From: Nitrospirae bacterium CG2_30_70_394
GTDB taxonomy: Bacteria; CG2-30-53-67; CG2-30-70-394
DNA length: 43,807 nt
NCBI GenBank assembly: GCA_001873295.1
Contig: MNYW01000092.1
Span: forward strand, 1-43,807
Reading direction: 5' to 3'
Shown: in pieces, positions 1 through 43,807 of the stretch
Layout of the letters: each line of letters starts with the position of its first letter
Position numbering within the stretch: the stretch's first letter is position 1
Program-made: the position numbers and the translations under genes
Notes under the pieces: generated by a model
What the model was told of the DNA's origin: nothing
The model's database searches: none
What the model saw: only the letters and a program-made list of their open reading frames with translations

Positions 1-47
1 AGGCTGGCCGCCACGATCACGAACAACTTGAAGAATAGGTTCCTCAT
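1..47 (-). CDS. 5' end of an unidentified gene with hydrophobic N-terminus (runs off window)
   Basis: Only the first 15 codons are inside the window; the peptide begins MRNLFFKLFVIVAAS. The start is well supported: AGGAGG lies seven bases before the ATG at 47. A short basic start followed by a hydrophobic run suggests a signal peptide or first membrane helix. Many sensor histidine kinases begin this way, but the fragment is too short to name a family. A sigma-54-like promoter and a double palindrome lie upstream on the same strand, which suggests control by a bacterial enhancer-binding protein. The gene's existence is fairly sure; its function is unknown. Confidence 0.6.
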   Translation of the reverse strand, partial: MRNLFFKLFVIVAAS

Positions 48-343
48 CTCACTACCTCCTTGATTTCTTGTTCTGCCGGCGCATCCGGCGCCGCGCTGGA
101 GTCGTACGGTGCTGGGTCAGCATGGGCCGCGGCGGCGCGCGCGCCCCTCTCCCGGAACGGCGCGGGCGCCGTTGCCCCTGGCCCCTCCCCACCTGACCTC
201 GGTGGCTGGCCATGAAGCCCTTCGCGTGGGGATGGAGCGTGGGGGTAGGGGTGCTGCGGTGGGTGTCCATGCATGAAGCCCTTCGCGTGGGGATGGAGCC
301 CATGGTGGGAGCCATCCCCACTTCTTGAGTGATGTGACGCCAA
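44..343 (-). CDS. Possible small His/Pro-rich protein, translationally coupled to the edge gene
   Basis: This open frame ends in ATGA, so its stop overlaps the ATG of the edge gene and the AGGAGG of that gene lies inside it. The full frame needs a TTG start at 343, upstream of the predicted transcription start. An ATG at 274 preceded by GAAGGG is more plausible and gives 76 residues starting MHGHPPQHPYPHAP. The composition is rich in His and Pro early and Ala and Pro later, which could bind metal but could also be chance coding in GC-rich DNA. A 28 bp direct repeat sits in it in two different frames, which argues against a conserved protein. Treat as doubtful. Confidence 0.2.
   Translation of the reverse strand: MASHHSRSGDGSHHGLHPHAKGFMHGHPPQHPYPHAPSPREGLHGQPPRSGGEGPGATAPAPFRERGARAAAAHADPAPYDSSAAPDAPAEQEIKEVVR
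211..299. repeat. Pair of exact 28 bp direct repeats with 33 bp between them
   Basis: Copies are at 211-238 and 272-299 and begin CATGAAGCCCTTCGCG. They are identical, and the flanking bases differ at once on both sides. On the minus strand each copy ends in an ATG preceded by GAAGGG, so the duplication copies a possible translation start. The 61 bp period is the same as that of the pair at 28152-28240. Confidence 0.85.
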
Positions 344-352
344 GGGTGTGCC
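339..352 (-). promoter_or_regulatory. Sigma-54-like promoter for the edge gene
   Basis: Read on the minus strand the sequence is GGCACACCCTTGGC. It has GG and GC separated by exactly ten bases and a good -24 half (GGCAC). The -12 half is imperfect because TTGC is replaced by TGGC. Transcription would start near 327, running towards the gene at 47. The double palindrome at 479-523 lies 130-170 bp upstream, the normal place for an enhancer. Prediction from consensus only. Confidence 0.4.
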
Positions 353-478
353 GTAGAGCCTCTTTCTTGTTCTTTCAAGGGGTTATCCGCGTTGCTCCGC
401 TCCGGCAACGGGAAAAAGTGGAAAAGTCCGGAACACCTGAGCCCGCTGCCGAGAAAGAGCCCGTCTTTTCAACGGGTT

Positions 479-523
479 GCCCGTCTCAGATTGAGACTGG
501 CTCCGTCTCAATCTGAGACGGGC
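479..523. promoter_or_regulatory. Perfect 19 bp inverted repeat made of two GTCTCA-N3-TGAGAC palindromes
   Basis: The arms 479-497 and 505-523 are perfectly complementary with a 7 base loop. Each arm also contains its own palindrome, GTCTCAGATTGAGAC and GTCTCAATCTGAGAC. The palindrome centres are 22 bp apart, about two helical turns, which is how paired activator sites are usually placed. It could instead act as an RNA hairpin between divergent regions. The rest of the 344-712 gap between the edge gene region and murA shows nothing else I can name. Confidence 0.6.
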
Positions 524-712
524 TGAGGCGGGCCCGGGGCGCCGGGGGCGCACCTACGGGCCGTATCGTTCCACCACCCGTGCCTCGCCGGGGCGAGGAC
601 GGAGTCACCGAGGTCTCAGCGCGGGTCGCCGGTCGCGGGGGGTCACCGCGGGTGGGGCGTCTCTCAATCACAGGGCGCGCCCCCTGGACGGCGGCGCGGG
701 CGGGGCGGCGGC

Positions 713-1972
<1,260 letters not shown>

Positions 1973-2082
1973 GGTGGCTTCCGACTGATGGGGGATGCGG
2001 ATCGTTCGCGGTCACCGCCGGCGGCCGATCGGTGGCCGAGAGGGTGGGACGGTCACCGCCTCAGGCACAACCCACACCGGCC

Positions 2083-3264
2083 CTATGGCGGCTGCCGGCC
2101 GACGAAGATCCGCTCGTGGCCGCTGTAGTCGCGGTGAATTGCCACCGTCGCAAACAGCGGGCGGGCGAGTCGGGTCACCGCGCGCCCTTGGCCAGCGCCG
2201 ATCTCCATCACCAACCACCCCCCAGGCAGGAGGTGGGCCGGGGCTTCGGCGACGACCCGGCGGAGGGCCGCGAGGCCGTCCGCGCCCGCGAAGAGCGCCG
2301 CCGCCGGCTCGTAGCCACGTACGTCGGAAGGCAGGATCGCGCCCTCTTCCACGTACGGCGGGTTGCAGCAGATGCAGTCGAACCGCTCGCCCGCCACCGG
2401 TGCGAAGAGGTCGCCGCGGCGGATCTCCACCGCGGTGGCGTGAAGGTTGAGGCGCGCCCAGGCAAGCGCCGCCGCCGACTGGTCCACCGCCACGATCCGC
2501 ACGTCCGGGCGCTGGCGGGCGATCGCCAGGGCGATGCAGCCGGAGCCAGTGGCGAGGTCGAGAAGGCGCAAAGCCCCGCCACCGGCTGGGTCGCGCTCGG
2601 TCGCGCGGCGGCGAAGATCGACCGGCGCCGGGCGCCCCGCTTCGTCGCCCTGGGAGCCTGTCGGACCTTGTCCCGATCGACTGAGCCGAGCGGAGCCATG
2701 GACGGAGTCGTGGGCCAGGAGTCGTGCCACGTTCTTCGTCGCATCATCCCCCGTCGCTCTACGAAGGGGTCGATCCGGGCTCGCGTTCGGCTCTTCTCGG
2801 ACCGATCGCCAAAGTCCGACCGACTCCCGGCCCACGCCGCGTCGCGAACGGCTCGCCAGCGGCACGTTCGGTCGCTTCGCCGCGTCGCCACCGGCGCAGT
2901 CCGCCGGACTCCGCAGGGTGGCGAGGGCGTGCTCGACCACTAGCTCGGTCTCCGGCCGTGGCACCAGGCAGCCCGGGCCGACCCGAATGACCTCGCCAAA
3001 GAAGTGGGCGCGGCCGGTGATGTACTGGAGGGGCTCGCCGCGCCGCCGCCGTGCCACCCAGGAAGCGAGGCGGCGCTGCTGGTGCCCACTCAGGTAGAGG
3101 GGGGTGGCGAGGGCGGCGGGGAAGAGACGGAGAAGCTCCAGCAGCAGGTAGCGCGCCTCGTCCGCGGGGATGGGCTGGTGGGCACACCAGCTTCGCCAGG
3201 CCAACGGCGGCACGGGGTCCGCGTGGGGGGTGGAGTGGGAAGCCACCACGCGCGACCTCGTCAC
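2083..3264 (-). CDS. prmC: Release factor glutamine methyltransferase with an in-frame repeat-derived insert
   Basis: PrmC (HemK) methylates the Gln of the GGQ motif in release factors, and here it follows prfA directly. The GTG start overlaps the prfA stop as GTGA. The N-terminal helical domain is about residues 15-110. The SAM-binding [13 protein letters not shown] is at about 235-247 and the catalytic NPPY at about 301-304. At 393 residues the protein is some 100 longer than usual. The excess lies between the two domains, from about 118 to 230. Residues 146-206 are encoded by a copy of repeat family A (2650-2830), read through without a stop. The insert sits at a domain linker, so activity may be retained; this is inference. 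Confidence 0.93.
2650..2830. repeat. Family A palindromic-ended repeat, copy R1, inside prmC
   Basis: The left end reads GGGAGCCTGTCGGACCTTGT. The right end, reverse complemented, reads GGGAGTCGGTCGGACTTTGG. The interior shares TCTACGAAGGGGTCGATCC-like sequence with copy R3 at 33915, and both share a TTCTTCGTCGC stretch. It is open in the prmC frame for its full length. Confidence 0.88.
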
Positions 3265-4334
3265 TCGCCGCCGGCGGTGGCGAGTTGCTCCGCCTGATAG
3301 TGCTGGATCAGGGGGTCGAGGAGGGGGTCGAGGTCACCGGCGAGGAACTGGTCCATGGAGTGAAGGGTGAGGCCGATGCGGTGGTCGGTGATTCGCCCCT
3401 GGGGAAAGTTGTAGGTGCGGATCCGCTGCGAGCGGTCCCCGGTGCCTACCTGCGAGCGGCGCTGGGCGGTGCGTTCCGCCTCCGCCGCCTCCCGCTCCCG
3501 CTCCATCAGGCGAGCGCGCAGGACGCGCAGGGCCTTGTCCTTGTTCTTGTGCTGCGACTTCTCGTCTTGGCAGATCACCACTGTGTTCGTCGGCAAGTGG
3601 GTGATGCGCACCGCCGAGTCGGTGGTATTCACCGACTGGCCGCCCGGGCCGGAGGAGCGGAAGACGTCGATCTTCAGCTCGTTGTCGGCGATTGCGATGT
3701 CCACCTCCTCCGCCTCGGGCATCACCGCCACGGTCACCGCCGAGGTGTGGATCCGCCCCTGGCTCTCGGTCTCGGGGACGCGCTGGACGCGGTGGGTGCC
3801 GGCCTCGAACTTGAGGCGCGAGTAGACCCCGTCGCCCTTCACCAGGGCGATCACCTCCTTGTAACCGCCGATGCCGGTGACGTTCGCGGTAACCGGCTCG
3901 ACCCGCCAGCCGCGCCGCTCCGCGTACTTCACGTACATGCGGTAGAGCTCGGCGGCAAACAGCGCCGCCTCGTCGCCGCCGGTGCCAGCGCGGATCTCCA
4001 GAAAGGTGTTCTTGTCGTCGTTCGGGTCGTGCGGCAACAACAGGAGTTTCAGCTCCGCCTCCAGGGTGGCGAGGGTGGCGCGCTGATCGGCCAGCTCCTC
4101 CTCGGCCATCGCCACCATCTCCGGGTCGGTGCTCTCGGCCACCAACTCCTCTGCCTCGGCGATCGCCTGGTGGATCTCCCGATAGCGGGCGGCGGCCTCC
4201 GCCAGCTTGGCGAGGTGGGCGTGCTCGCGGGCGGTGTCGCGGTAGGTGGCGGGGTCGGCGAGGAGGGTGGGATCGCCGAGGCGCTCCCCCAGCTCCGCGT
4301 AGCGCCGCTCGATCTGGCTTAGCTTGTCGAGCAT
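3261..4334 (-). CDS. prfA: Peptide chain release factor 1
   Basis: RF1 reads UAA and UAG stop codons and releases the finished peptide on the ribosome. The catalytic GGQ is in [18 protein letters not shown]. The codon-recognition region is [18 protein letters not shown], with PET where E. coli has PAT. I chose the ATG at 4334 ([12 protein letters not shown]), which gives 357 residues, the normal length; the longer frame to 4439 adds unconserved sequence. It lies between rpmE and prmC, and its TGA overlaps the GTG of prmC, so the factor and its methylase are probably co-translated. Confidence 0.97.
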
Positions 4335-4463
4335 GGGGCGTGGTACGGAGGGCGTGGCGAGCGAGGGGAGGGCGGCAGGAGGAACCGCAACCGCCCCCCA
4401 TCCACCGTGGGGAGGGCGCCATCGCCCGGCGGCGGTCACCGCCGGCGGAGGGTCCCCGGCGCC

Positions 4464-4670
4464 CTACTTCTTGGTGGTTCCGAACCGCTTGCGGAACTTC
4501 TCCACCCGCCCCTCGCTGTCGATGATCTTTTGGGTGCCGGTGAAGAAGGGGTGACAGGAAGAGCAGATCTCCACGCGGATATCCTTGGCGGTGGAGCGCG
4601 TCTCGATCACGTTGCCGCAGCCACAGGTGATCGTCGTGGGTTCGTAGGTGGGGTGGAGATCCGGCTTCAT
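4464..4670 (-). CDS. rpmE: 50S ribosomal protein L31, zinc-binding type
   Basis: A 68 residue ribosomal protein of the large subunit. The zinc-binding cysteines are visible in ITCGCGNV and [11 protein letters not shown], so it is the zinc-dependent C+ form rather than the zinc-independent paralogue. The start [11 protein letters not shown] is typical. It follows rho by about 250 bp on the same strand and precedes prfA by about 130 bp. It may serve as a zinc reserve, which is known for the family but not shown here. Confidence 0.97.
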
Positions 4671-4923
4671 GGCAGGTGCCTCAGCGAAAAGGGAGCGGGA
4701 TTATAGGCGGGAGGCGTCGCCGTGCAAGGGATTCGGCGGGTGGCGGAGGGAGCCACGAGCCGCCCCGGCCACGCGGATCGCCCCCCGGATCAGGCGGTTC
4801 TCCGCTGCCGGGGCGAACCAGGGTTGAGCCGCTGCCCACCTTGGCTCGCCGCCGCCCTTCCGTGGGCCGCGACCGCGCCTTCCGACCGGCTCGCCGGCCA
4901 ACGCGCGCGGCGCGCTCCACCGC

Positions 4924-6165
4924 TTAGCCGTTCATTGCCGCCAACAGGGTGGCGTTGTCCGGGTAGCGGTGCAGCTTGTCGAGGAGGAACTCCATCTGCT
5001 CCACCGGGGTCATGGGCTGGAGGAACTTGCGCAGGATCCAGTGGCGCGCCAGGGCGGTGGGCTCGATCAGGAGCTCCTCCTTGCGGGTCCCGGAGAGGGT
5101 GATGTCGATGGCGGGGAAGATGCGCCGGTCGGCGAGCTTGCGGTCGAGGACGATCTCGCAGTTCCCGGTCCCCTTGAACTCCTCGAAGATCACCTCGTCC
5201 ATGCGCGAGCCGGTCTCCACCAGGGCGGTCCCGACGATGGTGAGCGACCCTCCCTCCTCGAAGTGGCGCGCGGCCCCGAAGATCCGCTTCGGCCGCTGCA
5301 GGGCGTTGGCGTCGATGCCGCCGGAGAGGAGCTTGCCGCTCGCCGGGCAGACGGTGTTGTAAGCGCGCGCCAGGCGGGTGATGGAATCCAGCAGGATGAC
5401 CACGTCGCGGCCGTGCTCCACCAGCCGCCGGGCCCGTTCAAGGACGATCTCCGCCACCTGCACGTGGCGGGTTGCCGGCTCGTCGAAGGTGGAGGAGATC
5501 ACCTCACCGGTGACCGACCGCTCCATGTCGGTGACCTCCTCGGGCCGCTCGTCGATGAGCAGGACCATGAGGGTCGCCTCCGGATGGTTGGCGGCGATCG
5601 CGTGGGCGATGGTCTGCAACAGCACGGTCTTGCCGGTGCGCGGCGCGGCCACGATGAGGGCGCGTTGCCCCTTGCCCAGGGGTGCGACCAGATCAATCAC
5701 CCGGCCGGCGTCGCCGCCGTTTTCCATCACCAGCCGTTGCTGCGGGTAGAGAGGGGTGAGGTTGTCGAACAACAGGCGCTCGCGTGCGGCCTGCGGAGGC
5801 TCGTCGTTGATCGACTCCAGCCGCAGGAGGGCGAAGTACCGCTCCCCCTCCTTGGGCGGCCGCACCTGGCCGCGCACCAAATCACCGGTGCGCAGGCCGA
5901 AGCGGTGAATCTGCGAGGGCGAGACGTAGATGTCGTCCGGGCCGGCAAGGTAGCTGGTGTCGCGGGAACGCAGGAAGCCGAAGCCGTCGGGCAGGGTCTC
6001 GAGGATCCCCTGGCCGGTGAGCGGCGTCGCCTCCACCTGGCCGTTGCGCGCCAAGGCGAAGATCAGCTCCTGGCGGTGCAGGCTGCTCGCCCCCTCGATG
6101 TTCGCCGCCCGCGCCAGGGCAGTGAGCTCATCAATCGATTTTTGTCTCAGCTCGACGAGGTTCAT
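4924..6165 (-). CDS. rho: Transcription termination factor Rho
   Basis: Rho is the hexameric RNA helicase that ends transcription at unstructured C-rich RNA. The 413 residue protein has the N-terminal helical part ([16 protein letters not shown]) and the RNA-binding cold-shock-like fold with GFGFLRS at about 60-66. The ATPase has a Walker A of the form APRTGKT and [15 protein letters not shown]. The Q and R loops are in [20 protein letters not shown]. No extra Asn-rich insert is present. It is the first gene of the translation and cell-wall operon and has its own sigma-70-like promoter about 95 bp upstream of the ATG. Confidence 0.97.
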
Positions 6166-6260
6166 CGCGGTGCGGGAGGGGGGATGTGGCTGAACCGACC
6201 GCCCCCTTGCGGGTGGTGGGGGCGGAAGGTGGACCCCAGGACGGGGCGGCAGGAGCGCGG

Positions 6261-6289
6261 ACCGTAGGAGACGCCGTTCACCCTGTCAA
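6261..6289 (-). promoter_or_regulatory. Sigma-70 promoter of the rho operon
   Basis: On the minus strand a perfect TTGACA (6284-6289) is followed by 17 bp and TACGGT (6261-6266). The spacing is ideal and the -35 perfect; the -10 matches at three key positions. Transcription would start near 6254, giving a leader of about 90 bases before the rho ATG. It stands out as one of the few AT-rich spots in the area. Confidence 0.6.
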
Positions 6290-6407
6290 TTTATCCCGAT
6301 TCGCCGACTCAGCCTTCGCCCCCGCGGGCGGTAGACGGTAGAACGGGGAGCTTTCCCGCCGGCGGTGCGGATACCACCCCTTCCTACCTTCTACTTCCCC
6401 CTACCTC

Positions 6408-7010
6408 CTACCCAGCCAGGGCAGCGGCGAGGCGGCGGTAGCAGGCGACTGGATCGGCGGCGCGGAAGATGGCCGCGGCCACCGCCACCCCGGCCAGACC
6501 GGTGGTGGCGAGGCGGGCGGCGTTGGGTGGGGTGATCCCGCCGATCCCCACCACCGGGCCGGGGAAGCTAGCGACGATCGCGCGGAGCGCCCCCGGTGCC
6601 AGCAAGCGGGCGTCTAGCTTGGTGGTGGTGGGGAAGAGGGCACCGCACCCCACGTAGTCGGCGCCCGCCGCGGCGGCCGCCGCGGCCTCGGTCGGGTCGT
6701 GGACCGAGACGCCGAGGAGGGCGCCGGGGAGCAAGCGCCGCGCCTCGCCAATCGGCAGGTCATCTTGGCCGAGGTGGAGACCGGCGCCGAGGGCGGCGGC
6801 GAGGTCCGCGCGGTCGTTGACGGTCAGCACGCCGCCCGCCGCGGCGACCAGGGCGGCGAGACGCGCGCCGCGCCGATAGAGATCACGGTCCGCGATCCCC
6901 TTGGCACGCAGTTGCAACCACCGCGCCCCGGCGCCGAGAAGCGACTCCACCACCGGCAGGAGGTCGTCTTCGCCGGTGGTGATCAGACAGATGGGGGCGG
7001 GGAGGGCCAC
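6408..7010 (-). CDS. thiE: Thiamine-phosphate synthase
   Basis: ThiE joins HMP-pyrophosphate and the thiazole phosphate to make thiamine phosphate. The TIM-barrel motifs are clear: WLQLRAKG for the substrate site, VNDRADLAAALGAGLHLGQDD, GCGALFPTTTK and the phosphate-binding GIGGITPPNA. I place the start at GTG 7010 (VALPAPICLIT), giving 200 residues. The track's longer frame adds 75 unconserved residues. No clear ribosome site is seen and no TPP riboswitch was recognised upstream. It is divergent from pyrF across 188 bp. Other thiamine genes are absent. Confidence 0.92.
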   Translation of the reverse strand: MALPAPICLITTGEDDLLPVVESLLGAGARWLQLRAKGIADRDLYRRGARLAALVAAAGGVLTVNDRADLAAALGAGLHLGQDDLPIGEARRLLPGALLGVSVHDPTEAAAAAAAGADYVGCGALFPTTTKLDARLLAPGALRAIVASFPGPVVGIGGITPPNAARLATTGLAGVAVAAAIFRAADPVACYRRLAAALAG

Positions 7011-7198
7011 GAGAAGGGGAGCGCGACAGCGACCACAACGGGCCGCGGGTGCGAGCTTACCGTGCGGCGCGTGGCGGGAGTCGAGGGGGGGCCGGACTTG
7101 CTCCCCGAGCGACCGCGACCCAGCAGGGGTGGCGCCCCGAGACCGACCAGGAACCGCCGGTGTTTCACCCGCACGGCTGGACGTGGTATTCCACCGCC

Positions 7199-7900
7199 AT
7201 GACCCATGAGGAAGCGATCGCGGTTGCCCGGCCACGCCTGATCTTCGCCCTCGACGTAGGATCGGCGGCGGAGGCGCGGGAGTACGTGGCGCGCCTGGCG
7301 CCGGAGGTCTCCTTCTTCAAGATCGGGCTGGAGCTCTTCATCGCGGCGGGTCCGGCGATGGTGGAGTGGCTGGTGGGGGAGGGCCACCGGGTCTTTCTCG
7401 ACCTCAAGATTCTCGACATCGCCACCACCGTCGGCCGGGCGGTGGCCGCCGCGGGGAGGCTGGGGGCGGAGGTGGTCACCGTCCACGCCGAGCCGGCGGT
7501 CCTCGACGCGGCGGCGCGCGGCAAGGTCGGCGGCCGTCCCCAGGTCTTCGCGGTGAGCCTGCTCACCAGCGAGGCGTGTGACTTCGCCTCTGACCGGGTG
7601 GCAAAGGTGGCGGGGATGGCGGTGGCGTGTGGCATCGACGGGCTGATCGTCGCCGGCCACGCGGAGGAGATCGCTGCGGTGCGCGCGGTGAATCCGGCCC
7701 TGGCGGTGATTTGCCCCGGGATCCGCCCGGTTGGGAGCGATCCCGGCGACCAGCGGCGGGTGGCCACCCCGGCGGCGGCGATGGCCGCCGGTGCCGACTA
7801 CCTAGTGGTGGGCCGCCCCATCCGCGACGCCGCCGATCCCCTCGCTGCCGCCCAAGCGATCCTCGCGGAGATGGCCGAGGGGCTTCTGGCGTGTGGGTGA
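7199..7900 (+). CDS. pyrF: Orotidine 5'-phosphate decarboxylase
   Basis: PyrF makes UMP from OMP, the last step of pyrimidine synthesis. I chose the ATG at 7199 (MTHEEAIAVARPRLIFALDV), giving 233 residues, normal for the family; the ORF track begins 50 codons too early. The catalytic Asp/Lys array is in LDLKILDIATTV, where the common His of DLKFHDI is a Leu. The phosphate-binding end is GADYLVVGRPI with GIRP before it. It is a single gene, divergent from thiE and convergent with the decayed HEPN gene. Confidence 0.95.
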   Translation: MTHEEAIAVARPRLIFALDVGSAAEAREYVARLAPEVSFFKIGLELFIAAGPAMVEWLVGEGHRVFLDLKILDIATTVGRAVAAAGRLGAEVVTVHAEPAVLDAAARGKVGGRPQVFAVSLLTSEACDFASDRVAKVAGMAVACGIDGLIVAGHAEEIAAVRAVNPALAVICPGIRPVGSDPGDQRRVATPAAAMAAGADYLVVGRPIRDAADPLAAAQAILAEMAEGLLACG

Positions 7901-7927
7901 AGCGGCACGCCGGCCGCGTCGCCCCAT

Positions 7928-8199
7928 TCAAAGGGGTGGATTGCCGATCTGCCCTTCGGCCCACGCGAGCACTCGTTCGGCCAGGGCGATCGCCGCGCCC
8001 ACATCCGCCTCGGTGACCGGCTCCCAGTCTCCCGGGTAGCGGGTCTGGGCCGCGTACTGGGAGAGCTCGAAGGCGTTGTCCGCGCATGGTGGGGGGTGGA
8101 AGCAGGCGTCTTCGAACAGGAGATCGTTGGTGTTCACCGCCACGCGTGCGAGGGCGAGGTCTGCCGCGCCCGCTCCATCCAGGCGGCGCGGAGTCAGGT
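7928..8199 (-). pseudogene. Decayed HEPN-domain gene (toxin partner of MNT)
   Basis: The C-terminal half is clear: AAQTRYPGDWEPVTEADV and ALAERVLAWAEGQI match the end of small HEPN proteins. Upstream, DLALARVAVNTNDLLFED matches their beginning, but about 50 residues that normally follow CFH are missing. A further frameshift separates the expected AWMERARQ-like start, which lies in another frame. Intact members are about 120-130 residues and often act as RNases paired with an MNT nucleotidyltransferase. The remnant follows the MNT remnant directly, so this looks like a dead toxin-antitoxin pair. Family assignment is by recall. Confidence 0.65.
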
Positions 8200-8530
8200 T
8201 GCGGCCGGGCGTTCATAGAGAAGGTGGCCCGCCTTGAGGGCGGGGGCATAGATGAGCCCAATCGCCTTGCAGTACCTAGCCGCCTGCTCCGGTGTGGCCA
8301 CCACGACGTCGACCGGCACGTGCAACCCGCGCACCACCCGGCGCAGGCGCGTGTGCTCCCGGCGCGGATGGGTCACCCTCCTCCAAGAGCCGTAGATCAA
8401 GGTCACTCTCCGCCCCACCCTTGCCACGCGCGCGGGATCCGAAAAGGATGATCTGCTCCGGGTCACTGACCATGAGGATCCTCCGGACGACCTCTCCCAG
8501 CAGCTCGCCCTCGTTTGTCCAGTGACCCAT
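8194..8530 (-). pseudogene. Frameshifted MNT-type nucleotidyltransferase (HEPN/MNT antitoxin partner)
   Basis: The frame from ATG 8530 (MGHWTNEGELLGEVV) reads QIILFGSRARGKGGAESDLD, the GS motif and Asp residues of minimal nucleotidyltransferases. After LRLLEEG, near 8365-8378, the similarity moves to another frame, which continues RRVVRGLHVPVDVVVATPEQ and ends near LLYERPAAT. A single frameshift explains this. Joined, the two parts give about 110 residues, normal for MNT proteins. The end runs into the start of the HEPN remnant. It could be a sequencing error, but the HEPN partner is damaged too. Confidence 0.7.
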
Positions 8531-8876
8531 GGTCGTCTGGCAACCACGGAAGGGTGCGCGACCGTAACGCCCCTCCGCCGCTTTCTTGCGCCCGCGATAG
8601 CGTGGCGAGCCACCTCGGTGCCGGACCACCCGGGTGGGGGGCGCCGGGGCGTCGTCGGCGGACCTCCGGGTACGGTCCAGCCGGGCAGGTGGCGGTTCAG
8701 ACCCGCGCGCCCGTTCGCTCCGCCCGCCGGCGTTGCCCCTTCCCCAGCGCGGACTGGGTGGCGGTCGGGATCGTGACTGAACTCCCCCGCGATCGAGCTC
8801 GGGCGGGCAGGCGGGGCGCGGCGTTATCACGTCGGGGTCGTGAACCGCTCTCCCCCGCAATCGCGCCGCGCCTACC
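8531..8876. other. Gene-free stretch between the MNT remnant and repeat R2
   Basis: About 350 bp of GC-rich sequence with no frame I can support on either strand and no clear promoter, hairpin or repeat. It may be further decayed remnant. Confidence 0.4.
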
Positions 8877-9044
8877 CTAGAAGCCTGTCGGACTTTGTCC
8901 CGATCTACTGCGCAGGAGCGGATCTCGCCCCGGATCGTGGCCGCTCTTCGTTTCAAGGCCCCACGCACCGGCTCGCACGGCTCTGCATCCGGGTTCGAGC
9001 CCGCTTGTCTGCGCCACGATCGACAAGGTCCGACAGGCTCCTAG
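8877..9044. repeat. Family A palindromic-ended repeat, copy R2, abutting the gltD stop codon
   Basis: The ends are CTAGAAGCCTGTCGGACTTT and, reverse complemented, CTAGGAGCCTGTCGGACCTT, nearly perfect inverted repeats of over 20 bp. The terminal CTAG on the right includes the TAG stop of gltD. Total length is 168 bp. It is the copy with the best-preserved ends. Confidence 0.9.
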
Positions 9045-10462
9045 CCGCGCAGGACGCGGTCGATGGCGGCGGCGGCCTGGCGGCCCTCGGCGATGGCCCA
9101 GACCACCAGCGACGCCCCGCGGTGCATGTCGCCGGCGGCGAAGACGGTCGGGATCGAGGTCTGGTACTGGTCGTTCACCTGCACGTTGCCGCGCGCGTCG
9201 AGCTTCATCCCGAGTGTTTCGATGAGCCCCGTGTGGACCGGGCGGAGGAATCCCATGGCCAGCAGGACCAGCTCCGTCTCGAGGGTGAACTCCGAGTCGG
9301 CGATCTCCACCATCTGGCGGCGGCCGTGGGCGTCTGGGTCGCTCCACGCGAGGCGGACGCCGTGCAGGTGGGTCACCCGTCCCGCCCTGCCGGTGAGCCG
9401 CTTGGTGGCGATGGACCACTCGCGCGCGCACCCCTCGGCGTGGGAGGTGGAGGTGCGCAAGACCATCGGCCAGTTGGGCCAGGTCCCGGGCTCCGGCTCC
9501 TGGGGTGGCTGCGGCAACAGCTCGAACTGGTGGACCGCGAGCGCCCCCTGGCGGTTGGCGGTGCCGACGCAGTCGCTGCCCGTGTCGCCGCCGCCGATCA
9601 CCACCACCCGCTTGCCGCGTGCGTCGATGCGCTCTGCCTCCGGGATGGAATCGCCGGCCACCACGCGGTTTTGTTGGATGAGGTAGTCGAGGGCGAAGTG
9701 GATCCCCTTGAGGTCGCGGCCCGGGACCTCCAAGTCGCGCGGCTGGCCGGCGCCACCGGCGAGCAGCACCGCGTCAAACTCGCTCACCAGCCGGTCCGCG
9801 GGGAGGTCGACGCCGACGTTGATGTTGGTGCGCAGCTCCACCCCCTCCGCCACCAGTTGGGCGATGCGCCGGTCGAGGAGTGGCTTCTCCAGCTTGAAGT
9901 CGGGGATGCCGTAGCGCAGGAGGCCGCCGATTCGGTCCGCCTTTTCAAACAGCACGGCGGTGTGGCCGGCGCGGGCCAGCTCTTGGGCGGCGGCGAGTCC
10001 CGCCGGCCCGGAGCCGACCACCGCAACCCTTTTTCCGCTCTGCACCGGCGCCGGCCGCGGCTCAATCCATCCCTCGCTGAAGCCGCGCTCGGCGATCACC
10101 TTCTCGATGTTGCGGATGGTGACCGGGGCGTGCTCCAGGTTGATCACGCACGACGCCTCACACGGTGCCGGGCAGATGCGGCCAGTGACCTCGGGCAGGT
10201 TGTTGGTGGCGTGCAGGCGGGCCACCGCCTCTTTCCAGCGGCCGCGGTAGACGAGGTCGTTCCACTCGGGGATCAGGTTATGGAGCGGGCAGCCGTGGTG
10301 GCAGAAGGGGATGCCACAGTCCATGCAGCGTGCCCCCTGCTCGCGCAGCTTCGCCTCCGAAAGGTCGAGGGTGAACTCGCGAAAGTTGGTGAGCCGCTCC
10401 GCGACCGGGGCGTAGGCGGGCAGCTCGCGGGGGAACTCCAAGAAGCCGGTGATCTTTCCCAT
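9041..10462 (-). CDS. gltD: Glutamate synthase, small (NADPH) subunit
   Basis: GltD takes electrons from NADPH through FAD and passes them by iron-sulfur clusters to GltB. The 473 residues show the N-terminal cluster cysteines [14 protein letters not shown] and CPAPCEASC. The FAD site is [19 protein letters not shown], the NADPH site [12 protein letters not shown] and the C-terminal FAD motif [18 protein letters not shown]. It starts at ATG 10462 ([10 protein letters not shown]), 99 bp after the gltB stop. Its stop codon lies inside the terminal CTAG of repeat R2. Confidence 0.97.
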
Positions 10463-10561
10463 GGAAACCTCGCGGGGGAGGGGATCGTGATTCGCGTTAG
10501 GCGTGCAGCCACGCGCTCCGCGGCGATGGGCGGGGGGTGGAGGAGAGGCGGTGGCCGCACC

Positions 10562-15103
<4,542 letters not shown>

Positions 15104-15710
15104 AAAAGCCTCCTCATGCGGCGTCGATCGCCCCCCGTAAGAGGGCTCGATCGGGCGGTGAGATGGTAGTAACTTGTTGTTTCTAAAGTAGAATAACGCC
15201 ACGGCGAAGCCGTTCACGGTAACAGCGCCCGCTCCGGCTGGTCAAACCCGACCGCCTCGGCGTGCGGCTTGCGGCGCGGGTCACCTGGGGCCAGGGGAGA
15301 ACCACGGGCGGAACGATGGGCCAGTCCCGCCCCCTGCCGCGCCTACGCCTCCTCGTGGCTGCATCGTGCGCGCGCCCGCTTGCTTGCATCACGCTCGACC
15401 AAGTTCGACAGACTCCTCGCGGTCACTTGAACGGCGGGTGGGTGAGTTGGGGAACTCACACCCTAGCCATCTCGCACGAACGGTTGGCGCCTTGTTCGCC
15501 TTGGCGTCCGCCACCACCGAAAGTCAGCCGTTGGAAAGCGCCGGCGAACCGATCGGGTGGGAATCGATTCGGATCCGGAGGCGACGACCGACGGCGGGCA
15601 GGGGAAGCGCTGGGCGGGATCTCAACGACCGCCGGAGCGCAACGCCGGCTGGGGAAAGGCCGTATGCTTCGGTCGGCCGTTGAGCCACAGCCCGCTTTTG
15701 TTCTTTACCC
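15104..15710. other. Intergenic region between divergent gltB and the FGGY kinase
   Basis: No supported gene. The left 100 bp hold the AT-rich presumed gltB promoter (15165-15200). A partial family A repeat ends near 15419. A small perfect hairpin GTGAGTT-GGGG-AACTCAC lies at 15442-15459. No clear promoter was found for the kinase. Confidence 0.5.
15360..15419. repeat. Partial family A repeat, R5 (right end only)
   Basis: The right end ACCAAGTTCGACAGACTCC resembles the right ends of R2 and R3. GCCCGCTTG about 20 bp before it is shared with R2. A left end could not be confirmed, so this is a diverged or truncated copy. Confidence 0.6.
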
Positions 15711-17072
15711 ATGGCCCTCCTCGCCCTTGACCTCGGCAGCACACGGATCAAGGCGGCGATTGCGGACGCGGCGGGCCAGCTTGGGGAGGTCGGGGTTGTG
15801 GCGGCGCCACCTCTGCGGGTGGCGGGTGCGGCGGTGAGCGGGGATGCAGCGGCGTATGCCGCGGCGGCGCGGGCGCTGGTCGATCGCCTTGGTGGCGCAA
15901 GCCCGTCGCACCGCCTCGCCGTGGCCTGCCAGCGCTCCTCCTTCCTCCTGTGGGATCGGGCGACCGGCGCGCCGGCCACGCGGCTGATCTGCTGGCAGGA
16001 CCGCTCCGCCGCCGCCTGGTGCGGTGCCCACCGCCACCTCGCCGCCGCGATCACCGCCGCCACCGGTCTGCCCCTCTCGCCCCACTACGCCGGCCCTAAG
16101 CTCGCCGCCCTCTTGGCCCAAGAGCCCCACCTGCGGCCACGCCTCGCCACCGGCAGCCTGCGCTTCGGGACCCTGGAGAGCTTTCTCCTGGGCTCCCTGT
16201 CGCGCGGCAGTCTCCACCGCACCGACCTGACGATGGCGAGCCGCACCCTGCTCGTGGACCTCGCGACGGGCTCATGGTCTGCGCCGCTCCTCGACGCCTT
16301 CGGGATCCCTCCCGCCTGTTTGCCGGAGCTCGGTCTCACCGCGGGGATCGAGCTGGACCTGGCGCCCCACCTTCGTCTGGTGGCCTCGATTGCGGATCAG
16401 CCCGCCGCCTGCCTGGCGTTGCTCGGCGGTGCGGCGACGGCGACGGTGGTCAACCTGGGCACCGGCGGCTTCGTGCTCCACCCGACCGGCACCACGCCGG
16501 TTCGCCTCCCCGGCTACCTCACCACCCCCCTTTGCGCGCTGGCGGCACAAACCCTCTTTGCCCTCGAAGGGACGATCAACGGCGCCGGGGCTGCCCTCGA
16601 TCGGTACGGCAGCCCGCCCACCGACCTCCCCGAGACCGACCCGACGCCGGACGCCTTTTGCCTCCCCGATCTCGCTGGCGCCGGTGCCCCCCACTGGCGG
16701 CCGGATCTCGGTTTCACCCTCTCGTCCGCCGCCCAGCCCCTTGGCGCGGCGGGCCGCCGCCGTGTCGTCCTCGAAGGGCTCCTCTTTCGGGTGCGCGAGA
16801 TCCTCGACGCCCTCGCCCCCGCCGGGGATCGAGTGGTGGTGGGTGGTGGCGCCACCCTCGACCCGGCGGTCGCCGCCGGCCTCGCCGCGCTGCTCGGCCG
16901 GCCGGTGGCGGTGGCCGGCGAGGCCGAGGCGACCCTTACCGGCGCCGCCCGCCTCGCCGCCCTGGCCCCACCGCCGCCCGCCACCCGCACCGTCGCCGCC
17001 TCCCCGGCCGGCGCCTATCTACCCGAGAAGTACCCGCGCTGGCGCGCCTGGCTCGGGCAACTCCTTCGCTGA
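15711..17072 (+). CDS. FGGY-family carbohydrate kinase
   Basis: An ATP-dependent sugar or polyol kinase of 453 residues. The phosphate 1 loop LALDLGSTRIKAAIAD begins it, and NLGTGGFV at about 245 and VVVGGGATLDPAVAAGLAALLGRPV near 375-400 match the ATPase fold of glycerol and xylulose kinases. It is a little short (typical 480-520), and the substrate cannot be read from the sequence. It is alone on its strand, divergent from gltB and convergent with the PEP-CTERM gene. No clear ribosome site precedes the ATG. Confidence 0.82.
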   Translation: MALLALDLGSTRIKAAIADAAGQLGEVGVVAAPPLRVAGAAVSGDAAAYAAAARALVDRLGGASPSHRLAVACQRSSFLLWDRATGAPATRLICWQDRSAAAWCGAHRHLAAAITAATGLPLSPHYAGPKLAALLAQEPHLRPRLATGSLRFGTLESFLLGSLSRGSLHRTDLTMASRTLLVDLATGSWSAPLLDAFGIPPACLPELGLTAGIELDLAPHLRLVASIADQPAACLALLGGAATATVVNLGTGGFVLHPTGTTPVRLPGYLTTPLCALAAQTLFALEGTINGAGAALDRYGSPPTDLPETDPTPDAFCLPDLAGAGAPHWRPDLGFTLSSAAQPLGAAGRRRVVLEGLLFRVREILDALAPAGDRVVVGGGATLDPAVAAGLAALLGRPVAVAGEAEATLTGAARLAALAPPPPATRTVAASPAGAYLPEKYPRWRAWLGQLLR

Positions 17073-17147
17073 GGGTCGGTTGGCCACCGGCGCGCGCCCT
17101 GCCCAGTGGGTCAGACGCGCCGCCGGCGGGGAGGTGGGACCCCTCCG

Positions 17148-18032
17148 TTACTCGTGCCCCACCGCGGAGCTGGGGGCGACCCTGAACGAACGGGAAGCGC
17201 GGCGACGGCGGACGACGCCCATCGTGGCCAGGCCGGCGACCACCAGCGCCACGCTGGCCGGCTCGGGCACCACTCCGGCCATCATCTCCGATGCGCCGTC
17301 TGGGGATGCGGCAACCAGCACGAAGCTGCCCGACAGGCTCAATGTGTCTAAGGCCGGCAGCGGCGGCAGTGCCAGGGGCAGACCGGAGATCACCTCCCCG
17401 AACCCGGCGCTCGGCCCCACGAAGTGAAGCTCCGATGCGCCCAGAGGTCCGAGGGCAGCGCTCGAGTAGTCGATCACCGCGTCAAAGCTCTGAGATCCCA
17501 GTGCACCGGCGGCTACCGCGTAGGCAATCGGGAGCAGCCCCCCCGCCACCCCGCCGCCATCGACGCTGAACGAGACCGAAAAATCCGCCCGCGTCTCCAT
17601 GGCGCCGGCGCCCGGGTCGGGCGCGCCTTGGCTAGCGATCGCCCCCAACAGCGGGTCGATCCCCGACCAGTCGGCGGGAATGACCACGCGCGCCATGGTG
17701 GGCGAAAAATCGTAGGCGACGGTGATCTGACCAAATCCGGTCGGCGGGTCCGGCGTGAAACCCGAGTCCGTCCCCGCCGGAGTCGGCCCCAAGGGGAGCG
17801 GCCCAAGGACCGCATACGCCACCCCGCCGGAACTGAACGTGAACGTGGTCCAGTTCGTCCCCGCTACGATGCCCACGATCGCCGCCTCCGCGGTGACACC
17901 ACCGAAAACACAGGCGCCCAGCCACAGCGCGGGGAGCAACAGAAGCCTTCGCAAAGCCGACCGCAAGCGGGGCGTGGCCCCAGGGTTGTCGAGCCGGCGA
18001 GCGAAACACGGAGAACCGAGGTGAGCACTCAT
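17148..18032 (-). CDS. Secreted PEP-CTERM protein (exosortase substrate)
   Basis: A 294 residue exported protein. The N-terminus has an Arg-rich stretch and a hydrophobic core (LLLLPALWLGACVFGGV) ending near AEA, a signal peptide. The middle is Gly/Ser/Thr-rich, probably beta sandwich, with no motif I know. The C-terminus carries the sorting signal VPEP-ASVALVVAGLATMGVV-RRRR, recognised by exosortase in Gram-negative bacteria. An unusual tail of about 14 residues follows the basic cluster. AGGAGG lies seven bases before the ATG. No exosortase is in the window. Such proteins usually go to biofilm or exopolysaccharide matrix. Confidence 0.88.
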   Translation of the reverse strand: MSAHLGSPCFARRLDNPGATPRLRSALRRLLLLPALWLGACVFGGVTAEAAIVGIVAGTNWTTFTFSSGGVAYAVLGPLPLGPTPAGTDSGFTPDPPTGFGQITVAYDFSPTMARVVIPADWSGIDPLLGAIASQGAPDPGAGAMETRADFSVSFSVDGGGVAGGLLPIAYAVAAGALGSQSFDAVIDYSSAALGPLGASELHFVGPSAGFGEVISGLPLALPPLPALDTLSLSGSFVLVAASPDGASEMMAGVVPEPASVALVVAGLATMGVVRRRRASRSFRVAPSSAVGHE

Positions 18033-18558
18033 GGGGAGCCTCCTAGTGGGGTGGGGTTAACACGCCGTCCATGGAATCGTTACTAAAATAAGGGTGATTG
18101 CAAGGTTACTTTTTGACAAGGACAGCTCCGTGGCTGGATCGAGCGATCGCCCCGCGTGCGGGTAGCAGGCGCTAGGAGCCCGGCGATGGCGCAGTCGGGT
18201 GTGGGGTGGAGAGCACGCGGTGCGGCGATCACGTTTGGGCGACCCCTCCCAAGACCGCCCAAGCGTGTGGGTGGACAGCGCGCGCGGTGCGGCGATCACC
18301 GGCCTCGCCGGTGGTGGCGCCACCGGGGCGAGGTGCTCTTGTCCCCGCACAGCGGGGACCACGCCGTGGGGTCGCCTGGCCGGGCCATGTGGGGAGGGGG
18401 CGAGCCAACCCCCTCCGCCGCGCACGCGCGGCAGCCTTCCCCGCCGGTCGTCTTCGGTGGGGCGCGGAGGGTGCGGCGGCGCCCGTCGCCTGCACGCGCC
18501 GCCGTATGCCACTCCAGGAGCGCGGTGCGATGGGTGCGGCGGCGGTGCTCGCCCTCCC
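18033..18558. other. Non-coding region with hairpins and an imperfect direct-repeat pair
   Basis: No supported gene. Direct repeats of 34-35 bp begin GTGTGGG at 18199 and 18265 and end GGTGCGGCGATCAC, with 32 bp between. Two hairpins follow: CCTCGCC/GGCGAGG with GGTGG/CCACC inside (18303-18333), and GTCCCCGC-ACA-GCGGGGAC (18341-18359). They lie downstream of the response regulator gene and may end its transcript, but no U-run follows. The AT-rich stretch near 18075-18120 probably holds the PEP-CTERM gene promoter. Confidence 0.55.
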
Positions 18559-19899
18559 TTAGAGGCCGTGCTTCTCTAACCGGTAGTCGAGGGTGTGGCG
18601 GGTGAGGTGGAGGAGGCGGGCGGCGGCGGCCTTGTTGCCGCCGGTGCGGGCGAGGGCCTGGGTGATGAGCTGGCGCTCGACCTCCGCCAGATCCGCGCCA
18701 GCGGGCGGCAGTTGCCACTGGGCAGCGGCGGCGGCAGGCAGGAGGTCGGCCGCGAGCTGCTCCCGGGTCAGCTCTTGGGCCGGGTAGAGGAGCGCCCACC
18801 GTTCACACAGGTTCTTCAGCTCGCGGATGTTCCCGGGCCACGGCGCCTCCTCCAGCAGCCGCACCGCGGCCGCGGAGAGGGTGGCCAGTTCCCGGCCGTG
18901 GCGCTGGGCGGCTTGCTGGAGAAACTCCGCGGCGAGGCGAGCGAGATCGGCGCGCCGTTCGCGCAGCGGCGGCATGGCCAGGGTGATGACCGCGAGGCGG
19001 TAGTAGAGGTCGTTGCGAAAGCGGCCGCTGGCCATCATCGCTCGCAGGTCTTGGTGGGTGGCCGCGATCACCCGGGCGTCGACGCGCACCGGCCGATCCG
19101 CGCCCACCGCCTGCACCTCGCCTCCCTGCAGGAAGCGCAGCAGCTTCACCTGCGCGGCCAGGGGTAGATCGCCGATCTCGTCGAGAAAGAGGGTGCCGCC
19201 GTCGGCGGCCAAGAGGCGGCCGGGGCGGGCGTGGTCGGCGCCGGTGAAGGCGCCCTTCGCGTGGCCGAATAGCTCCGCCTCGACCAGGGTCTCGGGAAGA
19301 GCGCCGCAGTTCACCACCACCCACGGTGCCGCGGCGCGCGGCGAGCGGTCGTGGATCGCCCGCGCGAGGTGCTCCTTGCCGGTGCCGGTCTCGCCGAGGA
19401 TCAGAACGTGGGCGTCGGTGTCGGCGACCGCGAAGGCCTGGGCGTAGATCGCGTTGACCCGCGGCGAGCAGCTCGGGGTGGGCGCGCTGCGAGTGGTGAG
19501 GGCGTCGCGCAACCGCTGGTTGTCGCGCTTGAGCCGTGCCCAGGCAACCGCGCGCTCGACCGTCGCCAGCACGTGCGCCTCGTGAAACGGCTTGGTGATG
19601 AAGTCGAAGGCGCCCGCCTTCATCACCTCCACCGCCCCCTCGACGCTGGCGTAGGCGGTCATCACCACCACCGTCGCCTCTGGATCCTCCGCCAGCACTG
19701 CCGCCAGGACCGCCTGGCCGTCTTGGTGCGGCATGCGCAGATCGGTGAGCAACACCAAGGGCCGCTCTGCGCGGTAACGCTTCACCGCCTCGCGGCCGTC
19801 CGCGGCCTCGCTCACCCGATAGCCCGCGTCCACAAACTGGATGGCGAGGACCTGGCGCACCCCGGGGTCGTCGTCGGCGATGAGGATGAGCGGCGTCAT
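18559..19899 (-). CDS. Sigma-54-dependent response regulator (NtrC family)
   Basis: A 446 residue enhancer-binding protein. I start at ATG 19899 (MTPLILIADDD), where ATGA overlaps the kinase stop; the track's 70 residue extension is a shadow. The receiver domain (1-120) has the acidic pair, phosphoacceptor Asp53 in LLTDLRMP and Lys in FITKPF. The AAA+ domain has GETGTGKEHLARAIH, the sigma-54 contact loop GAFTGA and GGTLFLDEIGDLP. The C-terminal Fis-type helix-turn-helix is GGNKAAAARLLHLTRHTL. It is coupled to the kinase gene, and both are divergent from the lipoprotein operon. That operon has a sigma-54 promoter and paired palindromes, so it is the obvious target. Confidence 0.95.
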   Translation of the reverse strand: MTPLILIADDDPGVRQVLAIQFVDAGYRVSEAADGREAVKRYRAERPLVLLTDLRMPHQDGQAVLAAVLAEDPEATVVVMTAYASVEGAVEVMKAGAFDFITKPFHEAHVLATVERAVAWARLKRDNQRLRDALTTRSAPTPSCSPRVNAIYAQAFAVADTDAHVLILGETGTGKEHLARAIHDRSPRAAAPWVVVNCGALPETLVEAELFGHAKGAFTGADHARPGRLLAADGGTLFLDEIGDLPLAAQVKLLRFLQGGEVQAVGADRPVRVDARVIAATHQDLRAMMASGRFRNDLYYRLAVITLAMPPLRERRADLARLAAEFLQQAAQRHGRELATLSAAAVRLLEEAPWPGNIRELKNLCERWALLYPAQELTREQLAADLLPAAAAAQWQLPPAGADLAEVERQLITQALARTGGNKAAAARLLHLTRHTLDYRLEKHGL

Positions 19900-21056
19900 G
19901 GGGTGGCGCGGGGCAGGGTGAGGACAAAGGTCGTGGTACCCGCGGCGGAGGCGCAACGCAACGTCCCGTGGTGCGCCTCCGCAATCCGCGCCGCGATCGC
20001 CAGGCCGAGCCCGGTCCCCTCGGCGCGGGTGGTAAAGAAGGGATCGAAGACCCGCTCCCGATCGGCGGCGGCGATCGTCTCCCCGCGGTTCTCCACCGCC
20101 AGCTCCCACCCCTCCCCGGTGGTCCGCGACGCGACCTGAATGGTGCTGCCCGGCTCGGCGAACTGGCCGGCGTTGAGGAGCAGGTTGACCAGCACCTGGG
20201 CGAGCTGGTCTCGATCCCCGTCGAGGGTGAGGGCGTCAGAATCCTCGCGCAGCTCCACGCGCAGCCCCTGGGACTCGAGCTGCGGGCGCATCAACAGGAC
20301 GCAGTGGCGGACCACTGCATGCGGATCGAGGGGGCGGATGGCGGGAGTCGCGGGACGGGCGAACTCGAGCACGTGGTGGGTGATCTCCCCCAGGCGGCCG
20401 ATCTCGGACTGGAGGCGATCCAGCAGCGGCGCCACCCGCTCCGGGTGGCTGGTGGCGGAGCGGCGCAGGATGTCCACCGCCCCCTGCATGGTGGTCAAAG
20501 GATTGCGTACCTCGTGGGCGATCCCCGCAGCCATCTGCCCCAGCGCCGCGAGACGCTCGGCGCGGCGCGCAATCGCGTAGCTCCGCGTCGCCTCGGTGAG
20601 GGCCAGATCACGCTGGATCGCGGTTTGCCGGTGGCGCTCCAGCTCGCCGGCCAGGCGGTCGCGCAGCCAGCCGGTGACCCCGCCGACGAGAAAGAGCAGG
20701 ACCATGTCGCTCGCCTGGCTGGCGGTAAACATCCCCGAGTGGAGGTGGGCGCCGTGGCCGCGGTGCGGATAGAGGAGGGCGGCCACCGCCGCGGTGGCGA
20801 TCCCGCCGCGGCTGCCGGACCAGAAGCCGGCGAGGATCACCGGCACGAAGTAGAGCTTCTGGGTGAGGGTCATCCAGAAGGGGGCGCTGGCCAGGTGGAT
20901 GGCGTTGTGGGCGAGCGTGACCCCCACCACCAACAAGGCGATGGTTAGCCAGCGCGCGCGGCGCGCGGAGGCGGGGAGGGGCGGGGTGGCCGCGGGGAGC
21001 GGAGCGCTCCCGCCCGCGGCCGTGGGGCTCCGCTCTTCCGTGGAACCCCCGTTCAT
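19896..21056 (-). CDS. Membrane sensor histidine kinase (NtrB-like)
   Basis: I start at ATG 21056 (MNGGSTEERSP), giving 386 residues; the longer frame would cross the divergent promoter region. About four hydrophobic segments fill residues 35-145 (WLTIALLVVGVTLA, LYFVPVILAGFW, a Gly/Ala-rich helix, DMVLLFLVGGVTGWL). A loop between them, YPHRGHGAHLHSGM, is rich in His and could bind metal. Then come HisKA with GIAHEVRNPLTTMQG and a HATPase with NLLLNAGQFA, FDPFFTT and GTGLGLAIA. It probably phosphorylates the regulator encoded next. The signal is unknown; metal is a guess from the His loop and the target genes. Confidence 0.93.
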   Translation of the reverse strand: MNGGSTEERSPTAAGGSAPLPAATPPLPASARRARWLTIALLVVGVTLAHNAIHLASAPFWMTLTQKLYFVPVILAGFWSGSRGGIATAAVAALLYPHRGHGAHLHSGMFTASQASDMVLLFLVGGVTGWLRDRLAGELERHRQTAIQRDLALTEATRSYAIARRAERLAALGQMAAGIAHEVRNPLTTMQGAVDILRRSATSHPERVAPLLDRLQSEIGRLGEITHHVLEFARPATPAIRPLDPHAVVRHCVLLMRPQLESQGLRVELREDSDALTLDGDRDQLAQVLVNLLLNAGQFAEPGSTIQVASRTTGEGWELAVENRGETIAAADRERVFDPFFTTRAEGTGLGLAIAARIAEAHHGTLRCASAAGTTTFVLTLPRATP

Positions 21057-21074
21057 CGCCCGCCTCGCGGCGGA

Positions 21075-21111
21075 TGCGGCATATGCCGCACTGCCTGCCG
21101 CTTTTGCCGCA
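21075..21111. promoter_or_regulatory. Paired activator sites (TGCGGCA-type palindromes)
   Basis: Site 1 (21075-21090) is the perfect 16 bp palindrome TGCGGCATATGCCGCA. Site 2 (21096-21111), TGCCGCTTTTGCCGCA, matches it at 13 of 16 positions. Centres are 21 bp apart, two helical turns. They lie about 100 bp upstream of the sigma-54 promoter of the lipoprotein operon and 18 bp upstream of the kinase ATG. One regulator bound here could activate the operon and also affect its own genes. Confidence 0.7.
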
Positions 21112-21187
21112 CCCTGCACCGCGGCGCCACCCGCGTCCTCGCCCGAAGGTCCAGCAACTGCGCCCTCCGCCCAGACCACCGCCGGGC

Positions 21188-21204
21188 CGGCACGCGGGTT
21201 GCAA
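21188..21204 (+). promoter_or_regulatory. Sigma-54 promoter of the lipoprotein operon
   Basis: CGGCACGCGGGTTGCAA matches the consensus TGGCACG-N4-TTGCA with one change (first T to C). GG and GC are exactly ten bases apart. Transcription would begin near 21214, about 60 bases before the ATG at 21273. Confidence 0.72.
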
Positions 21205-21272
21205 GCTGCGGTTCGTCCCCGGTGCACCTGCCACCCACCCTGTTCCCGCCTCCCTCGGAGCCGATCGCCGCC

Positions 21273-23102
21273 ATGAATCGCCACCTGTGTCGCCGTGCAA
21301 CGTCGCGGCTGTTATTGCCCGCGGTAGCCCTCGCGTCAACGCTCGCCATGACCGCCGGCTGCGGCAGCAGCAGCGGCAGTGGCGGTACCCCCAGTGGTTC
21401 CACGACCCAGATCACCGGCCAGGCGATCGCCGGGGCGGTGACCGGCACGGTGGTGGTCGCGGATGGCGCCGGGACCACGGTCGCGTCGGCCGCCGTCACC
21501 GCGGGCGGATTCACGGTGAGCGTGGGGGACTCGGCCCTCGATGGGGAGCTCGACTTCGTTGTCACCGGCAGCTACACGGACGAAGTCTCCGGGGAGATGG
21601 TCCAGTTGACCGCCGCCGATCCCCTGGCACTGACCACGGCGGCGGGCCACTTCGTCGCCGGCGCGACCGGCAACGCGCCGATCACCCCCGGGTCTACCGT
21701 CGTGCGCAGGTTGGTCCGGGACCACACCATGACCCTCACCGCCGCGCGCGCCGCCTTCCAGGCCGCGTTCGGCTATGCGCCCGACCTGGACGCGCGGCCG
21801 TTCGATCCCACCGGCACCGCGCCCGCCGCGGCGACCGGCGCCGACGAGGATGAGGCGTTCCGCGCCGGCGTCTTCAGCCAGCTCGCCAGCGACCTCGGCC
21901 TGACCACCGGCGCGGCGATCGCGGCCCTGTTCCGCGGCCTGGCAGACGATCTGGCCGACGGCACCCTCGACGGGCTTGCCGGGGCGGGCCAGCCGGTGAT
22001 GGTCGGCACCGTTGATTTGGCGACACGCCACACGGAGAACGCCCTCTGCGCCCGCCTGCTCACCGCCCACGGCGAGTTTGTAGAGAACACCGCCAACGGT
22101 GGTGGGTTGGCCGCCCCCACCTCTGGTCTGCCGGCGCTGGTCTACGACGGCGCCGGCGCTCGCCGCACGGTCACCACCCCCGGCGGACGGAGGGTGACCG
22201 TCACCCTCAACACCGCGGCCGAGCCGCCGTTCACCGCCGGCTTTTGGACCGCGCGGGTCGCCCACCAGATCACCCTGACGGACGCGGACAACCACGACGC
22301 GCCAATCGACATCACCAGCGACCCGACGATCGTCGACGTGAGCCACCACCCCCTGATGCACATGCTCAGCGGCCACGACCACACCACCCCCCACGCCCAC
22401 GAGCCCGACACCCGCGGCGCGGCCGCGGGCCAGTACGTGCTCGACGCCTACTACGTGATGGCCTCGGAGATGGGGATGGGGGCGATGGCCATGCCCATGG
22501 GAGTGTGGGACTACACAGTGCGGATCGACGAGGACAGCAACCGCGATGGCACGGTGGACACCACCACCGAGGTGATCTTTCACCCGAAGGTGGATCCGCC
22601 GATGGGGGGCGCCGTGCTCTTCGCCCAGGTGAACCACGCCGCCGATACCTGGACCTCCATGGATGGGACGACCGGTCCGCGCCCCTACCGGGTGTGGCTC
22701 CACGAGGTGGTCACCAACGGCGACGGGAGCCACGACCTGACCCTCTTCGTCTCCACCCAGGAGATGGTGGACATGGCGATGGCGGGGATGGACCACCACG
22801 CCGGCATGACCTTCCCGGCGGTCTACCCGGGGTTGACCCTCCACGGTCCGGTGGATGAGATGGGGATGCGCCCGGAGGTCCTGATCGCCACGGTCGCCGT
22901 TGAGGTCTCCACCGACGGCGCGACCTGGGTCGCGTTGGCCGAGGAAGAGCCCTCCAGCGGCCGCTACCAGGTCACCCACCTGGCAGGCCTCGACAATACC
23001 GCCGCCGGTCCGGACACCCTGGCGGTGCGCCTGACGGTGAACGGCCATTCGATGCAGACCGCGGCCGGGGCGGAAAGCCAACTCCTCTTCACCGCGCCGT
23101 AA
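21273..23102 (+). CDS. Large His/Met-rich lipoprotein, first gene of the envelope operon
   Basis: 609 residues starting MNRHLCRR, with a hydrophobic signal ending in a lipobox-like TAGC and a Gly/Ser linker. The region at about 20-200 looks like repeated small beta domains and Ala-rich helices. The second half carries metal-ligand clusters: SHHPLMHMLSGHDHTTPHAH, EMGMGAMAMPMGVWDY and MAMAGMDHHAGM. A DEDSNRDGTVD loop resembles a calcium site. The WTARV...VWDYTVRI layout recalls FixH/CopC-type beta sandwiches, but I do not recognise a family. Copper or another soft metal is a reasonable inference. Its TAA overlaps the next ATG (TAATG). The ribosome site is weak. Confidence 0.85.
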   Translation: MNRHLCRRATSRLLLPAVALASTLAMTAGCGSSSGSGGTPSGSTTQITGQAIAGAVTGTVVVADGAGTTVASAAVTAGGFTVSVGDSALDGELDFVVTGSYTDEVSGEMVQLTAADPLALTTAAGHFVAGATGNAPITPGSTVVRRLVRDHTMTLTAARAAFQAAFGYAPDLDARPFDPTGTAPAAATGADEDEAFRAGVFSQLASDLGLTTGAAIAALFRGLADDLADGTLDGLAGAGQPVMVGTVDLATRHTENALCARLLTAHGEFVENTANGGGLAAPTSGLPALVYDGAGARRTVTTPGGRRVTVTLNTAAEPPFTAGFWTARVAHQITLTDADNHDAPIDITSDPTIVDVSHHPLMHMLSGHDHTTPHAHEPDTRGAAAGQYVLDAYYVMASEMGMGAMAMPMGVWDYTVRIDEDSNRDGTVDTTTEVIFHPKVDPPMGGAVLFAQVNHAADTWTSMDGTTGPRPYRVWLHEVVTNGDGSHDLTLFVSTQEMVDMAMAGMDHHAGMTFPAVYPGLTLHGPVDEMGMRPEVLIATVAVEVSTDGATWVALAEEEPSSGRYQVTHLAGLDNTAAGPDTLAVRLTVNGHSMQTAAGAESQLLFTAP

Positions 23103-24151
23103 TGAGGCCGCCTCTCTTTCGGCTCGGCCGTGTGGATGGCGCGCAGACGCACAATCCAGCTCGGCGCCGGACCGTGGTGCGGCCCCTCCTTCGGCTGGGT
23201 TGCGCCGCCCTGGGGCTCCTTTTCCTTTTCGCCCCCGCCGCGGTCCACGCCGCCTCTTGTTGCGGTGGCGGCTCGGCCGCTGCCCTGGTGTTGCCCAAGT
23301 TCTCTCGGGCGATGGTCGCGGTGAGCCTCGACGCGGAGCACTACGACGGCTTCTGGAACGGCGACGGCTTCTGGCGCCGCGATCCGCCGGAGACCGATCT
23401 CAACCAGTACCGCCTCAACGTCGGCGGCGCCTATCGGTTGGCTTCGCGCTGGCAGGGGTTCGCGGTGCTCCCCTACGTCTGGAACCGCAACGACTACTCC
23501 GGTCTGGCGCGCGACACCGCCGGCCTCGGCGATTCCACGATCGGCGTCTGGTACGAGTCCTTTGACGACATCCGGTGCGTCTGGCGGGTGGGGAGCTGGC
23601 GAGACCTCAAGCCGGCGGTCTACTGGGGGGCGGCGGTCACGGTGCCCACCGGTACCTCGCCCTATGACGAGGTCAGCGACAACTTCGACATCACCGGCCG
23701 CGGCTTCTACCGCCTCGACGGCTCCGTGTTGCTCGACAAGACGATCTATCCCTGGTCCACCTCCGTGCAGCTCACCTATGGCCGCCACTTTGAGCGCGCG
23801 GTGAATCGCGAGTACGGCAACGCCGTGGAGCCGTACGACAAACGTCTCGGCGACCGGGCAAGCGCCACCGCGAGCCTCGGCTACACCTACTTCACCGGCG
23901 CGATGCACTCCCTCACCGGGACGGTCTCCTTCACCGACTTGTGGGAGGATAAGCAGCGGATCGACGGCGACGAGGACCCGACCTCGGGGTTGCGCAAGCG
24001 CGCCCTCGGAGGCGCCCTCGCGTGGGCCGCGCCCGACCGCAACTGGATTGTCAAACTCGCCTACAGCCACGCCCTGCAATACGACGGCTGGGGGCGGAAC
24101 TTTCCTACGACCGACGTCGTCTCGGTGGGGGTCAGCCATGTCTTCCGGTAA
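23102..24151 (+). CDS. Predicted outer-membrane beta-barrel with N-terminal Cys-Cys
   Basis: 349 residues. The signal peptide core LLRLGCAALGLLFLFAPA ends at VHA, so the mature protein begins AASCCGGGSAAALVLPKF. A vicinal Cys pair right after the cleavage site is unusual for a barrel. The rest has alternating Tyr/Trp/Arg strands (LNVGGAYRLASRWQGFAVLP, SVQLTYGRHFERA, ASATASLGYTYFTG) and ends in VGVSHVFR. The final aromatic followed by a basic residue resembles a BAM signal with one extra residue. It resembles barrels annotated as phenol-pathway or transporter-like, but the specificity is unknown. It starts within the stop of the lipoprotein gene. Confidence 0.82.
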   Translation: MRPPLFRLGRVDGAQTHNPARRRTVVRPLLRLGCAALGLLFLFAPAAVHAASCCGGGSAAALVLPKFSRAMVAVSLDAEHYDGFWNGDGFWRRDPPETDLNQYRLNVGGAYRLASRWQGFAVLPYVWNRNDYSGLARDTAGLGDSTIGVWYESFDDIRCVWRVGSWRDLKPAVYWGAAVTVPTGTSPYDEVSDNFDITGRGFYRLDGSVLLDKTIYPWSTSVQLTYGRHFERAVNREYGNAVEPYDKRLGDRASATASLGYTYFTGAMHSLTGTVSFTDLWEDKQRIDGDEDPTSGLRKRALGGALAWAAPDRNWIVKLAYSHALQYDGWGRNFPTTDVVSVGVSHVFR

Positions 24152-24722
24152 GCGCTGGCGGCCGCGGGTCGCCGCCGTGTTGTGTCTCCTCCTCGCGGCC
24201 TGTGGCGGGGTGGGGGATGATCTCGTGCCGACGGACACGGACCAGCGCGCCACCCTCGCCGCCGGCGCGGTGGGCTCCACCCCCGGGGCGACCGCTCTCG
24301 ACTTCCAGGTGCAGGACAGCGCCGACAACACGGTCAGACTCGCGGACTATCTGAGCGATGGCGCCACCCCTGCGGATGCGGTGGTCCTCTACTTCACCAT
24401 GTGGTGTCCGATCTGCCTGAGCCACTCGGACCACCTGCTCACCACGGTGGTCCCGCGCTTCCGCGACCGGGGCCATGTGGTCTACGCCCTGGTGGACTAC
24501 GTCTCCGGGTCGGTGACCCTGGCGCGGGCCGCGGAGCAGGGCAACGGTTACGCCGGCTCGGACTTCGTGGTCCTGGCGGATATCGGCCAGACGCTGTTTG
24601 ACCAGTTCGACGCCGCCATGGGGACAATCGTGGTGATCGACGCGGGCGGGGTGATCCGGCTCAACGAGGACTACCGCACCGGCGCCAACCTGGTGGCCAC
24701 CCTCGACGAGTTGTTGCCATGA
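24138..24722 (+). CDS. Thioredoxin-like lipoprotein with CPIC site
   Basis: 194 residues with lipobox LLAACGG, so probably anchored in the envelope. The fold is thioredoxin or redoxin type: PGATALDFQVQDSADNTVRL, then YFTMWCPICLSHSDHLL with the CxxC as CPIC. The cis-Pro region is not in the usual TP form (FDAAMGTIVVIDAGGVI), so the partner site may differ. TlpA/ResA relatives reduce cytochrome c thiols or copper-site cysteines; here the neighbours are a CX3CH cytochrome and a Cys-Cys barrel. It overlaps the barrel gene by 14 bases and the next gene by ATGA. Confidence 0.87.
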   Translation: MSSGKRWRPRVAAVLCLLLAACGGVGDDLVPTDTDQRATLAAGAVGSTPGATALDFQVQDSADNTVRLADYLSDGATPADAVVLYFTMWCPICLSHSDHLLTTVVPRFRDRGHVVYALVDYVSGSVTLARAAEQGNGYAGSDFVVLADIGQTLFDQFDAAMGTIVVIDAGGVIRLNEDYRTGANLVATLDELLP

Positions 24723-25012
24723 CCTCGATCGCTCGGGCTTGCGCGGCCGTGGTGGCGGCGGTCGTGGTCGGCTGCGCCGCACCCGCGGCGGAGGTGGGCG
24801 AGGGGGAGGTCGCCCGCGGCGCGGAGGTCTTCGCGACCTACTGCACCGACCGCTGCCACCAGACGCCGCGCCCCGACTCCCTCACCGCGAACCAGTGGCG
24901 GGCGGTGGCGCAGACCATGCAGGCGCGCCTTGCGGAGCAGGGACAGGAGCCGATCGCCCCGGCGGACTACGCCGCGTTGCTTGCCTACCTGACCACCCAC
25001 GCCCGCGAGTAG
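24719..25012 (+). CDS. Small cytochrome c-like lipoprotein with CX3CH motif
   Basis: 97 residues with lipobox VVVGC and a single heme site, YCTDRCHQTPRPDSLT. Here three residues, not two, separate the cysteines (CX3CH). A conserved-looking NQWRAVAQTMQ and the C-terminal ADYAALLAYL resemble small cytochromes. CX3CH sites are known but uncommon; attachment by the ordinary Ccm system is not certain. ATGA overlap with the redoxin gene implies co-translation. It could pass electrons to or from the CPIC protein. It ends the operon; no hairpin terminator was recognised. Confidence 0.83.
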   Translation: MTSIARACAAVVAAVVVGCAAPAAEVGEGEVARGAEVFATYCTDRCHQTPRPDSLTANQWRAVAQTMQARLAEQGQEPIAPADYAALLAYLTTHARE

Positions 25013-25469
25013 CGGCGGCGCGGCCGGTGGCCCGTTGCGGGGAGCACGCCGGGCTCTCGACTGGCCCCAGGCGTGGGGTCGGCCGCGCTCCGCGGGCGTC
25101 TGGGAACTTGTCGGCCGGCCAATACCGCTGGCACCTTGGCGGGCGTGGCGCGCGGCCGAGCCGTCGGGCGGACGGGAGTCGATGGGGATCGCCCACGCGG
25201 TTGGATTGCGGGCGGTCGCACTGGGTAAAGCCAATGAACACCAACGGCTGCGAATCATGGACGGGGGAGGGCGCGGTCCACGCGGCTTGGGTTGGCGCTT
25301 GGTGCGGTAGACCATTCGCGTTCCTTCGCGTTGATGCGCGTCCATTCGCGGCCCGCTTTTGCGCGGGCCCAGCGATCTCATCCCGCACCACGCGCCCTTG
25401 CTTCGACGCACCATGGCGAACGCGACAGCCTTCTTACCCGCCCCGCGACTACCACCAGGAGACTCTCCG
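25013..25469. other. Intergenic region with family B repeat copy 1
   Basis: No supported gene in 457 bp. It holds the family B sequence at 25250-25351. The ribosome site AGGAGA of the next gene is at its right end. A TGGCAC at 25128 lacks a correctly spaced GC, so it was not called as a sigma-54 promoter. Confidence 0.5.
25250..25351 (+). repeat. Family B repeat, copy 1 (left flank of the peptidase/muramidase pair)
   Basis: The core 25250-25282 begins GCGAATCATGGACGGGGGAG and matches the core at 28132-28163 at about 29 of 33 positions, in direct orientation. It is followed at 25314-25351 by four TTCGCG/TGCGCG units about 10-11 bp apart. The same units occur in reverse orientation next to copy 2. 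Confidence 0.75.
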
Positions 25470-27428
25470 ATGAGCAGACCACGCCCTGATATGGAGGGGG
25501 ACGGTACGCGCCCCCCTCGCCATCCGGCACAGCTCCGGCTGGCTTCACCCCCCGTGGATGGCGAACTCTCGCCCACCCGTAGACCCTCCGGCGCGTCCCG
25601 CTCCAGAGGGTCTACGGGGGACCATCCCCTCACCGCCACCGCGGATCCGCCCGACAACCGCGACTGGCTCTACCGGCCGCCGCCGGTGCAGCTCAAGACC
25701 GTGATGGCCAAGCCGCGCGGGCTGAAGATCCTCGACCAGGGGACCGAGGGGGCGTGCACCGGCTTCGGCCTTGCCGCGGTGATCAACCTGCTGAATCAGC
25801 GGCGTGGTGCGGCAGTACGGGTGAGCCCGCGCATGCTCTACGAGATGGCGCGCAAGCACGACGAGTGGCCAGGCGAGGCGTACGCCGGCTCGTCATGTCG
25901 CGGGGCGATCAAGGGGTTCGCGCAGATGGGGGTGTGTCGCGACAGCTACTGGCCGTATCGGGACGATCGTCCCGGGGGGCTGACCGTGAAGGCGGCGCGG
26001 GATGCGCGCGCCAACACCATCGGCGCCTACTACCGCCTTGAACATCGGGTGAGCGACTTCCACGCCGCCCTCAACGAGGCCGGGGCGATCTTCTGCTCGG
26101 CCGACGTGCACGATGGCTGGGAGTCGCCGGCGGCGAAGAGTGGCGTCATCCCCCTGCGCTCGACGGTGACCGGTGGCCACGCCTTTGCGATCATCGGCTA
26201 CAACCGCGAGGGGTTTTGGGTGCAGAACTCGTGGGGTCGCACCTGGGGCCAAGGGGGGCTGGCCCTGTGGAGCTACGAGGACTGGCACGCGCACCTCACC
26301 GACGCCTGGGTTCTCAGCCTCGCGTTACCCACGCCACAGATCTGGTGTTTGGGCGAGGCGGAGCGCGCCTCCACGCGCGGTGGCGCCAGCAACACCGGGC
26401 GCGCACCGGCGCGCGGCCAGATCGCCGGCCACTTCATCCACATGGACGACGGCCAGTTCCACGACGCCGGTGACTACTGGAGCAACCTCGCGGACGTGCA
26501 GGCAACCGCGGCCAACCTGGCGGCCAGCACCAAATACGACCACCTGCTGATCTACGCCCACGGCGGCCTCAACAGCCCGAAGGACTCGGCGCGGCGGATC
26601 GCCGCCATGCGCGACGTGTTCAAGGACAATCGCGTCTATCCCCTGCACGTCATGTACGACACCGGGATTTTGGAGGAGATCAAGGACATCGTGGTGGCGC
26701 GCGGCGAGCAGACCGGGGCGCGGGCCGGCGGGGTGAGCGATTGGTGGGACCGGGTGCTGGAGCGGATGACGCGGCGGCTGGGGAGGGCGTTGTGGCGCGA
26801 GATGAAGCTCGGCGCGTGCCGGGGGTTCGAGCACAACAACGCGGGGGTCCAGACCCTGCGCACCTTTGCCCAAGCCCTGCGGGCGGGTGGTGGACTGAAG
26901 CTCAAGGTCCACCTCGCCGGCCATAGCACCGGCGGTATCCTGCTCGCCCACCTGCTCAACGCCCTGGAATCGATCGCCCCGCGCCTGCGCCTATCGACCG
27001 TCAGCCTGCTGGCCCCCGCCGCCTCGGTGGCGCTCTTCAAGAGCCACTACTACCCGCTGCTGGGGGCGACGCGAACGGCGTTCGGCATCGATCAGATGAC
27101 CGTCTACAACATCAGCGACGCGCTGGAGCAAGACGACACCGTCGGGCCGTACGGCAAGTCTCTCCTCTACCTGGTATCGCGCGCCTTTGAAGAGGAGACG
27201 CCCCTGCCGTTGCTCGGGATGCAGCGCTACGCCGAGCCCCTTGCGGCCGAGTGCAATGGCCGCGTCGAGTGGGTGGTCAGCCACGGGCGAGCGAAGCAGG
27301 AGGGGCGCAGCATGAGCACCACGCACGGCGGCTTCGACAACAACCCGGCGACCCTGAACGACATCCTGCGGCGGGTGGTCGGCAAGGAGCCAAAGCGGCT
27401 GTTCACCCCCAACGATCTGAACTACTGA
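25470..27428 (+). CDS. Papain-like cysteine peptidase fused to an alpha/beta hydrolase
   Basis: 652 residues from ATG 25470, with AGGAGA nine bases upstream. Residues 1-60 are Arg/Pro-rich without pattern. Residues 70-290 form a C1A papain fold: nucleophile Cys96 in QGTEGACTGFGLA, His237 in GGHAFAIIGYN and Asn253 in VQNSWGRTWGQGG. Residues about 350-600 form an alpha/beta hydrolase: YAHGGLNSPKDSA resembles the oxyanion region, and Ser486 is in GHSTGG, the nucleophile elbow. No signal peptide is seen. The next gene, a GH108 muramidase, follows by 11 bp. The combination suggests a multi-enzyme effector or lytic cassette; the substrate is unknown. The N-terminal 60 residues may be a wrong extension. 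Confidence 0.87.
   Translation: MSRPRPDMEGDGTRPPRHPAQLRLASPPVDGELSPTRRPSGASRSRGSTGDHPLTATADPPDNRDWLYRPPPVQLKTVMAKPRGLKILDQGTEGACTGFGLAAVINLLNQRRGAAVRVSPRMLYEMARKHDEWPGEAYAGSSCRGAIKGFAQMGVCRDSYWPYRDDRPGGLTVKAARDARANTIGAYYRLEHRVSDFHAALNEAGAIFCSADVHDGWESPAAKSGVIPLRSTVTGGHAFAIIGYNREGFWVQNSWGRTWGQGGLALWSYEDWHAHLTDAWVLSLALPTPQIWCLGEAERASTRGGASNTGRAPARGQIAGHFIHMDDGQFHDAGDYWSNLADVQATAANLAASTKYDHLLIYAHGGLNSPKDSARRIAAMRDVFKDNRVYPLHVMYDTGILEEIKDIVVARGEQTGARAGGVSDWWDRVLERMTRRLGRALWREMKLGACRGFEHNNAGVQTLRTFAQALRAGGGLKLKVHLAGHSTGGILLAHLLNALESIAPRLRLSTVSLLAPAASVALFKSHYYPLLGATRTAFGIDQMTVYNISDALEQDDTVGPYGKSLLYLVSRAFEEETPLPLLGMQRYAEPLAAECNGRVEWVVSHGRAKQEGRSMSTTHGGFDNNPATLNDILRRVVGKEPKRLFTPNDLNY
25576..25618. 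promoter_or_regulatory. Perfect 13 bp inverted repeat inside the early coding region
   Basis: CCCGTAGACCCTC (25576-25588) pairs perfectly with GAGGGTCTACGGG (25606-25618) across a 17 base loop. It falls about 35-50 codons after the predicted start of the peptidase-hydrolase gene, in the part without domain similarity. It may be an RNA hairpin in a leader, an operator or a small insertion. Confidence 0.6.
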
Positions 27429-27439
27429 GAGGTGGACCC

Positions 27440-28009
27440 ATGGCCGATTTTGCCGCTGCCCTCGCCCTCGTGCTGATCCACGAGGGGGGCTATGCGAACG
27501 ACCCGGACGATCGCGGCGGGGAGACCTACCGTGGCATCGCCCGCCGCTTCCATCCCGACTGGCCCGGCTGGTCGCGGGTGGACGCTCTTTCGCGGCGTCC
27601 CGGTTTCCCGCGTTCCCTGGAGACGGACCCGCGCCTAGCAGCGGCGGTGGCCGCGTTCTATCGCGACCTCTACTGGGATCAGTTCCAGGGCGACGCCCTG
27701 CCGGATCAACGACTCGCCGAAGAGCTGTTCGACACGGCGGTGAACCTCGGGGTCCGGCGCGCGGTGCGCTTTCTGCAGGAGGCGCTGAACCTGCTCAACC
27801 GCAATCAGCGCACCTACGCCGACTTGGTGGTGGACGGCTGGCTCGGGGAGAAGAGCCTCGCCGCCTTGGCGCTGGTGAGCGCGGCGGATGGCGACGCGCG
27901 CTTCGTGGTGAAGCTGATCAACGCCCTGCAGGCGGCGCACTACCTCGACGTGATGCGCCACGACCCGACCCAGGAGAAGTTCGCCCGCGGCTGGCTCTCC
28001 CGGACGTAG
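27440..28009 (+). CDS. GH108 family N-acetylmuramidase (lysozyme)
   Basis: 189 residues; ATG 27440 preceded by GAGAGGTGG. GH108 enzymes cleave the peptidoglycan glycan chain. The catalytic Glu is in LIHEGGYANDPDDRGGETYRG near the N-terminus. The rest matches the family: LYWDQFQGDALPDQ, ELFDTAVNLGVRRAVRFLQ and VDGWLGEKSLAAL (putative peptidoglycan-binding part). No signal peptide, so release would need a holin, lysis or a secretion system. It is co-transcribed with the peptidase-hydrolase. Homologues occur in prophages and secretion clusters; no other phage gene is seen here. Confidence 0.92.
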   Translation: MADFAAALALVLIHEGGYANDPDDRGGETYRGIARRFHPDWPGWSRVDALSRRPGFPRSLETDPRLAAAVAAFYRDLYWDQFQGDALPDQRLAEELFDTAVNLGVRRAVRFLQEALNLLNRNQRTYADLVVDGWLGEKSLAALALVSAADGDARFVVKLINALQAAHYLDVMRHDPTQEKFARGWLSRT

Positions 28010-28110
28010 GCGCCTTCCGGACTGGCAACACGGGGATCGGCGCCGAACGGCTGAGTTGGGGGCGACCCCCGGTGGGTGAAGGGCATTGGAAAATGGTTTT
28101 TGGATCTCGC

Positions 28111-28163
28111 CGCGAATCACTGCGAATGGGCGCGAATCCTGGAGGGGGAGGGTGCGGCCCACG
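28111..28163 (+). repeat. Family B repeat, copy 2 (right flank of the peptidase/muramidase pair)
   Basis: The core 28132-28163 begins GCGAATCCTGGAGGGGGAGG and is a direct repeat of 25250-25282. It is preceded by three GCGAAT units (28111-28139), the reverse complement of the TTCGCG units beside copy 1. The two copies bracket about 2.9 kb holding exactly the two-gene cassette. Confidence 0.75.
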
Positions 28164-28240
28164 TGCGCGGCGGGCGCTGCGCCGCCGGCAAGCGCCAGCG
28201 GTGCCTCGTGCAGTGCGGCCCACGTGCGCGGCGGGCGCTG
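28152..28240. repeat. Pair of exact 28 bp direct repeats with 33 bp between them
   Basis: Copies at 28152-28179 and 28213-28240 begin GTGCGGCCCACGTGCGCGG. They are identical with unlike flanks. Repeat length and spacing equal those of the pair at 211-299. The first copy overlaps the end of family B copy 2. No cas gene is in the window. Confidence 0.85.
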
Positions 28241-28451
28241 GCTCCGCCTGGAAGGTGGGTGGTCCCGCTTGGCTCGGTCTGCCTTGGGGGTAAGTGCGTC
28301 CTCGGCCTGCGGGAAGGAGAGCCACCGGTAACGCCGGCCGAGCCCAACGCTTCGCGTGGATGCGCCTCCCTTGGTGGCCAGCCCTTCAAGTCCGGCAGAT
28401 TTCTCGGCGCCGGTCGGAGTTGGGCGATCGCGGGGAGCGCCGGCAGCCGCC

Positions 28452-30668
28452 CTACGGCGCGGCGGGGGGCGGGGTCACCGACGTGGGTGGGGTGGGGCTG
28501 GCGTGGTGGGCAGCCGGGGCGTGGTCGCCGAGGAGGTGGGTGCTGGTGAGCTGGTCGAGGGGCAGCCAGGGATCGAGACGGCCGGCGTACCACAGCCCGC
28601 CCAAAACCAGCACGGCCACGACGAAGAGATAGCTCTTCCACGGTCGCCGCTTGTCTGCGAACGGGTCCGCCAGGGAGCGCTCGGCGCCGGCGGGCAGCTT
28701 GGCAACGCCGGTGAGGGCGGCGCCAAACGGGACATTCAAGCGCGCCTTGGTGTTGATCGCCCAACCGTTCGCATCGAGGATCGGACCGAGGTTGCGCCGG
28801 CGCAGCTTCAGCCAGGCAAGGAGCATGGAGGGGCCCGAGATCGCCAGCCAGACGGCGGCGATGACCACCGGGTATTGCCACACCGCCAGCTCCATCAGCC
28901 CGGTGGCGACGCTCGCGATCGCCGTGCCGATCGCGCCCACCGCAACCCCCAGGGCGGCGACCGTGCCGACGTCGATCTTCTTCGCCTTGGCCGCCTCGGG
29001 CGCCGCCTTGTCCGCCGCACCCACCGTCGTGGCGACCTGGGTCATCTTGCTGATGGAGGGGGCCTCGGCCGCGGCGGCGCGCTTGCTGACCTGCTCCTCG
29101 ATCATCCGCACCAGCTTCTTGTAGGGCAGCCAGAACGCCTCGCGCAGGCCGATCGGGTTGGCGACGATCCGGGTGATGGTCGCGTCCCAGTCGCAACCTT
29201 GGCGGTCGTAGAAGACGCCATTGCGGCCCACCATCAGGTTGTCCGAGTCGCCGTCGGTGAACACCGCGACGATCGACCGCTTCTGCCCGCCGGGGCGGGA
29301 GAGGTCGCAGTAGGCGAGGTAGGCGCCGGCGAGGCCGGCAAGGGTCGCGTGCTTGGCGGCGTCGGCCACCTCGATGCACAGGGTGCAGCCACGCGCGTCG
29401 AGATACAGGGTCCCGGCCTGAAAGACGGCCCCGCGGCGGCCATAGAAGTCGGCGAAGTTCACGTAGTTCGCCAGCACCTTCCCCAGGTCGCGCTGGAAGC
29501 GCACCAACTTCTCTACCGCCGCAATCTGCGCGTACTCCGGCGCCAGGGCGGCGTCTTGCTGGATCAGGGCGGTGATGGCGTCACGGGCTGGACCGGCGAG
29601 CAACTCGTGAAGGCGCGCCGTACCGAGCTGCGCCACCGCGCTGGCCGGCTTGGCCGCCTGCCACGCCACGAAGGGGGCGAGCTTCGCCTGCACCGCCGAC
29701 CAGTCCGCCTCGCTCAGGGCGTCGCGTTCGCCCAACAGGGGGGCGATCGCCTGGCTGGCAAGGGTCGCGATGGCTCCCGTCCACGCCGGATTGAGGCCAT
29801 CGGTTAGGGGCAGGGGCGCGTCCGGCACGATCTTGGCCAGGACCAGGGTGGCGATCTCCGCGCTGGCAAGGGTCAGCTCCTTGGCCGCCAGGGCGAGGTA
29901 GTCCTTCTCCGAGAGATTGAGGGCGGCGGTCGCCCGGCCATCGAAGGTAGCCAGGCGAAGCCGCGCGAAGTAATCGTCCACCTTCCCCCGCACCGCTTCG
30001 ACCGCCGCTGCCGCCGCCGCGGTCGCCTCCTCCCCGAGGGGGGCGAGCCCCGGGTCCGCCGCCCGCGCCGCCCAGGCGCAATGGGCCGCGGCCTGGGTGA
30101 AGAAGGCGTCAAGCGTCACCTGATCCACCCCCACCTTGCCGCTCCGGTCGGGCTGCCCGCCGAGGGTGGCGATGATCTCCGTGATCGCTTGGCGCGTCGC
30201 CGGGTCGTCCGCGGATTCGGGCACGACGACCCCGTCGCCGTTGAACTGGGTGGTGGCGAAGATCGTGGCCGTGTCCGCCACGTCCGCCAGGGTGATGGCA
30301 GAGGCGTCCCCCTTGCCCAGCTCCGCCAGGACGCGCCTTGCCGCGGCCAGAATCCCCGGCTCTTGGATCGCAGCCAGGGCCACGCCATCGCCGCCACGCA
30401 ACACGTCACCCACGTCCCGCAAGGCGCCGGCCACCCACTGGACCGCGGCGATGAGCTCTGGCGGGCGGATCCGGCCGTCGTGGTCCGTGTCGATCAGGTC
30501 CGCGGTCTTGGGGTCGAGCTCGATGCCACGACTGGGCATGGCCAGGGCGACCCACAGCTTGGGGTCGAGCTCGCCAAGGTGGGCGAGGTCGGCGCCGTCG
30601 CGGAACATGACCTGATCGACCCCGCCGGCACGAAAGAACTTCCAACGATGGGGTGCTGGGGTCTCCAT
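28452..30668 (-). CDS. Large EF-hand membrane protein, function unknown
   Basis: 738 residues from ATG 30668 (METPAPHRWKFF), with GGAGGAG eight bases upstream; the track's start is about 180 codons too early. A canonical EF-hand loop DTDHDGRIRPPE is at residues 60-71, with Ca ligands at 60, 62, 64 and 71. A weaker loop (FNGDGVVVPES) follows near 145. The middle is a long Ala-rich helical region. The last 200 residues hold hydrophobic segments (VGTVAALGVAVGAIGTAIAS, YPVVIAAVWLAISGPSMLL and SYLFVVAVLVLGGLWYAG) and end in a Pro/His/Thr-rich tail. The N-terminus seems to face the cytoplasm. I know similar EF-hand proteins only as uncharacterised. It is divergent from the SET-like gene. Confidence 0.82.
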   Translation of the reverse strand: METPAPHRWKFFRAGGVDQVMFRDGADLAHLGELDPKLWVALAMPSRGIELDPKTADLIDTDHDGRIRPPELIAAVQWVAGALRDVGDVLRGGDGVALAAIQEPGILAAARRVLAELGKGDASAITLADVADTATIFATTQFNGDGVVVPESADDPATRQAITEIIATLGGQPDRSGKVGVDQVTLDAFFTQAAAHCAWAARAADPGLAPLGEEATAAAAAAVEAVRGKVDDYFARLRLATFDGRATAALNLSEKDYLALAAKELTLASAEIATLVLAKIVPDAPLPLTDGLNPAWTGAIATLASQAIAPLLGERDALSEADWSAVQAKLAPFVAWQAAKPASAVAQLGTARLHELLAGPARDAITALIQQDAALAPEYAQIAAVEKLVRFQRDLGKVLANYVNFADFYGRRGAVFQAGTLYLDARGCTLCIEVADAAKHATLAGLAGAYLAYCDLSRPGGQKRSIVAVFTDGDSDNLMVGRNGVFYDRQGCDWDATITRIVANPIGLREAFWLPYKKLVRMIEEQVSKRAAAAEAPSISKMTQVATTVGAADKAAPEAAKAKKIDVGTVAALGVAVGAIGTAIASVATGLMELAVWQYPVVIAAVWLAISGPSMLLAWLKLRRRNLGPILDANGWAINTKARLNVPFGAALTGVAKLPAGAERSLADPFADKRRPWKSYLFVVAVLVLGGLWYAGRLDPWLPLDQLTSTHLLGDHAPAAHHASPTPPTSVTPPPAAP

Positions 30669-30941
30669 CCCGATTCTCCTCCTGCGAAGTCCCCACCACA
30701 GGGAGTGGCACCCATTATTCCGAATGGGGTGGAAAGTTCCACACGATACCAGCATCGTGCCATAGCGCTCCCGCACCGCCGCGCCCACGGCGACGACGGT
30801 TGCCCGCGCACCACGTCCGCCACCGTGCCGCGGGCGGCGGGATGGCGCATGGCGGCGATTCTGTCGCCGTGGTTTCGTTGCACTGGGTGAGCCACACTGG
30901 CCCGGCCAGCGAGGGGAGCCACCCTCCCCACATTCCTGCCC

Positions 30942-32129
30942 ATGGTTGCGATCGATAGTGATTCCGCGCCCGTAGCTACGGCGATCGCGGACCTCCTCGC
31001 CGTGGTTGAACGCCATGGTGGCCGGTTCGATGACCGACTGCGGATCCGCAGTCGCGGAGGCGAGCTCAGCGTCCACATCCAGGTGGAGGGGACGATGGGC
31101 GCACCCGCCCCTAGGATCATCCAGCTCCCCCCCGCGTGTTTGCTGCCCGTGGAGGCCTTTCACCTCACCGTCGCCGGGGACGACATCGTGGTTGTGGACC
31201 ACGATCCCGACCTATCCCCGGCCCGCCAAGGGATCATGCAGGCGGTCGTGGAGGTGTGGAATCTCACCCGCAAGATCCCCCACCACCGCTTCTCGAACCC
31301 CGCCTGGCTTCAGCACGTATCCCCCGCGCTCTATCGCCGGCTGAGCGCAGGACGCCACCCGCCGGCCACCCCCGCCCCGTCGCGCAACGATCCCCTGGTC
31401 GACAACCTGCTCGACACCCGCACCCTCGTCTATCGCCTCGACCCCACCTCCGACCGCCACACCCAGGTGATCATGCCGGTGATTGATTTCCTCAACCACC
31501 ATCCATTCGCGGCGCCATACCTGAGCGAGGCGGACGGGCCACACAACCACGTCCTTGCCGTCCAGGAGTTCTGCCCAGATCCCCAGAGCTGCGAGTGCTA
31601 CGCGCGGTACGGGATCTACGACGGCTACGACACCTTCCTGCACTACGGCTTCGTCGCCCGCGAGACCCCCTTCGTGATCTCGATTCCGCTGCACCTGGAC
31701 CTGCCCCCCCTGGGCAAGCTGACGGTCCACGCCTACAGCGGCCGGGCCCCGGACCAACAACTACCCAAGGCGATCGCGGACCTGGCCTTCTACCTCCCCG
31801 CCTTCACCGTCGACCGGGCGCACCACTCGGCGGAGGTTGGCTATCTGATGATCCCGCAGGGCAACGCCCCGCGCGCCCTACGGCGGGTCTTGGCGGTGAT
31901 CCTCCACGCGATCGAGCCGCGCCTCAACGACGCGAAAATCGCCACCATCGTCGAGGCCATCGAACCTGAAATCCTCGCGCGCAATGTCGAGTTCTACCAA
32001 GACCTCCGGCGCGACCTGGAGGAATACGCCGTCCCGCCGGGGTTTCGTTCGGTCGTCGACGGAGCGCGCGCGATGGCAGACCTCCAGCTTGAGAAACTAC
32101 GGCGCTACCCCTTCTTTGCAGCCCGGTAA
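30942..32129 (+). CDS. SET-domain-like protein (Rubisco LSMT type)
   Basis: 395 residues. MPVIDFLNHHPFA at 178-190 resembles the DxxNH motif of SET lysine methyltransferases of the Rubisco LSMT group. CYARYGIYDGYDTFLHYGFV at 219-238 resembles the following Y-G...YGF block. The C-terminal third (LRRVLAVILHAIEPRLND) could be the helical substrate-binding domain. The N-terminal 150 residues show no clear SET start, so the family is a tentative call. If active it would methylate a protein lysine using SAM. It is divergent from the EF-hand gene and precedes the TPM genes by about 190 bp. Confidence 0.6.
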   Translation: MVAIDSDSAPVATAIADLLAVVERHGGRFDDRLRIRSRGGELSVHIQVEGTMGAPAPRIIQLPPACLLPVEAFHLTVAGDDIVVVDHDPDLSPARQGIMQAVVEVWNLTRKIPHHRFSNPAWLQHVSPALYRRLSAGRHPPATPAPSRNDPLVDNLLDTRTLVYRLDPTSDRHTQVIMPVIDFLNHHPFAAPYLSEADGPHNHVLAVQEFCPDPQSCECYARYGIYDGYDTFLHYGFVARETPFVISIPLHLDLPPLGKLTVHAYSGRAPDQQLPKAIADLAFYLPAFTVDRAHHSAEVGYLMIPQGNAPRALRRVLAVILHAIEPRLNDAKIATIVEAIEPEILARNVEFYQDLRRDLEEYAVPPGFRSVVDGARAMADLQLEKLRRYPFFAAR

Positions 32130-32321
32130 CTGCCAGGTTGTTTGCGCCGGCTTCGCCCTCGTTGGCCGCGCCACGGGCGGAGCGCAATGGGGTCATGGCG
32201 CCTTGGTGTTGTGTCGCCGATCGGGCCGTGCACACTGCGCGGCCACGGCCGCCGGCAAGCTTCGCGCGCGGAGGTCGTGAATGAAGGGGGTGGGAGAGTC
32301 GGACCCCTTCCGGGGGCAACG

Positions 32322-33251
32322 ATGACGATGGCCAACGATCTCTTGCATCCCCGCCAGGGGCGCGCGGGCGCCCCGTCGCGCCGCCATTGGGTCGCACTGC
32401 ATCTTCTCCTCGGCTTGACCCTACTCGCGGTCGGGGTACCGGCGGCGGTGGCGACGGTCGCCATCCCACCGCTCACCGGGCGGGTGGTGGACGCGGCCGC
32501 GATGCTCTCGCCGCGGGCGGAGCAGGCGATCGACCGGGAGCTCGCTCAGTTGGAGCAAAGCGACTCGACCCAGGTGGTGGTCCTCACCCTTGCGACTCTC
32601 GCCGGCGAGGACCTCGAATCTTTTGCCCTGCGTGTGGCCCACGACACCTACCACCTCGGCCAACAGGGCAAGGACAACGGCGTCCTCTTGTTGGTGGTGC
32701 GGGATGACCACCAGATCCGCATCGAGGTCGGCCGCGGCCTCGAGGGGGTCCTCACCGATCTCCTCGCCGGCCGGATCATCGATCGCGTGATGACGCCGCG
32801 CTTTCGCGCCGGGGACTTCGCGGGCGGGATCAAAGCCGGGGTAGAGGCGATCGGCCAGGCGGTGCGCGGCGAGTTCAAGGCGCCCGCGGCGGGTGGCCGC
32901 AGCCACCGCGGGCGCGGCTCCGATGTGCTCTTCGGCCTCCTCTTGCTGCCCGCCATCCTCGGCCGCGGCGGCCTGCTTCTCGGCCTCATCGGCGGCGCGA
33001 TGGTTGGGCCGCTCATGGTCCTGCTCGCCTTCCCCCCCTTCTCTCTCATCAAGGCGGCGGTGGCGGCAGTTGCGTGCGGGCTCCTCGGGGCGGTGGCTGG
33101 CGCCCTGTTCGGGGGGCGGCGCAGCGGGATGGGGTTCGGCTACCCCGGCGCCTTCGGCTCCACCCGGATGGGCGGCGGTTTCGGTGGCTTCGGTGGCTTC
33201 TCGGGCGGCGGCGGCGGCTTTGGCGGTGGCGGCGCCTCGGGGGGGTGGTGA
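32322..33251 (+). CDS. TPM-domain protein with Gly-rich C-terminus (YgcG family)
   Basis: 309 residues from ATG 32322 (MTMANDLL); ATG 32328 is an equal choice and the ribosome site is weak. A signal peptide (LHLLLGLTLLAVGVPAAVA) leads to a TPM domain with VDAAAMLSPRAEQAIDREL, VVVLTLATLAGEDLESFALR, KDNGVLLLVVRDDHQIRIEV and GLEGVLTDLLAGRII. Two membrane helices follow (FGLLLLPAILGRGGLLLGL, and about 245-265). The end is a Gly/Phe-rich tail (GGGFGGFGGFSGGGGG), typical of the family. Relatives are linked to photosystem II repair or membrane homeostasis, but the bacterial role is unclear. The TGA is one base before the next ATG. Confidence 0.9.
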   Translation: MTMANDLLHPRQGRAGAPSRRHWVALHLLLGLTLLAVGVPAAVATVAIPPLTGRVVDAAAMLSPRAEQAIDRELAQLEQSDSTQVVVLTLATLAGEDLESFALRVAHDTYHLGQQGKDNGVLLLVVRDDHQIRIEVGRGLEGVLTDLLAGRIIDRVMTPRFRAGDFAGGIKAGVEAIGQAVRGEFKAPAAGGRSHRGRGSDVLFGLLLLPAILGRGGLLLGLIGGAMVGPLMVLLAFPPFSLIKAAVAAVACGLLGAVAGALFGGRRSGMGFGYPGAFGSTRMGGGFGGFGGFSGGGGGFGGGGASGGW

Positions 33252-33252
33252 G

Positions 33253-33885
33253 ATGGCGACGACTCCCGAGCTCTTGAGCCGTGCCGCCCAGGGACGCATC
33301 GCCGGCGCGGTGGCGGCGGCAGAGCAAGCTACCTCCGGCGAGATTGTGGTCACCGTCGTCCCCGAGTCCAACCCGTACCCGCGCGCCGAGCTCCTCGCGG
33401 CCCTGATCGCCGGGGTGGCCGTTGGCCTCGCCGTCACCCTCGCCACCGGCTCCGAGTCGCTTTTCCGCTTCCTGCCCACGGCGCTCGCCGCCACCGTGGT
33501 CGCCCTCGGTGCCGTCCGCCGCTGGCCGGTCCTCAAGCGTCCGTTTGTCTCCCCGTGGATCCGCAAGGAGGAGGTGCACCAGCGGGCAATCCAGGCCTTC
33601 TTCGACCACCGCCTCTACCAAACCGCCGAGGCCACCGGTGTCCTCCTCTTTCTGTCGCTCTTCGAGCGGCGGGTGGAGCTCCTCGCCGACCAGGGGATCG
33701 ACACGCGCGTCCCCCGCGGGAGCTGGGACGCGATCGTCGCCGAGCTCACCACCGGACTGCGGCGCGGCGTCGTGGTCGAAGCCACGGTGGCGGCGGTGGA
33801 GCAGATCGGCGCCCTCCTCGCCACCCACGCCCCACCGCGCGCCGGCGACACCAACGAACTCCCCGACGGACCGCGGCTCGGGTAG
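33253..33885 (+). CDS. Second TPM-domain protein, partner of the upstream gene
   Basis: 210 residues, starting one base after the previous stop. The N-terminus has AAQGRIAGAVAAAEQATSGEIVVTVV, a TPM-type start. Two helices (LLAALIAGVAVGLAVTLAT and TALAATVVALGAV) follow, then AIQAFFDHRLYQTAEATGVLLFLSLFERRVELLADQGI, typical of the short TPM partner found next to YgcG-type proteins. The pair is commonly co-encoded with a LemA protein, which is absent here. A stem-loop covers the stop codon. Confidence 0.88.
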   Translation: MATTPELLSRAAQGRIAGAVAAAEQATSGEIVVTVVPESNPYPRAELLAALIAGVAVGLAVTLATGSESLFRFLPTALAATVVALGAVRRWPVLKRPFVSPWIRKEEVHQRAIQAFFDHRLYQTAEATGVLLFLSLFERRVELLADQGIDTRVPRGSWDAIVAELTTGLRRGVVVEATVAAVEQIGALLATHAPPRAGDTNELPDGPRLG

Positions 33886-33915
33886 CCCGAAGGGAGCGGC
33901 AGGTTCCCTTCGGGC
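33885..33915 (+). terminator. Terminator-like hairpin at the end of the TPM pair
   Basis: GCCCGAAGGGA pairs with TCCCTTCGGGC across a 9 base loop; one more A-T pair extends it, so the stem includes part of the TAG stop. No U-run follows; repeat R3 begins at its last base instead. Confidence 0.6.
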
Positions 33916-34096
33916 TCGGAGCCTGTCGGACTTTGTCCCGATCGATTGCAGCGCGCGGACCCATGCTCGGATCGTGAGCCAGGGCGCGTGCGCCCTTCTT
34001 CGTCGCCTCGCCCCACGTAGCTCTACGAACGGGTCGATCCGGACTCGCGCTCGCTTCTCCTCGGCACACGATCGACCAAGTCGGACAGGCTCCGAG
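33915..34096. repeat. Family A palindromic-ended repeat, copy R3
   Basis: The left end is CTCGGAGCCTGTCGGACTTT. The right end reverse complemented is CTCGGAGCCTGTCCGACTTG. Length is 182 bp. The interior matches R1 well (GCTCTACGAA, GGGTCGATCC, CTTCTTCGTCGC). The minus strand is open in the same reading as the prmC insert for its central part (ASPDRPVRRAT versus [11 protein letters not shown]), although it lies between genes. Confidence 0.9.
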
Positions 34097-34338
34097 ACCC
34101 CACGGTGCGGGACATGCCGTACCGCCGGCGGGTGGGCGCCCGTCCACGTTCCACGAGGAAAGACGCCACCCGGAACCGCATCGGGTCACGACAGGGGGCG
34201 CGTGCGCCCGCCATCCACGGGGTGGCCGAGAGGATCCGGGCCACCATGCCGGCCGGTGGATCTGGGCCCCATGGTTGCACCGCGCCGGTCAGGCGGAGGT
34301 CAACCCGCCGGGCGCTGCGTCCCGCGCCCCTGCTGATC

Positions 34339-34572
34339 TCACGCAGGCAGGCGGAGGAACTCCTTCATCGTCCGCATGAGGGTGGCAAAGTGGTCCGGGT
34401 TGCCGAGGTTGAGGCGGTACTCGTTGATCACGATCACCCGCTGTGCCTCCCATTCTTTCCAGCAGGCGGCACAGGTGTGGGCGAGGAGCTTCGTGCCGAG
34501 GGCGCCGCCGAAGTCGCAGGTGGTCATTGGCGCGGCGCTCTGGCCGCAACGGCTACAGGTGATGGTGGACAT
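34339..34572 (-). CDS. Small YggX-like protein with added zinc-ribbon cysteines
   Basis: 77 residues from ATG 34572. The C-terminal part WEAQRVIVINEYRLNLGNPD and MRTMKEFLRL follows the Fe(II)-trafficking protein YggX (PF04362) pattern, as does GALGTKL. Unlike E. coli YggX it has four extra cysteines in two pairs, CSRCG at the start and CAACW in the middle, able to bind zinc or a cluster. YggX protects iron-sulfur proteins from oxidation; whether this variant does so is unknown. It is downstream of the HicB-like gene. Confidence 0.75.
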   Translation of the reverse strand: MSTITCSRCGQSAAPMTTCDFGGALGTKLLAHTCAACWKEWEAQRVIVINEYRLNLGNPDHFATLMRTMKEFLRLPA

Positions 34573-34688
34573 GGAGAGTCGCCTGGCTCCAGGGGGGAGG
34601 GGATGCGGAGGGGTGGGCCGCGACTGCGGCCGGTGATCGGTTTGGGGGAGAGGGCCTCGTCGAGCTCCGAAGGCTCCTAGTCTCTCTC

Positions 34689-34901
34689 TCACAACGGCCG
34701 CACATGGCGGTAGAGGGGCTCGGGGAGAGGTTCGCCGGCGTGCCGTTGCTGGTTGGCGAGCGCGCTCACCTTGGTGAGGAGGGCGTCGATCGCCGCGTCG
34801 TAGGTGGCGCCGGTGGCCTCGACCGCGTCGAGCTCGGTGGCGACGGCAACGAACTGGGCGCCGCGTTGTTCGACGTCGAAGTGGTAAGCGGGCAGGGCCA
34901 T
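34689..34901 (-). CDS. Small HicB-like protein
   Basis: 70 residues from ATG 34901 (MALPAYHFDVEQRG). The layout FDVEQRGAQFVAVATELD-AVEATGATYDAAI-DALLTKVSAL resembles the single-domain HicB/UPF0150 fold: two strands, a short strand, then a helix. No HicA partner is beside it and no DNA-binding tail is present. A TTG start at 34961 would add 20 residues overlapping the GGDEF gene end; I prefer the ATG. It follows the GGDEF gene by about 50 bp. Family assignment is tentative. Confidence 0.5.
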   Translation of the reverse strand: MALPAYHFDVEQRGAQFVAVATELDAVEATGATYDAAIDALLTKVSALANQQRHAGEPLPEPLYRHVRPL

Positions 34902-34950
34902 CCACACCCCCAAGGAGAGGGAGCCATTCAACCAGAGGGGTGGGGACCCA

Positions 34951-36540
34951 TCAAGCGCCAAGCGCCTCGTGGGCGAGGGTCAGCGGGGTGTTGATCAGGA
35001 CGGCCAGGCGCGCGGTAGGGGAGGCGCCGTCCACCGCGGGAATCTCGGTCAGGTCGGTGGCGCCGGCGGTGGCGGTGACCCCGTGGATCCCGTGGGCGAT
35101 GGCGTCGGCCACCGCCTCGGAGCGGTTGCCGTCGGTGACCAGCACGATGTCCTCGCCACACTCCTCGATGCGCGCCTCGGGGAAGAGGTCACGGAGTTGC
35201 TCCCACAAGATCGCCATCTCACCTGCGCCGGGGGCGACCGCGGCCACGGTGGTGGGCTCATTGCGCTCCAGACGGCCGCGCACCGCATCGAGAAAGCTCG
35301 CCGCCACCCCAGGCGGTAGCGGCGCGCTGAAGGCGTCGTCGCAATAGGTGGTGATCCGATCGCCCCCCTCCTCCTTCGCCCGGTAGAGGGCAAGGTCGGC
35401 ACAGCGCACCACCGCGCGGCCGCACACGTTGGCGTCCGCCACTCCGAGGCTGGCGGTGATCCGCACCATCGTGCCGGTGTCGCTGGCCACCGCGACGTTG
35501 CGGATCGCATCGCGCACCACCTCCGCCACATGGGCCGCGCCGGGGGCGTCCGTGTCGGTGAGCAATAAGAGGAACTCGTCGCCACCCAGGCGGTAGGCGC
35601 GGTCGTTCTCGCGGCATCGTGCGCCGAACACCGCCGCCACCGCGCGTAAGAGCGCGTCGCCGGTGGCATGGCCGTGGGTGTCGTTGACCGCCTTGAAGCC
35701 GTCGAGATCTAGGTAGATCGCCACCACCGTCTGGTTCGTCGCTCTTGTGTAACGGGTGCGCTGATTGGCGGCGAGGGCGTGGCCGAGGTCGCGGTCGAAG
35801 AGGGCGCGGCCGGCAAGACCGGTGAGGGCGTCGATCCCCGCCGCCGCCGCCTCCTCCTTCAAGCGGCGGATCGCCGCCACCAAGGGGCTGCCGCCGTCGC
35901 CGGTCGCGATCTGCTCCAGCTTCTCCACCACCTCGGTGAGCTCCATGGTCACCTCCATGAGCTCGCCACGGAGCGCCACACCCTCGAGGGCGAGGACCGT
36001 CTCCATCTCCAGCCGCGCCGCGGTGGTCATGCGTGGCAAGAGGGTCCGCTCCGTCTCCTCAATTTGCGCGAGCCGCTGGTTCAGCTCCGCCTCGCGCCGT
36101 TGTAAGGCAACCTCGCGCTCGGCAAGTTGGCGCTGTTCGGCGGCGAGCTGGGCCGCGAGCTCGTGGTACAGGTTGGTGACCACCGTCCGCCCCTGCTCGG
36201 CCCCCGCCTCCAAGGCGATCCGCTCGACGGACCAGGCGCGTGCCTGGCTCTCCAGCTCCGCCACCATTCCGGCAAGTCGCTTCACCTCCCGCTCCAGCTC
36301 CGGCGCCGGTCGCGCGTCGCCGTGGGGTGGCGGCAGGCCGATGCTCGCGCGAAAGAGGTCGGCGAGGCGGTCGCGGTTGCGCTGGTGGGGAGGCACCGCC
36401 TCCAGAAAGTGGCGGTAGACGCGACCGAAGAGTTGCAGGTAGTGGGCGGTCGCCGGCAGGTCGTGGTCGGCGAGGATCGCGTGGGCGAGCTCGGCGAGCT
36501 CGGCGGAGCGGTCGGCAGGGGAGGGGAGACGCGAAGCCAT
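34951..36540 (-). CDS. Diguanylate cyclase (GGDEF protein) with coiled-coil N-terminus
   Basis: 529 residues, cytosolic. Residues 15-75 form a small helical domain. Residues about 80-230 are coiled coil (ELEREVKRLAGMVAELESQ, QLAEREVALQRREAELNQRL). The cyclase spans about 235-390: DALTGLAGR, LDLDGFKAVNDTHGHATGD and the active GGDEF at 319-323. The product-inhibition site RxxD (RENDR) is at the correct distance before it. A further domain of about 140 residues at the C-terminus is not recognised. It should make c-di-GMP and be feedback-inhibited. It follows the HAD remnant by 7 bp, with AGGGGG before the ATG. Confidence 0.93.
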   Translation of the reverse strand: MASRLPSPADRSAELAELAHAILADHDLPATAHYLQLFGRVYRHFLEAVPPHQRNRDRLADLFRASIGLPPPHGDARPAPELEREVKRLAGMVAELESQARAWSVERIALEAGAEQGRTVVTNLYHELAAQLAAEQRQLAEREVALQRREAELNQRLAQIEETERTLLPRMTTAARLEMETVLALEGVALRGELMEVTMELTEVVEKLEQIATGDGGSPLVAAIRRLKEEAAAAGIDALTGLAGRALFDRDLGHALAANQRTRYTRATNQTVVAIYLDLDGFKAVNDTHGHATGDALLRAVAAVFGARCRENDRAYRLGGDEFLLLLTDTDAPGAAHVAEVVRDAIRNVAVASDTGTMVRITASLGVADANVCGRAVVRCADLALYRAKEEGGDRITTYCDDAFSAPLPPGVAASFLDAVRGRLERNEPTTVAAVAPGAGEMAILWEQLRDLFPEARIEECGEDIVLVTDGNRSEAVADAIAHGIHGVTATAGATDLTEIPAVDGASPTARLAVLINTPLTLAHEALGA

Positions 36541-36547
36541 GGCCCCC

Positions 36548-36865
36548 TTATCGACCGCCGCCGTGACCGCGCAAGACGACGGGGAGCAGGCCGGCGAAGG
36601 CGGAAGGCCGCGCCGGCTGGCTCGCCGTCAGCTCGGCGGCGGTGCAGCCGCCGGGGGTCACCGCGCAGGTGGCGATCCCCGCGGCGCGTCCCATCGCGAT
36701 GTCGTATGGGGTGTCGCCCACCGCCACCACGCAAGCCGGGGCGACACCGGTAACAGCGAGGAGCTCCTCCACCCTGTCCGGGAACGGTTGTGGACGAGCG
36801 ACAGCGTCACCGCACCCCAGCGCCGCGAAGGTCGCCCCCAGGCGCTCCTCGGCAAGAAGCTGGTC
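36548..36865 (-). pseudogene. 5'-truncated HAD phosphatase (phosphoglycolate phosphatase type)
   Basis: Only the C-terminal half remains: LAEERLGATFAALG, VARPQPFPDRVEELL, then VAVGDTPYDIAMGRAAGIATCAVTPGG, the last HAD motifs with the GDxxxD acidic pair. The N-terminal DxDGT motif and cap domain are missing. Reading upstream, the frame enters repeat R4, meets TAG and has no ATG or GTG ahead of the conserved part, so no normal start exists. A GTG at 36772 is the first usable codon. R4 lies exactly where the lost part should be, between the remnant and accC, so repeat insertion with deletion is the likely cause. Confidence 0.82.
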
Positions 36866-37010
36866 GGACTTTGTCGGTCGTGGCGAGAAAAAGCGGGCTC
36901 GAGTCTAAATCCGCACCGTTCGTCACTGCGTGGGCCAGGGAACGCAAACGCCGCCCGATCCGGGGAGCGCATCGCAACTTCGCAGTTGATCGACAAAGCC
37001 CGACCGACCC

Positions 37011-37014
<4 letters not shown>
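36855..37014. repeat. Family A palindromic-ended repeat, copy R4, between accC and the HAD remnant
   Basis: The left end is GAAGCTGGTCGGACTTTGTC. The right end reverse complemented is CTAGGGGTCGGTCGGGCTTT. About 160 bp. The right-end CTAG contains the TAG stop of accC, as R2 does with gltD. The interior shares GTGGGCCAGG with R1 but is otherwise diverged. Confidence 0.85.
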
Positions 37015-38348
<1,334 letters not shown>

Positions 38349-38427
38349 CGGTGGAGTCCGTCGGCCGTAGGGAGGGGAGGCGTTCGCGACTAGGTTCCGG
38401 GTCAGGACTGCCCTGGGCCTAGCGCGG

Positions 38428-38925
38428 TTAGGTCTCAATCACGAAGAGCGGCTCGCCGAACTCTACCGGGGTCGCATCTTCCAGCAGGACCTTTACGATC
38501 CGGCACCCCTTCTCCGCCTCCACCTCGTTCATCAGTTTCATCGCCTCAATGACGCAGAGGGTCTGGCCTGCCTTCACCTGGTCGCCCTCCGCCACGTACG
38601 GCGGGGCGTCGGGAGCGGGCGCACGGTAGAAGGTGCCGACGATTGGGGAGGTGATCACCTCCTGCCCCTTCTGCAGACCCCCCTCCGCGGCCGGCGGCGC
38701 GGCGGCCGGTGCGTTCGCCACCACCGCGGCCACCGGCGCGGCCACCGCCGGGACGGCTCCCTGGGCGGCCACGGCGGGCGGCGTGCGACCGAAACGGCGC
38801 AGGCGCACGCGGGTGCCGGAGCGCTCCACCTCCAGCTCCTCCACGTCGGTGCGCGACAGGATGCGGATCAGATCGCGAATGTCCTTGTTCGTCAGACCGA
38901 GGTGTGTGGGCTTGTCGTTGGCCAT
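38428..38925 (-). CDS. accB: Biotin carboxyl carrier protein of acetyl-CoA carboxylase
   Basis: 165 residues from ATG 38925 ([11 protein letters not shown]), with GGGGAG upstream. A helical N-terminal part is followed by an Ala/Pro/Val linker (about 55-95). The biotinyl domain has [11 protein letters not shown], the thumb-containing region [16 protein letters not shown] and the biotin site EAMKLMNE. The N-terminus does not start exactly like E. coli AccB (MDIRKIKKLIE), but [20 protein letters not shown] is equivalent. It lies 23 bp downstream of aroQ, with accC next, the common aroQ-accB-accC order. Confidence 0.97.
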
Positions 38926-38948
38926 GGTCTCCCCGGGAAAGGGTGGAA

Positions 38949-39389
38949 TCACGCCTCGCCGCGCAGACGGCGCACCAGTCCATCGAGGGCGAGAAGGTAG
39001 CTGTCCGCGCCGAGGCCCGTGATGACACCGGCAGCAATGTCCGAGAGGTACGAGCGGTGGCGGAAGGGGTCGCGGGCGAAGACGTTGGAGAGATGCACCT
39101 CGATGAACGGCCGGTCGATCGCCAGCAGCGCGTCACGGACCGCGACGCTCGTGTGGGTGTAGGCGGCCGCGTTGATCAACAACCCGTCGCCGCCTCCCGC
39201 CGCGTGGATCGCCTCCACCAGGGCCCCCTCGCCGTTGTACTGGCCGCACACCAGCGCCACCCCCAACGCGGCGGCCCGCTCGCCGAGGCGCTGGTCGATC
39301 TGCGCCAGGGTGAGGCGGCCATAGCGCTCCGGCTCGCGCTGCCCCAACAGGTCGAGGTTCGGACCGTGCAGGCAATAGATGGTGGTCAC
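38949..39389 (-). CDS. aroQ: Type II 3-dehydroquinate dehydratase
   Basis: 146 residues; dehydrates 3-dehydroquinate in the shikimate pathway. The start is GTG 39389 ([16 protein letters not shown]), overlapping the upstream TPR stop as GTGA. The catalytic Tyr is in [27 protein letters not shown] and [17 protein letters not shown] hold substrate-binding Asn and His. [20 protein letters not shown] is the HLS...R signature. The usual INPAAYTHTS has Ala in place of Pro. It is upstream of accB and accC. Confidence 0.95.
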
Positions 39390-39910
39390 GACTGCGGCTC
39401 CTGCTCCAAGGCGGTGATGCGCGCAGTCAGCACCGAGTCCCCCGGGTTGCGGCGCAGGAGGGTGCGGTAGATGGCGATCGCCTTGGCGCGGTGGCCCTGG
39501 CTCGCGTAGAGCTGCGCCATGGTGGGGTTGACGAAGGGGTCGTCGCCCGGCGCGGCCGGCCGCGGCGGGGTGGCGGGCGGCTCGCTGGCCACCAGCCCCA
39601 GCAAACGGTGGGCCGCGAAGAGGTTGGCCGGACAGGCGGCGATCACCGCCCGGTAGGCTCCGATTGCCTCCGCCGTGTGCCCCTCGTGCTCGGCGAGCTT
39701 TCCGAGGGTGAGGTGGAGCTGGTAGTAGCCGGGCTTGGCCCGCAGCCCCGCCTCGGCGATCGCCCGCGCCGCCGCGGTCTCGCCGGCCGCCAGCCACCGC
39801 TCGGCAAGGGGGTACTCCAGGTGGAGGTCGGGGCGCCGCGCGTGGAGCTGTTCCAGGGCCAGCAGCACCTCGCCGTCGGACGACGCGGGGGCGGTCGCCA
39901 TGGCGCTCAC
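39386..39910 (-). CDS. Tetratricopeptide-repeat protein
   Basis: 174 residues with a GTG start at 39910 that overlaps the preceding stop (GTGA). At least three TPR-like helical pairs are seen: [43 protein letters not shown] and [29 protein letters not shown] Pro-rich linker at about 110-125 separates the last. There is no signal peptide or membrane helix. A cytosolic scaffold role is likely; the partner is unknown. It is coupled to aroQ and to the small gene before it, an arrangement I know from some delta-proteobacterial genomes only loosely. Confidence 0.88.
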
Positions 39911-40248
39911 CCGGGAAGGTCTCCGCGGCGCGCCAGCTCCGGGTCACGCTCCCACGGCTGGCGCGGATTGCGATGGACCACCACCTGCCCGCCGGTCACC
40001 TCCGTAAATCCGTGGATGAAACCGGCCGCCTGCTGACGCTGAAAAAAATCGCGGAGCCACGCCAGGCCGTCGGTCGACCCCTTGCCGATGCGCATCCACG
40101 GCGCCGGCTTGAGGGTGAGATCCGCCTCCGCCGCCTTCACCAAAAAGGTGGGAAGGTGCACCTCGCAGTGGTTCAAATCGCCGCCGCGCAGGGTAACCAG
40201 GCTCTGGCGGCCCTGGACGTCGACGACTTCAAACTGGTGGTTAACCAT
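39907..40248 (-). CDS. Small conserved-looking cytosolic protein, unknown
   Basis: 113 residues from ATG 40248 ([20 protein letters not shown]). It has an alternating strand pattern at the start and a helix ([21 protein letters not shown]), then [19 protein letters not shown]. No cysteines of note, no signal and no known motif. Coupling by GTGA to the TPR gene and its regular secondary structure make it likely real. The longer frame to 41169 in the track is non-coding repeat region. Function unknown. Confidence 0.7.
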
Positions 40249-40820
40249 CGCTTCTTCCTGACCCGCGGGTGGGCGACACGAACCGGCGCGCATCCTACAT
40301 CGACAAGGGAGGCGCCTGTCACGGGGGCAGGTGGTTGCGGTCCCACCCAGCCAGGAAGGGGAGGGCGACCCGCGGGCCACCCCCACCCCGGCGCAATCGC
40401 CGCTTTGGAGACGACCCGGCAAGCACCGGTGCGGGTCACGAGGTCGTCGATCTCCGCGGCCGGCGCAATCGCCACTTTGGAGACGACCCGGCAAGGGCGG
40501 ACTCCCCCAACGGGAGGAGCGAAGGCGCAGCTCGCGCCCCGGCGCAGAGGCAGAGGGGGAGGGTGGCCGGCAGGGGCGTCGCCGCGGCGTGGTCGCCAGC
40601 CATGCGCCCCTGACCAGGGCGACGTTGAGCCCTGCACTCCCCCAACCCAGCGCTTGAAGGTCGGTTCGCCGCCCCCTGCGCGCCATCGACATGCGCTTGC
40701 TCGCCCCGCCCCAACCCAGCGCTTGAAGGCTGGTTCGCCGCCACCCCGGGAAGAGCCCTCCGCGCCTCCGCGCGCCCCAGCCAGCGTCCCGCACCCTCCC
40801 CCGATCGGTTGTGCCCGCCT
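40249..40820. repeat. Gene-free region with two different direct-repeat pairs
   Basis: Pair 1: 36 bp copies at 40388-40423 and 40460-40495, beginning CCGGCGCAATCGCC, with one mismatch and 36 bp between. Pair 2: 34 bp copies at 40640-40673 and 40709-40742, beginning CCCCAACCCAGCGCTTGAAG, with two mismatches and 35 bp between. Repeat-to-gap ratios are near one in both, as in short CRISPR arrays. There are only two units each, the repeats are unrelated and no cas genes are present. No supported gene lies here. Confidence 0.8.
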
Positions 40821-41855
40821 CTACGGCACGAGCGTCTCGGTGATCGCGGTCACTGCCGCCGTGCCGGCGGGCCAGGCGGCGAGGAGCGACTCGGCGGTCG
40901 CTCGCCAGCGGGTCGCGCCCACGGTGGCCGCCATCGCCAAAGGGGTGGCGTCGCCGGTGGCGCAAAACCGCTCGTAGGCGGCGACCCACTCTCCGGCGAG
41001 AACACGATGCAGGCCGCGCAGGTGGGCAAAGTAGAGGTGCAGCGGCGCGGCCGCGCCGGTGGCCACGAGGTAGGGGAGGGTGGTGAGAGAGTCGGCGAAA
41101 AGGTCGCGCACCGCCCGCAGGCAGAGCTCCGGCCGGCCGCAGCCGATCGCCGCCTGCATCTCCAGCCAACCGGTTCCCAAAATTCTTCCGGCGAGCCCCT
41201 CACCTACTTCATGAAGGGTTGCCGCCGCTACCTGGGCGGTGGTCACCCGTTCCAAAAGAGCCTCCGGCCCACCGTCGCCGGCGGCCGCGAAGAGCGCCAT
41301 GGCGCGATCCAGTGGCCCGTCACGGTGTTGTCCCTGCCACTCCTCGATCCGCGACCACACCTCGCGCCGGAGGGCGTCGGTGCGCACGAAGATCTGCTCC
41401 CCCTGGAGCATGGCGGGCGGCGCGGCCATGTCACGGGCGAGCTCGCGTCCCGCCACCTGGATTGCAAACCCCTCCCGTTGTTCGGCGCGCGCCAGCTCGG
41501 CGAGGAAGAAGGTGGGCCGGCCGCGGTGGCCGAGCCCCGCGCCGTAGACGAGGCCGAGGGGAGAGAGCGCCGCGTTCGCGTGCGCCACCGCGAAGGGGTC
41601 GCACGGTCCGGACGGAAGGGGCAGGGGACCGAACTCATCCCCCTCGATCTGCTCCCACAGGGCCTCGCGCCGACTCAACCAGTCGCCCACCTCCTGCTTC
41701 GCCAGGGTCGCGGTAAGCCCCATGCCACGCTCCCAGCGAAAGTGCTCACGCATCTTCAGAAGAAAGATGCACAAGGTGTGGTCGGCGGCGTAGCGCGCGT
41801 CGGCGATGTCGCAGTTGCGTTGAACCGCACGCACCAACTGGGTCGGGGCGTCCAT
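40821..41855 (-). CDS. Sfum_1244-family protein of unknown function
   Basis: 344 residues from ATG 41855 (MDAPTQLVRAVQRNCDIADARYA). RNCDIADARYAADHTLCIFLLKMREHFRWE and EVGDWLSRREALWEQIE match my recollection of the Sfum_1244 family found in deltaproteobacteria; there is no known function. The helical, Ala/Leu-rich C-terminal half has no membrane segment or signal. HRGRPTFFLAEL in the middle is another conserved-looking stretch. It stands alone between a repeat-rich region and a 500 bp gap. The family name is from memory and unverified. Confidence 0.7.
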   Translation of the reverse strand: MDAPTQLVRAVQRNCDIADARYAADHTLCIFLLKMREHFRWERGMGLTATLAKQEVGDWLSRREALWEQIEGDEFGPLPLPSGPCDPFAVAHANAALSPLGLVYGAGLGHRGRPTFFLAELARAEQREGFAIQVAGRELARDMAAPPAMLQGEQIFVRTDALRREVWSRIEEWQGQHRDGPLDRAMALFAAAGDGGPEALLERVTTAQVAAATLHEVGEGLAGRILGTGWLEMQAAIGCGRPELCLRAVRDLFADSLTTLPYLVATGAAAPLHLYFAHLRGLHRVLAGEWVAAYERFCATGDATPLAMAATVGATRWRATAESLLAAWPAGTAAVTAITETLVP

Positions 41856-42359
41856 CGGCCGGTGTAGCACGGAGGGAGGGGAGTGCACACCGCCCGCGGC
41901 GCGGTGCGACGGGGGTTCGCCGGCGACCCGCTCGGGGAGCGGTTGGCGCTCGGCAAGGGGGGCGCAGGGGCGACGTCGTACGGGGTTGGCGATGTGGGCG
42001 GGGGGACCGTGTCGCCAGACCCCGGCCCGCAGAGGGAACGACAGCGTTTGCTAGCCGTGGCTTGCGACGATCATTTGGACAAACGAGTGAGGCGAAAGCG
42101 AGCGCCGCTGCGCCACGGCGGCGAACCCACCGAACCATTGCAGGCGCGCGCCTCGGCTCGCGAACCACACCCCTCCAACGCCCGCGCGACCGCCTCTTTC
42201 CCCACTCCTCTCCGCGCCTTTCCACTCTTTCCTAACCCGCAGCCCCAGGGGGCGCCCGCACCGAGGCCGCCCTCCGCGGCACTGTCGCGCCGGCCGGCTC
42301 CGGGGGTCGGTGCGCGAGTCGCGCTTCCAGATCGACCCCGTTGTTTCAGATAAGAAGGA
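41856..42359. other. 500 bp without a recognised gene
   Basis: No frame with protein-like composition was found on either strand. A pyrimidine-rich stretch lies near 42190-42235. AT-rich sequence at 42345-42370 marks the end of the next gene. I see no hairpin, promoter or repeat worth naming. Confidence 0.4.
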
Positions 42360-43529
42360 TTATGGAAACTTTTTTCCGATCCCGATCAGCTCGCCGAGGA
42401 TCGCGCCGCGCCGCCGGCGCAGGAGGGTCCGCGCCACCTGGTAGCTCGCCTCCCCGCTCAGGTAGGTAGCGAGAAGGTCGCGCAACGACGCGCTGTGGCT
42501 CGCGGCGCCGACGAGGAGGTTGAGGAGGCGCGGCCGGAGGTAGTCGTGGGCGATCGCGTACCCCTTCTCCAGCTCGGGGACGACGGTGCGGCGCACCGCC
42601 GCCGTGTAGGTCGCGGGCTCGTCCAATAGAAACGCCTCGGCGAGCAACCGCGCCGACGCCAGCGCGTAATAGATCCCCTCGCCGGTGAGTGGATCGGCGA
42701 GGCCGGCGGCGTCGCCGATGAGCGCCCAGCGATCGCCCTGAATCCGGTACCGGTCCAAAAAGCCGCGGCCGTGGAGCGGGATCACCCAGCGCATCGGCGA
42801 AGCGTCCGGGGCCACCGCCCCGGGATAGTGGCGGTCGAGAAACTGGCGCAGGCTCGCCGCCAGGGCCGCGCTGCGGTGGCTGGCGGCCGGGGCGCCGATC
42901 CCGATGGAGGCGTAGCGGGCGGCGACAAACGCCCAGACGTAGCCCATACCACGACCGAGAAAGGCGATGTCAACGCCAGGAGTTAGCTCCGGCTCATTGA
43001 GGTGATAGTCGAGGGCGAGGATCAGCTCGCCGCGAGCCAATGGGCGGTCGAGACAACGGCGCACCGTGGAGACCGCGCCGTCCGCGCCCACTAGGTGGGT
43101 GTAGCCGCCCTCCCCGCTCGCCTCGCCCCCTTCGCCCCCCTCGGTGGTCAGCCGCCACCCCCCCCCGTCGCGCCTCACCGCGGTGACCCGGAGGTCAAGG
43201 TGGCGGGCGCCCGCGGCCACCGCCTGGCGCAGGAGGAAGCGGTTGAGCGCACGGCGGGGGAGCAGCCAGAGGGGGCGGCCGCTGTCGATCTCCGCGATCC
43301 GCCCGGACGGCGCGATGAGGCGGAAACGCGCCACCGCCTCCGCCTCCGCGGCCAACCCCGCGAGGAGGGGGAAGGAGGCGATCGCCTTGGTAGTAATCCC
43401 GCCGCCGCACGGCTTCGACCACGGGGCGAGCGGGTCGAAGAGGTCGACGGCGACGCCGTTGCGCGCCATGAGATAGGCGAAGTAGCTGCCGGCGACGCTG
43501 GCGCCGACGATGGCGATGCGGGTGGGCAT
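42360..43529 (-). CDS. FAD-dependent geranylgeranyl-reductase-family oxidoreductase
   Basis: 389 residues from ATG 43529 (MPTRIAIVGASVAGSYFAYLM). The dinucleotide site GASVAGS begins it, and CGGGITTKAI is typical of geranylgeranyl reductase flavoproteins. The second FAD motif GDRWALIGDAAGLADPLTGEGIYYAL is complete. The C-terminal part (LRDLLATYLSGEASYQVARTLLRR) is the family's usual tail. Such enzymes reduce isoprenoid double bonds in lipids or quinones; the substrate cannot be told from sequence. It is the last complete gene of the window, with no operon partner visible. Confidence 0.87.
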   Translation of the reverse strand: MPTRIAIVGASVAGSYFAYLMARNGVAVDLFDPLAPWSKPCGGGITTKAIASFPLLAGLAAEAEAVARFRLIAPSGRIAEIDSGRPLWLLPRRALNRFLLRQAVAAGARHLDLRVTAVRRDGGGWRLTTEGGEGGEASGEGGYTHLVGADGAVSTVRRCLDRPLARGELILALDYHLNEPELTPGVDIAFLGRGMGYVWAFVAARYASIGIGAPAASHRSAALAASLRQFLDRHYPGAVAPDASPMRWVIPLHGRGFLDRYRIQGDRWALIGDAAGLADPLTGEGIYYALASARLLAEAFLLDEPATYTAAVRRTVVPELEKGYAIAHDYLRPRLLNLLVGAASHSASLRDLLATYLSGEASYQVARTLLRRRRGAILGELIGIGKKFP

Positions 43530-43740
43530 GGGCTCGCGGCGCGTGCGTGTACAGCCTGCAAAGGACCGCGGACAGCTTACCCGGCGGGCGGCGAAAATCG
43601 ACCCGGCCGCCGCCCCCCGCCCGCTGCTCCGCCCGGTGTCGACTGAACCTGGTCGCCGGTCGGCCTTGGACAGTCGTGACCCGCGGAGGCGGGCGCCCGT
43701 CCGGATGCAGACCGGTTCGCCGCGGGGCGCGGGGCCAGGG

Positions 43741-43807
43741 GCGTGTCGGACTTTCACCCGGAGGCAGGGCCAAGCGGGTGGTGGGCCCGGTTCTTCGTCA
43801 CCGCGGG
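43741..43807. repeat. Family A repeat, R6 (cut by the window end)
   Basis: GTGTCGGACTTTCACCCGG corresponds to the left end of the family (GTCGGACTTTGTCCCG). GGTTCTTCGTCACCGC near the window end matches the TTCTTCGTCGC interior of R1 and R3. The right end is outside the window. Confidence 0.6.

Follow-up and report, generated by a model that had tools for sequence, protein, structure and literature searches.

To our knowledge, a few TonB-dependent receptors and porins are the only routes by which copper is understood to cross the outer membrane. CtaK, a YtkA protein, assists CuA assembly (PMC13344008), TlpA reduces the cysteines of Sco and CuA (PMC9145763), and OprC, NosA, PcoB/CopB and CusC have a copper role in the outer membrane (PMC7558416). 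Operons headed by the leader CruR are repressed by copper (PMC9426467), the expression of CorA/CorB is lowered by copper (PMC3621798), and Cys-rich, Pro-tailed leaders of the CutF-like type also head copper-detoxification operons (PMC9973294).

Our analysis concerned a window (the whole stretch of DNA studied, 43,807 nt) from Nitrospirae bacterium CG2_30_70_394 (GCA_001873295.1, contig MNYW01000092.1, positions 1 to 43,807). In it, an operon at 21273-25012 on the forward strand encodes, head to tail, a lipoprotein, a barrel, a thioredoxin and a cytochrome. No account of this four-gene module was found in the literature searched. Its occurrence across many phyla beside copper genes makes it likely that the set handles copper and has not been described before. 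The first-pass annotation had called it unfamiliar, which holds for the set but not for its parts: the YtkA-like domain, the thioredoxin fold and the FapF-type barrel fold are known.

The module resembles the CtaK (YtkA)-Sco-TlpA system in having a YtkA-like lipoprotein and a thioredoxin of the TlpA fold, in which Met/His and CxxC are conserved; however, it has an outer-membrane barrel, its core lacks Sco, and it occurs independently of oxidases. The lipoprotein-heme-barrel layout recalls MbnP/MbnH, which adjoin a distant Bacteroidota barrel homologue with N-terminal cysteines (CDxCGC). Nevertheless, the window lipoprotein is YtkA-like and not an MbnP, a small monoheme cytochrome stands in place of a di-heme MauG-like enzyme, and tryptophan modification is not implied for the window module. 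Copper-sensing Cys/Pro leader ORFs precede several relatives, as in the CruR/CutF operons (TonB-dependent BfrG; CutO), but the outer-membrane part of the module is not TonB-dependent, and the window operon is preceded by a sigma-54-type promoter instead of a leader ORF. A possible outer-membrane copper role is the likeness to OprC, NosA, PcoB/CopB and CusC; the window barrel, in contrast, lacks any Pfam match and is therefore not recognised as a member of these families.

Gene junctions and putative upstream control region

The lipoprotein gene (21273..23102, forward strand, like the other three) encodes 609 aa with the lipobox LAMTAGC and the lipidation site C30, and its stop has TAATG in common with the start of the barrel gene (23102..24151; 349 aa, with a signal peptide and then SCCGGG). 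The gene for the thioredoxin lipoprotein (24138..24722; lipobox LLLAAC at C22, motif WCPIC) starts with an ATG 14 bases before the barrel end (overlap 24138..24151), and at this junction GGGGT, which resembles a ribosome-binding site, sits within Gly-Val codons of the barrel. The cytochrome gene (24719..25012; VVVGC lipobox, CTDRCH) overlaps the thioredoxin gene by ATGA (24719..24722). The junctions reported in the first-pass annotation were thus all read directly, and the 14-base and ATGA overlaps recur in relatives.

Of 82 related loci, 80 had the 14-base overlap (78 with ATG and two with GTG; the remaining two had -11), compared with 3 of 559 other same-strand pairs of the same loci. In each of the 78 loci with ATG the overlapped His/Tyr codon ended in T, as CAT or TAT, whereas just 55% of the other His/Tyr codons of these barrels do; the His codons of the window barrel comprise one CAT versus six CAC. 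The ATGA overlap was found in 40/40 loci carrying the window-type cytochrome. Chance does not explain these junctions, and it is plausible from the conserved overlaps that the four products are made in fixed ratio. On balance, we favour the view that the four genes form a single unit of transcription and translation building an outer-membrane copper-handling module.

A sigma-54-type promoter (CGGCACG-CGGG-TTGCA; 21188..21203, forward strand) lies 70 bases 5' of the lipoprotein ATG and is the sole match in the window (0.08 expected); sites of this type precede the lipoprotein gene in 8 of 74 loci versus 7 of 480 control genes. A perfect palindrome, GCGGCATATGCCGC (21076..21089), is a candidate enhancer site for an NtrC-type regulator. 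Divergently, on the reverse strand, lie a sensor histidine kinase with an AtoS/ZraS-like kinase core (19896..21056; start predicted from the sequence) and, joined to it by an ATGA junction, an NtrC-family response regulator with a GAFTGA loop (18559..19899). Both a -24/-12 promoter and an adjoining sigma-54 activator are therefore present at the window operon, which would be under sigma-54 control. No credible leader ORF with a CruR-type CxxC and RAPP was found upstream; a 137-aa Cys/Pro ORF 5' of the operon was rejected as a leader, being antisense to the kinase region.

Features of the four products

The lipoprotein, predicted to reside in the outer membrane, consists of a carboxypeptidase-regulatory-like/helical N-terminal domain (~44-280), which is missing from short orthologues, and a YtkA-like C-terminal half (~296-609). 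Pfam, NCBIfam and PDB sequence searches gave no family for it, nor did PADLOC. The YtkA profile PF13115 matches 14/40 orthologues (best 4.9e-6), and a short version (L022) exceeds the cut-off (38.2 vs 25.9 bits); the window lipoprotein itself stays below the Pfam YtkA threshold, without a match. Foldseek with the whole lipoprotein (mean pLDDT of the model 88.5) returned solely partial arrestin/Ig-like matches. The best VIA-align match of the model was to the non-heme domain of PgcA (Z 11.0, rmsd 3.6, 157 aligned); it extends over the two halves and serves as a lead only. According to the conservation analysis, M362, M364, H370 and M396, which include a Met-X-Met, are invariant among the orthologues and are candidate copper ligands; M409 and M444 are kept in about 90% of them. 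Of the His/Met clusters proposed earlier, these residues were borne out, but the HDHTTPHAH stretch is not conserved.

The barrel model (mean pLDDT 86.4) has about 12 strands, with SCCGGG at the mature N-terminus, and a FapF/COG4313-type fold: the best Foldseek matches are FapF (5o67, 1.3e-17) and a COG4313 channel (4rl8, 5e-13). FapF was also the best PDB sequence match, a weak one (E 0.07). Unlike these channels, to which its identity is 17%, the window barrel has an N-terminal Cys-Cys-Gly-Gly-Gly segment, and the Pfam families that most often flank the loci included none recognised as Fap. The invariance of SCCGG among the loci is partly a selection effect, because the patterns with which they were retrieved contain this stretch. 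The window barrel had no match in Pfam even with E values of up to 1 allowed, and NCBIfam, PADLOC and PDB sequence searches gave no family either; six members of barrel set A1 lacked PcoB/CopB, TonB-dependent transporter and OEP (CusC) families in Pfam. In the barrel tree, the window copy falls in no supported clade, and the barrel is missing from close relatives within the window's own class. FapF is a polypeptide exporter, and the resemblance of the fold to it counts against the copper reading.

The thioredoxin lipoprotein has a TlpA/ResA-like fold (PF00578, 35.6 bits, cut-off 26; there is also a profile match to ResA), and MWCPxCxxH is invariant among its orthologues. The cytochrome is predicted to be a small monoheme c-type protein, in which the canonical CX2CH heme site is not present; CX3CH occurs in the window protein and nine other distinct orthologues, and CX2CH occupies the same column in 29/39. 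Heme sites longer by one residue are a known variant class in surveys (PMC10734462). M67, invariant in the cytochrome alignment, is likely the axial (distal) heme ligand. The CPIC, Cys-Cys and CX3CH motifs are all present as first described; the claim of three lipoproteins holds in the window but not in most relatives, where the cytochrome has an ordinary signal peptide.

Distribution and copper-gene neighbours

A barrel-only search yielded more than 80 related loci in Gamma- and Zetaproteobacteria, Thermodesulfobacteriota, Nitrospirota, Nitrospinota, Spirochaetota, Myxococcota and Acidobacteriota. The lipoprotein adjoins the barrel in 81 loci, and the thioredoxin lies beside it in 83 of the 84 distinct loci in which the end of the barrel is complete. 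The cytochrome occurs in 39 distinct loci (about half); the other three genes are kept where it is missing. Among Nitrospinota, barrel, thioredoxin and lipoprotein are confined to the identical 11 of 23 genomes (Fisher p 7e-7). The set is thus not confined to the window genome, and its homologues co-occur in fixed gene order across phyla.

The copper chaperone NosL lies at most 1.9 kb from the start of the barrel in 17 loci, 16 of which have it directly 3' of the thioredoxin gene. Csp1 is found in six loci; the one checked is above the NCBIfam cut-off and matches solved Csp1 at 2.8e-18. CruR-type leader ORFs start three loci (L019-L021; one checked, passing the DUF2946 cut-off), with a spacing from CxxC to RAPP/RGPP of 42-45, compared with 45 in CruR (PMC9426467). 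CutF-like Cys-rich, Pro-tailed ORFs lie 5' of other loci, with a constant spacing of 50 residues in three Zetaproteobacteria. Beside distant barrels, L022 has a YtkA protein above the cut-off and an upstream protein that is NosL-like by eye, L025 adjoins MbnP (PF20243, 2.6e-47) and MbnH, and 15 of 19 Bacteroidota barrels adjoin one or both. In the window, no NosL, Csp1, MbnP/MbnH or CruR-like neighbour was found; NosL was not found anywhere in the window's genome, and the window proteins match neither MbnP nor MbnH, a pair seen solely beside distant barrels. By association, through the YtkA-like ligands and these neighbours, the metal is most likely copper, which narrows the metal role suggested by the first-pass annotation. 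Nickel/cobalt specificity was set aside, NikR and CbiM being confined to one locus (L081).

Possible function and significance

The best reading is redox-assisted acquisition of copper at the outer membrane and its relay, in which the direction and the redox step are what we infer. Copper would pass a FapF-type channel and meet its periplasmic N-terminal Cys-Cys segment, whose thiols, like the copper itself, would be held in a reduced state by the thioredoxin lipoprotein (CPxCxxH). The YtkA-like lipoprotein would bind Cu(I) through its Met-X-Met/His/Met site and hand it to periplasmic clients or stores (NosL and Csp1 in relatives), and the small cytochrome may be the link between the redox step and the pool of electrons in the periplasm. 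Copper binding, the redox partnerships and transport are thus presumed, and the proposed reduction and passage through the outer membrane are suggested by the thioredoxin, the heme and the barrel fold. For metal-dependent extracellular redox, also proposed earlier, no specific support was obtained.

We judge it more probable that the module acquires and relays scarce copper than that it detoxifies the metal, and the copper response of CruR-headed operons and of CorA/CorB was counted in its favour. That excess periplasmic copper is sensed or oxidised and then exported or sequestered at the outer membrane, as in Pco/Cop or Cus, seems unlikely: three loci start with leaders of the type that switches operons off when copper is present, and the 25 commonest flanking Pfam families include neither a copper ATPase nor an RND pump nor a multicopper oxidase. 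Nevertheless, a ZraSR-like two-component pair adjoins the window operon, Csp1 stores copper and is copper-upregulated in methanotrophs (PMC7558416), and, since CutF-like leaders also start detoxification operons, they fit either direction.

It is still less probable that the module helps to assemble one cuproenzyme (CuA of cytochrome oxidase or nitrous oxide reductase), the barrel being an accessory, although CtaK/YtkA, TlpA and NosL act in this way (PMC13344008, PMC9145763, PMC7558416) and the window's genome has heme-copper oxidases and an apparent nos operon. The congener G001, which lacks barrel and lipoprotein, has the identical oxidase set and nos operon; therefore the module is dispensable for both. 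We give equally little credence to another metal or none, that is, extracellular electron transfer or the handling of iron/nickel, in which the cytochrome would be the working part. Many hosts oxidise or reduce iron (Mariprofundus, Ghiorsea, Geobacter), 7-9 gammaproteobacterial loci have multiheme cytochromes upstream, and the PgcA match and the NikR and CbiM genes noted above point the same way; yet the cytochrome is dispensed with in about half of the loci, and four copper-protein families recur, whereas Ni/Co genes occur once.

Within the preferred reading of copper acquisition and relay, a bolder proposal is tentative: a new outer-membrane copper conduit, in which a non-TonB barrel with an N-terminal Cys-Cys gate, redox-controlled by a dedicated thioredoxin and cytochrome, would deliver Cu(I) to the YtkA-like lipoprotein, and one superfamily would serve YtkA-type and MbnP-type copper systems in many phyla. 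The module is a widespread and defined candidate for outer-membrane copper passage, in which a barrel is combined with redox partners and a lipoprotein that bears ligands, and its carriers include spirochaetes, Nitrospinota and bacteria that oxidise or reduce iron. A single barrel superfamily, for which Pfam has no model, links the copper families MbnP/MbnH and YtkA/NosL/Csp1, and the small cytochrome gives a natural CX2CH/CX3CH heme-site series in one protein family.

A conserved four-gene module

Direct reading of the window exactly bore out the four genes and junctions described in the first-pass annotation, which lie on the forward strand and encode a lipoprotein of 609 aa (21273–23102), a barrel of 349 aa (23102–24151; TAATG junction), a thioredoxin-fold lipoprotein of 194 aa with WCPIC (24138–24722; 14-base overlap with the barrel gene) and a cytochrome of 97 aa with CTDRCH (24719–25012; ATGA overlap). 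In profile searches, neither the lipoprotein nor the barrel had a hit above cut-off in Pfam or NCBIfam, the cytochrome fell under every cut-off of both databases, and the thioredoxin exceeded the Pfam AhpC-TSA cut-off. The next gene downstream (25473–27425), with a papain-family (Peptidase_C1) N-terminal domain, follows after a gap of ~450 bases and lies outside the module in relatives.

With the barrel alone as query against 386 genomes, strong homologues (45–56% identity) were found in unrelated phyla, flanked by the same neighbours as in the window, and none in the same-genus genome or six same-class genomes. A search of GTDB species genomes with the barrel alignment gave 104 relatives (80 kept) from Gamma- and Zetaproteobacteria, Thermodesulfobacteriota (Geobacteraceae), Nitrospirota, Nitrospinota, Spirochaetota, Myxococcota and Acidobacteriota. 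Although the barrel was the sole query, the lipoprotein was found in 81 loci, the thioredoxin in all but one of the distinct loci where the barrel end is complete (83 of 84), and the small cytochrome in 39 distinct loci, with a 4-base overlap every time; the majority of loci are metagenome-assembled, the relatives' gene calls are mechanical, and the flanking-family tables cover the 25 commonest families. Barrel, thioredoxin and lipoprotein occupied an identical 11 of 23 Nitrospinota genomes (Fisher p = 7e-7). The four-gene set is a conserved module, and the co-occurrence proposed earlier as a check was confirmed in that the lipoprotein and thioredoxin recur beside barrel homologues across phyla. 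The invariance of the barrel's SCCGG stretch partly reflects how the loci were chosen, since the search patterns contained it.

The heme motif alternates in one alignment column between CX2CH (29 distinct loci) and CX3CH (10), and the barrels separated from the window's by the shortest tree paths belong to loci with CX3CH. Because the cytochrome is missing from about half of the loci, NosL-bearing ones among them, it is an adaptable rather than an essential part.

Overlaps, promoter region and predicted structures

A 14-base overlap joins the barrel and thioredoxin genes at 80 of 82 loci, versus 3 of 559 other same-strand pairs from the same DNA. An ATG embedded in this overlap requires a T-ending His or Tyr codon, and the overlapped codon is CAT or TAT in 78 of 78 ATG cases; other His/Tyr codons of these barrels are 55% T-ending (5 of 24 His/Tyr codons in the GC-rich window barrel). 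All these counts are inflated by relatedness, although the pattern spans phyla. The overlap is under selection, and its conservation across phyla, together with the codon bias, makes translational coupling likely.

The intergenic region bounded by the start codons of the kinase (21056) and lipoprotein genes contains the window's sole GGCACG-N4-TTGCW site (21189–21203; 0.08 expected) and a perfect 14-base palindrome. The divergent genes encode a histidine kinase and an NtrC-family regulator with GAFTGA, and comparable sites lie ahead of the lipoprotein gene in 8 of 74 loci versus 7 of 480 control genes (p ~2e-4). From these sites, the palindrome and the divergent pair we infer, with good reason, sigma-54 control of the module in the window and in some gammaproteobacteria.

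The barrel model has ~12 strands (mean pLDDT 86), with FapF and a COG4313 channel as its best solved relatives; residues 1–59, including the SCCGGG at the mature N-terminus, are disordered in the model. Its orientation and a periplasmic Cys pair are predicted from general barrel topology. The lipoprotein model combines an N-terminal beta/helical domain with several Ig-like beta domains (mean pLDDT 88.5). Residues 45–415 of this model (gene at 21273–23102) align with the crystal structure of the Geobacter PgcA non-heme domain (9i0d, Z 11.0, 157 residues), and the two proteins possibly share a surface-lipoprotein domain.

Candidate copper ligands, neighbours and leader ORFs

YtkA (PF13115) matches the lipoprotein C-terminal half in 14 of 40 orthologues, and M362, M364, H370 and M396 in this half are invariant in the orthologue alignment; CtaK, a YtkA protein, helps CuA assembly (PMC13344008). 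CPxCxxH is invariant in the module thioredoxin; TlpA acts as reductant for the cysteines of Sco and CuA (PMC9145763).

In 17 loci the Cu(I) chaperone NosL (PMC7558416) is encoded no more than 1.9 kb from the start of the barrel gene, and Csp1-type copper storage proteins occur near the module in six, one exceeding an NCBIfam cut-off and matching solved Csp1 at 2.8e-18. Three loci (L019–L021) are headed by ORFs with a CxxC to RAPP/RGPP spacing of 42–45 residues, and the one tested exceeded the DUF2946 cut-off; CruR is a DUF2946 protein with a spacing of 45, which copper causes to switch its own operon off (PMC9426467). In the Zetaproteobacteria loci L026, L034 and L096, CRIEC/CKIEC is followed by PPP exactly 50 residues on, an arrangement typical of CutF-like copper sensors (PMC9973294). 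ORFs that are rich in Cys and end in Pro-rich C-termini (SPPP, PPDPPP) lie upstream of the module in five loci (L026:6435–6995, L034:6713–7075, L096:6522–7004, L105:2725–3306 and L077:6591–7175); those of L026 and L105, the two tested, had no Pfam match, and the families look like additional copper-sensing leaders of the CutF/CruR type. Since the window itself carries none of the copper neighbours known from relatives, copper is assigned as the putative metal through homology and association.

Geobacteraceae loci such as L077 (10468–14459) have FtrD-like, FtsX-like and ABC-transporter genes after NosL, runs that resemble metal-transport clusters. About seven gammaproteobacterial loci carry upstream of the module a NapH-like polyferredoxin with a heme-binding part, together with a multiheme cytochrome of 272 aa and an NHL-repeat/multiheme protein (e.g., L044:834–7129, L055:568–7161, L041:487–7007 and L048:334–2652). 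The window's genome (L130, G000:C161) and its congener (L131, G001:C164) each have an apparent nos operon with an Rrf2-type regulator, a diheme cytochrome, a 609-aa NosZ and a large NosR/NosD-like protein; despite this operon, a genome search found no NosL (PF05573) in the window's genome.

Distant barrels and the candidate role

One distant barrel (L022) adjoins a YtkA lipoprotein that exceeds the cut-off and, upstream, a protein that is NosL-like by eye but matched neither a Pfam nor an NCBIfam family; another (L025) adjoins MbnP and MbnH. Inspection of 19 barrels from a class sample of 119 genomes placed MbnP and/or MbnH within 1.5 kb of 15 of them. These barrels, from Bacteroidota-like genomes (L107–L125), form a family with an N-terminal CDxCGC, which is a candidate outer-membrane partner of MbnP/MbnH. 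The barrel is the element common to YtkA-type and MbnP/MbnH-type copper loci.

The congener lacks the barrel and lipoprotein and keeps the same oxidases and nos operon as the window's genome, which makes a dedicated role in assembling an oxidase or N2O reductase unlikely. Detoxification of copper is the main rival, as Csp1 and the CutF-like leaders are also compatible with it. Acquisition and relay of copper, with NosL and Csp1 as the recipients, is nevertheless the favoured candidate role, given the CruR-type repression by copper, these recipients and the parallel with MbnP/CorA, CorA/CorB being likewise copper-repressed (PMC3621798); the module would take up copper and pass it on.

Follow-up and report, generated by a model that had tools for sequence, protein, structure and literature searches.

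A peptidase-hydrolase and a GH108 muramidase encoded side by side in a Nitrospirae bacterium: recurrent linkage to wall hydrolases and a possible role in cell lysis

Muramidases, lipases and papain-like proteases are all known as effectors that form the cargo of bacterial delivery machines. Enzymes of these kinds also occur in other settings. Xylellain, from Xylella fastidiosa, is a single-domain C1A papain with an N-terminal segment of the DIRD/DNRDW type whose structure has been solved (3ois). The GH108 proteins TtsA and Sen1395 (6v40 and 6v3z) are associated with typhoid toxin release: TtsA carries the toxin across peptidoglycan (PMC6996933) and the islet that encodes typhoid toxin is reported to include a phospholipase A2 as well (PMC11525133). 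Finally, NTP-dependent conflict systems include pairs of caspase and alpha/beta-hydrolase as well as EAD1-linked lysozyme and papain-like wall peptidases (PMC7159879).

Here we describe two adjoining genes on a 43,807-nucleotide stretch of DNA (the window) that constitutes contig C15 of the 2.65-Mb, 94% complete draft genome of Nitrospirae bacterium CG2_30_70_394. The features discussed are collected in Table 1. The class to which the host belongs is thinly sampled, being represented by a single congener and, from another family of that class, by six genomes; the remaining genomes share only the domain.

Table 1. Features of the gene pair and its repeats, in window coordinates
Feature	Position	Strand	Details
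Family B repeat, left copy	25250..25282	+	GCGAATCATGGACGGGGGAGGGCGCGGTCCACG, 33 bp
Peptidase-hydrolase gene (gene 1), 652 aa	25470..27428	+	AGGAG well placed before ATG at 25470
Dispersed ~140-bp four-hairpin repeat	25480..25618	+	inside peptidase-hydrolase N-terminus, read in frame
Papain domain, xylellain type	25722..26315, residues ~85-282	+	profile match to 3ois, E 1.1e-20
Alpha/beta-hydrolase domain	26406..27392, residues ~313-641	+	HGG 364-366, GHSTG around S486, H619
GH108 muramidase gene (gene 2), 189 aa	27440..28009	+	11 bases past peptidase-hydrolase stop
Family B repeat, right copy	28132..28163	+	GCGAATCCTGGA-GGGGGAGGGTGCGGCCCACG, 32 bp, one gap

The two proteins of the pair

A sequence-only reading of the window had proposed a fusion of papain-like and lipase-like domains followed by a GH108 enzyme, neither protein carrying a signal peptide. 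The papain and GH108 domains, an alpha/beta-hydrolase half and the leaderlessness are confirmed here: no hydrophobic leader is present in either protein, the highest 19-residue mean hydropathy lying below 1.3. The open frame that starts at 25359 matches PF00112 above cut-off (Pfam, E 7.7e-10), the closest solved structure to the papain domain is xylellain 3ois (Foldseek rank 1), and Q90, C96, H237 and N253 are invariant in an alignment of 10 sequences, identifying the domain, by homology and by its Gln/Cys/His/Asn set, as a C1A papain of the xylellain type. The first structure model of the protein (pLDDT 52.7 overall) is poor over this half, so the papain assignment rests mainly on sequence. 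The C-terminal half of the window protein has no Pfam match but resembles esterases and lipases in fold, with Z up to 11.5, and its own domain model, which is of moderate quality (pLDDT 72.4, pTM 0.79), gives fold matches of this kind too. Fold, a conserved GHSTG nucleophile elbow and conserved H619 together place this half in the alpha/beta-hydrolase superfamily, with either E553 or D556 as the catalytic acid. It may be lipase-like, the modelled fold suiting esterases, lipases and other hydrolases alike.

Homologues of the peptidase-hydrolase are ~610 amino acids long and are 64-69% identical to it in Gammaproteobacteria and 49-52% in other lineages. Alignment with them reveals that the window protein is ~41 residues longer at its N-terminus, and most of these extra residues are supplied by the ~140-bp repeat, which is similar in kind to the palindromic elements found inside Rickettsia genes. 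The repeat is specific to the genus, with eight copies in the host, nine in the congener and none in seven other genomes tested. As a single strand it folds into four hairpins (z -4.84), and 14 predicted pairs display two-sided, pair-keeping changes in at least one of seven copies, the overall covariation term being unfavourable. No Rfam family matches at the locus and a structured RNA was rejected. Either the repeat entered the gene in frame once the gene had been acquired, or it lies at the left junction of the acquired DNA. Elsewhere in the window, a ~175-bp stretch at 8869-9048 has many matches in the congener's genome and resembles a further family of dispersed repeats.

The second protein contains PF05838 (E 3.8e-23) and PF09374 (PG_binding_3, E 1.2e-12), both above cut-off, and falls in the endolysin family phrog_315. 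Its nearest solved structures are TtsA (6v40, E 6.2e-20) and Sen1395, and the catalytic glutamate of the EGGY motif, E15, is invariant in three aligned proteins. PF05838, this glutamate and the PG_binding_3 domain that usually accompanies them identify the protein as a GH108 muramidase.

Wall hydrolases linked to relatives, and what the pair may do

At the window and at four further loci (L030, L035, G428 and G193) a GH108 gene lies directly downstream of the peptidase-hydrolase gene; in G081 it does so in broken form. G079 (L118/L150, G079:C31) has a single 905-aa frame in which an N-acetylmuramidase (PF11860, E 2.6e-61) is joined to the papain and alpha/beta-hydrolase domains. Other relatives have other partners. 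An Amidase_2 protein is encoded upstream in R. etli, a CHAP protein upstream in S. meliloti and Rhizobium CC1099, a GH19 enzyme immediately upstream in S. chiapasense and a putative GH19, recognised by position and nearly identical first residues, upstream in S. terangae, whilst S. fredii has a divergent PG_binding_1 protein as partner. Within one rhizobial clade CHAP and GH19 swap at the same position. Most of the partners match phage lysis families, chiefly endolysins in PHROGs, where the CHAP proteins are tail lysozymes, and every protein tested, whether from the unit or among its partners, is leaderless. The linkages fall in at least four places on the peptidase-hydrolase tree and involve ~13 of 38 loci, a raw count for which neighbours were scanned at part of the remaining loci.

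As judged from these trees and neighbourhoods, members of the peptidase-hydrolase family have on several occasions acquired a phage-type wall hydrolase, of differing kinds, either next door or fused to them. That a fusion exists, and that unrelated enzymes sharing one target have taken the partner's place again and again, is strong evidence that the protease-hydrolase functions in concert with a wall hydrolase. The partner is evidently not obligatory, since Sedimenticola has kept the protease-hydrolase with no adjacent GH108 and many other relatives have no recognised wall hydrolase next door. Among the papers searched, few of them from subscription journals, we found none describing an association of protease-hydrolase and lysin. 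These linkages offer a concrete functional lead for a peptidase of family C1 to which databases assign no role.

Our leading reading, still a tentative one, is that the pair forms a lysis module which works from the cytosol on the envelope of the cell that makes it. The unit would make three leaderless hydrolases, namely a papain-like protease, an esterase/lipase-like alpha/beta-hydrolase carried on the same chain, and a GH108 muramidase of phage type. On receipt of a trigger the protease would become active, the alpha/beta-hydrolase would damage membrane lipid and in doing so perform the job of a holin, and the wall hydrolase could then reach and cut peptidoglycan; the cell would lyse, either as a suicide response to phage or another invader or to release its contents. 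Membrane breaching by the alpha/beta-hydrolase is a guess, its fold fitting many esterases, and the trigger and target cell are inferred. We favour lysis because the proteins tested are leaderless, no holin is seen in the operon and the host lacks a contractile delivery machine; conservation of the catalytic residues of both proteins also counts for it, as do the joint transfer of the two genes, the recurrent linkage to wall hydrolases, the sporadic distribution and the caspase genes near rhizobial relatives. No sensor, regulator or immunity gene conserved beside the pair was recognised, which counts against this reading, as do the relatives with no recognised wall hydrolase next door and the missing PADLOC match. 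It is possible, if rather less than probable, that we are dealing with a system for lysis or killing that has not been described before, where a protein uniting papain and alpha/beta-hydrolase acts with an interchangeable phage-derived wall hydrolase, the alpha/beta-hydrolase replacing the holin and the partner (GH108, N-acetylmuramidase, amidase, GH19 or CHAP) having been replaced several times. If members of the family make use of any phage lysin available to them, they could represent a widespread killing module or a general means of bacterial self-lysis that needs no holin.

The main rivals to lysis that remain are delivery into other bacteria and muramidase-assisted export. In the first of these, the pair would encode an antibacterial effector set, injected by a machine into rivals to attack protein, lipid and peptidoglycan. 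Three complementary and leaderless degradative activities would suit this, as would the familiar delivery-machine cargo and the muramidase fusion in G079, but neither VipB nor Phage_sheath_1 was found in the 94% complete host draft, in which positive controls were found, and no cognate immunity gene was recognised beside the pair. With both sheath proteins missing, contractile delivery in this host is unlikely, a T6SS or other contractile-system effector was rejected, and we consider the effector explanation unlikely. The sequence-only reading had envisaged a combined attack on protein, lipid and peptidoglycan, and had proposed looking for a secretion system and an immunity gene: the fused and adjoining wall hydrolases of relatives lend support to the combined action, whereas the contractile type of machine and a conserved immunity candidate both failed to appear.

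A second alternative does away with killing altogether. Here the proteins would be cytosolic quality-control or scavenging enzymes, with the neighbouring wall hydrolase recycling wall fragments or persisting as a domesticated phage relic. The sporadic, solitary copies in many genomes and the absence of a toxin-antitoxin layout fit this well enough, but relics would hardly account for wall hydrolases of five kinds, one of them fused, being linked to the family in separate lineages, and we think scavenging improbable as well.

In the export alternative, events would resemble typhoid toxin release: the GH108 enzyme would open the wall and the protease-hydrolase would leave the cell and digest external material. 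That TtsA and Sen1395 are the closest solved structures to the GH108 protein, that TtsA passes toxin across peptidoglycan (PMC6996933) and that a phospholipase A2 is placed in the typhoid toxin islet (PMC11525133) are consistent with it. Against this, the operon has no visible holin, which in a type 10 secretion system would accompany the endolysin and the exported cargo, the Sedimenticola protein manages with no GH108 beside it and the partner varies among five enzyme types. We rate export as quite improbable.

Acquisition of the pair and its flanking repeats

Gene 1 has its best relatives in Gammaproteobacteria (66-70%; Sedimenticola, Mangrovimicrobium, Porticoccaceae and a Chromatiales MAG), and in the tree the window peptidase-hydrolase falls within a clade from that class (support 100/99), the host itself lying outside the class. 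The family is spread sporadically, occurring in 17 of 369 sampled genomes of the class. GH108 proteins linked to a peptidase all group together (80/87), that of the window falling in a 94/92 subgroup, and in three host genomes tested the copy adjoining the peptidase is the sole full-length GH108. The pair is absent from the congener, where the N-terminal repeat is the only part of gene 1 that finds matches. Indeed, the congener has almost no DNA match to the whole of ~17-32 kb other than repeats and a common sigma-54 regulator gene, whilst the stretches on either side are conserved, so the variable region is far larger than a cassette of two genes. Tree nesting, the GH108 grouping and the congener gap indicate that the two genes were acquired together, within or along with this larger region. 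They show that the pair was acquired horizontally as a unit whose source was a gammaproteobacterial lineage, two genes crossing phyla as one. The two are not syntenic core genes; core status was an outcome the sequence-only reading had named as counting against it.

Contamination was rejected as the source of the pair, the contig carrying genus repeats and flanks syntenic with the congener. A prophage remnant was likewise rejected: no relative of the peptidase-hydrolase was found in IMG/VR contigs, phage records give partial papain matches only, and phage GH108 proteins lie outside the linked group, with modest support. Downstream, on the minus strand at 28452-31202, lies a convergent gene that has no match in Pfam; its product contains a stretch resembling an EF-hand and, towards the C-terminus, hydrophobic segments. 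The gene was considered as a third part of the unit and dismissed, since neither the congener nor any other relative searched has it.

The pair is flanked by two copies of a repeat designated family B. As the earlier reading had claimed, they lie in direct orientation, both on the plus strand, on either side of exactly two genes, and are alike at 29 of 33 positions with one gap. Allowing up to three mismatches, a 22-base core matches at two places in the window, where shuffled sequence would give 0.03, so that within the window the recurrence is beyond chance. Genome-wide, however, the pattern occurs in 13 copies (up to three mismatches, both strands, 2.65 Mb), a reversed control pattern giving none in the same search, and longer segments from the two flanks recur at dozens of sites elsewhere. 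Spread of family B through the genome is among the outcomes that the sequence-only reading had named as refuting it. Chance alone would yield ~0.17 pairs within 2.9 kb from 13 copies and ~1 from ~30 looser copies; with so many copies in the genome, finding two 2.9 kb apart is not surprising. There is no recombinase between the copies, and an empty site with a single family B copy was not found in the sole congener. The family B flanks are a native repeat and do not mark the termini of a mobile unit. The right-hand repeat block also contains a perfect 28-base direct repeat (28152-28179 and 28213-28240, 61 bases apart).

A mobile cassette bounded and moved by family B repeats, as first proposed from their position around a pair that was indeed acquired horizontally, is therefore very improbable and largely refuted: the copies are genome-wide, a chance pair at such spacing is not rare, no recombinase lies inside, further native repeats also fill both flanks and the gap relative to the congener far exceeds the size of the cassette.

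Comparison with known systems

Neither of the two proteins, nor any neighbour scanned, matched a PADLOC model, and a known anti-phage defence system was rejected on that basis. The holin-associated N-acetylmuramidases of NF040573 and the phage GH108 endolysins of phrog_315 belong to the same family as gene 2, but the window protein scores 41.8 against the NF040573 cut-off of 240 and, unlike the endolysins, has no phage genes recognised beside it. Xylellain shares with gene 1 the papain domain, the Q/C/H/N set and the N-terminal segment, to which the window protein adds a C-terminal alpha/beta-hydrolase and a muramidase neighbour. TtsA and Sen1395 likewise combine GH108 with PG_binding_3 and are leaderless, but the partner gene at the window encodes a protease-hydrolase rather than a toxin, in an operon with no holin.

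Among rhizobia, a gene encoding caspase and GDSL-lipase domains often adjoins or lies near the peptidase-hydrolase relative. Examples beside or near such relatives include L165:5889-7838 and L039:189-2096, caspase-domain proteins with a GDSL-lipase domain, and L162:6927-8843, annotated as caspase family. The relatives in Paracoccus and Roseivivax carry a trypsin domain fused ahead of the papain; two longer relatives with an N-terminal trypsin-like domain (L168:3011-5611 and L169:2921-5794) each lie beside a ~7 kb gene. The rhizobial loci can be likened to the caspase/hydrolase pairs of the NTP-dependent conflict systems (PMC7159879), although the rhizobial caspase neighbour scores far below the cut-off of the EACC1-type model NF047832 (22.9 against 140). 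No caspase was recognised among the window genes scanned, nor any NTPase or EACC1/EAD1 part beside the pair. Like those systems (PMC7159879), the window pair brings together a peptidase, an alpha/beta-hydrolase and a wall-attacking enzyme, and it differs from them in carrying the papain and alpha/beta-hydrolase domains in one chain.
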